The notes beneath the pieces are model-generated. The model saw nothing but the letters and a program-made list of their open reading frames with translations, searched no databases and was not told the DNA's origin. The position numbers and the translations under genes are program-made. A DNA stretch of 64,000 nucleotides from positions 816,486 to 880,485 of the forward strand of contig NZ_CP022523.1 in NCBI RefSeq assembly GCF_002850255.1, given 5' to 3'. Shown here piece after piece: positions 1 to 64,000 of this stretch (position 1 is its first letter; every line of letters starts with the position of its first letter). Source of the DNA: Pseudoalteromonas sp. NC201. GTDB taxonomy: Bacteria; Pseudomonadota; Gammaproteobacteria; Enterobacterales; Alteromonadaceae.

Positions 1-1
1 A

Positions 2-787
2 TCTTATCCATATTTTTTTCCTAAAGAATATGAAAATATTACTTTTTCTGGTGTGAAGACTGAAGTTCAAGAGTCTAATGCCGTTGTGGAAGTTACTATT
101 CATCGAACAACAGGCATTGATTTAGTACAACAGATAGAGTTGATAACAGAAGATGGTACTGCAAAAGCAGCTGAGGACTATCGAGCCCTTGATATTGCTT
201 TACAGTTCCAGCCTGGTGAAGTGCAAAAATCAATAAATATTCCTATTATTCCTGACTCCGATGTCTATGAAAACAATGAAATGTTTTACATTAAGCTGAA
301 AAATGTGAAAGGGCAGCCGTCACATATCGTGATGATTGTCGAAGCTGGAGTAAACAAAGACTTAGTGGAAAAAAGCAGCCTTTTGGTAAGTAACCTTTCA
401 GCTCTTGCAGCGGACCTTTCGAATGATTTGAAACAGCTTGAGATCCTTGGTAACTATCTGTCAACCAAAGAAAATCCAAAGGCGAACTTGGTCAAGAATT
501 ACCGTAATACTCAAGATAATATTCAAAGAGCGAGAGAAAAATACATCGTTCTTTTTAATGAAGCTTTAGATTTGGACCCTAATGTTTTGAGAAATGCATT
601 GGATTCCCACCTTGAAGCGCTGAAAAAACAACAGTTTCATACTCAATATGAAGCAACAACTGTGATGAAAGCTCAGTTACTTGACTACTTGAGTTCCAGA
701 GTTTCTAACTCGCCTAAGTGGCTCGAGGAGTTAGGTGAGGTAGTAAAGCTTGAAGTGAAAGCAAATAACAATGGTAGTGTTATCTAA
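2..787 (+). CDS. Calx-beta domain protein, 3' part (cut by left edge)
   Basis: The reading frame is open to the left edge of the window, so this is the C-terminal part of a longer protein; the GTG at 53 is only an internal codon. The first ~100 visible residues read as a Calx-beta domain (ENITFSG, a VEVTIHRTTG strand, then DGTAKAAEDY, the F-x-PGE turn and DSDVYENNEMFYIKL), a calcium-binding beta-sandwich common in repetitive surface or secreted proteins. The remaining ~145 residues are helical and charged, without a recognised domain. The stop is TAA at 785-787. The missing N-terminus probably carries the signal peptide and more repeats. The domain call is fairly secure; the role (adhesion or surface structure) is inferred. 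Confidence 0.7.
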   Translation, partial: SYPYFFPKEYENITFSGVKTEVQESNAVVEVTIHRTTGIDLVQQIELITEDGTAKAAEDYRALDIALQFQPGEVQKSINIPIIPDSDVYENNEMFYIKLKNVKGQPSHIVMIVEAGVNKDLVEKSSLLVSNLSALAADLSNDLKQLEILGNYLSTKENPKANLVKNYRNTQDNIQRAREKYIVLFNEALDLDPNVLRNALDSHLEALKKQQFHTQYEATTVMKAQLLDYLSSRVSNSPKWLEELGEVVKLEVKANNNGSVI

Positions 788-1354
788 TCTGAGTTGCTTA
801 TTTATTGGGCTAACTTTCAACTAAGCCAATGGGCAGCGCACTCAGCGCTGCTGCATACTCCCCATCAACAGAAGTGAAAATCGAGAGAACTTTTGTTCAT
901 TATTCGATGAGTTAGCAATAGCTCATTGAAGCACCCTCAAATACTGCGAGCCTTTGGTTTACGGTGTTTAAGTTCAACCATTACATCGAACTACAATATT
1001 TACCTGTAAAACTTTCAAACAAAACGATTGCTGACTAAAGAGCTGGCAGAGGGTTGTCTGTAGCTGACGTTTGTAAAAATACAGAGCTAATTTGAGATCC
1101 TTTTATATCAAGTGCTACAAGTAGCACCTTGCTTTACTTCCAATCTATTTCCTATTTCTTTCCTAATCCATTAACTAATTGATATTAAATAGCTTATTGG
1201 TTTGTGAATTTTCCAAATATCGGCCTCTGGCATCTGCCATTATCGCCTTAACCTTATGTCTATCGGGCAAACAAGCAAACGCCTGATGTAAGGTGAACTC
1301 TGGCTGCAGACAGATTTTACCTCTCCTTTAAAAACAGAATGAGAGGAATTTACT
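788..1354. other. Intergenic region with a palindrome
   Basis: No convincing gene is seen in these 567 bases. The only clear structure is the 16-bp perfect-arm palindrome listed separately at 1110-1129. A good ribosome binding site (AGAGGAA, 8 nt before the ATG at 1355) lies at the right end. Confidence 0.5.
1110..1129. promoter_or_regulatory. Palindrome, possible LuxR-type box
   Basis: GTGCTAC-AA-GTAGCAC (1112-1127) is an inverted repeat with 7-bp perfect arms; within the 20-bp frame 1110-1129 one further outer pair also matches. Its 20-bp size and symmetry resemble the boxes bound by LuxR-type receptors, and a LuxR-type gene lies downstream at 2604. It is about 225 bp before the start at 1355, which is far for a classical lux box. 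The operator role is a guess; the palindrome itself is seen directly. Confidence 0.35.
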
Positions 1355-2593
1355 ATGTCTTTTAAAATAGAAGCATGTAATTTAAATAATATTGATGTCG
1401 CAGTTAAAACGTTGAAAGAAAACTATGTGGAAAACTTTCCAGCTATCAGAGTTACTAAAGATAAAATCTTAGGTAAAGGTATTTCTCTATACCTACTTAG
1501 TGATATAAGCCAAGTTCCACATAATCCAATAGCGACTTTTGGACTGAGCAGTGCGTATGACGATGAAGATGTTTGGAAAGAAGTAAGGGCATCATTAAGC
1601 GATGACTTTGACCCTAAAAAGGATGCAGTTGTAGGCCAGCTTAGTATATCGAGTAAAGATGTCGCAATTACCAGAGTCGTTTATGGTCTGTTATTAGATA
1701 AAGCACAACAGATGGGTTATGAGCGGTTGTTTTTTATCCTGAGAGGAAATGTTGATTTTTATAAAAAGTTATTTAACGCTATACTGATTAAAAGTGATTG
1801 CAACTATGATATTGGGGTTGATAGAAAAATATCTGCTCTAGTTGTTGAAACGAAAGAGATAAAGCAAAGGGGCCTTCGCTTCCTAAATCGAAACTTATCA
1901 TCTTGCTTTAATAAGAGTGATAGTCTAATTAAAAGGGAAATTATGAATAAATCTCATTGGGATGAATATAGTAGTGCATTTGACTCTATTATTACTCCAC
2001 CACAGGTTGAACTTTATAATACAATTGCTCCGCTGTTGTCAGGAGTTGTACTGGATGCTGGATGTGGAAATGGAAACTTAGCCGCTTTTGTTAATGGTGA
2101 GGTTTCTACTTATCACGGCGTCGATACATCTCTTGATATGGTGCAAAAAGCCAACGCCAATCTGCAGAGACTTAAAGAACCACAGCGATTTCAAGCATTT
2201 CATGTTCAACTCGAAGAATTTGTAAATACACATCAATACGACGTGATTACATTAATAAACAGTGTTTATGCGATGGATAATCCTTCTTTAGTTTTTAAAC
2301 ACTGCTATAACTTACTTGCTCCGGGTGGCCTGTTAATTATCGCAAACCCCAATGAAAACATGACAAAATCTCACATGGAAATGATGATTGAGCTGTATGA
2401 ATCGCAATTTAGTGGCAATCCTGCTGTTGCAGACTTTAAGAGATTGAATTTACAATTTGTCACACAATACCAACATTCGTTTTATACTTTAGATAAAATT
2501 GAAGGTTGGCTAGAACAAGCTGGACTGTCTGTAACAAACCGAGACTGCACTCACTTTCATGGTGCAATGAATTTAATCGTAGCTAAAAAGTAG
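1355..2593 (+). CDS. Acyltransferase-like domain fused to SAM-dependent methyltransferase
   Basis: A two-domain protein of 412 residues. Residues ~1-175 resemble a GNAT or N-acyl amino acid synthase/autoinducer-synthase-like fold: a VVGQLSIS strand, a helix with LLLDKAQQMGYERLFF, then NVDFYKKLF, the usual place of the acyl-CoA binding region. Residues ~195-412 are a class I methyltransferase with motif I VLDAGCGNG (D234), an acidic HGVDTS strand end, VITLINSVYAM and LLAPGGLLIIANP. The start is supported by AGAGGAA 8 nt upstream. It is followed after 10 bp by a LuxR-type receptor gene, so the two are probably one operon. This suggests synthesis of an acylated, methylated small molecule acting as signal or effector. 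Classical LuxI residues (the N-terminal R/F/W pattern) were not found, so it is not called an AHL synthase. The methyltransferase is secure; the N-terminal call is moderate. Confidence 0.6.
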   Translation: MSFKIEACNLNNIDVAVKTLKENYVENFPAIRVTKDKILGKGISLYLLSDISQVPHNPIATFGLSSAYDDEDVWKEVRASLSDDFDPKKDAVVGQLSISSKDVAITRVVYGLLLDKAQQMGYERLFFILRGNVDFYKKLFNAILIKSDCNYDIGVDRKISALVVETKEIKQRGLRFLNRNLSSCFNKSDSLIKREIMNKSHWDEYSSAFDSIITPPQVELYNTIAPLLSGVVLDAGCGNGNLAAFVNGEVSTYHGVDTSLDMVQKANANLQRLKEPQRFQAFHVQLEEFVNTHQYDVITLINSVYAMDNPSLVFKHCYNLLAPGGLLIIANPNENMTKSHMEMMIELYESQFSGNPAVADFKRLNLQFVTQYQHSFYTLDKIEGWLEQAGLSVTNRDCTHFHGAMNLIVAKK

Positions 2594-2603
2594 GAAAATA
2601 AAA

Positions 2604-3350
2604 ATGCGCTATCAAGATCTAGTCGATTTGTTGAATGCTTCGAATCAAGCAGAATACACTGCAAGTTTTTATCGTGCCATATCACATATCGGATTTGATA
2701 GCGCAATTTATGGTTTTTTGCCAAGCCATGAATTTGTTAAACACTTGAACCAAATGCCTATCATACTAGCCACCGAAAACGCCCCTCTCGATTATTTAAA
2801 GTACTATCAGGAAAATGAAATTTTTAAGCCTGAGAAGGATATCTTCGTGGCTCAAATACTGTCAGGGCATCGAAAGCCAATCAATTGGTGGCGGGACTTA
2901 CAGAGTTTTAACCCCACTGAGTTACAAGTTGCTACCTTAGCCCATGCAAAAAACGAATTTGGTCTCAATAACGGTTTTGTCGTCCCGCTCATGTGCGACC
3001 ACAGAGGCTACGCTTGTGTTACTTTGTATAGCAATTTAAGTGATAAAGACTTTAATCATCTGGTACAGGAAAATGAAGAACAAATCGGGTTATTTTGCTC
3101 GGCGTTGAACAGCAAAATCTTCTCAGATCCAAACTTAGTTGCCGAGTTATACGACAATTATATAAAAATGAGCGATACAGAGCGTCAAGTGATGCGATAC
3201 TTGGTTTCGGGGAAACCGATGAAGCAAATTGAAGATCATATTGGAATAACCTATCGCTACGCTGCAAAAGTAATTGATAAATTTAGAAAAAAGCACGGAA
3301 ATGTGCCAAAAGACAAATTGCTCTATTCGTTAGGGCACTACTTTAGTTGA
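2604..3350 (+). CDS. LuxR-type transcriptional regulator with autoinducer-binding-like domain
   Basis: 248 residues with the layout of LuxR-family receptors. Residues ~1-165 match an autoinducer-binding domain: a Y-x-Y-Y segment (YLKYYQENEIF), an acidic KD in the usual D-P position, tryptophans in PINWW, and FGLNNGFVVPL, where LuxR proteins carry the conserved glycine. Residues ~185-248 are a LuxR-type helix-turn-helix: MSDTERQVMRYL, SGKPMKQIEDHIGI, then the recognition helix. The recognition helix is divergent from the consensus. It lies 10 bp after the acyltransferase-methyltransferase gene with a weak ribosome site (TAGGAAAAT), suggesting cotranscription and that the upstream enzyme makes the ligand. 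The ligand is unknown. It could instead be a solo receptor. Confidence 0.7.
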   Translation: MRYQDLVDLLNASNQAEYTASFYRAISHIGFDSAIYGFLPSHEFVKHLNQMPIILATENAPLDYLKYYQENEIFKPEKDIFVAQILSGHRKPINWWRDLQSFNPTELQVATLAHAKNEFGLNNGFVVPLMCDHRGYACVTLYSNLSDKDFNHLVQENEEQIGLFCSALNSKIFSDPNLVAELYDNYIKMSDTERQVMRYLVSGKPMKQIEDHIGITYRYAAKVIDKFRKKHGNVPKDKLLYSLGHYFS

Positions 3351-3749
3351 TTTAACGCTAGTATTTCATATCTGATTTATCGTACTAACGGACGAGTTTG
3401 TCTTTAATGTGGCAGGTTACTCTGAGCGAGGAGTGGATATTAATGCTAACTTATTTTTGGACAAAAACGTGTTTAGGAGTTGGATGATTACTATTACTTT
3501 GACTAATGGCTTTGCATAATAATTTTTTGCGACGGAACAAATTATTGCAACGGCTTGTTGCAAAATTAGGTCGGTAGACTGTTAGACGAATCACCTCTGT
3601 CCTCCCCAATTTACACCAATAGAGCTTTTGGAAGAAGCTAAAGCTGGCTCTATTAATTATAAACTTATATTTTCAATAAAATAGCATTTCTATGTTACGA
3701 TGTGCTTGTCAGTTAGGGACAATTACTAGGTTAGCGTGGAAGGTAATAA
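3351..3749. other. Intergenic region before the nuclease-ATPase gene
   Basis: No gene is supported in these 399 bases. There is a small inverted repeat (GCAAC near 3547, GTTGC about 10 bp later) and an AT-rich stretch at about 3655-3700 that may hold the promoter of the next gene. A clear ribosome site (GGAAGG, 6 nt before the ATG at 3750) lies at the right end. Confidence 0.4.
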
Positions 3750-6695
3750 ATGCTCAGTATCGATGAAGCAGAAACAAAGTTTAAAACAATCTATTCTGAA
3801 GTTATCAATAATCTTGGCTCTATCGCTAGCGAGGAAGACTCAAAAATTCAAATATTAAATAGAATTTTTACAGAGTGCTTAGGCTGGGGGTTTAGTGATA
3901 TCAAAGCTGAGACTAAACATGAAAATGGGTTCTCCGACTACATCTTTCGTGCAAGTGATACCCCTCAGTTTGTTGTTGAAGCGAAGAGAGTAGGAAGGCT
4001 AGATGTAGAAGTTGCTAAAAGAGATGCCATAAAGTACCTCAAACTTAGCGGATCCGCCCTCAAAAAATGTAATGATGGGATTGATCAAGCATTTAGTTAT
4101 GCTTCTCCGAATGGCCTACCTCTTGCCATTCTAACTGATGGTTTAATATGGGTTGTTTTTAAAACACATATTCCTGGAGAGAATTATAAGAATAAACAAG
4201 GTATTGTTTTCCCGTCGCTTGAAGCAATAAAAAATGATTTCAGCTCATTTTTTGAATTATTATCAAAATCTAATGTCGAGAATAGGGTATTTAACTCAAT
4301 ATTTGATGATGTTCATCATAACAGGATATTGATAAGCCATAACCTAAAAGCTCCTATAGATGATACAGAAATAAAACTAACAAAAAGGTCAGATATTGCT
4401 TATGATCTAGAAAAGGTTTTCGCGAATTTCTTTGAGAGATTATCAGGAGATGATGACGATGACATGATGGTAGAATGTTTTGTGGAGTCTCATGAAAGCC
4501 GTATCGCTGATTACTCTCTAGAAAAAATAACTACCAGTGTATTAGGAAACCTCTCTCGTGAAAAAAACAATGTGGATGGAGAACTGTCTAGAATAATATC
4601 CAATACCATTGAATCAGAAAATATAGGTGAGTCAGAACAATCTATTTTCATTGTTGGGCCTACAGGTTCTGGTAAAACGGCATTTTTAGAGCGGTTTTTT
4701 AGTAAAACTCTTTCGAAAACGATTAGAGATAAGTGTATTGTTCTAAATGTTAACTGCTTAGATGCATCAGGTGATGAGCAGACAATCGTAAATTGGATGA
4801 TAGAAAGACTGATTGCTCAATTAGAATCTCAATTATATGCTGATGGAATACCAACTTGGGATGACTTACGAGGCTTATATCATGGTCAATATCTCAGGAG
4901 AGTTAGAGGAGTAGACAAAGAACTGTATGAAACAGATAAGTCAGCATTTAAAATTAAGTTTGGTGATTTTTTAGAGAATGAAGTAGAAAAAGACAGGGAA
5001 GGTTATTTAAATAGAATTTTAAAAGATGTCTTGAACAATAGACATATGCTGCCAATTATCGTCATAGATAATACAGATGAATTTTCTTTAGAATTTAAAA
5101 CTAGAATATTCCAATTATCTAATTCGATAAAGAGAGAAATTAACCACTGTATGTTATTTTTCCCTGTTACGGATAAATCAGCCTGGATTTTTTCTAAAAC
5201 TGATATATTTAGCATTCATCAATCTCGGTCTTTTTTCCTTCCAACTCCGTCGCCAAAAGAAGTTTTTAGAAAGAGAATCAACTATATAAATGGAAAGCTG
5301 TCTTCACCATCTTCAGAGGACGACAAGAAGCTCTACTTTTCTAAAAAAGGTATTGGTATATCGATTACAGATATTAATAGCTTTGCGAAAGTAATTGAAG
5401 ATGTATTTGTCAATCATGATTATACATCTAAAACACTGGGTGAACTTACCAACTTTAATATACGAAGAACTCTCTTGCTATCTCAGAGGGTTATTACCTC
5501 CCCGATCATAAGGATCGAAGATTTAATAAAATCTTATATTTCTGGAAATATGGTTACCACCAATTTCACTAAGTTTATAGAAGCATTGATTTTGGGGGAT
5601 TACACCGTATATAAGCAAGGTGATGCTCCTGAAATATGTCCTATATTCTGTGTTTCTGGTGGTTATATTCAATCGCCATTATTGAAATTAAGAGTTCTAT
5701 CATTGCTAAAAGCTACACAGCAAGGGAATAGATCTATTGAAGACAAGCACTTAACAGTTCCTTCAATAATCAGCTATTTCGATACCATGGGTGTTCATGA
5801 AGCAACTATAGAGCATACGTTAATAGAGCTTTTCGAATTGGGTTTAATTGAGCCATATGATTTATCGATGAGTAGCTTGTCTAATAATCAAAGATTTACA
5901 ATATCTTATAAAGGTAGTTCCCATCTGCAATTAGCATCTAGAAACAGTGTATATTTCTACCAGATGGCGCTAACAACACCGATCGATTGCTCTGATACTT
6001 CTGAAAAAATCAGGTCTACTTATAAGGCCAATATTAGGTTTATTGAAAAAGTAAATAGAATCAAAAATATATTTTCAGACTACTTAATAAAAGAGGATGT
6101 AAAATATATATCTGAACCTAATCATTCAGAAAAGTATGAGCATCAAGTGTTGATGATAAAAAATATAGCTGGTTTTGGCAGTCGAAAAGCTCCTGAAGAT
6201 GAATTGGTATCGACTTTCGGTGATTACTATAAAAAAGGGACTATTTTACGAGGCGTAGATGCAGTAGTTGACGCATTTGATGTAAATGACAAGAGTGGTT
6301 TTGCGAATGTGGAAAGTTATGAGGAAAGCGTCTATTTTAATCTAATGCAGTTAAGAAGCTTAGGTGTTGAATTTGTACATGATGGTGATATTTTAAGATG
6401 TGACATTGCCAGAGGAGATAATGGAATATATATAGAGAGAGTTCATTATGTTCTTGATAACAAAGAAGATATAATTGTAGACGATTGCATTATAACCAAA
6501 GTGTTTTCTCATAGAGGGTATGGGTTTTGTAAGTTTGGTTCTTCTGAGCAGGACGCTTTCTTTCACAAAACAATATTTGATAAAACAACAAGGAAAATAC
6601 TGTCTGAGGGATTTAAATTTAAAGCAGAAATTATACCTGGGCAGAAAGGAGACTATCAGGTAAGAATGGTGATACCTGATGCAGGTGCTAACTGA
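3750..6695 (+). CDS. HsdR-N-like nuclease / P-loop ATPase / cold-shock-like fusion, putative defence protein
   Basis: 981 residues. Residues ~1-165 look like the type I restriction HsdR N-terminal nuclease fold: a GFSDYIF strand (D63) followed by VVEAKR (E77, K79), the D...E-x-K catalytic pattern, and an ILTDGLIWVVF strand. A P-loop ATPase follows: Walker A GPTGSGKT at 303-310 and Walker B IVIDNTDE with D440. The stretch ~530-790 is mostly helical with winged-helix-like parts (HTLIELFELGLIEPY). The last ~70 residues resemble a cold-shock/OB domain: a GYGFCKF strand, DAFFHKTIF, EGFKFKAEI and a GQKGDYQV end. The gene is AT-rich compared with neighbours and stands alone, which suggests horizontal transfer. 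No methylase or specificity gene is nearby, so it is not an ordinary type I restriction system. An anti-phage role is inferred. Start chosen from GGAAGG at 6 nt. Confidence 0.6.
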   Translation: MLSIDEAETKFKTIYSEVINNLGSIASEEDSKIQILNRIFTECLGWGFSDIKAETKHENGFSDYIFRASDTPQFVVEAKRVGRLDVEVAKRDAIKYLKLSGSALKKCNDGIDQAFSYASPNGLPLAILTDGLIWVVFKTHIPGENYKNKQGIVFPSLEAIKNDFSSFFELLSKSNVENRVFNSIFDDVHHNRILISHNLKAPIDDTEIKLTKRSDIAYDLEKVFANFFERLSGDDDDDMMVECFVESHESRIADYSLEKITTSVLGNLSREKNNVDGELSRIISNTIESENIGESEQSIFIVGPTGSGKTAFLERFFSKTLSKTIRDKCIVLNVNCLDASGDEQTIVNWMIERLIAQLESQLYADGIPTWDDLRGLYHGQYLRRVRGVDKELYETDKSAFKIKFGDFLENEVEKDREGYLNRILKDVLNNRHMLPIIVIDNTDEFSLEFKTRIFQLSNSIKREINHCMLFFPVTDKSAWIFSKTDIFSIHQSRSFFLPTPSPKEVFRKRINYINGKLSSPSSEDDKKLYFSKKGIGISITDINSFAKVIEDVFVNHDYTSKTLGELTNFNIRRTLLLSQRVITSPIIRIEDLIKSYISGNMVTTNFTKFIEALILGDYTVYKQGDAPEICPIFCVSGGYIQSPLLKLRVLSLLKATQQGNRSIEDKHLTVPSIISYFDTMGVHEATIEHTLIELFELGLIEPYDLSMSSLSNNQRFTISYKGSSHLQLASRNSVYFYQMALTTPIDCSDTSEKIRSTYKANIRFIEKVNRIKNIFSDYLIKEDVKYISEPNHSEKYEHQVLMIKNIAGFGSRKAPEDELVSTFGDYYKKGTILRGVDAVVDAFDVNDKSGFANVESYEESVYFNLMQLRSLGVEFVHDGDILRCDIARGDNGIYIERVHYVLDNKEDIIVDDCIITKVFSHRGYGFCKFGSSEQDAFFHKTIFDKTTRKILSEGFKFKAEIIPGQKGDYQVRMVIPDAGAN

Positions 6696-6996
6696 AAACA
6701 TAATTAACAGCTTAGATAAGTAGCTAAAATTAAGGACCTTTTAGTTTGTATTTGCGTTACTTTTCCTGAACTATAGTACCTGAGCTAGACTGTTTTCTCT
6801 CGCTCACTTTTGTCCAAATACGAGTTAGGCGAACGTCCGCTATCGTAATTAGATTTAAGATATTAAGTTGCTGTTGAACCGCCGAGTTTGACACACATAC
6901 AACAGCCAAGTTTAATTTAGCCCTGTTGTTCTGGTTTATTAACGTCTGGTGGTTTAGCTGTGGTCTCTAATTAAGTCAACTATGGCTAGGTTTTAT
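6696..6996. other. Intergenic, no gene seen
   Basis: About 300 bases between the end of the nuclease-ATPase gene and the terminator of the convergent lipoprotein gene. No coding region is supported. A weak TGCTGTTG/CAACAGCC inverted repeat occurs at about 6871-6910. Confidence 0.4.
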
Positions 6997-7028
6997 GGCC
7001 CACTCATCAAATTGTGCATGAGTGGGCC
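6997..7028 (-). terminator. Hairpin terminator of the giant lipoprotein gene
   Basis: Perfect 11-bp inverted repeat GGCCCACTCAT (6997-7007) and ATGAGTGGGCC (7018-7028), just past the stop of the minus-strand gene at 7038. A T-rich stretch follows on the plus side, so it may work in both directions. Confidence 0.7.
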
Positions 7029-7037
7029 TGCTTTATT

Positions 7038-10000
7038 TTAGTTTGTTGAGCGATCACTTACGATAGGTGATGGTGGGTTTTTGGGCTTATTACTCTGGTG
7101 TAGCATAAAGTAATATTGTTGGCGTTCATTGGATTGATTATTGATATCAATACGTGCAACTCCTGCTATTACGTCTAAACCATCGGCACTCTTCACCAAG
7201 GGGTAGTCGTTTGGACCGAGAGAGAGTAGGGATACTCTGTTGAATACCAAAGTTTCTACATTCTGAACTGTTTGATGTTGGTTATCTTCACCGACATCAA
7301 AATAATGGTTGCCGCCGTATACATCTTTTCCAATGTTACGCATAAATGCCCCCATACTGATAAGGAAGTTGTTTTCAACTTCAATGCCTTTTAGCCCATA
7401 GAACAGCTCGTGCTCACCGACAAATACAATTCTTCCCCCCTGTGCAGCAAATTGTTTTAAGCGACTGACTTCATCCGGAGAATATGAGTTAAGTGGAGTC
7501 CAGAGTACGATAAGTTTTATTTGTGGGTCATCAAGATCCCAATCTTCTAGAGACTGATATGTAATAACTTCAAAGCCTAAATCTTCCCAAGTACTGTACA
7601 GGTAATTAATAGATTGGCATGACCAACTGCAGCGAGAATCATGAGATCGATCTAGGACTATTTTAGAACCTTGGGCACGGAGGCTGTTTCCTGAAAAACT
7701 GGCTAGGTTTTTCGCAAATTGCGTGTTATCAGCTTTGTAAATCCGCTCATCATCTAGAATATTGACATCATTGAATACGATTAAATCTCCACCAGCTGCA
7801 GGTGCGACGTTACTGTCAAACGTAAAACCAATAATTGAATTTGCTCGGCTCCCCTGACTATCTGTCGCATAGAGTATAATGTTGTTTTCACCTTGAACAA
7901 AAGACTCCGCTGGTTGAGTGAGTGCGAAACTGCCACTATTAAGCGCAAAGCTAATGTCTCTTTTAGCCTCTCCATTTATAGAAATAAATAATTTGGCGAT
8001 ACTTGATTGAACTGTTTCAATCTTGCCTTCTATTAAGATGTTACTACTCAAAATTGCGCCAGGTGTTGGAGACAATATTGTGATTTGTGGTGGAACTTTT
8101 AATGTTAACTCAGATGTTGGCTCCGAAATTGCGCGATAAGCGCTTAAATCGCTTTCGTTTCCTGTTAAAGCAACATCTATGATACATGCTTCAAGCCTGC
8201 TTTTTATGCTTACATACTTTTGGCACAATTCTTTAACCCGTTGATATTCCGCACTACCAATTTGTGCCTCTAACCTCGCTTGAGTTAACAATGTTCGTGG
8301 AAAGTTAAGGTCAACGAAGCTTTCAGGGGTCTCATCATTGAAGTAGTCGAACAAAGAGGATTCGGATGTTACACGCCAACTATTGCCGTAAATATCATAA
8401 AGTTGATTGAAGTTACCTTGGTCTTCAATTTGATTGCCGTTAGCATCCGTTAAGTCATTGTCGACGTTGCCATCAAAGTATCCTAGTAACCCATTAACGC
8501 TGCCTGCACGAGAGTTTGGTAAAAGCACTTCTGTCTCGACAAACTCACCCCGCCGATACACTTTTAGTAATGAGGTGTCTGGCCAAGTTATTTCGTAATG
8601 ACGATTATTTTGTTTAAAGATACTTGCTTGATTAGAAAGCTCACTAGCACCGTTATTCAATGTTTGTAATTGACCATCAATAAGCACGGCAAGGCCTTCA
8701 TCATTGGGGTAAAAGGTGACTCTTGTTCCTGCGACATTTGCGGCGACAGCGGCATTGAAAGACACGTGTTGATTGCCAGGGACTGCGACATAACGGCCCT
8801 GAATCTCAAAAGTGTCGATATTGGACTTGGCTAAGATATACTCACCAACGCCATTAAATCCATAGTTTAAGCCGTCAAACGTACGTAAGTTTGGGTCTCC
8901 TGTGACACGAGCCTGCTTGCGCGGGTTGCCTAGGTTGTCGTCAATTGGGTTGCTACCATCTACGGGCTCACCACTGAGCAGAATTAATTGAACTGGTTGG
9001 TTGGTGTCCTCGGTAACAGTGATTGTAATGCGCTCTGGTTGAAAACCCGATTTAGAAGCGATCACATGATAATCACCAACTGCGAGTGGTGGAGAACTAA
9101 AGGCGCCACTGGTATCGGATGATAATTGTTGAGAAAACCCAGTGCTTACGCTTGTTAGTGACACATCAGCGTCTGATATGGGGCTACCGTCAACGTCGGA
9201 GATAGCACCTGTAAGCGTATTGAATTGAGTCTCAAATGGGCATACTTCAGAGCCCCAAATTGGTTGCTCCAAATCATAAAGAGGAATCTTTTTCTTCTTA
9301 GCTTTACTTGTCAGCCCAAGAATATCGCCTACAAAGCCGTAATCTAGGTTGGCATTAACTCCTAATCCTACTGAGAGTTCAAGTTTACAATTTGGCTCAT
9401 GATCTGCGCTTTTGTAGTTTGCTTTAGCAGCATATTTTGCATATGGGCCCATTGCTAACCCTGCTCCAGGGCCATCTAACTCTATCTTATTCCCAAATGG
9501 TAATGGTACAGACAACTCGTAAGCAGAAAGCATAAACTGTAGCTCTGCTTTTACTTTTGCTGATGTTTCACCTGATAGTTCGTATTCAGGTCCAATTTGA
9601 GATATGACAGGCACAAAGCTGTGAACTGGGCTCAGTTTTTCGTTTTGATATTTGAATCCGGTTCTATAGTTTCCTGATGCACTAATACCCATCTTTAAAT
9701 TTGCTTTATCAGCAACAATAACATTAGCGCCAAGTTGTGGGTGTAATTTGACGTTTAAAAATAAAGGAATAGGCCCCACGAATAGCTTAACATTTTTGTT
9801 AATAATGGGATTGAATACCTTGCTTTTGTTCAGGCCTCCTTTGTAACTGTAGTTCGCTTTTAGATAAGTATTAGTGAGGTAATCTGCTTGAGCAATTGTA
9901 GAAAAGTGAGTTACCTCACCACGAATAATTGAAAACTCTATTCCTATCTGGGCGCTTGAGTTCATCTTTAGTTCTACAACAGACGTGACTTCAGGGCTTA

Positions 10001-11138
10001 GTTTTTGTTGCAGTGTTCTTGAGAACGTTAAGATAGGAACATCTACACTCGACTGTACCGTATTATTAGCAGTTGAAATCGACTGATTAAGTGTCGCTGC
10101 TTGGTTCGTGATAACAAGGTCTAGTTTAACGTCTGCATCTGGAAAAGCTTTGTGTAATGGTGCTTGCGAGGTAGTTAAAATATTACCATTAATATCAAGA
10201 ACCTCACGCATAAACCCGGTGTCGCCATCAGTGGTGACACCGACTATAATATCACCGACTTGTATGTCGCTTAACGCACCTGCGGTGAGTGTGAGCCTAC
10301 CCATCTCTGGGGTAATTTCTACTCCCGATTGGCCATCAACGATAAAGGTTGTGTAACCGTCAACGGCTCTTGTTGCCGGTTTCAATTCGCTGCTCGGGTC
10401 TAATGTAGCGATGACTTCAGCATTTTCAAGCGGTTGCTCATCATGGTCACCTGTGTAGTCAACAAAATCTATTGCTTCAGCAACTTCTACATTGGCGCTT
10501 GCAGAGATAGAGTAGCCTGATTTATCTGAGACTGTGACCGTAAACTCAAGGTTATCTCCAGTGTAGTCTTCAGGGATTTTTAGTGAAGCAAAATCGGGTT
10601 TATCGTTATCAATGTTAAGCTCTATATCTGTTGATTCTTCCCATACAATGCTGTCAATTTCAACGGCACTCGATATATCTGCTTTTAATTGTGCCCACGA
10701 CCCTTTCGCGATGCTCTGAGGTACTTGCAATTGAATCGTTATGTTGTTCAGGTTGTTTACGGTAACAACTACCTGATCAGTAGCACTTCCTCCTTCATCA
10801 TCAATAACTGTTAATTCGAAGCTTAACTCCTCGTTTTCTGTGACATCTGGAGCCACAAATGAGGAAATTGCGTTGCTTTGGTCCGATAGCAAAACTGGTG
10901 GGCCTGAAAGTTGCTGCCACTGGTAGCTTTTAATCACCCCATCGTTATCTGTGCCACTACCGTGTAATGTGACGGTTGCCTTTTCATCGACCGTTTGATT
11001 TTCTCCTGCTTGAGCAATCGGTAGGCTGTTCGTTGGTTTATTTATATCGTTATCTGAGTCCCCACCACATGCGACTAAAACGCCTGTTAACAACGTAATT
11101 AGGGTTGTGCGTAGAGGAATGTATTTATGCAGATCCAT
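7038..11138 (-). CDS. Giant PKD / von Willebrand D domain lipoprotein
   Basis: 1366 residues from the start chosen here. That ATG (11138) is preceded by AAGGA with 5-nt spacing and gives a clean lipoprotein signal (hydrophobic TLLTGVLVA before C24); an upstream in-frame ATG at 11168 is less suitable. Residues ~35-125 form a PKD/REJ-like Ig domain (AGENQTV...DNDGVIKSYQW). About 635-705 is a carboxypeptidase-regulatory-like Ig fold (GAISDVDGSPISDADV). About 740-900 is a von Willebrand factor D domain (TGDPNLRTFDG, YGFNGVGEYIL). The C-terminal ~240 residues have an alternating strand/helix pattern with IKLIVLWTP and GGRIVFVGEHE, like the DUF4350/amidotransferase-like folds that bind rather than catalyse. 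It is probably an outer-membrane-anchored surface protein for adhesion or binding; the substrate is unknown. A TraT-like gene is divergent at 11296. Confidence 0.7.
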   Translation of the reverse strand: MDLHKYIPLRTTLITLLTGVLVACGGDSDNDINKPTNSLPIAQAGENQTVDEKATVTLHGSGTDNDGVIKSYQWQQLSGPPVLLSDQSNAISSFVAPDVTENEELSFELTVIDDEGGSATDQVVVTVNNLNNITIQLQVPQSIAKGSWAQLKADISSAVEIDSIVWEESTDIELNIDNDKPDFASLKIPEDYTGDNLEFTVTVSDKSGYSISASANVEVAEAIDFVDYTGDHDEQPLENAEVIATLDPSSELKPATRAVDGYTTFIVDGQSGVEITPEMGRLTLTAGALSDIQVGDIIVGVTTDGDTGFMREVLDINGNILTTSQAPLHKAFPDADVKLDLVITNQAATLNQSISTANNTVQSSVDVPILTFSRTLQQKLSPEVTSVVELKMNSSAQIGIEFSIIRGEVTHFSTIAQADYLTNTYLKANYSYKGGLNKSKVFNPIINKNVKLFVGPIPLFLNVKLHPQLGANVIVADKANLKMGISASGNYRTGFKYQNEKLSPVHSFVPVISQIGPEYELSGETSAKVKAELQFMLSAYELSVPLPFGNKIELDGPGAGLAMGPYAKYAAKANYKSADHEPNCKLELSVGLGVNANLDYGFVGDILGLTSKAKKKKIPLYDLEQPIWGSEVCPFETQFNTLTGAISDVDGSPISDADVSLTSVSTGFSQQLSSDTSGAFSSPPLAVGDYHVIASKSGFQPERITITVTEDTNQPVQLILLSGEPVDGSNPIDDNLGNPRKQARVTGDPNLRTFDGLNYGFNGVGEYILAKSNIDTFEIQGRYVAVPGNQHVSFNAAVAANVAGTRVTFYPNDEGLAVLIDGQLQTLNNGASELSNQASIFKQNNRHYEITWPDTSLLKVYRRGEFVETEVLLPNSRAGSVNGLLGYFDGNVDNDLTDANGNQIEDQGNFNQLYDIYGNSWRVTSESSLFDYFNDETPESFVDLNFPRTLLTQARLEAQIGSAEYQRVKELCQKYVSIKSRLEACIIDVALTGNESDLSAYRAISEPTSELTLKVPPQITILSPTPGAILSSNILIEGKIETVQSSIAKLFISINGEAKRDISFALNSGSFALTQPAESFVQGENNIILYATDSQGSRANSIIGFTFDSNVAPAAGGDLIVFNDVNILDDERIYKADNTQFAKNLASFSGNSLRAQGSKIVLDRSHDSRCSWSCQSINYLYSTWEDLGFEVITYQSLEDWDLDDPQIKLIVLWTPLNSYSPDEVSRLKQFAAQGGRIVFVGEHELFYGLKGIEVENNFLISMGAFMRNIGKDVYGGNHYFDVGEDNQHQTVQNVETLVFNRVSLLSLGPNDYPLVKSADGLDVIAGVARIDINNQSNERQQYYFMLHQSNKPKNPPSPIVSDRSTN

Positions 11139-11295
11139 AACCATCCTTATGTATTTGAGCGAGAGCAAGTTGCTTTGAAAAAATAAGAATGCGTGAAAAA
11201 AACAGCATGAGACAGGGTCGAAATTTCCACCTTGTTCAGTATCGGTTCATTGAATAAATTAACTAGGTGTTAATAAAATCAAAAGGGTTATGGAC

Positions 11296-12072
11296 ATGGA
11301 ACACGGCACTATATCACAACAATCTACAGGAAAATCTATATCAGGCGTTTGGAATTTGCCTTTACTGCTTTGTTTGCTCTTTCTGTTAGTGCAGCTGGCT
11401 GGGTGTAATGCGATGCACACTGCGGTGAAAAAGCGAGATTTAAGAGTTGAAACTAAAATGAGCGACTCTATATTTCTAGATCCAGTCAGTCAGGACAAGC
11501 GCACAGTGTTTTTGCAACTCAGAAACACATCGGATAAGCAGGATTTAGTCATCGCTAACGAGATACAAACTGCATTATTGTCAAAAGGCTACAAGGTTGT
11601 TAATGACCCAGATGCAGCGCACTTTTGGATCCAAGCGAATATTCTCAAAGCTGGCAGAACAACCGCTGATGAAAATCGAGGAATTTTAGCCCAAGGCTAT
11701 GGTGGGGCTGTAGCGGGTGCTATTGTTGGTGTTCAGTTTGGTAGTGGTCGAGGACAAGCTGCTGCAGGCTTGCTTGGCGCAGCTGCGGGCTTTGTTGCTG
11801 ATGCAATGGTGGAAGACGTTTATTTTAATATTGTTACTGACTTACAGGTTTCTGAGCGCGCGAAATCGGGTGTCGAAGTACAAGAAGGTAATAGAGCTAA
11901 ACTAAAGCAAGGTAACTCAGGCTATAAATCGGTGACTTCAAACGAGGTGACCGACCGTAAAAAGTATCAAACACGGATCGTTTCTACAGCGAATAAAGTA
12001 AATCTGGAATTCGTTGAGGCTCGACCCAAGCTAGTCCAAGGTTTAGTAAATTCTATTTCGGGCCTGTTGTAG
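11296..12072 (+). CDS. traT: TraT-like complement resistance / surface exclusion lipoprotein
   Basis: About 258 residues with a lipoprotein signal (LLCLLFLLVQLAGC) and a TraT-type body: CNAMHTAVKKRDLRVETKMS, then a Gly/Ala-rich double hydrophobic segment (GGAVAGAIVGVQFG, AAAGLLGAAAGFVADAM) and YFNIVTDLQVSER. TraT proteins are outer-membrane lipoproteins that on F-type plasmids block mating aggregates and confer serum resistance. No conjugation genes are near, so this is likely a chromosomal member with a surface role. An ATG at 11290 is also in frame, but AAAAGGG lies only 2 nt before it and 8 nt before 11296, so the latter is preferred. A strong hairpin follows the stop. The family call is confident; the role here is inferred. 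Confidence 0.8.
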   Translation: MEHGTISQQSTGKSISGVWNLPLLLCLLFLLVQLAGCNAMHTAVKKRDLRVETKMSDSIFLDPVSQDKRTVFLQLRNTSDKQDLVIANEIQTALLSKGYKVVNDPDAAHFWIQANILKAGRTTADENRGILAQGYGGAVAGAIVGVQFGSGRGQAAAGLLGAAAGFVADAMVEDVYFNIVTDLQVSERAKSGVEVQEGNRAKLKQGNSGYKSVTSNEVTDRKKYQTRIVSTANKVNLEFVEARPKLVQGLVNSISGLL

Positions 12073-12090
12073 CTAGGTGTGCGGTAATAT

Positions 12091-12139
12091 TGGAAATATA
12101 GTATTAGCATGGAAGTAACGTGCCAATACTATATTTCCA
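12091..12139 (+). terminator. Long-stem hairpin after the TraT-like gene
   Basis: A 15-bp perfect inverted repeat, TGGAAATATAGTATT (12091-12105) and AATACTATATTTCCA (12125-12139), followed by TTTATTTTTA. It starts 18 nt after the stop and probably ends transcription of the TraT-like gene. The stem is AT-rich. Confidence 0.6.
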
Positions 12140-12162
12140 TTTATTTTTAACTGCTATAGCGA

Positions 12163-12224
12163 ATAGCAGACACCCATCATAATATAGATGCGAATTGTGG
12201 TGGGGTCTGTGTTAGTGCTTTATT
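12163..12224. repeat. 62-bp structured repeat, copy 1
   Basis: This stretch is clearly related to 13019-13080: same length, about 80% identical allowing one shifted base. Both copies fold into a hairpin around a shared AATTGTGGTGGG segment. Here CAGAC near the left end faces GTCTG near the right, with one bulged A. It lies 7 bp after the 3' end of the minus-strand acetyltransferase gene. It could be an attC-like site or a REP/MITE-type element; neither is proven. Confidence 0.55.
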
Positions 12225-12230
12225 GGCTTG

Positions 12231-12722
12231 TTATACAACTTTTAACTCATGAGTCCAATCTTTCCATGAAATTGATTTGCCCGGCAGTACTATTTTTGAG
12301 AAAGGCCACACCGATTGAAGCCAGTTTAAGATAGTCTGATAAAGTATTTTTTCTAACGCAATACTATCATCTCGAATCCACAAGTAGACTTCGCAGTCAT
12401 AATTTAGTGAACGGCTTGGATCTATATAAACAGAGCCTAGACATTTTTCTTTTGAATTGTTAAATACGGAATATGCAAAAGCATCCCTTGATTCAAATTC
12501 TTGTTTATGAACCCTTAAGCTTTCTATATTTTCTTCGAGGGTCATATTAACTTTAGGCCACTCAGTTTCAGGGCCAAATATTCCTTGTAGTCTTTTTTGA
12601 CTGGACATTACAGCTTCAAAGTCTAACTCAGCAACTTCCTCTTCAAGCACTCTGAAATGAAAATTTTCACTATCAAAAAACGTCGGAGGCTGGAACGATT
12701 CAGGAATAAAAGGATTGGGCAT
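12231..12722 (-). CDS. GNAT-like acetyltransferase
   Basis: About 163 residues. The start is placed at the ATG at 12722 (MPNPFIPESFQPP), because upstream codons to the GTG at 12770 lack a ribosome site and run toward a hairpin. The pattern is GNAT-like: FHFRVLEEEVAELDFEAVMSS near the N-terminus, AFAYSVFNNSKEKCLGSVYIDP in the acceptor and strand region, then EVYLWIRDD. The usual Q/R-x-x-G-x-G/A acetyl-CoA loop is poorly preserved, so the activity is uncertain. It stands alone on the minus strand between two copies of a 62-bp hairpin repeat, which hints at a mobile or cassette-like unit. The substrate is unknown. Confidence 0.55.
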   Translation of the reverse strand: MPNPFIPESFQPPTFFDSENFHFRVLEEEVAELDFEAVMSSQKRLQGIFGPETEWPKVNMTLEENIESLRVHKQEFESRDAFAYSVFNNSKEKCLGSVYIDPSRSLNYDCEVYLWIRDDSIALEKILYQTILNWLQSVWPFSKIVLPGKSISWKDWTHELKVV

Positions 12723-13018
12723 ACTCAGGGCTATCCGTAGTCGTATAACATTTAAGTATTTATGCGACACACAGTTTGTGTTGCATAATCGCTTGTTGGA
12801 CTGAGCCGCTACCTGCTCGGTGTGACAGAGTTGGCGTTGCTTATGCTGTGGGCTTACTTAGAAAAAATAGACTTTTTAGAGGCTTTATCGCCCCTAGCTA
12901 GTTTGAGCAGCTAATCTATTATTAATTAAGCTTTCCCTGCATTGCTCAGCGTTTATTATGCATTCATTACACCTAAATTTGGCTGGATAAGCAATTATAT
13001 TTTTATAAGTACAGATAG
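12723..13018. other. Spacer between the acetyltransferase gene and repeat copy 2
   Basis: No gene is supported. There is an imperfect hairpin with GCGACACA / TGTGTTGC arms at about 12761-12784, close to the 5' end of the minus-strand acetyltransferase gene; the promoter of that gene should lie here. Confidence 0.35.
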
Positions 13019-13080
13019 ATAGCGGACACCCGCCATAACATAGGTGCAAATTGTGGTGGGTGTCCGCATTAGTCCTTATT
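13019..13080. repeat. 62-bp structured repeat, copy 2
   Basis: A hairpin with a 14-bp stem: GCGGACACCCGCCA (13022-13035) and TGGTGGGTGTCCGC (13054-13067), one G-T pair and an 18-nt loop. Compared with copy 1 at 12163-12224 at least one stem pair has changed on both sides (A-T to G-C), so the structure, not only the sequence, seems to be kept. It lies about 90 bp after the stop of the minus-strand nuclease gene. Confidence 0.6.
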
Positions 13081-13167
13081 ATTTCTTCTGGCTCAGGGAC
13101 TTACTGGAGTGGTAGTTTTTCCGTGCTATGCAAAGCATACAAAAATTACCAATGTGGCCAATTATTG

Positions 13168-14088
13168 CTAGTTCGCTTTTTTAACGAGCCCATTATTGTC
13201 GAATTCATATGCCCTAAGCCCATCGTCAGTTATTCCTGCGATTATACAACCTTTTGAATCAATAACTGTTAGCCTCAACTCTCTATCATCGGTAATTTTT
13301 GCTTCAAACCTGTCTGTTATGTATGGAACCTCAAATTCAATACCATGAACCGCTACTAACAAACCATGTACCTTAATGTATGCCCCTTCTAGAATGTAAC
13401 AGCCGTGGGACATGCCTGTCACCTCATGTATATCACCATAGCCATTAGAAGTAAGTTCGAATAGGTTTAATAGCTCATTTCCTTGGCTATCATAAAAATA
13501 CTGAAGCTGAGTACGATAACTAAAAGTGTTCTCACCTGCTTTTAGCAGTGAGCGCAGCTCTTTCTTTCCTTGCTCCGTAAAATGAGGGGTTATTTTGATA
13601 TTAGCTCTATCAGGCCCGTAAATCATTCCTTCTATGATTAGGCTAGAAATAAAGTTATTTTCATCCAACTCAATACTTGGCCTTAGCTCATATAGCTCTA
13701 TTGGTTTACCAACTATACCTTCCGAGTTATCGGCATATTTACGTGCTGGTAACGTATAACCAGTTGCAGAGAAGAACTTTCCAGAGTTAATTTCTTTAAT
13801 ATCTGGCAGTGCTCCGCCTAGCTTTTGAAGGTCTCCACGCCCCACTTTTTTACCTTGTACGGTATAGTCTTTCGCCTCTCCCATTGAAGCTTCTGCACCG
13901 CTACCGGAATAAACATCCATTTGATACAACGTATCTGACAAGGCACCTCTTAATCTCTCATCATGTTTTACATCTCCACCTTCAAGAATATGAAGTACAA
14001 TAGCTGCTAGCCTTTCATATGCTTCGCCTTTCTTTACTGGGGAGTAACCAAATACCTCGTAAAAAAGCTTGTCTATAGAAGATGCCAT
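13168..14088 (-). CDS. Solitary PD-(D/E)XK restriction-endonuclease-like protein
   Basis: 306 residues. The N-terminal ~120 look like a PD-(D/E)XK nuclease of the Mrr/restriction type: GEAYERLAAIVL helix, then D58 in YQMDVY and GEAK with E71 and K73, then a KVGRGDLQKLGG helix. The C-terminal ~180 residues are beta-rich (LQYFYDSQGNELLNLFEL, GLLVAVHGIEFEVPY) and could be a DNA-reading or regulatory part. No methylase, specificity or helicase gene is adjacent, so it resembles a solitary type IV-like modified-DNA restriction enzyme or another defence nuclease. A structured repeat is downstream at 13019. Recognition of modified DNA is only inferred. The catalytic motif is visible; the family is moderately sure. 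Confidence 0.6.
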   Translation of the reverse strand: MASSIDKLFYEVFGYSPVKKGEAYERLAAIVLHILEGGDVKHDERLRGALSDTLYQMDVYSGSGAEASMGEAKDYTVQGKKVGRGDLQKLGGALPDIKEINSGKFFSATGYTLPARKYADNSEGIVGKPIELYELRPSIELDENNFISSLIIEGMIYGPDRANIKITPHFTEQGKKELRSLLKAGENTFSYRTQLQYFYDSQGNELLNLFELTSNGYGDIHEVTGMSHGCYILEGAYIKVHGLLVAVHGIEFEVPYITDRFEAKITDDRELRLTVIDSKGCIIAGITDDGLRAYEFDNNGLVKKAN

Positions 14089-14382
14089 GATTTCTCCAAG
14101 AGCTAACTGTAATTAGTGAAACCTTTCAAGGAAGGCTAACTCGTAAGGTAGGAGCTGACCTTTGTATAGACAAACTAATTAAGTTTTAAAAGATTATCGT
14201 AAACATACACTAGTCGAAATAAAGTTAATTCACAACAGCAGCATTAGGAAGGCACGTCAAAGATTAGGTGAAGGGCGGCTGTCTGCTCATAGTAGCCTGT
14301 CAACGCAGATTTACGCCACTACATTATAGATATACCAGCGCATGTCTTATCCAAGCCTCAGGTTAAATAATATAATTAACGC

Positions 14383-15099
14383 TCAGGACTGTGATTTATA
14401 AAAGCTTTCTAACTTATCTAAAAAACCATACAGTTTTTGGTTCATTTCGTCATAGTTATGGTTCAGTAAAACCTCTGGCTCATCTACAAATGGATGCTGC
14501 AACGCGTCACTGAGGTCGTCATTTTCAATCAGTAATGCGACGATATCTTTGGTAAATTCCATATGGCATTGAAAACCGTATACTAGGTCTCTATAGGCGA
14601 CAATTTGCCTTGGGCACCCCGCGCTATATGCAATCACTTGTGCTCCATTGGTGAGCCCTGGCATATCATTATGCCAATGGCCAACATCCAACACTTTTCC
14701 AAAATGGCTAAATAGTGGGTGTGTCATCCCGGCTTCCGTCAAAGTTATCGGGTATTTTCCTATTTCACGCTCAGGGCTAGGTTCAAATGTTGCACCTAAC
14801 GCTTCACCAATGAGTTGCGACCCTAAGCATATACCAAGCACAACCTTTCCGGCGGTAATCGAGTTCAAGATGACTTCTTGCTCACCTTTTGCATCGAAGT
14901 GTGGGCATTGCTCAATAGTTGTTGACGGATCTTGAGGTCCTCCCATGACAATCAAAAAATCTAAGTCTTCGATATTTTTTGGGAGCGCTTCTCCTTGATA
15001 AACTCGCGAGTAAGTAATGGTATGGCCGCGTTTATTTGCCCAAGATTCATAGGCGCCGGGCGCTTCAAAATGTTCATGAACGATAAAGTGAATATGCAT
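14383..15099 (-). CDS. Class I glutamine amidotransferase-like protein
   Basis: 238 residues forming a single amidotransferase type 1 domain of the GMP-synthase-like (GuaA N-terminal) kind. The nucleophile C91 is in GICLGSQLIG, and H179 and E181 lie in FQCHMEF, the Cys-His-Glu triad. MGGPQDPST near residue 52 is the oxyanion-region loop. As a stand-alone domain it may hydrolyse glutamine or act on a gamma-glutamyl compound; the acceptor is unknown. It is divergent from an AraC-type regulator gene at 15198 with 98 bp between, so that regulator may control it. Confidence 0.8.
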   Translation of the reverse strand: MHIHFIVHEHFEAPGAYESWANKRGHTITYSRVYQGEALPKNIEDLDFLIVMGGPQDPSTTIEQCPHFDAKGEQEVILNSITAGKVVLGICLGSQLIGEALGATFEPSPEREIGKYPITLTEAGMTHPLFSHFGKVLDVGHWHNDMPGLTNGAQVIAYSAGCPRQIVAYRDLVYGFQCHMEFTKDIVALLIENDDLSDALQHPFVDEPEVLLNHNYDEMNQKLYGFLDKLESFYKSQS

Positions 15100-15197
15100 C
15101 TTTGTGCCTTTTAATTTACGATAGGCTATAGATGGTATATTAAATTCGGATGGCGTAACTTATACTAACAGACGTTTAATGTTGATAAGTCGCCAAG

Positions 15198-15989
15198 ATG
15201 CAAGCTAATGACCTTATTAAAGGTTCTCCTAATAAACAAATCATAACTAAAACGACGAATATGGCTTCTGGCTATGTTGATGACTTCCACTCGCATTCGT
15301 GGCATCAAATTGTGTTTCCTTTGCAGGGGCTGCTGCAATCAAGTATCGGCGATAAAAGCGGGATTGTTCCTCACAATGGCATGCTCTACATACCCGCAAA
15401 TACAGTGCATAAATCCATAGCGATCACAAATACACAGTTTTTGGCGATTTACCTTAATCCCGACAAATATGTTCAGTATGGAGACAAACCAAAATCCTGT
15501 CTGGTAACGCCATTTATTAAAGCATTAATACTGCTTCTATTTGAAAACGAGACGCTCACTCAAGCAGAGTCCAATATCACACATTTGCTAACGGTATTGC
15601 GGGATCAAATCACGATCGCAAACCATTATGAAATACCCCTACTCATACCTACCGATAAACGCCTTTTATCCATTTTCTTACAGCTTAAAGAGCAACCGGA
15701 TCTACCATTTACTTTAAAGGAATGGGCAACAAAAGTAGGCGCTTCTGAGCGCACTTTGTCGCGATTGTGCTCAAGAGAGTTTTCTCAATCATTTTCACGG
15801 TGGAGACAAAATGTGAGGTTAGTTTTATCTTTGCAATTGTTAGGGTCGCAAAAGAGCATACAGGAAATTGCTATTGAGTTGGGGTACGCTTCTGACTCTG
15901 CGTTTGTTCAAGCGTTTAAGAAATTGTTCAACCAAACACCGAGAAAGTACCGAATTGCCAACTTACAGCACAACGTAAATTTATTTTGA
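15198..15989 (+). CDS. AraC-family transcriptional regulator
   Basis: 263 residues. The N-terminal half is a cupin-like sensing domain (HSHSWHQIVFPLQGLLQSS with HxH, then PAGTVH-like IPANTVHKS). The C-terminal ~100 residues are the double AraC helix-turn-helix: KEWATKVGASERTLSRLC and SIQEIAIELGYASDSAFVQAFKKLF, ending TPRKYR. Members of this layout often respond to small effectors. The divergent amidotransferase gene at 14383 is a likely target. The ATG at 15198 has a weak ribosome site. Effector unknown. Confidence 0.85.
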   Translation: MQANDLIKGSPNKQIITKTTNMASGYVDDFHSHSWHQIVFPLQGLLQSSIGDKSGIVPHNGMLYIPANTVHKSIAITNTQFLAIYLNPDKYVQYGDKPKSCLVTPFIKALILLLFENETLTQAESNITHLLTVLRDQITIANHYEIPLLIPTDKRLLSIFLQLKEQPDLPFTLKEWATKVGASERTLSRLCSREFSQSFSRWRQNVRLVLSLQLLGSQKSIQEIAIELGYASDSAFVQAFKKLFNQTPRKYRIANLQHNVNLF

Positions 15990-16110
15990 TCAACTTCTGC
16001 TGCTTTCAGGTTACCTGTACTAGAGACGAAAGTATCTTATCGCGAATGCTTTTAAGTTCTTCTCGCTTTATGTAGTCTAGGCGGGATTTGATTATTGGAG
16101 GCATTTCGCG

Positions 16111-18015
16111 ATGTTGCGAATTCTTTTATGTGCTAGCTTAGGATTAGCACCAAGTTTTGGGTTAGTTGCCAAAGAGGTAATGACCCCTGACAAGCTTTGG
16201 CAAGTAAAGCGCGTAAGTGCGCTTGGGTTATCTAAAGACAACACCCATGTAATTTATCGAGTTACAACGCCAAGCGTTGAAAACAATGACTTTGATAGCA
16301 AAGTTTATCAAGTGCCGTTAAAGGGTGGGGCGTCTCAGCTTTTAAGCGCGTATCAAGGAATATTGTCAGACGACAACATTTCACCAGATGGCAGCAAAAA
16401 ACTATTTCATGACACCGTCAATGTTGAAGCTGTGTTAGCCACGGATAGACACAAAGCGCTTACGCAAGCAGATGCGTATGTATTTGATGATTTAAACTAC
16501 CGCCATTGGGATACCTGGAAAGACGGCAGTGTTAAACATGTGCTCTATCAGGATCTAATCACAGAAGAAAAAGTCGACATCATGAAAGGGATGCCTTTTG
16601 ATAGTCCGACCTCACCATTTGGTGGTTCAAGCGATTATGTTTGGGGTCCAAAAGGTGAAAATATTTACTATGTCAGTAAAAAGCTGACTGGCGCAGAATA
16701 TGCGAGCAGCACCAACACAGATATTTATCGTTATAACTTAGCGAGCAAGAAAACCACCAATCTAACCGAGCAAAACTTGGGTTATGATAAAAGCCCTGAG
16801 TTCTCATCGACAGGGTTGCTGGCTTTCTTACGTATGGATGAAGCCGGTAACGAGGCGGATAAAAATGACATTATCGTTAAGTTGGGTGACAGAGAAGTCA
16901 ACTTAACTGCGCACTGGGACGGCACGGTAAGCAGTTTTGAGTGGAGTCACGATGGTAAGCATATTTATTTTATTGCACCAGTTGACGGGACAATCCAGCT
17001 ATTTCAAGTAGCGGTGAGCAGCAAAACCAAAGCCAATCCAAAAATTAAGCAGCTAACTAAGGGCATGTTTGATGTAAATAGCATTGTCGCTGCCCTAGAC
17101 GATCAGTTAGTTGTTACTCGCAATAGCATGAATCGAGCAAAAGAGATCTTCCGCTTTGATCTGAATAGTAAAAAGCTTGTTGCGCTGACAAATGTGAATG
17201 AGGCGTTTTATGCTGATTTGGATTTACCGAACGTTGAAAAGCGAATGGTGAAGACAAAAGACGGCGAAGACATGCTAACTTGGGTTATCTACCCACCTAA
17301 TTTTGATAAGCGTAAGCAATATCCAACGCTGTTATACCTTCAAGGTGGTCCACAGTCGCCGTTATCACAGTTTTATTCCTTCCGCTGGAACTTCCAAGTG
17401 ATGGCATCACAAGGCTACATTGTGGTTGCGCCAAACCGTCGTGGTATGCCTGGACACGGCGTGAAATGGAATAAAGATATCAGCCAAGATTGGGGGGGTA
17501 AGGTAATGCAAGATTACCTTGACGCTATCGACGATGTTGCGAAAGAGTCATATGTTGACAACAAACGTATCGCGGCAGTTGGTGCAAGTTTTGGTGGTTA
17601 CTCTGCGTTTTACTTAGCTGGCAATCATGATGGTCGTTTCAAAACCTTTATCGCGCACTGTGGCATTTTTGATTTGCGCAGTATGTACGGCACAACCGAA
17701 GAAATGTTCTTCGTGAACAACGAATTGGGTGGCGCGTACTGGGAGCAAAACAATGCAGCAATCAGCAAGGCATACAATCAGTTTAACCCAATCAGCTATG
17801 TGGATAAGTGGGATGCGCCGATGTTCGTGATCCATGGTGGTAAAGACTACCGTGTACCGCTGAGCCAAGGAATGCAAGCCTTTCAAGCTGCTAAACTACG
17901 TGGCTTGAAAAGCCGTTTTCTTTATTTCCCTGAAGAAAACCACTGGGTACTGACACCGCAAAACGGAATAGTCTGGCAGCGTGAATTCTTCAAGTGGTTA
18001 GAAGAAACTTTATAA
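16111..18015 (+). CDS. Secreted S9-family peptidase
   Basis: 634 residues with a signal peptide (MLRILLCASLGLAPSFGLVAKE). Residues ~25-370 are beta-propeller-like repeats with SPDGSKKLF and SHDGKHIYFI blades. The C-terminal alpha/beta-hydrolase domain has the nucleophile S493 in GASFGGYS, D579 in GGKDYRVP and H611 in ENHWVL, the prolyl oligopeptidase/acylaminoacyl-peptidase triad. It should cleave short peptides in the periplasm or outside, probably in peptide scavenging. The start has GGAGG about 7 nt upstream. A strong terminator follows at 18037, so it is likely monocistronic. Family call is secure; the exact specificity (DPP-like or oligopeptidase) is not. Confidence 0.9.
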   Translation: MLRILLCASLGLAPSFGLVAKEVMTPDKLWQVKRVSALGLSKDNTHVIYRVTTPSVENNDFDSKVYQVPLKGGASQLLSAYQGILSDDNISPDGSKKLFHDTVNVEAVLATDRHKALTQADAYVFDDLNYRHWDTWKDGSVKHVLYQDLITEEKVDIMKGMPFDSPTSPFGGSSDYVWGPKGENIYYVSKKLTGAEYASSTNTDIYRYNLASKKTTNLTEQNLGYDKSPEFSSTGLLAFLRMDEAGNEADKNDIIVKLGDREVNLTAHWDGTVSSFEWSHDGKHIYFIAPVDGTIQLFQVAVSSKTKANPKIKQLTKGMFDVNSIVAALDDQLVVTRNSMNRAKEIFRFDLNSKKLVALTNVNEAFYADLDLPNVEKRMVKTKDGEDMLTWVIYPPNFDKRKQYPTLLYLQGGPQSPLSQFYSFRWNFQVMASQGYIVVAPNRRGMPGHGVKWNKDISQDWGGKVMQDYLDAIDDVAKESYVDNKRIAAVGASFGGYSAFYLAGNHDGRFKTFIAHCGIFDLRSMYGTTEEMFFVNNELGGAYWEQNNAAISKAYNQFNPISYVDKWDAPMFVIHGGKDYRVPLSQGMQAFQAAKLRGLKSRFLYFPEENHWVLTPQNGIVWQREFFKWLEETL

Positions 18016-18036
18016 TTGATGTCACTACTAGTTAAG

Positions 18037-18073
18037 AAAATGCCAGATCGCACAGTGTGTAGTCTGGCATTTT
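18037..18073 (+). terminator. Rho-independent terminator after the S9 peptidase
   Basis: An 11-bp stem, AAAATGCCAGA (18037-18047) and TCTGGCATTTT (18063-18073), running into a T-rich stretch. Placed 22 nt after the stop. Confidence 0.85.
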
Positions 18074-18159
18074 TGTTTTGCAGTTTAACCTTGGTGCTGT
18101 GCTAGTATTGGTGTGCCCAAAAATTGAATTAGTCAACGGAAAATAGAAGGAAAAGTTAA

Positions 18160-18561
18160 ATGATTAAAAGGATAATAAGTGGTTTTTGGTTACTTATGTT
18201 GGCTGTGAATACACAGGCAGCTGAAGAAGCGTTAACGATTGATAGTGTAGTGCCTAACAATATGGAACTGGCTTTTCCGAATGATGCCAATATTTACCCA
18301 GATATCAGTGACTTCAAGGTACTTAACGCGGTACTGATGAGTAACGAAAACGGTGAGCGCTGGGCAATGATCACGATTAAAAATCAATCGAGCGGGCGTC
18401 GGACATTAACACAAAAACACCTGCTGGCACTAACAGCTAACGGGCAAAGGATCGCGCCGATGAAGCTTTCTGAAAGCTTTGATGGCGGAGAAACGCTTTC
18501 ACTCACACTGGCTTTCGGTGAGAACAAGTTTCCGTTGCTTAACGTGTATACGCGAAATTAA
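18160..18561 (+). CDS. Small secreted protein of unknown function
   Basis: 133 residues starting with a signal peptide (KRIISGFWLLMLAVNTQAAEE). The mature part has a beta-rich pattern (MITIKNQSSGRRTLTQKHLLALTANGQRIAPM, LSLTLAFGENKFPLLNVY) like a small Ig-like fold of the kind seen in periplasmic proteins. No known family was recognised. It lies between the S9 peptidase and an esterase-like gene, all on the plus strand but well separated. A ribosome site (GAAGGAAAAG) precedes the ATG. Confidence 0.65.
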   Translation: MIKRIISGFWLLMLAVNTQAAEEALTIDSVVPNNMELAFPNDANIYPDISDFKVLNAVLMSNENGERWAMITIKNQSSGRRTLTQKHLLALTANGQRIAPMKLSESFDGGETLSLTLAFGENKFPLLNVYTRN

Positions 18562-18764
18562 TAAGCCTTAGTAGCATCACTTTTTACAACCATAGTCACT
18601 GTGCTAAACGTTGCGACTTAGGTAACCATGTTTGTTAGCACCTGATATTTAGCCTCTGACAAACTCCGATAGATCCACATCAGCAATTCATCAATTAAAA
18701 ATAAGCAATGTATCAAGTTTTAAAAGTTTTTATTTCATAAGCTTACCCAAAAATGGAGAAAAGC

Positions 18765-19874
18765 ATGAAAATACTTTTAAAAAGTTTGATGTGGTTAAAT
18801 TGCGTGTTGTTTGCGTTAGTTACTCACGCTCAGATAGCCTCAAAATTACAGCATATCACTGTGAGTTCAAAGTTAGTGGGAGGGCCTGTTGATGTACAAA
18901 TATATTTGCCTTTTGATTTTGATGTTAACCGAAAAGAGCCATACTCAACGCTTTATACAACTGCGGGAGAGAGCCGTTTTGATGTACTGAAAGCTGAAGT
19001 GGACTGGCTGAGTCACACTAGTTTTTCACCTATCCCGCAACTTGTGATCGTGCGAGTGCCCAAATTGAGTTTTGCTGGGGCTGACAAGTTATCTGACCAA
19101 GCGTATTTTGCCTTGCTAGCTCGCGTGTTAGCAAGTGAAGTTGAACCAACACTAATACGGCAATTTAATCTTTCGCCGTTTAAAGTCATTGAAGGGTACT
19201 CAAGCAGGGCGGCGATTGCCTTGAATTTATTAGGAGAAATGCCCGGGTATTTCCAAGGTGCAATATTGTCTGCGCCAGTTTGGAGTCACCTCCCCAAACT
19301 ACTAAAAGAGGATATTAGTGACAGCATCACCAAGGGCAAGCTCACCAATAACCTATATATCAGCCTTGGCAGCTTTGATGAAAATAGACCGTTTTTTGCT
19401 GCGCTCGCCGTTTCAAAACGACACCAACACCTGATGCTAGAAGACTTAAGTCAATATCATTATCATGTAGGCGCACAGCTAGCGCTAAGACATGGATTAC
19501 AACATATTCTTGGCGCAATAAAGCTTCAAGATTATGCTCAATTTGACAAGTCAGGCCTGAATGGGTTGCGAGAATATCACCAAAAACTAGAACAGCGCTA
19601 TGGGTACTCGATTGATATTAATGCCAACCAGCTTGCTCTAGGGCAATATTTATTCGCGCAAGGCAATACAATACTTGGAAAAAACGCGTTCGATGAGCTA
19701 CTTACAACTATGCCTAACTCTGTTATTTACAATTTACGTTATGGGCAGACTCTTTTGAATGCGGGCGATACAACACAAGCAACACTTCAGCTAAAGCGTG
19801 CCTTGCTGCTAGCAACAGAGCAAAAAAATGAAGAAGCCAAGCAGTATATTGAACAAGTATTGTCTCGGCTTTAG
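18765..19874 (+). CDS. Secreted esterase-like alpha/beta hydrolase with C-terminal TPR-like part
   Basis: About 369 residues. The start is set at 18765, because GGAG sits 6 nt before it and the signal peptide (MKILLKSLMWLNCVLFALVTHAQ) begins there; an ATG 12 nt upstream is in frame. Residues ~25-260 resemble the putative esterase family (enterochelin esterase/S-formylglutathione hydrolase-like): strand YLPFDFDVN, then the nucleophile elbow GYSSRAA and a LSAPVWSH strand. The last ~90 residues (QYLFAQGNTILGKNAFDELL, NLRYGQTLLNAGDTTQATLQLKRALLL) are TPR-like. The substrate is unknown. Convergent with a CadC-like regulator gene, sharing a terminator. Confidence 0.7.
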   Translation: MKILLKSLMWLNCVLFALVTHAQIASKLQHITVSSKLVGGPVDVQIYLPFDFDVNRKEPYSTLYTTAGESRFDVLKAEVDWLSHTSFSPIPQLVIVRVPKLSFAGADKLSDQAYFALLARVLASEVEPTLIRQFNLSPFKVIEGYSSRAAIALNLLGEMPGYFQGAILSAPVWSHLPKLLKEDISDSITKGKLTNNLYISLGSFDENRPFFAALAVSKRHQHLMLEDLSQYHYHVGAQLALRHGLQHILGAIKLQDYAQFDKSGLNGLREYHQKLEQRYGYSIDINANQLALGQYLFAQGNTILGKNAFDELLTTMPNSVIYNLRYGQTLLNAGDTTQATLQLKRALLLATEQKNEEAKQYIEQVLSRL

Positions 19875-19886
19875 CGTTATTAAGAG

Positions 19887-19928
19887 TAATATAAAGGTGG
19901 CGCACATGTGTGAGCCACCTTTATATTA
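19887..19928. terminator. Bidirectional terminator between convergent genes
   Basis: A perfect 15-bp stem, TAATATAAAGGTGGC (19887-19901) and GCCACCTTTATATTA (19914-19928). The right arm overlaps the stop codon of the minus-strand regulator gene, and T/A-rich ends serve both directions. Confidence 0.85.
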
Positions 19929-21872
19929 GCGGTTTTCTGGTTCTGTTATTTTTACTTTAACTTGGTTTGCGCTAAGTGTTTTTGGTGAGTCAGCTAAAAC
20001 CTTAAAAGGATGTAGTTGAACATCTGTGATCAAGCGAGTCTGCTCGTCGGATTTGCCCAATGTATCCAAAACTTGCGTGTTGATGTTATAGCGCCAGATA
20101 GTCGCCTGTTTGTCGGGAATAATCAGCTCATTCCCACGTAGATAAAAACGCCAATGCAATGTGATTTTGTTTGTTATTGGCTGTGGTTTGAGCGAATTGT
20201 TGACGAGTACTTTTAAGTTTGGCTCATCTGGTGTGGCTATATAGACAGTACCGTTTTGCTGTATTTGTGCCCAGTGAACCTGCCCCTGATAAAGTGGCTG
20301 TTTATGGTTGGTTACAGGGTCGAAAAGTACTAGCTGTTCATCGCCAAGATCATTGATGAGAAGGTAGTTACTTCCTTTTATTTCAATTGATTGCATTATA
20401 ATTTGCTTTTCAAATAAAGCCGGAAAAACTTCAACGCCAGTGACTAAATTGATTTTCAGTAAACTTTGTTTTGATGCTGCCCACAATTGTTTACCATCGG
20501 CTGTCCAAACAAAAGACGAAATATGTTTGTTATGGGTGAGCGGGATCTCTTGCTGTTCTTGCTTTAACCAAACTTCATTGGTGCCTGTACGATTAGAGAG
20601 AAATGCAATGGCATTTCCACTTGGTTGGAATTGCCCTGATAGCTCGTCGTAGTGGCTGATTGTAAGTCGGCTTGTAGAGAGGTTGTCTTGAATATTAATC
20701 TGCTTTTGTTCTCGAACTAGTGTCGCTAAATAGCTATTACCTTTAATGTATTCAGTGATGTAAAACGATTCTGAGCCGATTGCCGGAATGGCTTGTACAA
20801 GCTTGAGGTTTTGAAAAATATAGAGCGCAGATGCGGTTGAAAGTATGTGTGTTGTATCTGGCCCTTCTACTAACATCAACGAACGGTCTAATTCTACATC
20901 AGACAATTTTTCTTGTTGAAGAAGAAAAAGCTCGTTTTCTTTGCTAATCATATAACTAGAGAGATAAGCCTCTTCATCTGGATCTTGGGTGAGTAAAGTA
21001 AGTTGATCCTCATTAAATGAGGACGCTAAAATTGTTGCTGCTATAGGTAAAGAAGTAAATGTGACTGAGTCTGATTGCGGAGTAAAAAGGGCATACTCGT
21101 TATTGGCGATAAGTAACACTTGATGACCAACCCAGTAGGCTTGTCGCACTTCGTTATTTAAGCAAGGAGAGATCACTTTTCTGGCAGCAAATCTTGGTAA
21201 CACGACGATAGCTTGATGACACTTAGCTTGTGATTTTGTTTTGCGTGTTTCAATGAGTACTGCTTTTTTACCCTCTTTGTTAAGCTGAGGTTTGCCAACA
21301 AAATCCAATGCACGGGTAACTAACTTGGTTGTTTGGAAATCCAAATCCTTTACTTTTAGTTCCGCTGCTTGCGGTGTTCTGGCCACATATAATAACCTTC
21401 TACCTGAGGTGAGTGTCGCAGTGCTTTCCAACTCCAATCCGTAACTTACAGGTGTAACCTCTGAAAGTTGGAAATTAGCTTTTGGCATAGTTGAATAGCT
21501 AAACAATATACCGAAGAGGATGATGAAACCTGCGAAATAGAGAGCACTGGTTCTCAGCTTTTGGCTTAAATTAGTATGCTGCTCCCCAACCTGTAAACGA
21601 TAGCCCTTTTTATGAAAAGTCTGGATAATACGTTTATCACTATCTCCAAGTAGTTTTCTAAGCTGAGCGATGCATCGTTGAAGGGCATTTGGGGCGACGA
21701 CGGTATTTTGCCATACAGAATTAAGTAGGTGCTCTTGCGTAACAAGCGTGCCGCGATGCTGATAAAGTATTTCAAGTACTGCCAGCACCTTAGCCTCTAA
21801 TTTGATTGTCTCATCAAGGTAGGTAAGTTCACCCGTGGCTAAGTCTAGCTTACGGTTATTGATTGTTATCAT
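19926..21872 (-). CDS. CadC/ToxR-like membrane-anchored regulator with beta-propeller sensor
   Basis: 648 residues. Residues ~1-95 are an OmpR/PhoB-type winged helix (LEAKVLAVLEILYQHRGTLVTQEHLL, NALQRCIAQLRKLLGD, IIQTFHKKGYRL). A single membrane segment (ALYFAGFIILFGILFSY) lies near 112-130. The remaining ~500 residues are repeats of short strands as in TolB/PD40-like beta-propellers (AIAFLSNRTGTNEVWL, FVWTADGKQLWAASK), expected in the periplasm. The layout is that of one-component regulators that sense an outside signal and bind DNA directly. Its targets are unknown; it lies beside the MNIO operon (95 bp away, same strand) and convergent to the esterase gene. Confidence 0.8.
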   Translation of the reverse strand: MITINNRKLDLATGELTYLDETIKLEAKVLAVLEILYQHRGTLVTQEHLLNSVWQNTVVAPNALQRCIAQLRKLLGDSDKRIIQTFHKKGYRLQVGEQHTNLSQKLRTSALYFAGFIILFGILFSYSTMPKANFQLSEVTPVSYGLELESTATLTSGRRLLYVARTPQAAELKVKDLDFQTTKLVTRALDFVGKPQLNKEGKKAVLIETRKTKSQAKCHQAIVVLPRFAARKVISPCLNNEVRQAYWVGHQVLLIANNEYALFTPQSDSVTFTSLPIAATILASSFNEDQLTLLTQDPDEEAYLSSYMISKENELFLLQQEKLSDVELDRSLMLVEGPDTTHILSTASALYIFQNLKLVQAIPAIGSESFYITEYIKGNSYLATLVREQKQINIQDNLSTSRLTISHYDELSGQFQPSGNAIAFLSNRTGTNEVWLKQEQQEIPLTHNKHISSFVWTADGKQLWAASKQSLLKINLVTGVEVFPALFEKQIIMQSIEIKGSNYLLINDLGDEQLVLFDPVTNHKQPLYQGQVHWAQIQQNGTVYIATPDEPNLKVLVNNSLKPQPITNKITLHWRFYLRGNELIIPDKQATIWRYNINTQVLDTLGKSDEQTRLITDVQLHPFKVLADSPKTLSANQVKVKITEPENR

Positions 21873-21967
21873 TATTATTTGGGAGCAGCAGTCGATACAG
21901 CTAGTCTATCTTGTATTGGATATAAAAATAACCCATCAAGGTTTATTTCACTTTATTAACTGAGCCA

Positions 21968-22852
21968 TTATTTAGAAAATTGGATCACTGGTTCATTTTG
22001 TAACGTAAACAGCCCCATATTACTAGCGCTTGGCAGCCAAACTGCTAACTGCGATTGCAGCGCTTGTTGATCCAAGTTTAGGTGGTTAGCGCTGTAGGTT
22101 ACCGCTTCTTGATAGCGTAGCGGTTTGTTTCTCAGATGTAGTAATAAGTCTGCTTGCCAGTCATTCAATACACTCATTTTGATGCGATATTGTTGGCGCG
22201 ATATTGCAATATGCGTTTGCTCAGGCGTTGGCAAGGTGTACGGCTTTGCTTGCTCAAGCTGGGTTATAAGCGGCAGCAAAGGGTAATCGGTTTGAATAAG
22301 CTGTACTGATTCAGGCACCGACATGACAAAATTTTCTGCGATACCGCAAAGGAGCTCAATCTCGTTTATTACTGCAGTTGATTGCTCGGTTTCCGGTCCT
22401 GGTTTTAACAGTGCAAGCGCTTTGGCTCTTTCAAACTTAGCCAGCTCTGAAGGCAAGCTAAACATAGCTTGCTGGTGGGCATTAAAATCACCGGTGGGTT
22501 TTGTGTGTGCTAAAAAATCAGCGAAGCGCGAGCCTAGTTGATGTAGTGTCCAAGATTCTGAGGGTAAGGTGACGATAAAGGCTTTGGCGAAGGTGTCGAA
22601 TACTTCGTCGCCCATAAACTGGCGAAGTAGTGCAAACTCTCCCCGAAGACATTCGACTAAACGCATCACATAGCCTGCAGCATAGATGTCTACTCTTCTC
22701 ATGGCTCCCAGTGTTTTACTACTTTTTACACAGTCATGCAGCGTTAAACCATGCGGATTTGCAGCGGTATTGAGTTTTTGTGGTAGGTCGCCTCGCACCA
22801 TTAAAACGGTGCTAAGCCACTGCTGAGTTTGCGTTAAGTCTGGCGTTTTCAT
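21968..22852 (-). CDS. DUF2063 family protein, MNIO partner (HvfC/BufC/MbnC-like)
   Basis: 294 residues. The N-terminal ~120 match the DUF2063 domain: R-x-x-IYAAGYVMRLVECLRGEFALLRQFMG, then a FDTFAKAFIVTLPSESWTLHQLG stretch. In the characterised cases (MbnC, HvfC, BufC) these proteins bind the precursor and work as partner of a DUF692 iron oxidase. The C-terminal part is a winged-helix-like region with LQSQLAVWLPSASNMGLF. Its start overlaps the stop of the MNIO gene by 1 base (ATGA type), which means tight coupling. The family call is secure; the partner role follows from the context. Confidence 0.85.
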   Translation of the reverse strand: MKTPDLTQTQQWLSTVLMVRGDLPQKLNTAANPHGLTLHDCVKSSKTLGAMRRVDIYAAGYVMRLVECLRGEFALLRQFMGDEVFDTFAKAFIVTLPSESWTLHQLGSRFADFLAHTKPTGDFNAHQQAMFSLPSELAKFERAKALALLKPGPETEQSTAVINEIELLCGIAENFVMSVPESVQLIQTDYPLLPLITQLEQAKPYTLPTPEQTHIAISRQQYRIKMSVLNDWQADLLLHLRNKPLRYQEAVTYSANHLNLDQQALQSQLAVWLPSASNMGLFTLQNEPVIQFSK

Positions 22853-23802
22853 TATGTTAATTCTGCTCGCTCTTTGACGATTGGAGTTGACAGCGCGTTG
22901 GTGTTAGTAACTGTATCTTGCTTTGGAATATGCCCTGCCAGTACCAGTTTTGCTTTGCTTAACTCATCAACGAGTTCAGGAAAGCTGGGGATATTGGCAT
23001 CCCATTCAAGTAAGGTAGACACGCCACCCGTTAACTGCTGCGCCAGTTGGTAAAGCTGCCAAACCTTGGCGGGCACTGGTTGGTCATGGGTGTCTATCAA
23101 ACAATCACCGCAGTCGCTAGGACCGGCTAGATGGATTTGAACGATGTGCTCATGGGGGAGTTGACGAATAAACGCTTCAGCGTCAAAACCATGGTTAAAG
23201 CTACTAACAAAGACGTTGTTTACATCCAATAGCATGCCGCAGCCTGTTGCGGTGACTAACTCACTAAAGAACTCGCTTTCAGTGAGGGTTGAATGTTGAA
23301 ATTCAAGGTATGTTGATGGGTTCTCAAGCACCAAAGGTCGCTCTAAAAAATCCTGTACTTGATCAACACGGTTGATAACGTGTTGTAGGCTTTCGTCAGT
23401 TAATGGCATAGGTAGGAGATCGTGACTATTCAAACCAGCAACGCCTGTCCAACACAAATGATCGGAAATAAGCTGTGGCTGAACGAATTCACTTAACTCC
23501 TTGAGCTTGCCTAAGTATTCAAAGTTAAGAGGGTCGCTGCTACCAATATTCATTGACACACCATGCATCACTAGCGGGTATTGTTCCTTTAACTGAGCGA
23601 GCACATGCCGACCATAGCCGTGATTATCTATATAGTTTTCACTGATGATTTCAAACCAGTCAACATCAAGCGATGCTCCGCGTTCCAATTGAGACATGAT
23701 AAAGGGATAGTGCTGGCTTCTCAGGCCAACACCAAGCCCTAAGTCGGTTAGTTTTTCGATAGCGGACGCAGCAAGCTGCTGCGTCCGAATTGGATTTGTC
23801 AT
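22852..23802 (-). CDS. DUF692 / MNIO multinuclear iron oxidase (HvfB/BufB/MbnB-like)
   Basis: 316 residues in a TIM-barrel fold of the MNIO family. Expected metal ligands are visible: H80 in MHGVSMNIG, H115 in SDHLCW, E160 in VLENPSTY, D193 and N195 in LLDVNNV, H224 in QIHLAG, D237 and H239 in IDTHD, and E266 in LLEWD. MNIO enzymes use two or three irons and oxygen to modify Cys residues of peptides (oxazolone/thioamide, or other products). It sits 13 bp downstream of the ferritin-like gene and overlaps the DUF2063 gene. The substrate is inferred to be the Cys-rich tail of the ferritin-like protein, since no small precursor gene is seen nearby. Confidence 0.9.
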   Translation of the reverse strand: MTNPIRTQQLAASAIEKLTDLGLGVGLRSQHYPFIMSQLERGASLDVDWFEIISENYIDNHGYGRHVLAQLKEQYPLVMHGVSMNIGSSDPLNFEYLGKLKELSEFVQPQLISDHLCWTGVAGLNSHDLLPMPLTDESLQHVINRVDQVQDFLERPLVLENPSTYLEFQHSTLTESEFFSELVTATGCGMLLDVNNVFVSSFNHGFDAEAFIRQLPHEHIVQIHLAGPSDCGDCLIDTHDQPVPAKVWQLYQLAQQLTGGVSTLLEWDANIPSFPELVDELSKAKLVLAGHIPKQDTVTNTNALSTPIVKERAELT

Positions 23803-23815
23803 GCTATCTTTCCTA

Positions 23816-26143
23816 TCAAGTTGATGGAGGAAGTGCTAGACGAATATCTGAAGGTTTTGGCTTCTCTTTAGGTTCGCCATCTTCGTTCAATAAACCATTG
23901 GCATTGCAGTATGCTTGCCAAGCAATATCGTATACGGCATCCCCTTGTTTATAAGGCATTAGCACATGATCTGCAGATTGACCGGTTGGAGCTTGTTGGT
24001 CTTTCGGGTAAGTGTAATCCATTGGAGAGAAAGTATTATCTTTTAAGTTAAACTTAAATAGTTGCATATCGTATTCTTGGTCTTCACCAGAAAGTTCAGG
24101 GAAGAGTTGAGAGGCTGAGATAGGCACTGCACACCCACCCAAGTTATTACACTTATTATCTGCAGGTGCACTTTTTGGCCCTGTTGATACGCTACCACCA
24201 CAGCTACCGCCGGGCGTTGTGCTATGAACAAAGCCGCAACCACCTTGTGCTTTACAATCATTACTGCCTTTACAACTGTGATATACCTCAGGAGGTGGTA
24301 AGTCATTCGAACCTATATTGGTATAGCTCATTCCTTGGCAGGCATGATAAAGGGCGTTCGGATTTTGTGGGGCGATACCCGTTACTAAATCCGGCGCAAT
24401 TCCCGTGGTTGCCCAGCAAATCGAGATCCTATCGCCAGAGCCACCCATCGCAGGGCCCGGAAATTCACTGGTTTTACCAGACCAATAACGATCAAGTGCA
24501 GTAGTTAGACCTTTAATTGTGCCTACCGCAGATTGACTGAATAATTGATGCGTATTGCCAATATTTGACGAGAGTTTAAGGTTGTTAAGCGCTTTTACTA
24601 CACTGCTGACGCAAGGTAGATTTGGGTTTTGCTTAGCTGCTTCATCATCGCCGTTGGGGTCCAATAACGCCTCATTCCAGCTATTACCCTCAGCAAACCA
24701 AGTTGACCAAGTCATGTAACGTTCGTCTGGTTGACTTGAAGACTTCTCAAAGTCGACAATGAGCCTCATAGTATCGGTAAATATTTGAAAGTGATCTTTG
24801 TATTTATTAGTGATCCGGGCACACGCCGAACCGGAAATTGGACCCTCACCGCAGCTTGCGGGATAATCCGCCTTCAATGCTTCTGCACTAGGTTGAAACT
24901 TCTCTTCTACGGTGCTGAGGTGGGGATCATCCGCTTCATCCGCTTTCGCTGCTAGGAGGTTTTGTGCCCATTTCTCATCAGCCCAGCGTTTACAAATCAT
25001 TTCTGCCACACCATCACCTTCTCCTTGATCAGTAATGGCATTTACATTATTCATTAACGCTTCTTTTAAAACAGTATGATCTTCTTTTACGTTGAGAGAG
25101 CCCTTAATACCTGGGAATTGTGGCTGATAATCTTTATTACCAGGGCGCTCATTAAAATAGTCGCGCTGAATGGTTGCATAGTCGAGCAAGCTTGTGCCAT
25201 CGTCATACTGGATCTGGATATAATCCCAATAGCTGAGGTACATGTGTCCAATCGAGCCAAACAGCGGCAGGTTTTTCTCAGTGTAATCTGGTTTCCACCA
25301 GTCATAAGGTGCCTGCTCAAAATATTTTGGCCGTTTTGTGTCTTTGTTTGGTTCTAAATATTGCTCTTGGATAATTTTCTTTGCGTTTTCTTCCGTTTCT
25401 TCAATCAACATAAAGAGTAGTGTCTGCTCTTTGTTGAGTTCAGTGGCATTAACGCGTAGATCTTGTAACGTTTTACCTGGGAAAATTTGTTTGAAGTAAG
25501 CTTGAATCTCAGGGCTCAGTTGCGACAAGTCTTTGGTACAGTCTGCAAAGTCCAAAATATGTGGAATACCACTTTGGTTGTTGTAGCATTTCCAACCATA
25601 GTTTTCATCAATCAATGCCGGACTTGTAAAGCTTGGTGTGAGTCCCAACTTACTTGCCATATTGGAAGCAAGCTGTAAATGGAGCATTTCTTCAATGAAA
25701 ACACTATATACGCCATTAAAAACTTGCTGATTGATAGTTAACCTAAACTTATCCGACAAATCGCTGGGTTTACTATCACTAACTAACGTATTTATATCGA
25801 ATAACGGCGCGAGATCAACGTCATATTGACTACGGCGCTCTTCCGGGATATATCCAGCTGTTGGACCAAGTCCTGGCCAATAACGTCCTGGATAAAGGTT
25901 TGATGAATCAGCGATCGCATGGGTGCCTTGAATGGAATAAAGGCCTGTCATGTATAAAGGGATAGTGAATAATTCTACATTTATTGCGGCTTGTGCTATT
26001 GCCCTAAGGCAAGATAAATCAGCGTTCTTGTATTTGCTTGCGCGTGCTTTTATTTGCTTCTTTTGTGTACTGCTGAGGATGATGTTGGTGTTGAGCTCTT
26101 TGTTTATTTTTAAAGGCTGACTCTCTTTATTCTGCACATTCAT
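23816..26143 (-). CDS. Ferritin-like (VioB/RebD-type) protein with bufferin-like Cys motifs
   Basis: 775 residues. Residues ~40-330 look like the ferritin-like domain of iminophenyl-pyruvate dimer synthases: AQAAINVELFTIPLYM, VFIEEMLHLQLASNMAS and LFMLIEETEENAK carry the Glu/His pattern of a di-iron or related site. The middle part is helical without an assigned fold. At ~602-671 there are seven cysteines: C602, C624, C630, C636, C648, C665 and C671. C624-C630-C636 form CX5CX5C (SCKGSNDCKAQGGCG) and C665-C671 form CX5C (KCNNLGGCA), the arrangement known from MNIO-modified bufferin-type precursors. It is first in an operon with the MNIO and DUF2063 genes. No signal peptide is visible at the N-terminus. 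That the Cys tail is the modification site is inferred; the ferritin-like call is moderate to good. Confidence 0.75.
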   Translation of the reverse strand: MNVQNKESQPLKINKELNTNIILSSTQKKQIKARASKYKNADLSCLRAIAQAAINVELFTIPLYMTGLYSIQGTHAIADSSNLYPGRYWPGLGPTAGYIPEERRSQYDVDLAPLFDINTLVSDSKPSDLSDKFRLTINQQVFNGVYSVFIEEMLHLQLASNMASKLGLTPSFTSPALIDENYGWKCYNNQSGIPHILDFADCTKDLSQLSPEIQAYFKQIFPGKTLQDLRVNATELNKEQTLLFMLIEETEENAKKIIQEQYLEPNKDTKRPKYFEQAPYDWWKPDYTEKNLPLFGSIGHMYLSYWDYIQIQYDDGTSLLDYATIQRDYFNERPGNKDYQPQFPGIKGSLNVKEDHTVLKEALMNNVNAITDQGEGDGVAEMICKRWADEKWAQNLLAAKADEADDPHLSTVEEKFQPSAEALKADYPASCGEGPISGSACARITNKYKDHFQIFTDTMRLIVDFEKSSSQPDERYMTWSTWFAEGNSWNEALLDPNGDDEAAKQNPNLPCVSSVVKALNNLKLSSNIGNTHQLFSQSAVGTIKGLTTALDRYWSGKTSEFPGPAMGGSGDRISICWATTGIAPDLVTGIAPQNPNALYHACQGMSYTNIGSNDLPPPEVYHSCKGSNDCKAQGGCGFVHSTTPGGSCGGSVSTGPKSAPADNKCNNLGGCAVPISASQLFPELSGEDQEYDMQLFKFNLKDNTFSPMDYTYPKDQQAPTGQSADHVLMPYKQGDAVYDIAWQAYCNANGLLNEDGEPKEKPKPSDIRLALPPST

Positions 26144-26412
26144 AGCTTGCTCCTTGATGACGGTGGACTTGCTGCATTTTTTCGCCTAATAGCCTGTAGT
26201 ATTGGATATATATGTCGAACTATTGCAATTAAGTTAATAAAGTTAAGTGATTGGTTCAGGTGAAAACACCACTCTCTTTAGAAAGTAGCTGTAAAAGTAA
26301 AAAAAGGCGATTACACAAGATTACGGGGTGGGGATTATATGTTGTGTCTAAACGTAGATCGTTATTAGAAGTGAGTAATCAATAATTACTCACTGAATTT
26401 AGCTAGCAAGTC

Positions 26413-27007
26413 TTACCGTTCGCAATAGTAACTAGGATCCGGTACTGGGAATTCAGGCAAACGTTCACAACCTTCAAACTGTACCTGTGGCGATTCGAAA
26501 AGAGGTGCGCTTCGATACTTACCTTTGACTGAAAAGCTACTCGGTGCCGTAATTATCCGAGGTTTTGGATCAAAGTTTATGTTGAAACCATCCGCCACCG
26601 CTTCATAGGTCATAGCCCAGTTTGAAAATAATTGAGGGCTATTCAACCTATACATCGAGTCAGCTTTATATACATCAAACCATTTACGAGCCAAAATACT
26701 TTGACCTGACTTCAAAATGATAAGAATACGGTTATCTTTAATGTGATTTATATTATATAAATTATTTATTTCAAACTCTAACTTGGATGCATCCATATTT
26801 AAAAGGTTAATTCGACCATATTGATCGAAAATTTCTGGTGCAAAAGTTTGAATAATTGAGTTGGATGAAGAGGAACCACCAATAATAACTTGGCATTGAA
26901 TAGACACTCTGCCTTGAGCGTGCTCTGCATTCGCTGTCATTTTACATCCGGATTAGTGCAACTAATAAATTTGCAGCGATAATTGAGTTTCTAAATTTAC
27001 AATTCAT
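26413..27007 (-). CDS. Secreted or lipoprotein gene with an apparent frameshift in the signal peptide
   Basis: The intact frame 26413-26940 gives 175 residues (MTANAEHAQGRV...), beta-rich with no recognised family. Just upstream, from the ATG at 27007 with AAGGA 6 nt before it, lies a signal-peptide-like stretch (MNCKFRNSIIAANLLVALIR) in a different frame that stops at TAA 26944-26942, one base before the ATG at 26940. Removing one C of the CC pair joins the frames as LVALIGCKMTANAEHAQ, a perfect lipobox. So the gene either suffered a one-base change, has a sequencing error, or restarts at 26940. Three cysteines are in the mature part. It lies upstream of the MNIO operon on the same strand but 270 bp away. 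Function unknown. Confidence 0.5.
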
Positions 27008-27057
27008 AAAATATCCTTTTTAATATGAAATTAGTACTGCAAGGAGGAGATTAGTTA

Positions 27058-28020
27058 ATGTGTACAAAAAGATCAATTTTAATTGTTGTTTTATTTTTTC
27101 TTATTAGTTCTGGGTGCACTTCAATAGGTCGAAGTGTTATGAGTAAATCATTGAAATATGAGTTAAAACTAGTTATCGACACAGAGTTGATAAATGTCAA
27201 AAAAATTGAAAGGAAATTAAAAAAAGGTGAGTACACGTTGACTTATGACTTTTATCCAAGTGATATTTCAATCAAGGATGACATTGATATGAATGTTGAA
27301 ATTAATGGTATCAGTGCCGGTTACAAAATAGTGAGAGAAGAGCAGGCTCGGGCTCTCGATTTGAGCGGGCAGCTAACTCTCTTGATCCCCGGTTTTGCCG
27401 TGGATAAATCACTACTGACTTCCTACGCGATTTGGTTTTCCTCATTGGGATCAGATGTCATTGTAATGGACTTGAAAAGCGTTGATGAAACTACATTTTC
27501 GTTTGGTAGTAAATTGGTCGCCTATTATCCTGAATTATCGTCTAATTATAAGTCAGTCAATGTTGTCGGATTTTCTATGGGCTTTCTACCGGCATTGCAT
27601 ATAGCTCAAAAGTATAACCCTAGTAATTTGATTGGTGTGGCACCATTTTTAATTAGGGAAGACTTAAATGTTGCTGCCTCAAAAACGGTTTCATATATTG
27701 AGTACTTGCCGCAAGGATTAATCGATAAGGTGATAGATTCATATTTAATTGAAAATGATTTGCAAAAGTACTTCTCAGATGGACTTGAAGTTGTTAATTA
27801 TTATGAAAATCTATTAGTAATTAATTCAGGTAAAGATGATGTACTTCCTGAGTCAAGCAAGTTGGTATTAAAAAATCACTGTGCACAACAGTTTTTTATA
27901 CCTAATTATCAGCATCATTTACTTGCATCAACGCCGACAAATGAAACAACAAAGCTACTCGTACAATTTTTGGGAGATTTATCGCGTAGAGATAGAAATA
28001 AAGATTGTTCGAAAATATAA
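27058..28020 (+). CDS. Lipoprotein of alpha/beta-hydrolase fold
   Basis: 320 residues with a lipoprotein signal (LIVVLFFLISSGC). A hydrolase pattern follows: LTLLIPGFAVDK near the oxyanion strand, then VNVVGFSMGFLPALHIA with the Ser elbow GFSMG, and a late acidic/His pair in NSGKDDVLPE and NYQHHLLAST. That suggests a serine hydrolase (esterase or lipase-like) in the envelope. A strong ribosome site (AAGGAGG) precedes the ATG. The divergent gene starts only 50 bp away at 27007. AT-rich compared with surrounding genes. The fold is likely; the substrate is unknown. Confidence 0.65.
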   Translation: MCTKRSILIVVLFFLISSGCTSIGRSVMSKSLKYELKLVIDTELINVKKIERKLKKGEYTLTYDFYPSDISIKDDIDMNVEINGISAGYKIVREEQARALDLSGQLTLLIPGFAVDKSLLTSYAIWFSSLGSDVIVMDLKSVDETTFSFGSKLVAYYPELSSNYKSVNVVGFSMGFLPALHIAQKYNPSNLIGVAPFLIREDLNVAASKTVSYIEYLPQGLIDKVIDSYLIENDLQKYFSDGLEVVNYYENLLVINSGKDDVLPESSKLVLKNHCAQQFFIPNYQHHLLASTPTNETTKLLVQFLGDLSRRDRNKDCSKI

Positions 28021-28040
28021 AAGGCTGATTGCTCAGCCTT
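28021..28040 (+). terminator. Rho-independent terminator
   Basis: AAGGCTGA-TTGC-TCAGCCTT followed by TTATATTTTT directly after the stop of the hydrolase gene, and 18 bp before the end of the convergent protease gene. Confidence 0.9.
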
Positions 28041-28057
28041 TTATATTTTTATAGTAA

Positions 28058-31000
28058 TTAGAACTTAGACGGCGCAGGAGGCACTGTCAGTGTTTTCTTC
28101 GGGCTATCTTTTAACTCTTTCAACAGCTCCTTCACTGCACGCTCGACAGAAGGGTCTTTACCGGCATGAACAAGCTCTGGTCTATCGATCACTTCGATAT
28201 CAGGGCTCACACCCTCGTTTTCGATGATCCAATTGCCTTCGTTATCTAGAATTCGGAAGGTTGCAGCGATAACCTGACCTCCGTCAACAAGACTTGGATT
28301 ACCCGAGATACCGATAAGGCCACCCCAAGTGCGAGTACCAATCAGTTTGCCAAGACCTGCCTGACGGAAGTAGTAAGGTAGGGCATCACCACCCGAACTT
28401 GAATAACCATTGATAAGCATGGCTTTTGGACCATCGTGGGCAAATTGTGGAGTTTTTGTTGGCTCAACACCACGGCGTTTCCAATAGTTAAGTGGCTTAC
28501 GAGCAAGCCAAGTGATCATGTGCTCAGGGATAAAGCCGCCGCCGTTATAACGGTCGTCGATGATCAGCGCATCTTTGCTCGTTTGTGGCATAAAGTTCTT
28601 AAATAATGAACGGTTACCATCATAATGAGTATTTGGTAGGTGAACGTAGCCAATCTTACCGTTTGATAATTTATCCACGTAGTCAGCACGTGATTGAACC
28701 CATGCCATGTAACGCAAGCCTTGTTCGCTGGCAACAGGTTTTACCGTGGTTTTCCAGCTATCATCAGCGCTTGGTGATTTACTCAATACCAACTCAACTT
28801 GCTCGCCTTGGGTGTTTTCAAGTAGTTCGTAAAAGTTAACCACGTCTTTTACCGAGCGACCATTGACCGAGATGATGTAATCACCCTCATCGGCATTCAC
28901 GCCGGTTTCATTGAGTGGTGAACGGTAGTCTTCATGCCAGTTCTCACCTTTGTAGATACGCTCAATTTTAACGTAGCCAGACTGATGAGCACTTATTTCT
29001 GCACCAAGTAAACCATGCTTTTTGCGCTCGGCTGTTGGGGCATCACCAGATTGTACGTAGATGTGACCTGCGTTGATTTCACCCGCAATTTCACTAAGTA
29101 CATAGTCTAAGTCGCTACGGTGTGCGACAGCGCTGGCAAGTGGTTGATACTTCTCCAAGATAGCATCCCAATCTTGACCATGGTGATGTTCGTCGTAGAA
29201 CCAGTCGCGTAATGTGCGCCAGCCTTCTACATACATTTGTTGCCACTCAACTTTCGGGTCTATTTTCAGTGTCATCTTAGATAAATCAAGCTGACTGGCT
29301 TTTAAATCTTGCTTTGGCTTTGGTGCAATTACACTGAAGTTGTTACCAGCGCGAGCGATCAGGTGCTTACCACCAGCGGCAACTTTATAGCTGCTTACGC
29401 CTTCGGCGACGGTTTCTAGTTTGCTATCTGGTTCTGTGCCGAGGAGCTTTAACGCACCGCCTGTTAAAGTCAGTACGCCTCCTTCAACACCTGTAAGCGA
29501 ACCGTAATTACCTGCTGGGGCTGAGAGTGATACAACCCGTGACATAAAGCCGTTGGCCTCAATGCGATTTGGTTGTTTGTCGCTGTCCTTTTTCGTTTCA
29601 TCGTCTGATTGAATGCTTAACTCATCACTTTCAAAGGCATTAAGCGGCTTGATCTGACTATTCACCGCAACGCTATAAATGCGCGTGGCATTATTAAACA
29701 TATAATCAAATTCATAGCTGCTAAAGGTGAGGTTATAGTCGCGCTCAGAAGTGAAATAAATGTAGTTACCGTCAGGAGAGAAAGTAGGGTTACGCTCACT
29801 GGTCATGTTGTCAGTCAGTCGAGTGACCTTTTTATCCTCAGTGTTATAGTGCCAAAGCGAGGCGTAGCGGTTTTCATTGTTTTTAACAAAAACAATATCT
29901 TCACTGTTTGGCGACCAAGTATATTCAGTTAGACCATCTTCGTCGTATTTGGCGGTGTCAATTTTATGCATATCGCCAGATTTCGCATCAACCCACCATA
30001 GCGTGTGGTTTTTATCTGCGAAGAGTAGTTTGCTGTTATCAGCGGACCAAATTGGTGTAAAGCGCCAGATGGTACCATTGTCAGTTAACTGGATGGTTTT
30101 GTTGTTATTTGCTCTATCTTTGAGATAGATCTCATATTCACCTGTTTTATCGCTCATGTAGGCAATATAACGGCCATTCGGTGACCAGCTTGCTTCAATT
30201 TCACGACCTTCTGGTGTGTAAGAGAGGTTACGAGTTGGACCCTGTTTTACTGGGACTGAGAATAACTCACCACGGGCAGTAAACAATGCACGCTTACCAT
30301 CGTGTGATATATCCATAGAATCGATAAAGTCGCTAACGTTTTTACTATATGGCATGGCATATTGACGCACACCAGCAACATCGATTTTTAGCTTTTTAGT
30401 TGTCTTTGTCGCTTCGTCAAAGCGATATAAGTAACCGCCATTTTCGTAGACAATGGCATCTGGTCCGGCTGATGGCCACAGCACGTCAAAGTCTTTGTGG
30501 TCAGTCATTTTAACCGGTGACTTGCCATCGCGATATTTATAAAGGTTGAGCGTGTAGTCACGATCAGACACAAAGTAAATACTGTCATTCACCCAAGTTG
30601 GTTGTTGATCGGTGGCTTTGTCAGTGGTGAGTTGTTTAGACGTATTGTTTTCAAGGTCGTAAATCCATACATCCTGAGCTCGACCACCACGAGAGCGCTT
30701 CCAAGTTCTAAACTCTCTGTCGATTGGTGTGTAAACATACTTATTACCATCAGGGGAGAGCATACCACCACCCGTTTCTGGAATGGCCATCGGCTGCTCA
30801 AGTCCACCTTCTACTGGTACCATATACGGGCGACCCATACGTTTGCCCCATGGTGTGCGATTTGCTCTAAAAACGATATGTTTACCATCGGGTGTCCAGT
30901 CCATCACGCGATAGTCGAACCCACCGCGAGGAGGCATTTGACCAACATCGTTGTAGTAAGTGAGTTGCTTTAATCCTGAACCATCAGCATTGATCACATA

Positions 31001-31276
31001 GATTTGGCGGCTGCCATTATACTCGGCGGCAAAAGCGATTTTGCTGCCATCTGGAGAGAACTTAGGGAAGGTCTCAAAACCAATATGGTCTGTTAGACGC
31101 TGACTTTTACCTGTGTTGGTATCTGCAATATATATGTCGCCAGCATATACAAAAGTGACTTTATCTTTGTGGATATCTGGAAAGCGGAGTAGGCGAGTAT
31201 CTTCGGTCTGATACGCCGAAACAAAAGGCGCGGCTGCCGCAGCAATGGCGAGCACGAGTGTTTTTATCTTCATCAT
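28058..31276 (-). CDS. Tricorn-like S41 protease
   Basis: About 1072 residues. The start is set at 31276, where a signal peptide (KIKTLVLAIAAAAAPFVSA) begins; in-frame codons further upstream run into a hairpin (31422-31439) and lack signal features. Residues ~20-620 are two beta-propeller blocks with many blades of the SPDGSKIAF/TPDGKHIVF/SPNGRYIAY kind. A PDZ-like domain (LLGAEISAHQSG, DYIISVNGRSVKDVVNF) and the S41 catalytic domain follow: YNGGGF, the nucleophile within GYSSSGGDALPYYFR, and GTRTWGGLIGI. Tricorn-type enzymes degrade peptides released by other proteases; this one should work in the periplasm. It is downstream of an outer-membrane protein gene. Family call secure. Confidence 0.9.
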   Translation of the reverse strand: MMKIKTLVLAIAAAAAPFVSAYQTEDTRLLRFPDIHKDKVTFVYAGDIYIADTNTGKSQRLTDHIGFETFPKFSPDGSKIAFAAEYNGSRQIYVINADGSGLKQLTYYNDVGQMPPRGGFDYRVMDWTPDGKHIVFRANRTPWGKRMGRPYMVPVEGGLEQPMAIPETGGGMLSPDGNKYVYTPIDREFRTWKRSRGGRAQDVWIYDLENNTSKQLTTDKATDQQPTWVNDSIYFVSDRDYTLNLYKYRDGKSPVKMTDHKDFDVLWPSAGPDAIVYENGGYLYRFDEATKTTKKLKIDVAGVRQYAMPYSKNVSDFIDSMDISHDGKRALFTARGELFSVPVKQGPTRNLSYTPEGREIEASWSPNGRYIAYMSDKTGEYEIYLKDRANNNKTIQLTDNGTIWRFTPIWSADNSKLLFADKNHTLWWVDAKSGDMHKIDTAKYDEDGLTEYTWSPNSEDIVFVKNNENRYASLWHYNTEDKKVTRLTDNMTSERNPTFSPDGNYIYFTSERDYNLTFSSYEFDYMFNNATRIYSVAVNSQIKPLNAFESDELSIQSDDETKKDSDKQPNRIEANGFMSRVVSLSAPAGNYGSLTGVEGGVLTLTGGALKLLGTEPDSKLETVAEGVSSYKVAAGGKHLIARAGNNFSVIAPKPKQDLKASQLDLSKMTLKIDPKVEWQQMYVEGWRTLRDWFYDEHHHGQDWDAILEKYQPLASAVAHRSDLDYVLSEIAGEINAGHIYVQSGDAPTAERKKHGLLGAEISAHQSGYVKIERIYKGENWHEDYRSPLNETGVNADEGDYIISVNGRSVKDVVNFYELLENTQGEQVELVLSKSPSADDSWKTTVKPVASEQGLRYMAWVQSRADYVDKLSNGKIGYVHLPNTHYDGNRSLFKNFMPQTSKDALIIDDRYNGGGFIPEHMITWLARKPLNYWKRRGVEPTKTPQFAHDGPKAMLINGYSSSGGDALPYYFRQAGLGKLIGTRTWGGLIGISGNPSLVDGGQVIAATFRILDNEGNWIIENEGVSPDIEVIDRPELVHAGKDPSVERAVKELLKELKDSPKKTLTVPPAPSKF

Positions 31277-31421
31277 AATATAGGCATTTCCGTTATTATT
31301 TTGATACATAATAACGATTGATAAGTGAAATGCACCCAATTTAGATGAGTAGCTTGTTTCAAAATGTGAAAAAACACCCCACCGCGGAGTGTGGTCGCGA
31401 TGAGATGTTGAGTAGTTGGGG

Positions 31422-31439
31422 GAGGTACAGATGTACCTC
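31422..31439 (-). terminator. Short hairpin after the outer-membrane protein gene
   Basis: GAGGTACA-GA-TGTACCTC, an 8-bp perfect stem 15 bp past the stop of the minus-strand gene. There is no T run, so it may be a weak terminator or an mRNA-stabilising hairpin. Confidence 0.4.
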
Positions 31440-31453
31440 AATCATGTGTTGAT

Positions 31454-32251
31454 TTAGAACTGAGCAACAAAAGTTAGGTTGCTTGTTTCACCGCCGTCAG
31501 TGTCAACTACACTACCTTTAAGGTAGTAAGTGTCGTTGAAGAAGTATTTAGCTTCTACTGCTAAGTCTGAATCATATGAACCTAGGCCAAGCGCAAAGTT
31601 GCGAGTGAAGTAGTAGTTTGCAAGCACGTTTGTTACGTTGTCGTCAAAACCATCAGTATCAATACGGTTGTGCTCTAAGTCGATTGTGAAGTAGCTGTCA
31701 CCACCAACGTGCATGAAGTAACGTGCACTTAGGTTTAGGTAATCAAATTCGTCTTCAGTTTCAACTGTGAAACCGATGTAATCTGTAGAATTTAGTTCGT
31801 GGTTGTACTCAGCTTTGAACCAAGTGGTATCACCGTTTTCAAACTCTTCTTGGCGAATGCTTAGCTTTAGGTTGTCGTTGTAAAGGTAACCAAAACCGAA
31901 AGAGTAATGGTCGTCAGCTTCGCCAAGATCTGCGATGCCAGCAGTTACAAACCATTCTTTAGTGATAAAGCCTTCACCACCAACAGAGAAAGCATTTGAA
32001 TAATCATCGTTAAAGTAACTTACGCCTACATTGCTGTCCGTATCAAGGTAGCCAAAGTCATCCCATACGCCTACTGATTCTTGAGGTGCGAAGAAATAGC
32101 GAGAAGAAAGCATCAGTGCGCTGTTGTCAGAGCCATCATAATCTGTATAACTAGCGGTGTTGAACCACTCTTTTTGTACGTTACCAGTGTTAGCCTGAGC
32201 TGCTGCTGAAACAAGTAGTGAAACAGCTGCGATAGATAGTAGTTTTTTCAT
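31454..32251 (-). CDS. Putative outer-membrane beta-barrel protein (porin-like)
   Basis: About 265 residues from the ATG at 32251, chosen because AAGGG lies 6 nt before it and a signal peptide (KKLLSIAAVSLLVSAAAQA) starts there. The mature part consists of alternating amphipathic strands (SALMLSSRYFF, WFVTAGIADLG, YSFGFGYLY, YIGFTVETEDEF, YLNLSARYF, NLTFVAQF) ending with a C-terminal aromatic (F), typical of outer-membrane barrels with about 12 strands. Acidic residues are frequent. Ligand unknown. The codon choice looks that of a well-expressed gene. Upstream lies a divergent STAS-like gene. Confidence 0.75.
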   Translation of the reverse strand: MKKLLSIAAVSLLVSAAAQANTGNVQKEWFNTASYTDYDGSDNSALMLSSRYFFAPQESVGVWDDFGYLDTDSNVGVSYFNDDYSNAFSVGGEGFITKEWFVTAGIADLGEADDHYSFGFGYLYNDNLKLSIRQEEFENGDTTWFKAEYNHELNSTDYIGFTVETEDEFDYLNLSARYFMHVGGDSYFTIDLEHNRIDTDGFDDNVTNVLANYYFTRNFALGLGSYDSDLAVEAKYFFNDTYYLKGSVVDTDGGETSNLTFVAQF

Positions 32252-32421
32252 AGTCATCCCTTTAATTTCCATATATTGAGCTACATCGACTCAACGGCGC
32301 GCATGGTAGTATTAGAAATCTGAACGGAAGCTGACAATAATGAAAAAAGTTTGGATATTGGCAAAAAAGCTGAGACTTAATTATGCTTTTTGTTTATAAG
32401 ATAAACATAAAGGAAGTGAAA

Positions 32422-32808
32422 ATGAAAAATTCATTTCACGGTATATCAATAGGCACTGAGCGCTTTGGAGATGATATTTATCTCACACTTAAGCCTACAG
32501 GTAAACTCACTCATGAAGATTATGTTGTTATTACACCAATAATCGAGAGTGCACTGAAAGCAGTAACAACGCCTAAAATCTATGCATTTCTTGATGCGAC
32601 TGATTTTGAAGGCTGGGAGCCAAGAGCCATGTGGGATGACTTCCGACTCGTCTTTGAGCATAGCACTGAATTTGCTAAAGTAGCAATATATGGCGGCAAA
32701 AACTGGCATCGACTTGCTGCAACAATAGGTAACTGGTTTGTTACTGGTAAAGTGAAGTATTTTGATGATAAAGGGGATGCATTGAATTGGCTTAATGAAC
32801 GAGATTGA
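32422..32808 (+). CDS. SpoIIAA-like (STAS-fold) protein
   Basis: About 128 residues. The ATG at 32422 is preceded by AAAGGAAG; the in-frame start at 32383 has no such site. The sequence fits the SpoIIAA-like family: LTLKPTGKLTHEDYVVITPIIES, IYAFLDATDFEGWEPRAMWDDFRL, FAKVAIYGGKNWHRLAATIGNWF and an end WLNE. These are small soluble proteins with a STAS-type fold; their role is mostly unknown (lipid or anti-sigma-type binding has been proposed). It is monocistronic as far as seen. Confidence 0.8.
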   Translation: MKNSFHGISIGTERFGDDIYLTLKPTGKLTHEDYVVITPIIESALKAVTTPKIYAFLDATDFEGWEPRAMWDDFRLVFEHSTEFAKVAIYGGKNWHRLAATIGNWFVTGKVKYFDDKGDALNWLNERD

Positions 32809-32950
32809 TTAAAGTTGAATTAAATTCATGATTTATGCGTTGTGACTCGAGAAGCTTGTCACATCTGCAAAAAGTGGATTATTCAACCTATCATCAGTAT
32901 AGTGAATTAACACCATTGGCTTTTGTCATAACGGCTTAGGAGCTTCGACT

Positions 32951-33643
32951 GTGAAAAAAATACTGATCACTGGTGCAAACCGCGGTATTGGACTTGCGTT
33001 AACTAAAACCTATCTGCAGGCTGGTTGGCACGTGTTAGCAACTTGTCGAGACCCGCTTATTGCTTCAGAACTAAATTCTCTTGCGCCAACTTTTCCTGAG
33101 CTCCAAGTGTTTGCCCTAGATGTGACCAATTACGACCAGATGGAAGAATTAAGCGAGAAGCTAGCCCCTGTTGCCATCGATATTGTTATTAACAATGCGG
33201 GTATTTATGGGCCGAAAGACTATGCATTTGGTGAAACAGATATAGAAGCGTGGCGAGAAGTGATGGAGGTTAATGTATTTTCCACCATGCGACTCGCAGA
33301 GCTATTTTACACCCATCTTTGCAACGGCAATGAAAAGATTTTTGCGGCCATTTCTTCTAAGGTAGGTAGTCACACCATGAATACTAAAGGCGGTGGCTAT
33401 ATCTATCGCAGTTCGAAGGCTGCGCTAAACTCAGTGGTAAAAAGCTTGTCTAATGATTTACTGAGTGAGGGGATCCGAACTGTTGCGCTTCATCCTGGTT
33501 GGGTTCAAACGGAAATGGGGGGCCCCAACGCGTTAATTACCCCGGACGAGTCTGCAAATGGGATCTACTCCGTGTTATCACATTTTGTGGATGCACAAAG
33601 CGGTGGCTTTTACGACTATAGCGGTGAAGCTATTCCTTGGTAA
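32951..33643 (+). CDS. Short-chain dehydrogenase/reductase
   Basis: 230 residues of the classical SDR fold: TGANRGIG near residues 7-14 for NAD(P) binding, NNAG in the middle, an AISSK serine strand and the catalytic Y152 and K156 in YRSSKAALN. The C-end has HPGWVQTEMGG. The ribosome site is TTAGGAG about 8 nt before the start. The substrate cannot be read from the sequence. An ABC transporter operon follows 100 bp downstream on the same strand. Confidence 0.88.
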   Translation: MKKILITGANRGIGLALTKTYLQAGWHVLATCRDPLIASELNSLAPTFPELQVFALDVTNYDQMEELSEKLAPVAIDIVINNAGIYGPKDYAFGETDIEAWREVMEVNVFSTMRLAELFYTHLCNGNEKIFAAISSKVGSHTMNTKGGGYIYRSSKAALNSVVKSLSNDLLSEGIRTVALHPGWVQTEMGGPNALITPDESANGIYSVLSHFVDAQSGGFYDYSGEAIPW

Positions 33644-33751
33644 TAAACTGACAACTAATCTGTGCTTACACGAGAAATAAAAAATTTTGGTTACTTAATG
33701 AGGAAGGTACGTTGCGTAGCGTCCACATAGTAGTAAAGGAATGTGCATACA

Positions 33752-34408
33752 GTGGTAGAAGTTCAAAGTTTAGTCTTCACGCGTCGTGATGGTGAAGTGA
33801 ATCGAGCTGTATTAGATAAGCTTAGTCTCAGTATTGCTGCTAAAGAACAGGTCGCTATTGTTGGTGATAGCGGGTCGGGTAAAACGACACTTATCCATCT
33901 GATTGGTGGTTTGTTAAAGCCCGATAGCGGCAGTATTATTATTGATGGCCGGGATATTACTCAGTTTAATGATATTGAACAGGCGCTCTACCGTCGCAAG
34001 TTAGGGATGATATTTCAACACTATCAATTGCTTGCACCTTTATCCGTCTACGACAATATTGTTTTTCAAGCACAGCTCAATCAATTGAACCCAAAGCAAA
34101 GCGATGTTGGTGCGCTGGCAGAGCGTTTGGGGATTTTACATAAATTAACGGCCTTGCCTCAGCAATTGTCAGGTGGTGAGCAGCAGCGAGTTGGTATCGC
34201 ACGTGCCATGATCAACAAGCCTAAGTTATTGCTGGCCGATGAGCCGACGGGAAACTTAGATGCTGCGAAAAGCGAAGAAGTGGTATTACTTCTGCGTGAG
34301 CTGTGTGAAGAGCAAGGCGTTAACTTGCTTATGGTTACACACAGCCAACACCTTGCTGACAGCCTAGATAGAAAAATCACCATTCAAAATAACCGTGCTT
34401 ATGGCTAA
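33752..34408 (+). CDS. ABC transporter ATP-binding protein (LolD/MacB/AttE-like)
   Basis: About 218 residues. Walker A GDSGSGKTTL, Q-loop MIFQHYQLL, signature LSGGEQQRVGIARAM, Walker B LLLADEPTGN and the H-switch VTHS are all present. This ATPase type works with FtsX-like permeases as mechanotransmission or extraction pumps for lipids and lipoproteins. The start is a GTG: 33743 is also in frame but has AAAGGA only 2 nt before it, whereas 33752 has 11 nt. It overlaps the permease gene at its 3' end by 8 bases, so they are translated together. Confidence 0.88.
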   Translation: MVEVQSLVFTRRDGEVNRAVLDKLSLSIAAKEQVAIVGDSGSGKTTLIHLIGGLLKPDSGSIIIDGRDITQFNDIEQALYRRKLGMIFQHYQLLAPLSVYDNIVFQAQLNQLNPKQSDVGALAERLGILHKLTALPQQLSGGEQQRVGIARAMINKPKLLLADEPTGNLDAAKSEEVVLLLRELCEEQGVNLLMVTHSQHLADSLDRKITIQNNRAYG

Positions 34409-36866
34409 AACGATGGAACGGCTGAGCGCGTTATCAGAAATTAGGCTGGTACTCACGGTGTTTATGCAGTTCTATAAAAGGCATCTTTGGTTGTTTTTGT
34501 TATTCGTTTTTGGCTTATCTTTGGGTAGTGCTTTACTTGGCTCAATTCAAGGACTAAATCAAGAAGCAACGGATCGTTACCAGCAAACCAGCGCACTTAT
34601 AAATAATCCAATTAGTCACTTTGTTCGGCCAAGCGTAGGCCGCGAGATGTTGACTGGAGATGTATGGACGGCGCTGCGAAACGCAGGAGTCGTATCCGCT
34701 GAGCCAGTTTTGGAAGGTGTGCTGGTCGTGCCCAGTGAGAACAGGCTTCGCATTAAAGGGGTTAATACTTTGAAATGGCTTTCTCTACCTAAAGTGCAAT
34801 CACAGGGAGATAAGTCAGGCAATCAAACTGCACCATTACAATTCGGATTTAATACAATTTACGTATCTGAGGAGATGGCCCAACATTTGTCGCTCAGAAG
34901 GCATGAAGTGCTCAAGCTTCTTGATACGGATGTGCATTTCGCTGTTTTATCGGAACTTACTGGCGATGTTGCAATAGCCGATATTGCATTAGTTGACCAT
35001 TTACTGAATTCAGCAGGTCGAATTAGTTATATAGAGATCTCAAATGCAGTATTGGATGAGGCAAAAGTTAGGCAGATTTTAGGTGATAAAGCACAGCTGC
35101 AAAGTGCACAAGCGCAGTCTTTCGACTCGTTGTCGAAGGCGTTTTTCTTCAACCTGCAAGCGCTTGCATTCCTAGGCTACGTGGTTGGCGCTTTTTTAAG
35201 TTTTAACGCTATAAAGCTTTGTCTGCACGCAAGAAAGAAACTACATCAGCAACTCACACTACTTGGATGTATTCAAGCAAATGTAGTCGCAGCGGTAGTC
35301 ATTGAGGTGCTCGTCTTAAGCTTGATTGCTGCATTGGTGGGCGCAGGTGTGGCTTTCCTAGGGGCGAACTTATTGGTGAGCGAGATCTCTATGGCGTTAG
35401 AGAGCCTATTTGCATTAGATAGGCGTTTACCGGTTAATTTCAGTTGGTTAGTCGTGCTGCAAGCATTTGTGTTAAACCTTTTGGTACTTGCAAGTGTGGC
35501 ATATTGTCAAGTAAAGCCTCTTACTTTTTATAAATCTTGGCAGAGTAAAATAGTGAGTGGAAGTCTATTGGTTACGGCCGCTGGGTATTTTTATCTTGGT
35601 AGCGAAGCGCCATTTCATGCGCTTGGGTTGTGCGTTTGCTTACTGTTGCTCTTTTTTATGATAACACCAGTGGCACTGTGGGCTGCGTTTAAAGGTATTC
35701 CAACTCAGCATCCATTAGTCAAATGGATGAAAGCAGACAGTGTCGAGCAGATCAGAGTACTTGCAATCAGTGTTTATGCCGTGTTGCTTGCGGTTGGCAC
35801 TTCCGTAGGGTTGCAAATTATGGTGAGTAGTTTTAGCTCAGCTTTGCAGATCCATTTAGATGGTCGCCTTAGCGCAGATCTATATGTGCGGCCTAGTGAA
35901 GTTACCGATGTGCAATATCAATGGCTCTTAAGCCAAAAGGATATTGAAAAGGCCGGTGTATTTTGGCGTGCAGAGATAAGTTATGGCCTGGGCTCACATC
36001 AACAAGGCACTCAATCAGCAAGTTTGATTAGCTTTGGTCGCTCTGGCGAACATCACTACAATCTTACGCTGCTTGCGGGAGCTGTACCTAATAACGAAGT
36101 GCTTTACTATGATGCGAATAAAAATGTGAGTGGGTGCCTTGCCAACGAGCCAAGCAAATTATTGTATGGCGTAAAGTTGGGTCAGCGTATTCGTTTGCAA
36201 CAAGGCAAAAAGCATATTAACTGTGAGATAACGGGTTTTCATTACGATTATGGCGAACAGCGCGCGGTGTTCGTCGCTGTTAGTGACGCAATTGAAAACG
36301 CCGGGCTTAACTATGAAGCATATGGTTTTTCAATTGTTCTAAAGCCAGATATTGATACCGCTTTATTTAAGCAAAAGGTCATGCAGCAATTCCATTTAAA
36401 CGACTCACAAGTGGTTCAAAATCAGCGCTTTAAACAATACGCTACGCGTTTGTTTGAACATACGTTTTACGCAACGCACGCGTTAAATTTAATGATAGTT
36501 GCTATCGCGCTATTTGGGTTGTGGGTATCATTACTGACTCTCGGCGCTAAGCAAATTCAACCTTTGGCCATCTTAAAAACATTAGGCGTTACCACTTGGC
36601 AAGCATTTGCTATTAAATTAGGGCAGAGCGCTGTTATTCTGCTTGTGAGTTTAGTGTTGGCGACGATACTCGGGGGAATGCTCGGGTGGATATTACTTAA
36701 ATTTGTGATGCCAATTGGCTTCGGTTGGACGATCCCTTTTCTATTACCTTATCTTGAGATCGCGGTCTTTATCACCCTCATTTTTAGTTTAGCTTTGCTG
36801 GTTAGTGTACTACCTCTACTCAAACTGAGTCGTCACGATACTGCGGATCTGTTGTATGAAGACTAA
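34401..36866 (+). CDS. FtsX-like ABC transporter permease
   Basis: About 821 residues with around ten membrane segments: one near the N-terminus (LWLFLLFVFGLSLGSALLG), a cluster in the middle with a long periplasmic stretch before it, another large periplasmic domain (~500-690), and three segments at the end (LNLMIVAIALFGLWVSLLTLG, LVSLVLATILGGMLGWILL, VFITLIFSLALLVSVLPLL). This double arrangement is typical of MacB/AttF-type FtsX permeases. It overlaps both the ATPase gene (upstream) and the AttH-like gene (downstream, 11 bp), forming one operon. It is likely to move a lipid or lipophilic compound out of the inner membrane. Confidence 0.85.
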   Translation: MAKTMERLSALSEIRLVLTVFMQFYKRHLWLFLLFVFGLSLGSALLGSIQGLNQEATDRYQQTSALINNPISHFVRPSVGREMLTGDVWTALRNAGVVSAEPVLEGVLVVPSENRLRIKGVNTLKWLSLPKVQSQGDKSGNQTAPLQFGFNTIYVSEEMAQHLSLRRHEVLKLLDTDVHFAVLSELTGDVAIADIALVDHLLNSAGRISYIEISNAVLDEAKVRQILGDKAQLQSAQAQSFDSLSKAFFFNLQALAFLGYVVGAFLSFNAIKLCLHARKKLHQQLTLLGCIQANVVAAVVIEVLVLSLIAALVGAGVAFLGANLLVSEISMALESLFALDRRLPVNFSWLVVLQAFVLNLLVLASVAYCQVKPLTFYKSWQSKIVSGSLLVTAAGYFYLGSEAPFHALGLCVCLLLLFFMITPVALWAAFKGIPTQHPLVKWMKADSVEQIRVLAISVYAVLLAVGTSVGLQIMVSSFSSALQIHLDGRLSADLYVRPSEVTDVQYQWLLSQKDIEKAGVFWRAEISYGLGSHQQGTQSASLISFGRSGEHHYNLTLLAGAVPNNEVLYYDANKNVSGCLANEPSKLLYGVKLGQRIRLQQGKKHINCEITGFHYDYGEQRAVFVAVSDAIENAGLNYEAYGFSIVLKPDIDTALFKQKVMQQFHLNDSQVVQNQRFKQYATRLFEHTFYATHALNLMIVAIALFGLWVSLLTLGAKQIQPLAILKTLGVTTWQAFAIKLGQSAVILLVSLVLATILGGMLGWILLKFVMPIGFGWTIPFLLPYLEIAVFITLIFSLALLVSVLPLLKLSRHDTADLLYED

Positions 36867-37923
36867 TTATCTTATCGTTTTATTACTGTTAATGGTGGGA
36901 GTCGGCTGCACTCCGGAGCTGTCAGAAGCACCTGCTTCAAAACGTGATTTTTTCAATCTTCAGTTGGGCGATCCGGTCTCTCCCGTATATCAGTTAAGTT
37001 TTCCGCGTGATCACGGTAGCCATCCTGATCAAGGCATTGAATGGTGGTATGTTACTGCAAACTTAAAAAGTGATTCAGGGCAAGAATTTGGTGTTCAATG
37101 GACGTTATTTAGAACCTCAGTTGTCAGCGTTCAATATGTCAGTCCATGGTGGGATGGTGAGTTATACTTTGCGCATTTTGCAATTCAAGACAATACCAGG
37201 CACCAAGCTTTTGAACGTTATGGCAGAAAAGGACAAGTAAAAATTCAAGCTGATCCATTTATCACGCAATTAGATAATTGGTATTTGCGCAGCGCGACGG
37301 AAACATTTTTTCCGTTAACGCTCCATGCTGAGGAAGAAAAAAACCGTGTTAATTTAACACTGAGAAAAAGCCCGATAGTGCTTCATGGGAACAATGGTTA
37401 CAGTGAAAAAACGTCCGACGGCCACGCTTCCATGTACTACAGCTATCCTTTTTTAAGCGTCTCGGGTGAGCTTACTTTTCAAGGTGACACACATCAAGTC
37501 AGCGGTGACGCGTGGCTCGATAGGGAATGGTCTTCCTCGTTTATGAGTAAGGCACAAAGCGGCTGGGATTGGTTTAGTATTCGCGGTCAAGACAGATCGA
37601 ACGGCGCACTAATGGTATTTTGCATTCGTGATAGCCAACAAGTCTACAGAGATTGCCGAGGCACTGAAATTACAGCTGAGGGTAGCACGACAGAAATAGC
37701 GCATAAGGATATTCAATTAAGTGTTTTGGAGCAGGTTTCGTTAGATGGAGTAAGCTATCCATTTAAATGGCAACTACGGCTAAAGCACAGTCCTGTTATT
37801 CTGATCGAAAGTATCAATCGTGATGCGAGAAACCAGCTGACTATCCCGTATTGGGAAGGAAGAGTAAAAGTGTCCGGTGGCTATATAGGTGAAGGGTACG
37901 CTGAGCTAGTCGGATACGAATAG
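36856..37923 (+). CDS. AttH/CrtC-like lipocalin-type hydratase lipoprotein
   Basis: 355 residues. A lipoprotein signal (LIVLLLLMVGVGC) is followed by the AttH/carotenoid 1,2-hydratase-like pair of lipocalin-type domains: FPRDHGSHPDQGIEWWYVTANL, WTLFRTS, YFAHFAIQD, then YYSYPFLSVSG and the signature GDAWLDREWSSSF with GWDWFSI. The AttEFGH system of Agrobacterium has the same order of ATPase, permease and AttH. Here it is the last gene, overlapping the permease by 11 bp. Its job may be to receive or modify a lipophilic molecule moved by the transporter. Family call is good; function inferred. Confidence 0.85.
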   Translation: MKTNYLIVLLLLMVGVGCTPELSEAPASKRDFFNLQLGDPVSPVYQLSFPRDHGSHPDQGIEWWYVTANLKSDSGQEFGVQWTLFRTSVVSVQYVSPWWDGELYFAHFAIQDNTRHQAFERYGRKGQVKIQADPFITQLDNWYLRSATETFFPLTLHAEEEKNRVNLTLRKSPIVLHGNNGYSEKTSDGHASMYYSYPFLSVSGELTFQGDTHQVSGDAWLDREWSSSFMSKAQSGWDWFSIRGQDRSNGALMVFCIRDSQQVYRDCRGTEITAEGSTTEIAHKDIQLSVLEQVSLDGVSYPFKWQLRLKHSPVILIESINRDARNQLTIPYWEGRVKVSGGYIGEGYAELVGYE

Positions 37924-37987
37924 CCCGCATTGGCTATACCGATTAACTTGTACCTATATTGTCTTTAAACTTCCTAGTGAGATAGTA

Positions 37988-38256
37988 CTAGGGCCTGTTG
38001 ATCTTTCAAGTTTGTTTTTGCAGCAGTTTGACTGGTATTTATACAAGGCAGAGCCTGCGTAGCATAGTTATTCTATGTAAGTCAGGTGATAACACAGTAG
38101 AAATGCCAGTCAAGCGCTGCCCTTTGGGTTCACCTGAGTGCGCTTTGTTCATTGTTGCTCAACTTTTGCCTAGATTACTAGGCGGCAAGTCGAGCGTCGC
38201 GACCAAAACACACTCAGAAGAACAAAAATCAAACAGCAAAGGTCAACAGGCCCTAG
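37988..38256. repeat. MITE-like element with 19-bp inverted ends
   Basis: The ends are CTAGGGCCTGTTGATCTTT (37988-38006) and its inverted partner AAAGGTCAACAGGCCCTAG (38238-38256), with one mismatch in 19. If the inverted ends begin at GGGCC, the flanks read TA on both sides, as after insertion into a TA site (IS630/mariner style). The ~267 bp inside has a small palindrome GCCTAG-ATTA-CTAGGC and no believable gene; the 109-codon frame across it is not a gene. It looks like a non-autonomous transposable element moved by a transposase elsewhere. Confidence 0.75.
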
Positions 38257-38366
38257 CCCACAATAAATATGAATTTATCCTGAAATCTTGTTTTAACAGC
38301 GATTTTTTCTGTCAAACTCAGTCCTAGAAAGCTAGACTCTAGGAATATCTTACTATCCGTGTTGCT

Positions 38367-41300
38367 ATGTTAAATACGTTTTTTGTAACCGATCCCGCAC
38401 CAGAGTTGCTACTCAACGGAACTTATGATGCTACGCTTGTAGCGTTATCTGTGCTTGTGGCTGTTATCGCCTCATTTTTTACGCTTATCCAGATTGACTT
38501 TGCTGAGCAAAATCAAAATAGTCGTATAAATCGGCTTGCAAAATTTGGCGGTGCTGTAGCCATGTCTGGTGGTATTTGGAGTATGCACTTCATTGGCATG
38601 TTAGCGTTCTCACTTTGTGTTGAAGTGGATTACGATCCTTGGCTTACTGCGGCGTCCATCTTCCCCGCTTTCTTAGGTTGTTGGGTTTCGTTTGATTTGA
38701 TAACTCGACCAAATGTCACACTTGCAGTAAAGGGGCTCGCCGCGGTCATTTTAGGGGCGGGCATTGGCACCATGCACTATAGCGGTATGGAAGCCATGCA
38801 GCTTGGCCCTATGCTGGGTTACGACCCCGCACTTTTTGGTTTATCAATTGTCGTCGCTGTGTCACTTGCCTTCATCGCAATTCAAGCAAGAAGTAAACTG
38901 CGTGATTATGTCAGTGATAACAATATCAGTGTTGTAAGATGGCTAGGCGCTTTGGCACTTGGGGCATCGGTGTCAGGAATGCATTACACGGGCATGCAGG
39001 CGGCAAAATTTGTATCTGACTCACCAATTATCAGCCAAGAAATGCAAGAGCAGCATACTCAATCGCTTGCATTGTTTATTGCTGCTGTCAGTATGATCAT
39101 TAGCGCTTTATCTGCGCTTATTCATACCGCGAGCAAGTACCGCTCAGTGGCTGCAGACAAAGCCGCTAATGAATCTAGGCTTGCGGCTATCCTAGAAACA
39201 GCCGTTGATGGGATCATCACTATCAATGGTGATGGTATCATTAAAAGCTGTAACCCGTTAGTTGAACGAATTTTAGGATGGTCTGAGCGAGAAACGCTTG
39301 GTCGCAATGTTGCTGTGTTTTTACCTAAAGAAGCGCAAACGAAAGTATCATTCGACAGCACTTACCTTGAACAATTTAAGGGGGTTGGCCGTGAAATCAA
39401 GGCGCTACACAAGCAAGGGCATCTGGTACCTATTCGGCTGGGAATAGGAGAGGTTGAGTTAAAAGACCAAAGCGCGTTTTATGTGGGTTTTATCACTGAC
39501 TTAACAGCGCAAAAGCAAATGGAAGAAGCACTGATTGAGCAGGAAGCGCGTCATCGGACGCTGCTAAATAACATGCCTGGCGTGGCATTTCGTTGCCGGA
39601 TTGATAGCAAATGGACGATATCGTTCGTAAGTCCCATTGTCGAGCAGCTTACAGGCTACCGAGCAGAAGAATTTATTTCTGGGCAAGTTCATTTTGCCAG
39701 CTTGATTATTGAAGATGACAAAAGCTTAACGCACGATGTGGTTGAACAAGCACTGCAATGCGGCAAAGCGAGTTACTCGCAGGAATATCGAATATTACAC
39801 AAATCAGGCCATACCAAGTGGGTGCTGGATAAAGGTTCATTTGAATACGATCAAGCGGGTAAAGTTGAGGGCATTGCGGGCGTATTACTTGATATTAGCG
39901 AGCGCAAGAACATGGAAGACGAACTACGTGGCGCAAAAAGCATTGCTGAAAGCGCAGCAGCGTCCAAGCAAGCGTTTTTAGCGAACATGAGTCATGAAAT
40001 TCGCACACCGATGAATGCCATTTTAGGATTTAGTGAAGTACTGAGAGAGTCTGAGCTGAAACCTGATCAAAGTAAGCATGTAAATACGATACTTACGAGT
40101 GCAAAGGCACTACTGCACTTGCTTAACGATATTTTAGACTCCGCTAAGCTGGACCAAGGCAAGCTCGACCTGATTGAGAATGATTTCTGTATTTCTGAGC
40201 TACTCGACAACGTGGTATCGACGTTTTGGTATCAAGCAAAGAAAAAGGGCTTAAAACTAGAGCTCACGATGAGTCACAGTTTGCATCAAACTTATCATGG
40301 TGCTTCCGACCGCTTACGGCAGGTATTGGTAAATTTATTGGGTAATGCCATTAAATTTACTGCACAGGGCCGTGTAGAGCTTAGCGTTGAGTCCTCTCAT
40401 GACAATTATGTACTGTTTAAAATTGCGGACACAGGTATAGGGATTGCCAACGATAGACTAGATTCAATTTTCAATCCCTTTGAACAGGCCGATGAGAGCA
40501 TGAGTCGCCGCTTTGGTGGTACAGGCCTTGGAACGACCATTAGTCGCCAGCTAGTCGAGTTAATGGGTGGAAAAATATGGGCTCACAGTGAGCTTGGAAA
40601 AGGGTCTACTTTCTACTTTACTGTGCCTCTTAAGAAAATCGCGGCATTCACAATAGCGCAAGATGTTCATGTCGAACTTCCCCCATTAAATATCTTGGTT
40701 GCCGATGATATTCAACAAAATACCGAATTGTTGAGCTTATTACTTGAAAAGCAAGGTCATAGTATAGAGGTCGCAGGGGATGGGCTTGAGGCCATCGAAA
40801 AAGCAAAAGCGCAACAATACGATCTTATTCTAATGGATATTCATATGCCGGGTTGTGATGGACTTGAGGCGACGCGCACTATCAAAGCATATGAACGAGA
40901 AAATAGGCAACAAGAGACACCGGTAATCGCCCTCACCGCGAGTGTGTTAGGCGAGGATAGAGCGGCTGCAAAAGCTGCAGGGATGGCTGCATTTGCCTCA
41001 AAACCAGTGGTGATAGAAGATTTAACTCGCACTATTGCTGAAACGCTCAATATCAATATTGCTCATACGGCGATTGGAGTAAGGCAAACCAGCAACAAGC
41101 AGCTTATAAATAGAGCTAGAGCGATAAATTTGTGGGGCAGTGAAGCTCGATTTTTAAAAGAATTGGCGCGTTTTTGGGATGGTAAAAGAGAAGAAGTGGT
41201 AGCGCTTTTTGCCCACGAAGGTCAGTTTACGAATGATGTACTACAGAATATTCACACCATCAAAGGCGTTGCTGGAAACTTGGCGTTGGAGACACTTTTT

Positions 41301-41645
41301 GCTCTGCTTGAGCAAATAGAGGGTAAGAAGGAAATTGACGAGCGCTTGAGAGCTAAAATGGCGCTCATTATTGAAAAACTAGACGACGTGGTTGGACTGA
41401 GTGATGAAGAAGTTGTAACCAACGCGTTGAGTGAGGGCGACGTTTTTTTGTTTAAGCAAAACTTGCCACAAGTAAAAGAGATGATAGATGAGGCGCAAGT
41501 CGAGGATGATGTGCTTGACGCATTGTTAGAGAGTGCGCCCCTTACGTACCGAAGCCAGGTAGAGGCGTTGAAACATGCATTGGATGATTTTGAATTTGAA
41601 CGTGCGGAGGAAATTCTCGCACAATTAATGAGTACTGATGTGTAA
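38367..41645 (+). CDS. MHYT-PAS-PAS hybrid histidine kinase with receiver and Hpt
   Basis: 1092 residues. The N-terminal ~250 carry the MHYT sensor: three copies of the motif (SMHFIGM, TMHYSGM, GMHYTGM) among about seven membrane helices, proposed to bind copper and sense gases such as O2, CO or NO. Two PAS domains follow (~270-385 and ~395-520), then the dimerisation domain with H543 in MSHEIRTPMN, the ATPase with GTGLGTTIS, a receiver with D824 in LILMDIHMPG and a C-terminal Hpt with H963 in NIHTIKGVAG. So a full phosphorelay is in one protein. It overlaps the downstream HD-GYP regulator gene, its likely partner. Confidence 0.92.
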   Translation: MLNTFFVTDPAPELLLNGTYDATLVALSVLVAVIASFFTLIQIDFAEQNQNSRINRLAKFGGAVAMSGGIWSMHFIGMLAFSLCVEVDYDPWLTAASIFPAFLGCWVSFDLITRPNVTLAVKGLAAVILGAGIGTMHYSGMEAMQLGPMLGYDPALFGLSIVVAVSLAFIAIQARSKLRDYVSDNNISVVRWLGALALGASVSGMHYTGMQAAKFVSDSPIISQEMQEQHTQSLALFIAAVSMIISALSALIHTASKYRSVAADKAANESRLAAILETAVDGIITINGDGIIKSCNPLVERILGWSERETLGRNVAVFLPKEAQTKVSFDSTYLEQFKGVGREIKALHKQGHLVPIRLGIGEVELKDQSAFYVGFITDLTAQKQMEEALIEQEARHRTLLNNMPGVAFRCRIDSKWTISFVSPIVEQLTGYRAEEFISGQVHFASLIIEDDKSLTHDVVEQALQCGKASYSQEYRILHKSGHTKWVLDKGSFEYDQAGKVEGIAGVLLDISERKNMEDELRGAKSIAESAAASKQAFLANMSHEIRTPMNAILGFSEVLRESELKPDQSKHVNTILTSAKALLHLLNDILDSAKLDQGKLDLIENDFCISELLDNVVSTFWYQAKKKGLKLELTMSHSLHQTYHGASDRLRQVLVNLLGNAIKFTAQGRVELSVESSHDNYVLFKIADTGIGIANDRLDSIFNPFEQADESMSRRFGGTGLGTTISRQLVELMGGKIWAHSELGKGSTFYFTVPLKKIAAFTIAQDVHVELPPLNILVADDIQQNTELLSLLLEKQGHSIEVAGDGLEAIEKAKAQQYDLILMDIHMPGCDGLEATRTIKAYERENRQQETPVIALTASVLGEDRAAAKAAGMAAFASKPVVIEDLTRTIAETLNINIAHTAIGVRQTSNKQLINRARAINLWGSEARFLKELARFWDGKREEVVALFAHEGQFTNDVLQNIHTIKGVAGNLALETLFALLEQIEGKKEIDERLRAKMALIIEKLDDVVGLSDEEVVTNALSEGDVFLFKQNLPQVKEMIDEAQVEDDVLDALLESAPLTYRSQVEALKHALDDFEFERAEEILAQLMSTDV

Positions 41646-42628
41646 TGATAAATGACCACAAGCCTCTGATCCTAGCCGTTGACGATGAAGCAACGAATCT
41701 CCAAATTTTAAAGCAAACGCTGGGTAATCAGTATCGTATGAAGTTTGCAAAGTCTGGAAAATTGGCGCTGGAGCTAGTAGATAAGGAACTACCTAACTTA
41801 ATTTTACTCGATGTTATGATGCCAGAAATGACAGGCTTTGAGGTTTGCTCCAAATTAAAAGAAGACCCTACCACAGCGAGGATCCCGGTGATTTTTGTGA
41901 CTGCCTTGAGTGAAGAGTTTGACGAAGCTCGAGGCTTTGAGTTAGGTGGTGTTGATTACATTACAAAGCCTATCAGCCCTGCGATAACTAGAGCGCGAGT
42001 GAAGACGCACTTGTCTTTAGTCAGTGCTACTGAGCTTAAAAGTGCATACGTTGAACTGATGCAGCGGCTCGGTCAGGCGGCGGAATACAAAGACAATGAA
42101 ACAGGCCAGCATATTGCGAGAATGAGCCGCTACTGCTTTGTGCTTGCTAAAGCTTGTGGTTTACCGGAAGCGTATGCAGAAGATTTGATGCTCGCCGCCC
42201 CGATGCACGATATTGGCAAGGTCGGTATTGCCGACAGCATTTTGCTGAAACCTGGACGTTTAGATGCCGAAGAATATGAGGTGATGAAACAACATGCTGA
42301 GCTGGGTGCAAACATACTTGCGGACTCTGATTCAAAACTCGTCAAGCTTGCATATTTAATGGCGATGGAGCACCACGAGAAATTTGATGGAAGCGGTTAT
42401 CCAAAAGGATTAAAAGGGGAAGAAATCTCACTTGAAGGACGGATCTGTGCGCTTGCGGACGTGTTTGATGCGCTTACTTCAAAGCGCCCATATAAAGAGG
42501 CTTGGCCTATCGAAAAGGCATTGGCCTTCATTCATTCTGAAAGTGGTAAGCACTTTGACCCAAAATTAGTTGAATTGCTCGATGAAAACCTACCAGAAAT
42601 CCTAAAGATTAAAGCGCAGTATGACTAA
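41645..42628 (+). CDS. Response regulator with HD-GYP phosphodiesterase domain
   Basis: 327 residues. The receiver domain has D56 in LILLDVMMPEM; the HD-GYP domain follows with HDIGKVGIAD and HHEKFDGSGYPKGLKGEEI. HD-GYP proteins break down cyclic-di-GMP. The ATG overlaps the stop of the hybrid kinase gene (TAATGA), so the two are translated together and the kinase probably controls this protein through phosphorylation. The 3' end overlaps a convergent acetyltransferase gene by 20 bp. Output is likely a switch between biofilm and motile life. Confidence 0.92.
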   Translation: MINDHKPLILAVDDEATNLQILKQTLGNQYRMKFAKSGKLALELVDKELPNLILLDVMMPEMTGFEVCSKLKEDPTTARIPVIFVTALSEEFDEARGFELGGVDYITKPISPAITRARVKTHLSLVSATELKSAYVELMQRLGQAAEYKDNETGQHIARMSRYCFVLAKACGLPEAYAEDLMLAAPMHDIGKVGIADSILLKPGRLDAEEYEVMKQHAELGANILADSDSKLVKLAYLMAMEHHEKFDGSGYPKGLKGEEISLEGRICALADVFDALTSKRPYKEAWPIEKALAFIHSESGKHFDPKLVELLDENLPEILKIKAQYD

Positions 42629-43124
42629 TCCCCTGTGCGTGGTAGACATTATTCTCAATTTCCCATTGATGAAATTGAAAACGGTGTTTACCAATCAGCG
42701 CCAGTCCCAGTTTTTCGTAAAATCGATTTGATTCGTTCTCGACCCAAGTATAGAGCCAGTACCGCTCGCCAAGTTTGTCTACCATATGAGAAAGTAACCG
42801 CCGACCTATCCCACATCCTTGAAACCGGCCTAGCACATAGAGTCTCTCTACTTCAAAGCCAAGATCTTGCTGGTGGTATCTCGAGTGACGGTTAGCTTGA
42901 ATATAACCTTGTATCGCACCTTGATGCGTTGCGATGTAAATGCTGATCTCTTCTTGCTGTAGCAAAGATATAAAGTAGGTTTCTGTAAAGGTAGAAAGCG
43001 CATATTCTGCGTATTCTTGTCGGAGTCCTTGGACTGCATAGGTATCGAGCCAAACCTGAATCGATAGCGCGGCAAGCTTTAATGCATCAGAGGGTACAGC
43101 TGGGCGAATTGTGGCGTTGGGCAT
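42609..43124 (-). CDS. GNAT-family acetyltransferase
   Basis: 171 residues with a complete GNAT core: RPAVPSDALKLAALSIQVW at the start, GFEVERLYVLGRFQGCGIGRRLL (acetyl-CoA loop QGCGIG), then YWLYTWVENESNRFYEKLGL. It overlaps by 1 base with the start of the upstream oxidase gene stop and is last in a three-gene minus operon (GNAT, FAD oxidase, GNAT). The acceptor may be an amine or polyamine given the PuuB-like neighbour, but this is inferred. Confidence 0.85.
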   Translation of the reverse strand: MPNATIRPAVPSDALKLAALSIQVWLDTYAVQGLRQEYAEYALSTFTETYFISLLQQEEISIYIATHQGAIQGYIQANRHSRYHQQDLGFEVERLYVLGRFQGCGIGRRLLSHMVDKLGERYWLYTWVENESNRFYEKLGLALIGKHRFQFHQWEIENNVYHAQGISHTAL

Positions 43125-44461
43125 TACGTTACCTTATCCATTATTTGCGCATATTGGTAATACGCTAGTTGGCCCAATCTTCTTAATTGTGGCATTGGAA
43201 ATTTAGGCAGCGGCTTTGTATAGATGGGTAAATCAGGCACTTTATGACCCATTAATTTTTCAGCAAGACGAATGCTTGCCTGAGCACTAAATGCCACACC
43301 TGAGCCACAATATCCGAGCACATATCCAGTGTTATTTTCACTGTAGATATGGGGAAGATCATCAAGCGCAGCGGCAATATAACCACTCCAAAAATAATCA
43401 ACTTTAACATCGAGTTTAGGAAAGCAATCGTTAAGCGCTGAACGCAAGTTGTGTTGGTATTTAGCGTTATCCTGATCGTGGCCAAACACCGCACCTCGTC
43501 CACCAAATAAAATGCGATTGTCGGGAAGGCGACGATAGTAGTATTTAAGCCGTCTGGTATCCATAACGACTTGCTCTGTCATTAAGCCATTGACAGCAAG
43601 TTGCTCATCGCTGAGTGGTTCAGTCACGATAATACTACTTAAAATAGGCAGGTAACGTCCTTGAGTTAATGGCGAAAAATGTCGTTGAGCGTATGCATTT
43701 GCTGCGATCACGACTTTGTTCGCCGAGACTCTGTGGCCATTCACTTCTAGCTGGTGGTTGCCATTTGGGTTCTGGTGGTGGGTGGTGACCAAACTATTTT
43801 CATAAAGTTGCACACCAGCTTGCTGTGCTAAAGCCTTGTAACCTAGTAACAGCTTCAAAGGGTGAACACCAAACGCGTTGTCAAATCGCAATGCGCCAAA
43901 CCCTTGCTGGTTGTGCATATAGGTTTCGGTCAGTTGTTGCTGAGACAGTAACTGATGGCTCTTGCTACCCATGGTTGCAGTGAGAAATTCGGACTGCGCT
44001 TTTAGTAGCGAAAATGCTTGCTGATTGTGTGCAACTTTCAAATAGCCAGATGCTTGCACGTTGCAATCAATGTGATTGGCGTCGATATGTTCACGGACCA
44101 AAGCAACGGCGTTGTTGTACTCTTGATATATGGCTTTACTGACATCCAGACCATACTTTTTGGCCAGTTGCGCATAACCAAGCCGTCCCGTACTTGGTAG
44201 CACAAATCCCGCATTTCTCGCGCTCGCGCCAAAGCCAACTTGATTGGCTTCAAATAGGGCAACGCTTTGGTGATGAGTGGTTGCCAAATGGTAGGCGGTA
44301 AGTAAGCCCGTAAAACCACCACCGATCACAGCGATATCTACTTGTAATGATTTATCTAGCGAAGGGGTGGGGGTACCTATAGGGCAGGTTGCAGCCCAGT
44401 AGCTATTGGCAAAAGCTTGGCCTTGGCAATGTGGCTGAGTGAGTGGATCAAACCCTGACAT
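43124..44461 (-). CDS. FAD-dependent oxidoreductase (DAO family, PuuB-like)
   Basis: 445 residues from the ATG at 44461, which has GGAG 7 nt upstream and comes directly after the stop of the preceding gene; the longer in-frame version would overlap that gene by 65 bp. The FAD motif VDIAVIGGGFTGLLTAYHLA is near residue 40, GFGASARNAGFVLP follows, and a C-terminal GYCGSGVAFSAQASIRLAEK. The N-terminal SYWAATCP is typical of gamma-glutamylputrescine oxidase-like enzymes. It should oxidise an amine or amino acid, giving aldehyde and H2O2. Neighbouring acetyltransferases suggest polyamine or amino acid handling. Confidence 0.85.
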   Translation of the reverse strand: MSGFDPLTQPHCQGQAFANSYWAATCPIGTPTPSLDKSLQVDIAVIGGGFTGLLTAYHLATTHHQSVALFEANQVGFGASARNAGFVLPSTGRLGYAQLAKKYGLDVSKAIYQEYNNAVALVREHIDANHIDCNVQASGYLKVAHNQQAFSLLKAQSEFLTATMGSKSHQLLSQQQLTETYMHNQQGFGALRFDNAFGVHPLKLLLGYKALAQQAGVQLYENSLVTTHHQNPNGNHQLEVNGHRVSANKVVIAANAYAQRHFSPLTQGRYLPILSSIIVTEPLSDEQLAVNGLMTEQVVMDTRRLKYYYRRLPDNRILFGGRGAVFGHDQDNAKYQHNLRSALNDCFPKLDVKVDYFWSGYIAAALDDLPHIYSENNTGYVLGYCGSGVAFSAQASIRLAEKLMGHKVPDLPIYTKPLPKFPMPQLRRLGQLAYYQYAQIMDKVT

Positions 44462-44462
44462 C

Positions 44463-45020
44463 TTAAAACTCCAATACCATTTCTGCTGCTTGGCAATGGC
44501 ATTCAGTACCACAAATAGTACAGACATAGCCGTGATAGATACAGTCGTCTAACCACTTATCATCATGGACTTTAATCAGTTTGCCACCGGCCTTAGTGAA
44601 GTATTTAACTGCACCGTTACCTGGGCTTTGTTTCCAAAGATGTGCAACGCCAGCTCTCGCGCCTTGTTGTGTTAATGCTGTTATTGCGTGTTTTAGTAAT
44701 TGGGGTCCAATACCTTGGCCCTGTGCGTTCGGTGATACCGCGATACATTTAAAATATGCCATATCATTTTGATCAACAGGCCACAAAGACGGTGAACTCC
44801 ACCTATCTATAGGCCATTGTCCGGCGCTATATGATGTTCTAAAACCGAGTAATTCGCCTTCATCGTTTAGGGCAACAAAGGAAGCATTAATACCGTTTTT
44901 ACAGCCTTTTTGGTGCATTTGTTCAATGCTTGCGTCATCAAGATAATTATCACCATGAACGAGATTACCAAGTGCGATAACACGCTCGAAATGTTCTGGT
45001 TGTAAAGGAATAATTTTCAT
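44463..45020 (-). CDS. GNAT-family acetyltransferase with Cys-rich tail
   Basis: 185 residues. The GNAT core is clear: AYFKCIAVSPNAQGQGIGPQLL with the acetyl-CoA loop QGQGIG and GVAHLWKQSPGNGAVKYFTKAGG. The last ~25 residues hold a CxxCxxxCxC cluster (VCTICGTECHCQAAEM), not usual in GNAT enzymes and possibly a metal site. First gene of the operon with the FAD oxidase and a second GNAT gene. Substrate unknown. Confidence 0.82.
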   Translation of the reverse strand: MKIIPLQPEHFERVIALGNLVHGDNYLDDASIEQMHQKGCKNGINASFVALNDEGELLGFRTSYSAGQWPIDRWSSPSLWPVDQNDMAYFKCIAVSPNAQGQGIGPQLLKHAITALTQQGARAGVAHLWKQSPGNGAVKYFTKAGGKLIKVHDDKWLDDCIYHGYVCTICGTECHCQAAEMVLEF

Positions 45021-45235
45021 AGGCTGCTCTATTGTTGTTATTTACTGTGAGGCGTTTTGATTAGCATATCACGTTAGATTATGTACCAAAAACGCTAAGG
45101 TTCATCGATTTGAGTAAATGTTATTACATATGTTGTAAGAATAAAAAGTGAACAAAATTTGACAGCGATGTCATTTTGTTAATAATTGTTGAATTGATGA
45201 GTCTCATTATTAACAACAACATGTAAAGGAAAAGT

Positions 45236-46675
45236 ATGAATACTCTAAAACTAGCGACTGCAGTTTCGCTTGCCATAACGGCAAGTCAAGTAATGGCCAT
45301 GAGTCCGCTGCCCGATCCACAAAACCCGAATGGTTATATTGTTTCTCGAATAGAATTGAAGAATGCCGAGAGCGCGAAAACCAACAACCCTATGTATGCT
45401 ATTTGGTCTAAAGCACTGGAAACAAGAGATAATACAGTTGTAGAGGCAATTTCGCCGGGCCTTGCCAGTAACCCTGATAATGTAAAAAGAGCTGAACGGG
45501 TATTTGGTCAAACCCAGTGGCAATTTCTTACGCAAATGGCGGCACCTGAATACACCTACACGCGTTTTTTACGTGCCATTGGTAAGTTTCCCGCATTTTG
45601 CGGCGACTATACTGATGGCCGAGATGCCGATGCAATTTGTAAACGCTCTATTGTGACTGCTTTTGCGCATTTTGCCCAAGAAACAGGGGGGCATATTGCC
45701 AAAGGCAACATTTCTGATAACCCTCTCGGGTTAGAAGAATGGCAACAAGCTTTGGTGCATGTGCGTGAAATGGGTTGGTCAGAAGGACAAGTTGGTTATA
45801 CCACAGGGTGTGGACAAAATGACTGGCAAAACCGCCGTTGGCCATGTGGGGCGGGACAAGGATATTTTGGCCGAGGCGCTAAGCAGCTTTCATATCACTT
45901 CAACTACGGCGCGTTCAGTGAAGTCATGTTTAACGGTGATGCCACGGTGTTATTAAACAATCCGGGCTTAGTGGCTGACTCTTGGCTAAATTTAGCGTCT
46001 GCAATTTGGTTTTTCTTAACGCCGCAAGCGCCAAAACCTGCAATGTTACACGTTATTGATAGAACTTGGACGCCATCCTTGCGTGAAAGTGAGGCTGGGA
46101 TTGGTTATGGCTTTGGTACCACGATTAATATTATCAATGGTGGTATTGAATGCGGCGCGCAAAATAAAGACAAAGGCCAGCCCGTTAACCGTATTCGTTA
46201 TTGGGAAGGGCTTTCGCATTATTACAACATCACCATTGAAGCCGATGAAGAAAATACCTGTTGGCAGCAAACACCATACGGAAGCTTAAATCTTGACGGC
46301 GCAACTGATGTCCTCTACACCAACTGGGAAGGTGATTGGGCTTATTATGCAGATCGCCCCGGAGGATATTCATTTGAGTGTAAACTCGTAGGGTATCAGA
46401 CGGCTTATTCAGCGCTTGTGCCAGGAGACTACGAAAAATGCGTGACAAATTTTTATCAATCACACGCAAGCTGGCCTGAAGTGCGAGTTGTCGATGATTT
46501 ACCAACCAACCCGACTGAACCGCCTGTTGACGGTGTACCCGCTTGGGATGCCGACAAGGTTTACTTAAAAGGTGATAGAGCGAGCTACAATGGTGTGATC
46601 TACGAAGCCAAGTGGTGGACTAAAGGCAATATACCTGCTGCCGATGGCTCTGGCCCTTGGTTGGCTGTTAACTAG
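45236..46675 (+). CDS. GH19 chitinase with C-terminal chitin-binding module
   Basis: 479 residues with a signal peptide (KLATAVSLAITASQVMA). The GH19 core covers ~85-420: FAHFAQETGGH, where E149 is the expected catalytic acid, CGAGQGYFGRGAKQLSYHFNYGAF, and GFGTTINIINGGIECG. The last ~50 residues are a CBM5/12-type chitin-binding module (VPAWDADKVYLKGDRASY, IYEAKWWTKGN, GPWLAV) after a Pro/Thr linker. The enzyme is secreted and cuts chitin. A good ribosome site (AAAGGAAAAG) and a terminator at 46684 mark it as monocistronic. Confidence 0.93.
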   Translation: MNTLKLATAVSLAITASQVMAMSPLPDPQNPNGYIVSRIELKNAESAKTNNPMYAIWSKALETRDNTVVEAISPGLASNPDNVKRAERVFGQTQWQFLTQMAAPEYTYTRFLRAIGKFPAFCGDYTDGRDADAICKRSIVTAFAHFAQETGGHIAKGNISDNPLGLEEWQQALVHVREMGWSEGQVGYTTGCGQNDWQNRRWPCGAGQGYFGRGAKQLSYHFNYGAFSEVMFNGDATVLLNNPGLVADSWLNLASAIWFFLTPQAPKPAMLHVIDRTWTPSLRESEAGIGYGFGTTINIINGGIECGAQNKDKGQPVNRIRYWEGLSHYYNITIEADEENTCWQQTPYGSLNLDGATDVLYTNWEGDWAYYADRPGGYSFECKLVGYQTAYSALVPGDYEKCVTNFYQSHASWPEVRVVDDLPTNPTEPPVDGVPAWDADKVYLKGDRASYNGVIYEAKWWTKGNIPAADGSGPWLAVN

Positions 46676-46683
46676 ATAGTGTT

Positions 46684-46698
46684 GGCGGGTTTCCCGCC
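46684..46698 (+). terminator. Terminator after the chitinase
   Basis: GGCGGG-TTT-CCCGCC, a perfect 6-bp GC stem 8 nt after the stop, followed by a T-containing stretch. Confidence 0.75.
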
Positions 46699-47100
46699 TC
46701 TATTCTTAATAGATTTATTTTTTCTAAAACTCACCTTGTATTACTTTTAGTTCTATTGATTTTTTCAAAATACCCCACCTTACTACAATTGTAATCTTAT
46801 TTTATTGTTATTTATTTAATTTTTTGTTTTTATTAATTGTTTTTTGATCGTTTTTGGTTTTTTATATTTTTTAATATTTAAAAAACTGTATGTTGTGTTT
46901 TTCAAGTTTTTGAAAAAAATTCCCAAATTTGTTCTTTGTTTCGCTTAATTGAGTTTTTATTGATGTACATTTTGTTGTTTTTTATATGTAACTTCGTTGT
47001 GGCTAAGGTGCTAGGATGGGATTCCCTTTTGCTCACAGATTAACCAAAGAGTACTCCGTCCTAAAATCACCTTTCCAATCTGTTCTTCTTCGTTTCGCAG
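46699..47100. other. Very AT-rich gap
   Basis: About 400 bases with no gene. The part 46735-47000 is dominated by T runs and is the most AT-rich stretch in this part of the window, next to the decayed transposase. It may be a leftover of an insertion. Confidence 0.5.
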
Positions 47101-47551
47101 CTAAACGGTCTTTTTACCTTGATGTTGCGCAACTTGTTGAAATAAGGCTAGCCCATTATCAACATCAAATGCACTAACCACATTTAGCGCATTGTACACA
47201 TTGTCTTTCCAGCATCCTCGAAGCATCTATCAATTGCTATGTGTGGCTTTTGAGGTGCTTCTCGACGAGAATTAATCCATTTTAACAGTGCCTCGAGTAA
47301 AGTATCTGCATCTAATGCTCTGATTATATTAGCAACACAATGACGTTTTGGAATGTCATTTTCAAAGGAACAATGATGCCTTAGCCAATCCAGTTGCAGC
47401 TCACCAAACTTTTGAATTGATTTCCATCCGTCAGCGCCACTAAATATGGCAATCAAAGTTAATATGTCGACAAGACCATTACATCAGGTTCTTTAATATT
47501 AACATCAGTTCTAGGGTCTTCAATCCAGCTTAAATGTGCAATGATGCTCAT
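47101..47551 (-). pseudogene. Decayed ISAs1-type (YbfD/YdcC-like) transposase, N-terminal part
   Basis: The sequence matches the N-terminal and middle portion of ISAs1-family transposases, split over frames. An ATG at 47551 gives MSIIAHLSWIEDPRTDVN; a second frame has NGLVDILTLIAIFSGADGWKSI and WLRHHCSFENDIPKRHCVAN; a third gives KDNVYNALNVVSAFDVDNG and LFQQVAQHQGKK before a stop at 47101-47103. So at least two frameshifts are present and the C-terminal catalytic half is missing. No terminal repeats were found. It marks an old insertion. Confidence 0.75.
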
Positions 47552-47793
47552 TGTAACGACCTAAAAAATTGCAATGCTCAATCAGATCATAAAAGCCCAA
47601 TACTCGTCAATTTACAGTTCGCTCCCGTCCTGAGTAGCTAATTAGGACTTTGTACTAATTTGTTACGTTATAGTGCCTGTTTGACAATCCATGATATAGT
47701 CTCTAAGAAAATTTTTGTTAATTTGTTATGGTTGAATATTTTGCTTGGTAGGCAAAATATAATGTATCGAGCACCATTCTAAGGATAGGTTTT

Positions 47794-49347
47794 ATGGTTA
47801 AAAGAACAGGTACTTTATTTGCCGTTTCGTCTTTGTTATTTGTTTTTGGTTGCGGTGGAGGGAGTGATTCAAATGATCCTATACCGGATCCAATTAAACC
47901 GCCACCAGATCCAGTTATAGTTGAGCCCGATCCCAGTGTGTTTATGGACGCAATTGAACAGCAGGGCAAACAGTACGTCTCTGATGCAATTGAGTTCATA
48001 ACCTCGCAGGGTATAGACTGTACGGATACGACAGCGACCCATGAAATGTGCGATATCGTTAATGTAAAGTTTAATGATGGAGTGTTTGACCAATCTCGGA
48101 CAAAGTCATCGCAAACATTGCTAGTTTTAGATTATGGAATGGACTTTCATACGGCGCTTAGATACCGCTCTCGAGTCAAGGCTGCGTTTAAATATGACCC
48201 TCAATCCAAAACTTTTATCGCGGATAACCCAGAGGTAAACCTTTCAAAGCTGGGAGTTAAACTTTTAACAGAGGTCAATCGGTTTACCTTTACGAATGAA
48301 AAATTTGACTCTCCGCAGCCTGCATTTCTACCCGCCGCGTGGTTATCTGATCTCGCTATTAAATATAGGGCAGTAGTGCCTGCAGATAAAGCAGATAGAG
48401 TCACGAAGCGTAATTTTAATAGTCATGGCACTAAGGTATTTGGTTATCTTGCTCAGCATAACCCTGAGGCAGAGTTTGTTGTTATTGATACCGAGTCTTT
48501 CTCACCTTTTATTCAGCATAAAAACGCGCTCTGTGCGCAAGATATTGGCGAGTTTTCCAGTTACATGGCAAGTGCCGCAAGCTCGCTGACGGCGGATATT
48601 ATTGAAGCAAACGAAGTTGAATTTATTAACTATTCGGGTGGCTTTACGCTGCAAGATGTGTATATCGCATGGGAGCAGAATGCGTGTGCGGGAGAGCTGA
48701 ATAGCGCAAAAGCTACTGAATTTTTATATGCTTTGAAGCCTGTTTATGAGGCAATATTTAGCTCTCCCAAAGCGCTTGCATTTCATGCTGGTAATACTGA
48801 TGCTGTGACAAGCAAGGATGACTTGGATCTCATGCCGTTTAGCAATCGAGTTCGGGTATATCAGTATTCGACTTTAGCAAAAAACACGACTATCCAGCCA
48901 TTTGGAAAGTCTGAGTGGCAACAGGTTTATATAGAGCAGCCAGACAGTTTTGTGGGCAATGAAAGCATAGATTTGTATATTAATGTCGGCTATGACCCAT
49001 ACGACAGCACGGCAAAAAATAGTACGCCTAAAATGGAACCTGATGTACTTGGTATGCGCTATGGTGTAGAGCAAGCCTTGTATGGCTCCTCTTGGACAAC
49101 ACCAGTTGCAACATCATACGCGATAAATGAGCAGGTAAAGCTTGCTACTGAAACGGGTGTGAGCACCTTTGACCCTCAGGAGCTAAAAACAAGACTACTA
49201 CCAGACTCTTGTAATGATTCTGGTGGCTATCAAGGAAACGAGACGCTCGCTAAGTTTATTGAACAAGGGCAGGGGATGTGTCGTATTCAGGACCCATTGC
49301 GTCACCGAGCTGATGAGCTCAACCGTATTGGATATTTAAGCCGATAA
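47794..49347 (+). CDS. Divergent subtilase-like lipoprotein
   Basis: 517 residues. A lipoprotein signal (LFAVSSLLFVFGC followed by GGGSDSN) and a Pro-rich linker precede a domain whose landmarks follow the S8 order: D113 in LVLDYGMD, H211 in NSHGTKVFG, N334 in FHAGNTDA (the oxyanion Asn) and S433 in GSSWTTPVATSYA, a version of the GTSxAxP motif. So the full triad seems to be kept, but the surroundings are far from usual subtilases. It should be a surface or periplasmic serine protease. A 12-bp-stem hairpin follows at 49371. Family call is inferred from motif order alone. Confidence 0.65.
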   Translation: MVKRTGTLFAVSSLLFVFGCGGGSDSNDPIPDPIKPPPDPVIVEPDPSVFMDAIEQQGKQYVSDAIEFITSQGIDCTDTTATHEMCDIVNVKFNDGVFDQSRTKSSQTLLVLDYGMDFHTALRYRSRVKAAFKYDPQSKTFIADNPEVNLSKLGVKLLTEVNRFTFTNEKFDSPQPAFLPAAWLSDLAIKYRAVVPADKADRVTKRNFNSHGTKVFGYLAQHNPEAEFVVIDTESFSPFIQHKNALCAQDIGEFSSYMASAASSLTADIIEANEVEFINYSGGFTLQDVYIAWEQNACAGELNSAKATEFLYALKPVYEAIFSSPKALAFHAGNTDAVTSKDDLDLMPFSNRVRVYQYSTLAKNTTIQPFGKSEWQQVYIEQPDSFVGNESIDLYINVGYDPYDSTAKNSTPKMEPDVLGMRYGVEQALYGSSWTTPVATSYAINEQVKLATETGVSTFDPQELKTRLLPDSCNDSGGYQGNETLAKFIEQGQGMCRIQDPLRHRADELNRIGYLSR

Positions 49348-49370
49348 TCGACTGGCTGTAATAATGTAAA

Positions 49371-49411
49371 AATGAATCGAAGTCGCATATTGTTGTGTGC
49401 TTCGATTCATT
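49371..49411 (+). terminator. Hairpin after the subtilase-like gene
   Basis: AATGAATCGAAG (49371-49382) and CTTCGATTCATT (49400-49411), a perfect 12-bp stem 24 nt after the stop. The T run is poor. Confidence 0.7.
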
Positions 49412-49501
49412 ACCTTAATTTTAGCTAATATCATAAACTCCAATTGAAGCCCCTTGGTATGCGCGCTAAAATAGTGTTTTAGCAATAATCGAGACCATAT
49501 T

Positions 49502-50701
49502 GTGTCTGTAACTCGCTCGTTAGTTCAAACTCTGTCTGAGTGCATTGAACATGTACTAGATACTTCTCTTCATGCCGATAAAGCATTAACTCAACTGCTA
49601 CAGAATAACCCTCAGTGGAGCCTTGATGAAAGGCAATATGTGGTAAGTAACTATTACCATATCTTTCGCTTTAAGCGGTTACTGGCTTACTTACTTGAGC
49701 ATGAAGAAATGCCGCTAGATGGCTTTGGTTACTGGTTAACTTGCCAAGTTGTTACAGCGCAGCCGCTTCCAGAGTGGGTGGATACCGAGCGATATAATCT
49801 GGAAAAGCTGCAAAGCTTAATTGAGCAGGCGCCTCAAGCCGTTCGTTTATCTTTACCTGATTGGTTAAACGAGGTTGCGCATGAGCAACTGGGTGAGCAG
49901 TGGCCAGCGGTTGCATCCGCGCTAAATCAAAGTGCTCAACAATATTTGCGAGTCAATAGCCTAAAAAGTGATATTGCGACTGTGACAGAGTCCTTAGCAA
50001 AAGAAGGGATCAAGGTTTCACACGTGGCGCTTGACTCTCACGTTGCGCTAAAAGTTGAGTCCAATAGCCATCTGTTTCGCTCTCAAGCCTTTCAGGCGGG
50101 TTGGTTTGAAATGCAAGATGCTGGTTCTCAGCAAATCGTGCCTTTTTTAGAAATACAGCCTGGCCATAAAGTGGTTGATGCCTGTGCAGGCGCTGGTGGT
50201 AAGAGTTTGCATATAGCGGCGCTAATGGAGAATAAAGGTCGCTTGTTGTCTATGGATATCCATGAACATAAGCTTGAAACGCTGAAACAACGAGCGAAAC
50301 GTGCTGGTGTGCATGTTGCTGAAACGCGCGTTATTCAAAACAATAAAACCATTAAGCGCCAAAAAGAGAAGTTTGATCGCGTGCTATTAGATGTGCCGTG
50401 TTCAGGTCTTGGTGTATTAAAGCGTAATCCAGATGCAAAGTGGCACTTGAATTCGCAAAATTTAGACACACTTATTGCTTTGCAAACCGATATTCTAGCG
50501 CGTTACAGTCAAATGTGTAAGGTGGGCGGCAAACTGGTGTATGCAACTTGTTCAATTCTTCCTTCTGAAAATGAGCAGCAGGTTGAACGCTTTTTGGCAA
50601 ATAACCCCAATTGGCAGTTAGAAGACTCACTACGTTTACTTCCAGGAGTAAATTCAGAATTTGACGGTTTTTACGCCGCACGATTAGTAAAAAATAGTTA
50701 G
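49502..50701 (+). CDS. RsmB/NOP-type RNA (cytosine-5) methyltransferase
   Basis: 399 residues. An N-terminal helical RsmB-like segment (SLVQTLSECIEHVLDTSLHA, DERQYVVSNYYHIFRFKR) precedes the methyltransferase core: VVDACAGAGGKSLHIAALM (SAM site), VLLDVPCSGLG with the catalytic-loop Cys, and YATCSILPSENEQQV with the second Cys. RsmB methylates C967 of 16S rRNA in E. coli. Length is somewhat less than E. coli RsmB (429), and this may be a paralogue acting on another rRNA site. It is followed 8 bp later by a DUF2999 gene, likely in the same transcript. Confidence 0.88.
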   Translation: MSVTRSLVQTLSECIEHVLDTSLHADKALTQLLQNNPQWSLDERQYVVSNYYHIFRFKRLLAYLLEHEEMPLDGFGYWLTCQVVTAQPLPEWVDTERYNLEKLQSLIEQAPQAVRLSLPDWLNEVAHEQLGEQWPAVASALNQSAQQYLRVNSLKSDIATVTESLAKEGIKVSHVALDSHVALKVESNSHLFRSQAFQAGWFEMQDAGSQQIVPFLEIQPGHKVVDACAGAGGKSLHIAALMENKGRLLSMDIHEHKLETLKQRAKRAGVHVAETRVIQNNKTIKRQKEKFDRVLLDVPCSGLGVLKRNPDAKWHLNSQNLDTLIALQTDILARYSQMCKVGGKLVYATCSILPSENEQQVERFLANNPNWQLEDSLRLLPGVNSEFDGFYAARLVKNS

Positions 50702-50709
50702 GAAACAAG

Positions 50710-50961
50710 ATGAACCCAATCATTGCATTACTTAAAGAGCACAATATTTCGGATGAACAGATCCAAGCGGTATTTACCCAGCTGACTGAAAATCCAATGA
50801 TGGCGATGGCGACTATTCAGCAACTAGGAATTCCACCCGAAAAGCTTCAACAGTTGATGGGCTTGGTAATGCAAAATCCTGCATTGATCAAAGAAGCAGT
50901 TAACGAATTAGGTCTTGATTTTGAAAAGGTTGAGGCTGCAAAAGCACAGCTAAAACAGTAA
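50710..50961 (+). CDS. DUF2999 family small protein
   Basis: 83 residues with the helical pattern of the DUF2999 family (MNPIIALLKEHNISDEQI, ENPMMAMATIQQLGIP, LIKEAVNELGLDFEKVEAAK), known only from Alteromonadales and Vibrionales relatives. Function unknown. It sits 8 bp after the methyltransferase gene with a fair ribosome site (TTAGGAAACAAG), so it is probably translated from the same message. Confidence 0.8.
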   Translation: MNPIIALLKEHNISDEQIQAVFTQLTENPMMAMATIQQLGIPPEKLQQLMGLVMQNPALIKEAVNELGLDFEKVEAAKAQLKQ

Positions 50962-50969
50962 CATTAATG

Positions 50970-51007
50970 GCTAGGGCTAGACAAACTCAGGCTTGTCTAG
51001 CCCTAGC
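50970..51007. terminator. Bidirectional terminator
   Basis: A perfect 15-bp stem, GCTAGGGCTAGACAA (50970-50984) and TTGTCTAGCCCTAGC (50993-51007), between convergent genes. Confidence 0.8.
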
Positions 51008-51026
51008 TAAATAACTCACATACAGG

Positions 51027-51785
51027 TCAAATCTTGTGAGTAAAACCACTGTATACCCCAAATAAAAATGTAAGAATTGCAGAAAATAGTGTCGAGCCTA
51101 TCGCGTAGGCAAGTATTGCCTTACCCCAATTTTTCCACTTTATTAGCTCATTTTCCGCCATTTTATAGTTAAGTATTATGCTGTACAAACCAGAAAATAA
51201 GAGCGAAAAAATTGCGTAAAGCTGCTCGCCGAAGATACCAAGCATTAGTGGAATTGAGAATATCAGTATGCTTAGGGTTAGAATAAGCAGGTGTCCTATA
51301 GTGTACTCCAGCATTGTGTAGGGCACAGAGCGATACACTAGCTTAGAGGCTAATCCGAGTAAAAATGCCAGGATAAAGACGCGATAAATGTGCGTTGCTT
51401 CATATAGTGCGATTTCAGATTGCCATTTGAGCTGCTCTTTCGCTTCCAAAAGTTGACTGCTGGATATGAAGCTGATTTCAAGTAGATGCGAGGCAAGCAC
51501 GATCACGGTGAGTAGAATAAAACTAAACTTGAAGGGATTACCAAAGCGACTTCTCTGTCCATTCAAGTATCCAAGAATGGTCTTAAAAGGTCGAAGTAAT
51601 AATCCAAACAGTAATTTAAAAAAAGGGGATTCGAGTTCAAGCAGTGCGCTTTGAAGCAAAATGCGTAAGTGTTTAAAGGTCAGTCTCGATGCTTTTTTCT
51701 GTCCACAACCTGAGCAGTACTCGCCAACAAGTTGAGTGTGACAATTTAAACAGTGCGATTGATTGTCAAAATTTGCGTGATCCAT
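51027..51785 (-). CDS. DUF3667-type membrane protein with zinc ribbon
   Basis: 252 residues. The N-terminus holds a C-x2-C / C-x2-C zinc ribbon (HCLNCHTQLVGEYCSGCGQ), followed by a helix with FKHLRILLQSALLELESPF typical of DUF3667, and then five or so membrane helices. Function unknown. The next minus-strand gene upstream is a WD40 lipoprotein, 50 bp away. Confidence 0.75.
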   Translation of the reverse strand: MDHANFDNQSHCLNCHTQLVGEYCSGCGQKKASRLTFKHLRILLQSALLELESPFFKLLFGLLLRPFKTILGYLNGQRSRFGNPFKFSFILLTVIVLASHLLEISFISSSQLLEAKEQLKWQSEIALYEATHIYRVFILAFLLGLASKLVYRSVPYTMLEYTIGHLLILTLSILIFSIPLMLGIFGEQLYAIFSLLFSGLYSIILNYKMAENELIKWKNWGKAILAYAIGSTLFSAILTFLFGVYSGFTHKI

Positions 51786-51835
51786 AGATGTATTTATTAT
51801 TTTTTAATATCGATGAATGCTACCTTTTTTTGTCT

Positions 51836-52825
51836 CTAATAATCAAACAATATAGGTGTTAAGGCCCACTTTTCCAGTACCCCATCAGAACTTATCGTCG
51901 TAAGCACATTACTATCGGAGATGTGTACATCATAAACGGTGCTGCCCAAATTCAGTTGTGCTATTGGCCAGCTTACAATTTCTTTTCCCGACGTTAATTC
52001 CCATAGCGAAATATATTCCTTGGAAGAGGTGGTTAGCAGAAACTTGTCGTCAGCGATGAATTGCGCACTTCGAAAAAACTTGAAGCGCTGAGGATAGGAT
52101 AGAGATAACACTGCTTGACCTGTGCGCGTATCAATGAATTTTTGGTCCTGCAGGGCGTCAGATACGAACAGCCAGTTTTCATTTTGTGATAATGCCAAAC
52201 TGGTAATACGATGAGGCAGCTTATAATCTACGGTGATTTCTTTACTCTGTAACTCAAGCCTTTTGGCGTGACCGTCTAAAGAGGCCGAGTAGAGCGAGGT
52301 TAAACTCCGGTTAAAAATCAAATGTGTAATGCTACTTTCATGAAGGTTTATTCTGGTGATAATCCGCTCGTCTAAACTCAAAAGTAGTACGCTGCCGTCA
52401 TTGTAGCCAAGGACGATAAGCTGCTCGTTACTGGACCACAGGGCCTTGGTAACGCGAATGAACGAGTCAAACTCAGGTAATGGATAACTGGCAACTTCGT
52501 TTGAGTGCAATTGCCAGATGTTGAGTTGGGTGTCAGAAATACTCAGAATACTGCGCTTGCTCGGCGCTATTAAAGCGTTACGAAAAGTAAGTTGGTATTT
52601 ACTTCCTTCAATTTCTTTAATGAGCTGTTGGCTTTGGTTATCCCATACTTGTAGTAAATGATCGTCAATGAGTAGTAAGGTTAGCGCCGCGTCACTTGAA
52701 AGTTGTGCGAGACTAACCGGCAACTGAGTTAATTGTATTTGCTCTGCTGGCGCTAAAGTTTGCCTTTTGCTGCACCCGGCGAGGAGAAGCAAAGCGACTA
52801 TCATTGAGTAAAACGCGAGTCTCAT
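51836..52825 (-). CDS. WD40-like beta-propeller lipoprotein
   Basis: 329 residues. The lipoprotein signal is SMIVALLLLAGC. The rest is a WD40-type propeller of about seven blades (ITHLIFNRSLTSLYSASLDGHAKRLEL, ITSLALSQNENWLFVSDAL, FIADDKFLLTTSSKEYISLWEL). It is probably a protein-binding platform in the envelope. Partner unknown. It precedes the DUF3667 gene and may share its transcript. Confidence 0.78.
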   Translation of the reverse strand: MRLAFYSMIVALLLLAGCSKRQTLAPAEQIQLTQLPVSLAQLSSDAALTLLLIDDHLLQVWDNQSQQLIKEIEGSKYQLTFRNALIAPSKRSILSISDTQLNIWQLHSNEVASYPLPEFDSFIRVTKALWSSNEQLIVLGYNDGSVLLLSLDERIITRINLHESSITHLIFNRSLTSLYSASLDGHAKRLELQSKEITVDYKLPHRITSLALSQNENWLFVSDALQDQKFIDTRTGQAVLSLSYPQRFKFFRSAQFIADDKFLLTTSSKEYISLWELTSGKEIVSWPIAQLNLGSTVYDVHISDSNVLTTISSDGVLEKWALTPILFDY

Positions 52826-52965
52826 TCTGTACCTTAAGTTTTAGCCTTTCCCTCTTTCTCAAAGAAAGTTAAACACATCCTAATGACAATACCAAAAATG
52901 GCTTGTGCTGTATTTATATATCGGCGTAAGGTAAAGCTCCATTAATATTAACCTTGGAGTATGGA

Positions 52966-53850
52966 GTGAAAGGGTTTCTTGGTTTAGTGTTACTTGCCGC
53001 AATTTGGGGTGGCTCATTTTTATTTATGAAGGTGGCTGCCGGTGTCCTTGGTCCTGCTGTACTCATTGAATTTCGAGTCTTATTTGGTGCGTTAACGCTC
53101 GCCGCGGTTGCTTTAGTACTAAAGCGTAATTTACATTTTTGGCAGTACAAAAAGCACTTTTTAATCCTCGGACTGTTTAACTCAGCGTTACCTTTTATGT
53201 TATTCGCTTATGCCGTGCAAACGCTTGATGCTTCTATGCTCTCAATTTTAAATTCAACCGCACCATTTTGGGGGGTGTTAATCAGTGTGTTTTGGTTAAA
53301 AGTGCCGACTCAAAAGTCGGTGTGGCTAGGATGTGGATTTGGGATTGCAGGTGTTATCACACTAGTCGGGTTGGATAGCACTGTATTGGACGAGGGTGCA
53401 TGGTTACCTATTATTGCAACCCTGTGTGCGACTCTGAGCTATGCGGTGGCCTCTCATTACACCAAAACGGCACCAAAAATGAGCGCATTCAATCATGCCC
53501 ATGGGAACTTATGGGGCTCTGCGCTATTGGTATTGCCTTTTATTTGGTTTATGCCAATGAGAGAAACGCCTGACTCTACAGTGATAAGTGCGGTAGTTGG
53601 ACTTGGCATATTATGTACGGGCGTTGCCTATATTCTCTATTTTAAGTTAGTCGAAGATCTCGGCGCGGCGTCTGCTTTATCTGTTACCTTTTTAATTCCT
53701 GTGTTTGGGATTTTATGGGGGCATCTCTTTTTACAAGAGCAAATCGGTGCTAACACAATCCTTGGTAGTATTTTAGTTTTGCTTGGAGTCAGTTTAGTAA
53801 CTGGGTTACAAGAAAAGATATTCCCACCAAAAGCGATGAAGGAGCTGTAG
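52966..53850 (+). CDS. EamA/DMT-family transporter
   Basis: About 294 residues with ten membrane helices in two EamA repeats (GFLGLVLLAAIWGGSFLFMK, PTQKSVWLGCGFGIAGVITLVG). The start is set at the GTG at 52966 (GGAG 6 nt upstream) rather than the TTG at 52954. DMT proteins move amino acids, metabolites or drugs out of or into the cell; the substrate is unknown here. Confidence 0.85.
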   Translation: MKGFLGLVLLAAIWGGSFLFMKVAAGVLGPAVLIEFRVLFGALTLAAVALVLKRNLHFWQYKKHFLILGLFNSALPFMLFAYAVQTLDASMLSILNSTAPFWGVLISVFWLKVPTQKSVWLGCGFGIAGVITLVGLDSTVLDEGAWLPIIATLCATLSYAVASHYTKTAPKMSAFNHAHGNLWGSALLVLPFIWFMPMRETPDSTVISAVVGLGILCTGVAYILYFKLVEDLGAASALSVTFLIPVFGILWGHLFLQEQIGANTILGSILVLLGVSLVTGLQEKIFPPKAMKEL

Positions 53851-53909
53851 GTGAGAAGTGACGGCCCCTCAACATGGTGCTGTCAAAAAAGTGTTTCTCA
53901 GAAACGATA

Positions 53910-53930
53910 AAAGGGCCTAAAAGGCCCTTT
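53910..53930. terminator. Terminator between convergent genes
   Basis: AAAGGGCCT-AAA-AGGCCCTTT, a perfect 9-bp stem between the EamA gene and the convergent nucleoside transporter gene. Confidence 0.85.
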
Positions 53931-54021
53931 GGTGAAGTATCGTTCAAGTTAGTGTGGTCACTTTAACCCCTTAAAGCAACCAACCAATTGTTTTGCAACT
54001 GCGGCTTATCTCAATAAGTTT

Positions 54022-55245
54022 CTAAGCTAGCGAGAGGAAGAAACCTGCAATTGCTGCACTCATGAGGTTAGCCATAGACCCTGCTAACACTGCTCTGAGC
54101 CCTAGGCGAGCGATATCCTTTCTACGACTTGGGGCCATACCACCAAGTCCGCCTAGTAAGATGGCAATCGACGATAAGTTAGCAAATCCACATAAAGCAA
54201 ATGTGACAATCGCTTGAGTGTGCGTGCTCAACGTATCGCGATAATTCATATAATCTAGGTAGGCAACAAACTCGTTAACTACCAATTTTTGGCCGATAAA
54301 ACTACCTGCCGTCACGGCTTCCGACCAAGGTACCCCAAGTAGCCAAGCAACAGGGGCAAAGACGTAGCCTAAAATTTCTTGTAGCGTCAGTGTTGGGTAA
54401 TCAAAAATTCCACCAATACTGCCTAGTAAACCGTTTAGTAGCGCAATAAGTGCCACAAACGCAAGTAGCATTGCACCTACGTTCAGTGCCAAGTGCATAC
54501 CGCTTGATGCACCAGATGCTGCCGCATCAATTACGTTTACTGGTTTATCATCACCACTATCTACATCAGATAGGTTTTCGTGTGGCTTCTCGGTTTCTGG
54601 TACAATCATTTTTGCCATTAAGAAACCACCAGGAGCTGCCATAAAGCTCGCGGCAATGAGGTATTTAAGCTCAACACCAATCGCCACATAGCCCGCCATA
54701 ACAGAGCCTGCCACCGTCGCCAAACCGCCCACCATAACTGCAAACAACTCTGATTGCGTCATTTTTGGAATAAACGGTTTTACGATCAAAGGGGCTTCCG
54801 TTTGGCCGACAAAAATATTTGCCGTAGCTGAAAGCGACTCTGGTCGTGACGTTTGTAGTAACTTTTGCAAGCCACCACCCAAAATTTTAATGATCCAGTT
54901 CATAATACCAAGGTGATACAACACAGCAACGAGCGCTGAGAAGAACACGATCACTGGTAATACCTGAATCGCAAAGATAAACCCTAGCGAGTCTTGTTTG
55001 GCTAATGGCCCGAACAAGAAACCGATACCGTCATTAGCATAGCTAATCACTTTGGCAACCGCGCTAGACATTGAAGCTAATACATTTTTACCCGCTTCAA
55101 TAAAGAGTACAAAGCCACCAATAAGGACTTGCAGTAAAAATGCAACGCCTACGGTACGCTTATTAATAGCACTGCGATTTGTCGAACACGCAAATGCTAC
55201 GCCTAGGAGCATCATCATGCCCACTAAGCTCATAATTGTTGTCAT
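54022..55245 (-). CDS. nupC: CNT-family nucleoside transporter (NupC-like)
   Basis: 407 residues. The N-terminal helices, then the gate and nucleoside-binding regions [12 protein letters not shown] and [20 protein letters not shown], and a C-terminal [19 protein letters not shown] fit the concentrative nucleoside transporter family, which imports nucleosides with Na+ or H+. It is 12 bp after the uridine kinase gene, making a salvage operon that diverges from deoB-deoD. Confidence 0.88.
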
Positions 55246-55257
55246 GCCAATTTCCCG

Positions 55258-55887
55258 TTATTCTTGTAGCAAATATTTTATTTTACTTTTAATAATATCA
55301 ATCGCAACGCGATTCATACCGCCACGGGTCACAACCAAGTCGGCATTATGCTTGGATGGCTCGATAAACTGATAAAACATCGGTCTTACCGTCGCCTGAT
55401 ATTGTTCTACCACAGATGACAGACTTCTTCCTCTGTGCTCTATATCTCTTTGCATGCGACGCAGCAAACAAATATCCAAAGGTGTATCAATGAACACCTT
55501 GATATCAAACTCTTCACTTAATGCAGGATCGCTCAGTAGTAATATACCCTCGACGATTAGTATCTTAGCAGGGTTTACTATTCGGGTTTTATCACTACGT
55601 GTATGCTGTCCGTAATCGTAGGTAGGAACCTCTACGGATTCACCTAGGCGAAGCTTAGTTAAATGCTCGCGTAACAACTCGTGTTCAAACGCATCAGGAT
55701 GATCATAATTCGTTTGAGTACGATGCTCTATAGGTAAATGCGATTGATCTTTATAATAGGCGTCCTCTTCGATTACCGCGATAGTGCCTGAGGCAAGCTC
55801 ATTCACTAATTCGTTGTAGATCGTTTGACTAAAAAGAGACTTACCAGACGCAGATGCGCCAGCTATGGCTATAATAGTTCGTGTCAC
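55258..55887 (-). CDS. udk: Uridine kinase
   Basis: 209 residues, close to the E. coli length of 213. Walker A GASASGKSLFS is at the N-terminus, EEDAYYKDQSHL and NYDHPDAFEHELL are the usual substrate motifs, and VEGILLLSD follows. It phosphorylates uridine and cytidine. It is the first gene of the minus-strand salvage operon with the CNT transporter. The upstream region holds the paired operator-like sites. Confidence 0.92.
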   Translation of the reverse strand: MTRTIIAIAGASASGKSLFSQTIYNELVNELASGTIAVIEEDAYYKDQSHLPIEHRTQTNYDHPDAFEHELLREHLTKLRLGESVEVPTYDYGQHTRSDKTRIVNPAKILIVEGILLLSDPALSEEFDIKVFIDTPLDICLLRRMQRDIEHRGRSLSSVVEQYQATVRPMFYQFIEPSKHNADLVVTRGGMNRVAIDIIKSKIKYLLQE

Positions 55888-56001
55888 TAAAGTTCACACC
55901 CAGCAGTTGTTTATGTTGGAAGATCACAATAGCAAAAAAGACACGATTAATCTCTTTTGCCTCGCTTAATGAGCAAATTTAACGGGTTTAGCGGACTCAA
56001 A

Positions 56002-56019
56002 ACAGGACTTATGTCCGCT
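56002..56019 (-). promoter_or_regulatory. Operator-like site 1 of the nucleoside divergent region
   Basis: Read on the minus strand this is AGCGGACATAAGTCCTGT. It has the same arms as site 2 at 56085, AGCGGAC and GTCCTGT, around a 4-base centre that differs only by strand. It is oriented toward the udk operon, about 115 bp upstream of its start. Confidence 0.55.
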
Positions 56020-56084
56020 TAAGGGCGACAGAGCCAAATTAGCAAGATCGCAGCTTTTCGTGAATTTTGTGACTATTTTATGAC

Positions 56085-56102
56085 AGCGGACTTATGTCCT
56101 GT
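56085..56102 (+). promoter_or_regulatory. Operator-like site 2 of the nucleoside divergent region
   Basis: AGCGGACTTATGTCCTGT on the plus strand, with the GGAC/GTCC inverted repeat. The centres of the two sites are 83 bp apart, near eight helix turns, and they point in opposite directions, one for each operon. This one lies about 94 bp upstream of deoB. A common repressor or activator is likely. Confidence 0.55.
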
Positions 56103-56195
56103 ACGATTTTTTTAACCAAACATAAAGTAACCAACGCTTAAGGTAACCATGTATTTAAGAATAAATAACAGCCTGAGCAGTATAGAGAGGTATCT

Positions 56196-57407
56196 ATGGC
56201 AAGAGCAATCATTTTAATGGCGGATAGCCTAGGCATTGGCGCAGCACCGGACGCAGAAAAGTTTGGTGACGTAGGCGCGAATACTCTCGCTCATTTATTA
56301 CAGGCGTATAAAGAAGAAAAAGGACAAGCGTTAGACTTACCTAATCTTTCTAAACTAGGCCTTATTGCAGCATGTGAAGCTGCAGGTAAAGAAACCTGCG
56401 CCGTGGCGCAAACCATAGAGCCAAGTGCTGCTTGGGGATATGCAAAAGAATTATCGAGTGGTAAAGACACGCCGTCTGGCCACTGGGAAATGGCTGGGGT
56501 GCCAGTATTGTTTGAGTGGGGTTACTTCCCAAATACTAACCCATGCTTCCCACAAGAATTTATAGATGAGTTGTGCAAACGTGCAGACATCCCTGGTATT
56601 TTGGGTAACTGTTACGCGTCGGGCACAACGATTTTAGAACAGCTGGGTGAAGAACACGTACAAAGCGGCAAGCCGATTTGCTACACCTCAGTTGATAGCG
56701 TCTTTCAAATAGCCGCTCATGAACAATCGTTCGGACTTGACAAGCTTTATCAAGTATGTGAAATCGCACGGGCACTGCTTGATGAAATGAATATAGGACG
56801 AGTGATTGCGCGGCCATTTATAGGCACTTCAAGTGCCGACTTTATTCGTACTGGTAACCGTCGAGACTATTCGGTATTACCGCCTTCGCCGACTGTGCTA
56901 GATAAGCTAGCCAATGACGGTGGCGAAGTAATTAGTATTGGTAAAATTGCAGATATTTATGCGCATCAAGGGATCACGCAAAAGCACAAAGCGCCTGGTC
57001 TTTTGAATCTGCTAGCAAAGACAAGCGAAGTGATGGACACAGCACCAGACCATAGTCTTATCTTCACCAACTTAGTCGACTTCGATGAAAAGTTTGGTCA
57101 CCGCAGAAATGCAGTGGGATATGCAGAAGCACTTGCTGAGTTTGACGCATTTTTACCGGAAATTATTGCCAAACTAAAAGCTGATGACTTGCTTTTAGTG
57201 ACTGCCGACCATGGTTGTGATCCAACCGCAGAAGGCACAGATCATACGCGAGAGTACGTGCCTGTATTGGCGTATACACCGGGTATGAACAATACTCCGT
57301 TAGGAGAAAGACAAAGTTTTGCTGACATAGGTCAAACGCTTGCCCAGTGGTTTGATTTAGATGCAACGCAGTACGGTGAAGGCTTTAAGGCCGAGATAAA
57401 AGCCTAA
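56196..57407 (+). CDS. deoB: Phosphopentomutase
   Basis: 403 residues (E. coli 407). The metal site residues fit: [12 protein letters not shown] at the start, [12 protein letters not shown] for the catalytic threonine, and [23 protein letters not shown] at the C-end. It converts (deoxy)ribose-1-phosphate to the 5-phosphate. The ribosome site AGAGAGGT precedes the start. The downstream deoD follows after 14 bp. Confidence 0.95.
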
Positions 57408-57421
57408 CTAAAGGAAACAAT

Positions 57422-58123
57422 ATGAGCACTCCACACATTAGCGCAAAGCCAGGTGATTTTGCAGAAACGGTATTAATGCCGGGCGATCCACTAAGAGCAA
57501 AATACATTGCAGAAAACTTTTTGGAAGATGCTCGTCAGGTAACTGACGTTCGCAACATGTTTGGTTTTACTGGTACTTACAATGGTAAGCCAGTTAGCAT
57601 CATGGGTTCAGGCATGGGTATTCCATCTATGTCAATCTACGCTCGTGAGCTTATTGTTAGCTTTGGTGTTAAGAACCTGATCCGCATCGGTACATGTGGT
57701 GGTATTAGTCAAGACATCAAGATCCGCGATGTGATCTTTGCACAAGGCGCAAGCACAGACTCAAATGTGAATCGTGCTCGTGTACGTGGCTATGACTTCG
57801 CTGCAATTGCTGATTTTGGTTTATTAGAAAATGGCGTAAACGCTGCTCGCCGTTTAGGTATTGAAGCAAAAGTTGGTAATGTTTTCACTACAGATACTTT
57901 CTATCAAGCCGATGGCGAATTTTATAGAGAATTAGACAAGCTAGGCGTAATGGCTGTTGATATGGAAACAGCTGGTTTATACGGTGTAGCGGCTGAATAT
58001 GGTGCAAAAGCGATGGCACTATTCACAGTAAGTGATCATGTTATTACTGGTGAGGCAACGCCACCAGAAGAACGTCAAAGCACGTTCAATGAAATGGTTA
58101 AAATTGCGCTAGAGTCAATTTAA
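57422..58123 (+). CDS. deoD: Purine-nucleoside phosphorylase (DeoD type)
   Basis: 233 residues (E. coli 239). [27 protein letters not shown], the phosphate loop, [23 protein letters not shown] and TVSDH are the DeoD family motifs. It splits purine nucleosides with phosphate; the sugar phosphate passes to DeoB. It closes the deoB-deoD operon and is followed by a strong terminator. Confidence 0.95.
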
Positions 58124-58200
58124 TACGATTTGAAAAGTTCCTTGGTAACGTAATCGCAGAGTTTTGGAGACACGCCTAAAACAACGCGAATCACACCCAA

Positions 58201-58223
58201 AAAAGCCGCTTGAAGCGGCTTTT
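58201..58223 (+). terminator. Rho-independent terminator after deoD
   Basis: AAAAGCCGCT-TGA-AGCGGCTTTT, a 10-bp stem with a run of T after it. Confidence 0.93.
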
Positions 58224-58313
58224 TTTTTGATCTTGGTCCATCCAAAATTCCCTCGACTAGTTTAAACTACACAAAGGTGGTAGAGTTTTCTAATGATAAG
58301 GTATTGGTGTTAG

Positions 58314-59282
58314 GTGATGACGATTCTTGCTCTGGGCTTTTTTGCGTTGATGGCGAATGCCGAAGTTGACTTAGATGCATTTGAATCTCTGGTTAAGAAC
58401 GCGCCAGATGAAGCGCTTAAGGTATACCAAAACGCGATTGCTCGGGAGGATCTTCCAGTTCAAGATTTATATCAACTTCATTATCTTGCGATTAGAGCGA
58501 GTGCCAGTACATTTAATAATGCCATTTTTATTAAAGCGCTAGATACGCTTAAAGCACCACCCTTTAAGACTTTGGCGGACGAAGACAGGGCGAAGATTCT
58601 GACTAATATTGGTGTTGGCTATCGTCGCCGTAACCAGAATGAACAAGCTATCTGGCATTATCGATGTGCAATGAACGCTCCAGCCAGCTTCCAGCATAAG
58701 TCTGCACTTAAAGTGAACATCGCGATTGCGTACACGCGCCTTGAACAACCCGCGATTGGCTACAATCTCTTAAAAAGCGTGGATAGAGAAATGTTACCAA
58801 GCTTTATGCAAGCAGGGCTGTTAACTGCGCTTGGCAATGCAACATTTGCAATGGGCGAAACCGATGAGGCGCTGAGCTACTTTGTTGATGCGGCGATCCA
58901 TTACGCAGAAGATGAAAACTATAGAGCTGTGAAGCAGGTATCAATCAATAGTCTTGGGATATACGTACTTAACTCAGACTTCTCCAGCTATCGCAAAGCG
59001 CTTGCTAATATTGCAGCAGAACCTGCCCTAATAGAAGATAATCAGCTTTACCTTGGTTGGTTGCGGGAGCTGGTACAACAGCTAGAGCAAAACAAACAAG
59101 CCTTAACCGTGTCGACAACAATGAAAGCCTATTCGCTAGGCGCTGCGAATGCAGGATATGCGTCCATGGTGAATGCGCATATCGACAAGTTTAATCTGTC
59201 GCTGCCGAAAGTCACTTCACAGGTCATCGTCAGAGATCCGCTTCCTGTTGAATTGGGAAAACACTGGTGCCCGAAACTTTGA
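58314..59282 (+). CDS. Secreted TPR-like protein of unknown function
   Basis: 322 residues. The N-terminus (MTILALGFFALMANA) looks like a signal peptide. The rest is helical pairs of the TPR kind (YRRRNQNEQAIWHYRCAMNAPAS, MQAGLLTALGNATFAMGETDEALSYFVDAA). The end has no known domain. A GTG at 58314 or ATG at 58317 may be the start; the ribosome site is weak (TTAGGT). Its job may be protein binding in the periplasm. Confidence 0.65.
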   Translation: MMTILALGFFALMANAEVDLDAFESLVKNAPDEALKVYQNAIAREDLPVQDLYQLHYLAIRASASTFNNAIFIKALDTLKAPPFKTLADEDRAKILTNIGVGYRRRNQNEQAIWHYRCAMNAPASFQHKSALKVNIAIAYTRLEQPAIGYNLLKSVDREMLPSFMQAGLLTALGNATFAMGETDEALSYFVDAAIHYAEDENYRAVKQVSINSLGIYVLNSDFSSYRKALANIAAEPALIEDNQLYLGWLRELVQQLEQNKQALTVSTTMKAYSLGAANAGYASMVNAHIDKFNLSLPKVTSQVIVRDPLPVELGKHWCPKL

Positions 59283-59351
59283 CAAAGCCAATTTTTTTGC
59301 CATGGTTATGTTATCGTTAAATAAATACGGCTTGTGAGTTTTGGAGAAATA

Positions 59352-60092
59352 ATGTCGCAATGGGTAAAAGGAGAAATCGTCGAAATCACACATTGGACGC
59401 CCACATTATTTAGTATCAAATTTGAAGCGGATATCGCACCGTTTAAGGCTGGTCAATATACTAAATTGAGTTTGCAACAAGGGGAAAAGCGCATCGCGCG
59501 AGCATATTCTTTTGTAAACCCGCCGTCAGAACCAATTCATGAAGTATTGTTAGTCGAAGTACCCGACGGTAACCTCTCTGTGCCTTTACATCAGCTACAA
59601 GTCGGTGATGAGCTAGATGTAACTTACCAAGCAAACGGTTTTTTTACACTAGATGAGCTACCACCTTGCGATACGCTTTGGATGATAAGCACAGGTACAG
59701 CGGTTGGCCCATTTTTGTCTATGCTCAGAGAAGGTGACGTGTGGCAGAAGGTTAAGCGGGTGATCCTTATTCATGGTGTACGCCTAAATGCAGATTTGTG
59801 TTACCGTGAAGAGCTTGAGCAGTTGCAACAACAAAGAGACGGCTTTACTTATGTGCCGCTCGTCACACGGCAAAAACCAGAGCTCGGTTGTCAGGGCCGT
59901 GTCACCGAACTGATAGAAAATAAGCAATTATTAACTCACCTAGGCTATAAGCAGTTTCCTGATAGTAGCCATTTTATGCTCTGTGGTAACCCCGAAATGG
60001 TGAAACAATTAAGTGCTCAGTTGCAGAGTATGGGATATGAACGCCACAGGCGAGCCAAACCTGGACAGATCACCGTTGAGCAATATTGGTGA
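59352..60092 (+). CDS. fpr: Ferredoxin/flavodoxin-NADP reductase
   Basis: About 246 residues (E. coli Fpr 248). The ATG at 59352 has GGAG 6 nt before it. RAYSFVNPPSEP is the FAD-binding R-x-Y-S motif, STGTAVGPFLSML the NADP pyrophosphate loop, and FMLCGNPEMV lies near the C-end. It transfers electrons between NADPH and ferredoxin or flavodoxin. A periplasmic-binding-protein-like gene follows after 4 bp. Confidence 0.92.
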   Translation: MSQWVKGEIVEITHWTPTLFSIKFEADIAPFKAGQYTKLSLQQGEKRIARAYSFVNPPSEPIHEVLLVEVPDGNLSVPLHQLQVGDELDVTYQANGFFTLDELPPCDTLWMISTGTAVGPFLSMLREGDVWQKVKRVILIHGVRLNADLCYREELEQLQQQRDGFTYVPLVTRQKPELGCQGRVTELIENKQLLTHLGYKQFPDSSHFMLCGNPEMVKQLSAQLQSMGYERHRRAKPGQITVEQYW

Positions 60093-60096
60093 ACCT

Positions 60097-60999
60097 ATGC
60101 AAGTTCGTGTTATTTATCTCTTGTGCTTGTTGCTGCTGGTAACCGCGAACACTGTGTCTGCAGAGCCTAAGGTCATTAGGGTCGTGGACGCAGCAGAAGA
60201 AAATGGCACGCCGCAGAACCAATATTTTTTGTCAGTCTTGCGGTTAGCATTGGATAAGTCACGCGAACGTTATGGCGAGTATTGGATAGAGCCGATTGAT
60301 TTACCAATTAATCAATCACGACAATTTAAAGAATTGCTAAAGCACAATGTCGATGTGTTTTGGACGGTTTCAACAGCCGCTAGAGACACTCAGGCAAAGC
60401 CTGTGGCCATTCCCATAGCGTTTGGCAGCTTTGGTATAAGAGTACTGGCTATGAATGTGGCTGACAGCGGCAAGCTTAATGTGCATTTATCGTTATCAGA
60501 GCTACAAAAGTTCAACGTTGTTTTAGGGCAGGATTGGCCTGATGTTCATATTTTTGAAAAGGCAGGCTTTACGGTAGAAAAATATGTTGATGGTTTGGCA
60601 AGTTATCGAGTGCTTGCAAATAGTGCCGGTAAGATCTTTCCTCGAGGTGTCATTGAAGTAGTACCTGAGCTCAAGGCGTTCGATAACAAGCAAGTGACTT
60701 ATGGCGAAAAGAACCTGTTGCTCTATCCTTCAATGGTGTACTTCTACGTCCGCAAAGAAGATATTAAACTTTATAAACGCCTAGAGTATGGTTTAACACA
60801 GGTGCTTGAAGATGGCTCTTTGGCTGCCCTTTTTTACGACAGTACGATGATGACTGAGCTGAAAAAGCACTTTAATTTACAAGGTGCCGCCATCCATCAA
60901 ATTGAAAATCCGTTGATTATCTCTAAAAAGCAGCTCGACGCGATTTCTCAATTACAAGTCGAGCTGCTAAAACAACTTAACTATTCACCAGCTCGTTAA
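60097..60999 (+). CDS. Periplasmic solute-binding-like protein (PBP2 fold)
   Basis: About 300 residues from the ATG at 60097, where a signal peptide begins (MQVRVIYLLCLLLLVTANTVSAE); upstream in-frame codons overlap fpr and are unlikely. The body has the alternating pattern of PBP2-like proteins but the N-terminal ~110 residues match poorly to amino-acid binders. No transport genes are near, so it may be a sensor or an orphan binding protein. It overlaps the convergent TPR gene by 23 bp. Confidence 0.65.
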   Translation: MQVRVIYLLCLLLLVTANTVSAEPKVIRVVDAAEENGTPQNQYFLSVLRLALDKSRERYGEYWIEPIDLPINQSRQFKELLKHNVDVFWTVSTAARDTQAKPVAIPIAFGSFGIRVLAMNVADSGKLNVHLSLSELQKFNVVLGQDWPDVHIFEKAGFTVEKYVDGLASYRVLANSAGKIFPRGVIEVVPELKAFDNKQVTYGEKNLLLYPSMVYFYVRKEDIKLYKRLEYGLTQVLEDGSLAALFYDSTMMTELKKHFNLQGAAIHQIENPLIISKKQLDAISQLQVELLKQLNYSPAR

Positions 61000-61855
61000 A
61001 GCTTTGGTTGTCTGCAAGACTCGCAAACGCTGGCTCGTGTTGCAGCTCGTTCTTTAAGTTAGGCGCATATTCCAAAGCCATACGGATGTCGGCCATCGCA
61101 TCTGCGTGCTTGTAAAGCATCGAGTAAGCACATGCTCGTTGCCAATAGGCATAACCATAGTCACTGTCTATTTCTAGCGCTTGATTACACAAAGCAATTG
61201 CCGTGTTGGTTTGACCAAGCTCTAATAAAGCATCAGCTTTGTAGGCAATCGCCTCGACATCTTCAGGTTTGCGATTTAGGATCTCATCGTAGATCTCAAT
61301 TTTAGAGTTCATGTCACTCTCAAGATTTGCCCGCATCCACAGAGAGTGTACTTCATTCGTTATGGATATTTTCTTCTGGTTATTGAGGATTTCTTCAGAG
61401 CGTTCGCGTAATTTTTCTTCAATAACCTGAAGGCGCTTTTCATATTCATCGGTGATCGTGCCAACGCGCAGGCTAACGATATCTTCTACTTTACTCTTAA
61501 TATCTCTAAAAGAAGTCCAACCAACAACCACTAAGATGGACGCGGCCGCTGTAATCAAAAAGAGCACATTGTTGATGGTATCTGTGGTGTAGGTAATCGC
61601 GCGATCTGCAGTATCTAGCTGAGAGTGACTGATTTTCTTTTCAATATCAGCTCTTAAGCGCATTTGATCTTCTCTAACAGCTCTTAATTCATCAAGAATA
61701 TAACGCTCAATTAAGGGCCTATACATGGGCTCTTGTAATTGCGACAAAGCCTGTTGTTGTTGGTTTTCTGTCGGCTTTTTTGACGTTGTTTGTTCATTCG
61801 CCATGCTAGTAAAACTACAAGCGACGAGTAGGATAAATAGTACTATGCTTTTCAT
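60977..61855 (-). CDS. Membrane-anchored TPR protein
   Basis: 292 residues. A signal peptide (MKSIVLFILLVACSFTSMA) and a membrane segment (VLFLITAAASILVVVGW, ~92-110) flank a short helical stretch. A coiled coil (RLQVIEEKLRERSEEILNNQKK) and TPR units (VEAIAYKADALLELGQTNTAIALCNQALEI) fill the C-terminal half. It may hold a complex in the inner membrane. Partners unknown. 3' overlap of 23 bp with the convergent binding-protein gene. Confidence 0.7.
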   Translation of the reverse strand: MKSIVLFILLVACSFTSMANEQTTSKKPTENQQQQALSQLQEPMYRPLIERYILDELRAVREDQMRLRADIEKKISHSQLDTADRAITYTTDTINNVLFLITAAASILVVVGWTSFRDIKSKVEDIVSLRVGTITDEYEKRLQVIEEKLRERSEEILNNQKKISITNEVHSLWMRANLESDMNSKIEIYDEILNRKPEDVEAIAYKADALLELGQTNTAIALCNQALEIDSDYGYAYWQRACAYSMLYKHADAMADIRMALEYAPNLKNELQHEPAFASLADNQSFNELVNS

Positions 61856-61932
61856 ACTGATGTTCTAGAAACTTTATATTTTTAATATGGTGCATGAGTT
61901 AAGGTAGAATTGCAAAAAGCGGAGAAGAAATA

Positions 61933-62670
61933 TTGGCTTATGTAATGAAATTAGCGATTTATAGCCTGATTATACTCTCTTTAACGAGTTTGAGTGCCTC
62001 TGCAAAAGAGCTACTGGTGGTGACCGAAGAGTGGAAGCCGTACAACTTCACCAATGACAAAGGTGAGGTTGTTGGGAGAGCAACAAAAAAGGTAAGGGAA
62101 GTGCTTGCTGCTGCTGAAGTTGACTACGAGATAAAAGTTTACCCTTGGGTACGGGCAATGAAAATTGCCAAAGAGCGCCCAAATACAATGATTTACTCTA
62201 TTTATCGTACCGCTGAGCGTGAAACTGACTATGAATGGGCATGCCCTTTGATCCGCCCTGTGGGCGTGTATTTCTTCAAGCTTAATACGCGCAAAGATAT
62301 TCAAGTGGCTTCATTGGAAGATGCTAAGCAATACACTTCTGCAGTAGTAAAAGGCAATATCTATTATGATTTTTTGATTCAACACGGATTTACTCAAGGA
62401 GATCATTTGATGGTCGCCGCCGACTCCAAAAGCTTTTACAAACTCTTTTTCAAAGGGCGGATAGATCTTGTAATGTCAACGGAATATATCATGAGTGAAG
62501 AACTTAAGGCGGCCGGGCTCAATTATGATGAGGTTGTACCTCTGATAGAAGTAACCAAAGCTACTCAACAGCGTGGCTGTATGGCATTTAGCAAGGATAC
62601 AGAACCTATGTTAATAGAGAGAATTAGGCGTGCTCTGGCAAAGCACAATCAAGAGTTTGTTGGATCATAA
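61933..62670 (+). CDS. Periplasmic amino-acid-type binding protein (PBP2 fold)
   Basis: 245 residues. The TTG at 61933 has GGAG 8 nt before it and is a possible start; an ATG at 61945 also gives the signal peptide (KLAIYSLIILSLTSLSASA). The mature part begins ELLVVTEEWKPYNFTNDKGEVVG, typical of extracellular solute-binding family 3, and continues with YPWVRAMKIAKERPNTMIYS. It may bind an amino acid; no permease is adjacent, so it may be a stand-alone sensor or scavenging protein. Confidence 0.78.
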   Translation: MAYVMKLAIYSLIILSLTSLSASAKELLVVTEEWKPYNFTNDKGEVVGRATKKVREVLAAAEVDYEIKVYPWVRAMKIAKERPNTMIYSIYRTAERETDYEWACPLIRPVGVYFFKLNTRKDIQVASLEDAKQYTSAVVKGNIYYDFLIQHGFTQGDHLMVAADSKSFYKLFFKGRIDLVMSTEYIMSEELKAAGLNYDEVVPLIEVTKATQQRGCMAFSKDTEPMLIERIRRALAKHNQEFVGS

Positions 62671-62698
62671 TGGGCAATCCTCAGGGAAAGATTGCCCA
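62671..62698. terminator. Hairpin between convergent genes
   Basis: TGGGCAATC (62671-62679) and GATTGCCCA (62690-62698), a 9-bp stem immediately after the stop of the binding-protein gene. No T run is seen. Confidence 0.6.
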
Positions 62699-62721
62699 GA
62701 GTGTTAGGGTACTAATCAATG

Positions 62722-63303
62722 TTAGTAGCTAAGCTCAATTTGACCAACTGCCACGCTGCCTTTATCCCACGTTGTTCTGCACTTGAAATCCAAAACAGCG
62801 CTACTTTCGTAGTTATTGTCTAACATTGTGGTGTAGCTAACAAATTGCTCTTCTGCTACGTTTGGATCAGATATATCTGTCCAATAAAAAGCTTTACCAG
62901 TTTCAAACTTGAACCATTTATCGATACCGCCATCACTTACTTTACGTATTCTCGAAATCGAACAGAAGGCATTAGTACCAGTTAATCCTTTAGTTGTTCC
63001 ATGAACGGTTAGCGTAAATTGGCCAATATTGGCATTTAGCGGCACGCTACAGTTGAAGTAACGATCAGTTCTTAAGTAGGCTGGATTGAAAATAAAGTAG
63101 CCATTTCCCGTGGCACCCGCTTGTTCGCTGTGTTTTTGTGTTAACGCCTCTAAGTTACCAACCGCATTTGCATGTTTAGTGAAAGCAGCAGCCTCTAGTT
63201 TAGTGTCTAAAGCACAGTTATTTGCACCTGAGTACAATTCCACATTAGCGTATGCTGAGTTCGCAGCGAATAATGAAACGATAATCGCAAGTTTGGTTTT
63301 CAT
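62722..63303 (-). CDS. Secreted protein of unknown function
   Basis: 193 residues with a signal peptide (MKTKLAIIVSLFAANSAYA). The mature part is beta-rich with four cysteines (NNCALDTKLEA, YFNCSVPLNANIGQ, FCSISRI, LDFKCRTTW), perhaps two disulfides. No family was recognised. It is followed by a hairpin on its 3' side shared with the convergent binding-protein gene. Confidence 0.6.
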   Translation of the reverse strand: MKTKLAIIVSLFAANSAYANVELYSGANNCALDTKLEAAAFTKHANAVGNLEALTQKHSEQAGATGNGYFIFNPAYLRTDRYFNCSVPLNANIGQFTLTVHGTTKGLTGTNAFCSISRIRKVSDGGIDKWFKFETGKAFYWTDISDPNVAEEQFVSYTTMLDNNYESSAVLDFKCRTTWDKGSVAVGQIELSY

Positions 63304-63418
63304 ACTAATTCCTTGTTTTAGTTAGCGAAGTGGGTACATTAACAGGGAGAGCTGTTCGTGTAAATTAAATGTTTTTTAAATATTAATGAATGTGTTTTTT
63401 AGGAGAGTAAGAAGAAAA

Positions 63419-63436
63419 GCGCACCACATGGTGCGC
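63419..63436 (-). terminator. Rho-independent terminator of the deacetylase gene
   Basis: On the minus strand GCGCACCA-TG-TGGTGCGC followed by TTTTCTTCTT, 103 bp past the stop at 63539. Confidence 0.75.
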
Positions 63437-63538
63437 CTAATCAGTGCCATGGTGAAGGGGAAATTAACTAAAGGTGTTACACCAATCAAACCCTTCATAA
63501 TGATAAACGAATGAGCAAAATAAAAAGATCATCATTTT

Positions 63539-64000
63539 TTAAAGTTTTGCAGCTTGTTGCACTACAATCGCGTGGCGCTTTGCTAATCTTTGGTGATCTT
63601 TATCGTATCCGCCACCAATCACGGTTGCGACAGGGACACCATGCTTTTGACATAACGTCAGCACCAGTGCATCTCGTTTCGCAATGCCAAGCCATGAGAT
63701 ATCTAATTTACCTAAGTTATCACCTTGCCAAACATCGACACCAGCGTCGTACAGCACGATATCTGGATTTAGGTCAATCAATAATGACTCAAGCGTATGT
63801 GCAACAATTTCGAGGTAGTGTGTGTCACTGATCCCTATTTCTAAGCCAATATCTAAATCGCTAGCATGTTTACGGAATGGGAAGTTTTTCTCACAGTGGA
63901 TTGAGCAGGTATAAACATACGGGTTGTGCTTCAACATGGCAGCGGTGCCGTCACCTTGATGAACATCCAAGTCAAAGATTAAGGCATTGGTGATCTGATT
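63539..64000 (-). CDS. Histone-deacetylase-family protein, C-terminal part (cut by right edge)
   Basis: The frame is open to the right edge: NALIFDLDVHQGDGTA precedes the TTG-like position at 63970, so the gene continues upstream. The visible ~150 residues carry the metal site of arginase/deacetylase-fold proteins: D and H in DLDVHQGDG, YDAGVDVWQGDNLG and the C-terminal GGGYDK. These enzymes remove acyl groups from lysine or amines; the bacterial members act on acetylpolyamines or proteins. The missing N-terminus makes the exact subgroup uncertain. Confidence 0.88.
   Translation of the reverse strand, partial: NQITNALIFDLDVHQGDGTAAMLKHNPYVYTCSIHCEKNFPFRKHASDLDIGLEIGISDTHYLEIVAHTLESLLIDLNPDIVLYDAGVDVWQGDNLGKLDISWLGIAKRDALVLTLCQKHGVPVATVIGGGYDKDHQRLAKRHAIVVQQAAKL

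Follow-up and report, generated by a model that had tools for sequence, protein, structure and literature searches.

The window, a 64,000-nucleotide stretch of Pseudoalteromonas sp. NC201 DNA (contig NZ_CP022523.1, positions 816,486 to 880,485), contains a three-gene operon in which a gene for a ferritin-like protein is followed by a gene for an MNIO (DUF692) oxidase and a gene for a DUF2063 partner. The features, in window coordinates, are:

26150..26155, minus strand: AAGGAG, putative ribosome-binding site of the ferritin-like gene, read from the sequence
23816..26143, minus strand: ferritin-like protein, 775 aa, with internal Cys module, putative MNIO substrate (PF12902, E 3.7e-18; homologues at 63 loci)
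25004..25993, minus strand: PF12902 ferritin-like domain match, residues 51-380
24098..24352, minus strand: Cys module, about residues 598-682
23819..24097, minus strand: residues 683-775, the part C-terminal to the Cys module, with invariant PPST at its end
22852..23802, minus strand: MNIO/DUF692 oxidase (PF05114, E 6.2e-104; MNIO_BufB, 345.7 bits)
21968..22852, minus strand: DUF2063 partner, PME-type 1 (PF09836, 57.3 bits)

The coordinates, strand, and order of the three genes are as in the first-pass annotation, as are the 13 bp between the stop of the PF12902 gene and the start of the MNIO gene, the 1 bp overlap of the MNIO and DUF2063 genes (base 22852), and the lack of a separate small precursor at the operon: among ORFs of at least 20 aa with at least 4 Cys at positions 20000-29000, no candidate is found between the genes or, in the operon direction, upstream of them. 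A sequence scan of the locus yields 9 promoter-like sites, vs. 8.8 expected, and 2 terminator-like sites, vs. 4.5 expected, and we assign no promoter or terminator from it.

The 775-residue protein has both the PF12902 Pfam domain and a ferritin-like fold. Its AF2 model (pTM 0.91) has a sole strong match in the PDB, 3hl1 (CC_0557), covering residues 27-587, and alignment identifies E57, E152, H155, E248, E375, and H451 as invariant carboxylate/His candidates for metal ligands in the ferritin-like domain. The description 'VioB-type', given initially, holds at the level of the family and fold, which the window protein has in common with VioB and CC_0557, but not beyond: no NCBIfam model, including VioB model TIGR04492, finds anything in the protein at E ≤ 10, let alone at the cut-off, and we therefore dropped VioB function as a candidate. 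Partial VioB-model matches, below the cut-off, are found in 4/7 PF12902 proteins scanned, and the database name 'iminophenyl-pyruvate dimer synthase' carried by relatives looks like family over-annotation.

The protein has seven cysteines, at 602, 624, 630, 636, 648, 665, and 671, including CX5CX5C (624-636) and CX5C (665-671), exactly as first described; they occur as HAC602QGM, C624KGSNDC630KAQGGC636G, C648, and NKC665NNLGGC671AVPISASQ. Cysteines 602, 624, 630, 636, 665, and 671 are identical in 64/64 and 89/89 alignment rows; C630 is replaced by His at survey locus L119, and the residue following C624 or C630 varies. The Cys segment is present as proposed, but it is not the protein's 'tail': 93 residues come after it, for which strands and helices are predicted and whose model confidence is mostly fair to good. 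Within the module, mean pLDDT values for ten-residue blocks are 57-68 over residues 621-670, and four of these five blocks (57-60) are the least ordered in the AF2 model, the first 20 residues aside; predicted low order of this kind may fit an enzyme substrate. The Cys-containing tail alone has no match in NCBIfam or Pfam. The bufferin motif CKGxNxCKGxGGC, with which the module had been compared, does exist: a precursor-like ORF beside an MNIO at locus L244 carries HACKGMNECKGKGGC, and has, in addition, an N-terminal hydrophobic stretch.

The second gene encodes an MNIO by Pfam (PF05114, 347.3 bits vs. a cut-off of 25, E 6.2e-104) that also passes the NCBIfam MNIO_BufB cut-off (345.7 vs. 310 bits). 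The motifs DVNN and DTH, which correspond, by motif mapping and not by structure, to the MNIO site-3 ligands N175, D242, and H244 reported for HvfB (available text of PMC13419390), are present in the window MNIO and kept at ≥97% in a 64-row family alignment. The third gene product carries the DUF2063 signature (PF09836, 57.3 bits vs. a cut-off of 27.2) and a weak match to an RRE-type C-terminal domain (NGO1945_C, 18.5 bits, cut-off 27).

An MNIO gene lies next to the ferritin-like gene in 63/63 fetched relative loci, separated from it by 218 bp or less, and a DUF2063 gene is present in 62/63, the single miss being at a contig end. Because the seeds for these loci came out of the query, LYHACQGM among them, the 63/63 count for the module is partly built in; the count for MNIO is not. 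Genomes with the system come from Pseudomonadota, Bacteroidota, and, in one case, Ignavibacteriota. Among the best 120 of 647 fused proteins, 107 carry the module signature in its strict pattern and all 120 in a looser one, with 12 of the 13 strict-pattern misses carrying the motif with small changes; among the best 120 of 357 proteins in which the module is split off, the corresponding counts are 90/120 and 115/120. At one Pseudoalteromonas locus (L173), a single deletion has removed both the MNIO gene and the body of the ferritin-like gene. No further gene family, including any protease or metal-naming gene, is widely conserved around the triad in the 76 loci examined. A DyP-like ORF adjoins 6/76 loci, two of which (L018 and L170) are the same place; two such ORFs were tested, and one gave a weak DyP_N match below the cut-off and the other gave nothing.

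A survey of 39 PF12902 loci that was not seeded on the motif shows the Cys module in 12/12 loci with an MNIO and in 0/27 loci without one (Fisher p 2.6e-10, kinship ignored). The survey had 41 rows, and L157 and L170, from a genome chosen for holding the system (G845), are left out of the 12 and the 27; L169 is probably the same place as L023; split loci L163, L165, and L166 are close kin; and L114, L120, L124, L132, and L161 are on short contigs, where a neighbour gene could be missed. With six weak partial PF12902 matches removed, the counts are 12/12 vs. 0/21. A module-like ORF is found in 0/28 no-MNIO loci, anywhere in the fetched stretch, and, over all ORFs of the 13 MNIO loci including L170, the fused-tail profile finds 9, the split profile 12, and the two together 13/13. 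The co-occurrence check suggested in the first-pass annotation thus has this outcome in the survey: without an MNIO, no ORF carries the module; with an MNIO, the module is fused or in the next gene. The annotation's central inference, that the ferritin-like protein itself contains the oxidase's substrate motif, withstands this attempt at refutation and is supported. Because of the counts of 63/63 and of 12/12 vs. 0/27, we conclude that the co-conservation of the operon is not a matter of chance.

In 6/12 MNIO loci, drawn from Bacteroidota, the module has a gene of its own, coding for 192-228 residues and placed between the PF12902 and MNIO genes; L131 represents a second, divergent fusion. Comparison of fused and split profiles gives a score of 69.5, vs. 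a maximum of 21.9 for 50 permuted controls, and, on this profile evidence, the fused and split modules are homologous. A separate small precursor, which had been named as an observation that would count against the idea of a built-in substrate, does occur in one lineage; as a homologue of the fused segment, however, it refines the idea rather than refuting it. The split profile matches the BufA2 profile with a score of 40.1, vs. a maximum of 15.8 for permuted controls; the direct match of the fused tail to BufA2 is weak (probability 36.5, score 25.9). The NCBIfam BufA2 model, NF050166, matches both split proteins tested (E 2.3e-4 and 7.4e-4; 19.7 and 21.3 bits, below the cut-off of 60) and has no match in the fused protein or its tail, and a small BufA2 profile of our own matches 3/6 split loci and no fused locus. 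The results weakly link the split form to BufA2 bufferins. A model of the split small protein has a mean pLDDT of 65.6 and no match in the PDB at E ≤ 0.001. By eye, the similarity between the two protein forms in their C-terminal parts is suggestive, but with a score of 15.3, against 16.2 for the highest-scoring of 50 permuted controls, we do not claim homology there. In a PF12902 tree, fused proteins and split/L131 proteins form two groups. Given the weak support for its deep branches (72/87), several long rows, and the loss of 19/41 survey rows, including one MNIO-linked row (L119), to the motif-based domain cut, we regard two independent recruitments as no more than a possibility.

The 37 sampled MNIOs of fused and split systems form one clade (99/94). 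The NC201 genome has two other MNIO loci with precursors of their own, of the BufA2 and EGKCG kinds, and the MNIOs of both fall outside the ferritin-linked clade. In Cys-Lys MNIOs, according to the available text of PMC13097082, an Asp at the position of FonB-F250 contacts the substrate Lys. At this site the system's MNIOs have Ala in 62/64 and Ser in one, the motif not being found in one; elsewhere, Ala is found in 1/3 Buf2 and 3/13 Buf1 MNIOs, and Asp in 2/3 sampled Buf2 MNIOs. In addition, 63/64 of the system's MNIOs have Pro, Arg, or Leu directly after HxAG. Given these two sites, the way in which the substrate is handled, or the chemistry, may not be that of bufferins.

A home-made hydrophobic-stretch score with a threshold of 1.6 detects an N-terminal Sec signal peptide in 0/120 split proteins and in 1/118 scored fused proteins (P0077; P0008 and P0094 not scored), vs. 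13/13 bufferin controls, each scored at the most favourable of several Met starts. The NC201 ferritin-like protein scores 0.66 and thus has no BufA2-like signal peptide by this measure. According to the rule published in PMC12452194, in the part available, DUF2063/PME-1 goes with signal-peptide precursors; the partners in the NC201 operon, L131, and L166 are PME-type 1 by Pfam, and their putative substrates, in which no signal peptide is detected, depart from the rule. The same source describes adjamnio-I proteins of 122-293 aa with 8-21 Cys, no signal peptide, and a PME-type 2 partner. Compared by description, the split proteins fit the length and Cys number of this group, but the partner at L166 is PME-type 1 instead.

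We favour, as reasonably probable, the hypothesis that the three genes constitute a maturation operon, in which the MNIO and its partner oxidise the module cysteines to yield a metal-binding segment that acts with the ferritin-like domain. According to this hypothesis, the MNIO and the DUF2063/RRE partner would act in the cytoplasm, binding the ferritin-like protein before its maturation and oxidising C624, C630, C636, C665, and C671, and perhaps C602 and C648, of the flexible module. The products would most likely be 5-thiooxazoles, by analogy with related MNIO-PME1 products, which are reported to carry a Cys-derived 5-thiooxazole and to bind Cu (available text of PMC13097082 and PMC12452194). 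The matured module would stay attached as a soft-metal, probably copper, binding segment and would work together with the ferritin-like, probably di-metal and redox, domain; in some Bacteroidota-drawn lineages a separate module protein of ~200 residues would partner in trans with a stand-alone ferritin-like protein. Tentatively, as a possible reading that falls short of probable, the protein could be a metalloenzyme of the ferritin-like kind that owes its second metal site to a dedicated MNIO. Working on the cysteines of this full-size cytosolic protein, the MNIO would build a thiooxazole (or related) cofactor after translation, and the split/fused gene series would have changed state at least twice.

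The module could instead be a structural site for zinc or another metal, its cysteines left unmodified, with the MNIO acting on a substrate encoded elsewhere. Invariant cysteines in cytosolic proteins are often plain metal ligands, and the NC201 genome does hold BufA2 and EGKCG precursors; these precursors, however, have their own adjacent MNIOs, outside the ferritin-linked clade, the surveyed module occurs only with an MNIO, L173 lost both together, and the split module sits in the classical precursor position, so that we consider this explanation very improbable. Metal storage or detoxification alone, with the ferritin-like part as scaffold and the matured module as a cytosolic copper sponge, that is, a cytosolic bufferin, would fit the link of the module to bufferins and the protection against copper described for bufferins and oxazolins in the sources available. 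About six to seven conserved module cysteines per 775 residues are few for such a role, however, and the invariant ferritin-ligand candidates would not be needed in a scaffold; we regard it as quite unlikely.

A borosin-like arrangement, to which we assign a low but appreciable likelihood, would make the ferritin-like domain a second tailoring enzyme and the module its in-cis substrate, modified by both MNIO and domain, with release optional and with the split form an ordinary RiPP cluster. The split gene order, enzyme-like gene, precursor-like gene, MNIO, and partner, is what this arrangement would predict; enzyme-fused substrates and split versions are known for borosins (available text of PMC8429565 and PMC7878506); the carboxylate/His candidates are kept in a domain that matches a solved ferritin-like protein; and PF12902 includes VioB-like proteins, as judged by the sub-threshold partial matches in 4/7 scanned. 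Against it, 93 residues of mostly fair to good model confidence follow the fused module, neither a widely conserved protease or other gene family nor an export signal was found, and PF12902 proteins without an MNIO exist without the module, which indicates that the domain can do without it. The maturation-operon hypothesis remains the one that we favour.

Among known systems, BufA2 bufferins ('Cys-Lys' captophorins, with BufB MNIO and BufC DUF2063) resemble the present system in having an MNIO and a DUF2063 protein, in the order substrate-MNIO-partner, in Cys-Lys motifs, in the profile link via the split form, and in the MNIO_BufB cut-off passed; they differ in that here no signal peptide was found, the module comes with a ferritin-like protein, as a fusion or as a pair, and the MNIOs form a separate clade with mostly Ala at the substrate-Lys site. 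Oxazolins, fontiphorin, and gonophorin (EGKCG, Lys-Cys captophorins; HvfABC) share the MNIO-PME1 pair, and their 5-thiooxazole chemistry, as described in the text available, is our working model; the present system has no EGKCG repeats, and their MNIOs are a distant clade with Phe at the specificity site in 8/8 sampled. Precedents for MNIO motifs in bigger proteins, in the available text of PMC12452194, are Buf1-cytochrome c-FGE, MerC-Buf, EGKCG-EF-hand, and long EGKCG-repeat proteins; as described there, these are signal-peptide-bearing precursor families, whereas here the module belongs to a widespread and conserved ferritin-like family in which no signal peptide was found. TIGR04222 proteins with an MNIO are likewise possible full-size substrates with a Cys-rich C-proximal segment, but are described, in the text available, as membrane proteins with a PME-type 2 partner or none. 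Borosins, in the parts of the sources cited above, share the enzyme-fused substrate with split versions elsewhere, but employ other enzymes and chemistry. MNIO modification of full-size proteins has already been proposed as a concept (PMC12452194, in the part available). The MNIO/ferritin-like architecture was not found in the freely readable main texts searched; in PMC8224329 and PMC7907618, ferritin comes up in the title of a reference, in the name of a ferredoxin, and in connection with Dps, all unrelated to an MNIO operon.

The presence of a full-size protein with a built-in Cys module next to an MNIO suggests a metal-binding part that is finished after translation. So far, most demonstrations of MNIO chemistry concern small peptides, and many of these are exported. 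The system departs from the published link between DUF2063 and signal peptides and can be used to test how a partner recognises a leaderless substrate, and its split and fused versions provide ready-made pairs for in vitro tests. If the proposal is true, a cytosolic full-size substrate would take MNIO chemistry out of the realm of natural products and into the biogenesis of protein cofactors.

The window operon comprises three genes, with a 13-bp gap between the first and second and a 1-bp overlap between the second and third:

23816-26143, minus strand: PF12902 ferritin-like protein gene, 775 codons, from domain search
22852-23802, minus strand: MNIO gene (DUF692), 316 codons, matching PF05114 and NCBIfam MNIO_BufB above cut-off
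21968-22852, minus strand: DUF2063 protein gene (the partner), 294 codons, from domain search

Residue positions bear out the seven cysteines that the first-pass annotation had placed at 602-671 of the ferritin-like protein, within a segment (approximately residues 598-682) that we refer to as the Cys module and that is the putative MNIO substrate. A related-locus search shows that the nearest ferritin-like genes are those of Pseudoalteromonas flavipulchra (91 % identity) and P. piscicida (89 %), that a same-strand MNIO gene lies directly next to the ferritin-like gene in 63/63 related loci (gap at most 218 bp), and that DUF2063 is detected at 62 of these 63, the sole miss being at a contig end. 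Eight cysteines, C186, C576, C602, C624, C630, C636, C665 and C671, are invariant in 64/64 rows and in 89/89 rows of a wider alignment; C648 is invariant in the same 89 rows, and is present in 52/64 rows of the smaller alignment, in which the linker is poorly aligned. By titles and lineages, the taxa include Pseudomonadota, Bacteroidota and one Ignavibacteriota genome, and the Pseudomonadota genera with the triad are ones that we take to be alpha-, beta- and gammaproteobacterial. Within the genus Pseudoalteromonas, 20/99 genomes, including the NC201 genome, have a match. From the 19 other matching genomes, 13 were fetched, and 12 of these have the full triad; the thirteenth has a remnant (L173, 8129-9363) in which a single deletion, beginning near codon 104 of the ferritin-like gene and ending within the last MNIO codons, took out most of the former and almost all of the latter, leaving DUF2063.

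A survey seeded on PF12902, rather than on the cysteine motif, covered three genome sets: the class (369 genomes), the phylum (398) and the phylum to which a Bacteroidota genome belongs (395). All 41 PF12902 matches outside the window were fetched and scored, with flanks where the contig allowed; once the two rows from G845, a genome chosen because it has the system, are set aside, an MNIO is nearby in 12 rows and absent from the vicinity in 27. The Cys module is present in 12/12 MNIO-bearing rows: inside the PF12902 protein in six (fused form; L118, L119, with one Cys replaced by His, L131, L133, L168 and L169) and as the next gene in six (split form; L159, L160, L162, L163, L165 and L166). 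In the 27 rows lacking an MNIO, the module is found in no PF12902 ORF and, by profile at E<=0.01, in no other ORF of the fetched stretch (Fisher p 2.6e-10, uncorrected for kinship). We conclude that the operon is conserved, and that the MNIO/PME1 pair (PME1 being the DUF2063 partner) travels with a Cys module that is either in cis or in trans relative to the ferritin-like protein.

The six split loci have the gene order PF12902 ORF (456-531 residues), 192-228-residue gene, MNIO, DUF2063. The 192-228-residue protein has 13-17 Cys, in a part reading approximately HxCMGLNxCK ... NxCAGxGxC ... HxCHTLNxCKGQGGCG ... NxCxxQGSCxxPI. A protein search yielded 357 relatives, the best 120 of which were listed. 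The split and fused module profiles match with a score of 69.5 (E 1e-11), whereas 50 column-permuted controls score at most 21.9; the split module matches the BufA2 profile with a score of 40.1 (control maximum 15.8), and the fused tail matches BufA2 directly only weakly (score 25.9, probability 36.5). The NCBIfam BufA2 model matches the two split proteins tested (E 2.3e-4 and 7.4e-4), both under its cut-off. In 228 Bacteroidota genomes, the split profile yields five matches: four known loci beside PF12902, and a weak match (E 1e-5) to an ORF that resembles BufA2, begins with a hydrophobic N-terminus and is accompanied by an MNIO of its own. In 224 Pseudomonadota genomes, the sole match is the fused L131, in a search that misses window-type fused modules, including those of NC201 and G845.

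Several other ORFs occur at or near PF12902 loci. Some Bacteroidota loci have a DyP-like ORF close to the triad (L016, 6399-7961; similar in L018, identical to L170, and in L019, L020 and L048), with a weak, sub-cut-off DyP_N match in L016 and none in L048. Further upstream of split operons, and non-adjacent, are ORFs resembling by eye an FAD oxidoreductase (L159, 3803-5698) and a thiamine-dependent decarboxylase (L163, L166). A 1080-residue ORF with PF12902, FAD desaturase-like and Rieske-like parts (L164, 8077-11319) has no MNIO nearby.

The sampled PF12902-linked MNIOs fall into a single group (37 rows, 99/94) of an MNIO tree with 61 rows. One branch of this group has the fused systems (30 rows, 99/96) and the other the split systems together with L131 (7 rows, 100/99); EGKCG, Buf1 and Buf2 MNIOs are outside it. 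Since the L131 fusion is nested in the split group, the fused/split state changed at least two times on that tree. The position of FonB Phe250, which is Asp in Cys-Lys MNIOs (PMC13097082), is Ala in 62/64 window-type fused MNIOs, Gly, Ser or Asn in 7/7 MNIOs of the group made up of the split systems and L131, Phe in 8/8 EGKCG MNIOs, Asp in 2/3 and Ala in 1/3 Buf2 MNIOs, and mixed in Buf1 MNIOs (Ala 3/13). Directly after HxAG, 63/64 fused-family MNIOs have Pro (50), Arg (10) or Leu (3), while 7/7 MNIOs of the group with the split systems and L131 have His. The NC201 genome (5.38 Mb, two contigs) has three MNIO loci, the window triad and two others:

L001, 678-2836 (G000:C2, about 935-937 kb): BufA2-type operon, 12-Cys precursor, 125 bits to NF050166
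L002, 740-3068 (G000:C1, about 1524 kb): EGKCG operon, 194-aa EGKCG-repeat ORF, then MNIO

The L001 precursor has its own MNIO and DUF2063 partner, and a 249-aa ORF follows the L002 MNIO in the partner position. In the tree, the two MNIOs group with BufA2-type and EGKCG MNIOs, respectively, outside the PF12902-linked clade.

According to a published rule, precursors with a signal peptide pair with PME-type 1 and signal-less precursors do not (PMC12452194). By a simple hydrophobicity test with a home-made threshold, an N-terminal hydrophobic stretch was found in 0/120 split proteins (best 120 of 357), in 1/118 scored fused proteins before the first ferritin helix (P0077; best 120 of 647, P0008 and P0094 not being scorable), and in 13/13 bufferin controls, with the best Met start chosen. 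The DUF2063 signature of the partner exceeds its cut-off in L131 and L166 as well as in the window. With a PME-type 1 partner and no signal peptide found, the family departs from the rule as worded in PMC12452194.

Protein modification by MNIOs is an idea already in print, as are a few bufferin fusions (PMC12452194). The words 'ferritin' and 'VioB' are absent from the main text of that paper, and 'ferritin' is absent from PMC13097082; literature searches turned up no paper that links MNIO terms to ferritin-like proteins, with mention in supplementary tables possible. In two partial matches (PMC8224329 and PMC7907618), the ferritin mentions do not concern an MNIO operon. There may be overlap between the split protein and the published adjamnio-I.

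MNIO-PME1 pairs are described as converting Cys of related motifs to 5-thiooxazole, giving products that bind copper (PMC13097082, PMC12452194), with HvfBC as a further cited case (PMC13419390). In the main alternative, which we consider less probable, the ferritin-like domain would be a tailoring enzyme in its own right and act on the module, as in borosins. According to the reading that we favor, MNIO and PME1 would turn module Cys into 5-thiooxazole, as in the related families, and the modified segment would remain on the protein, working jointly with the ferritin-like site.
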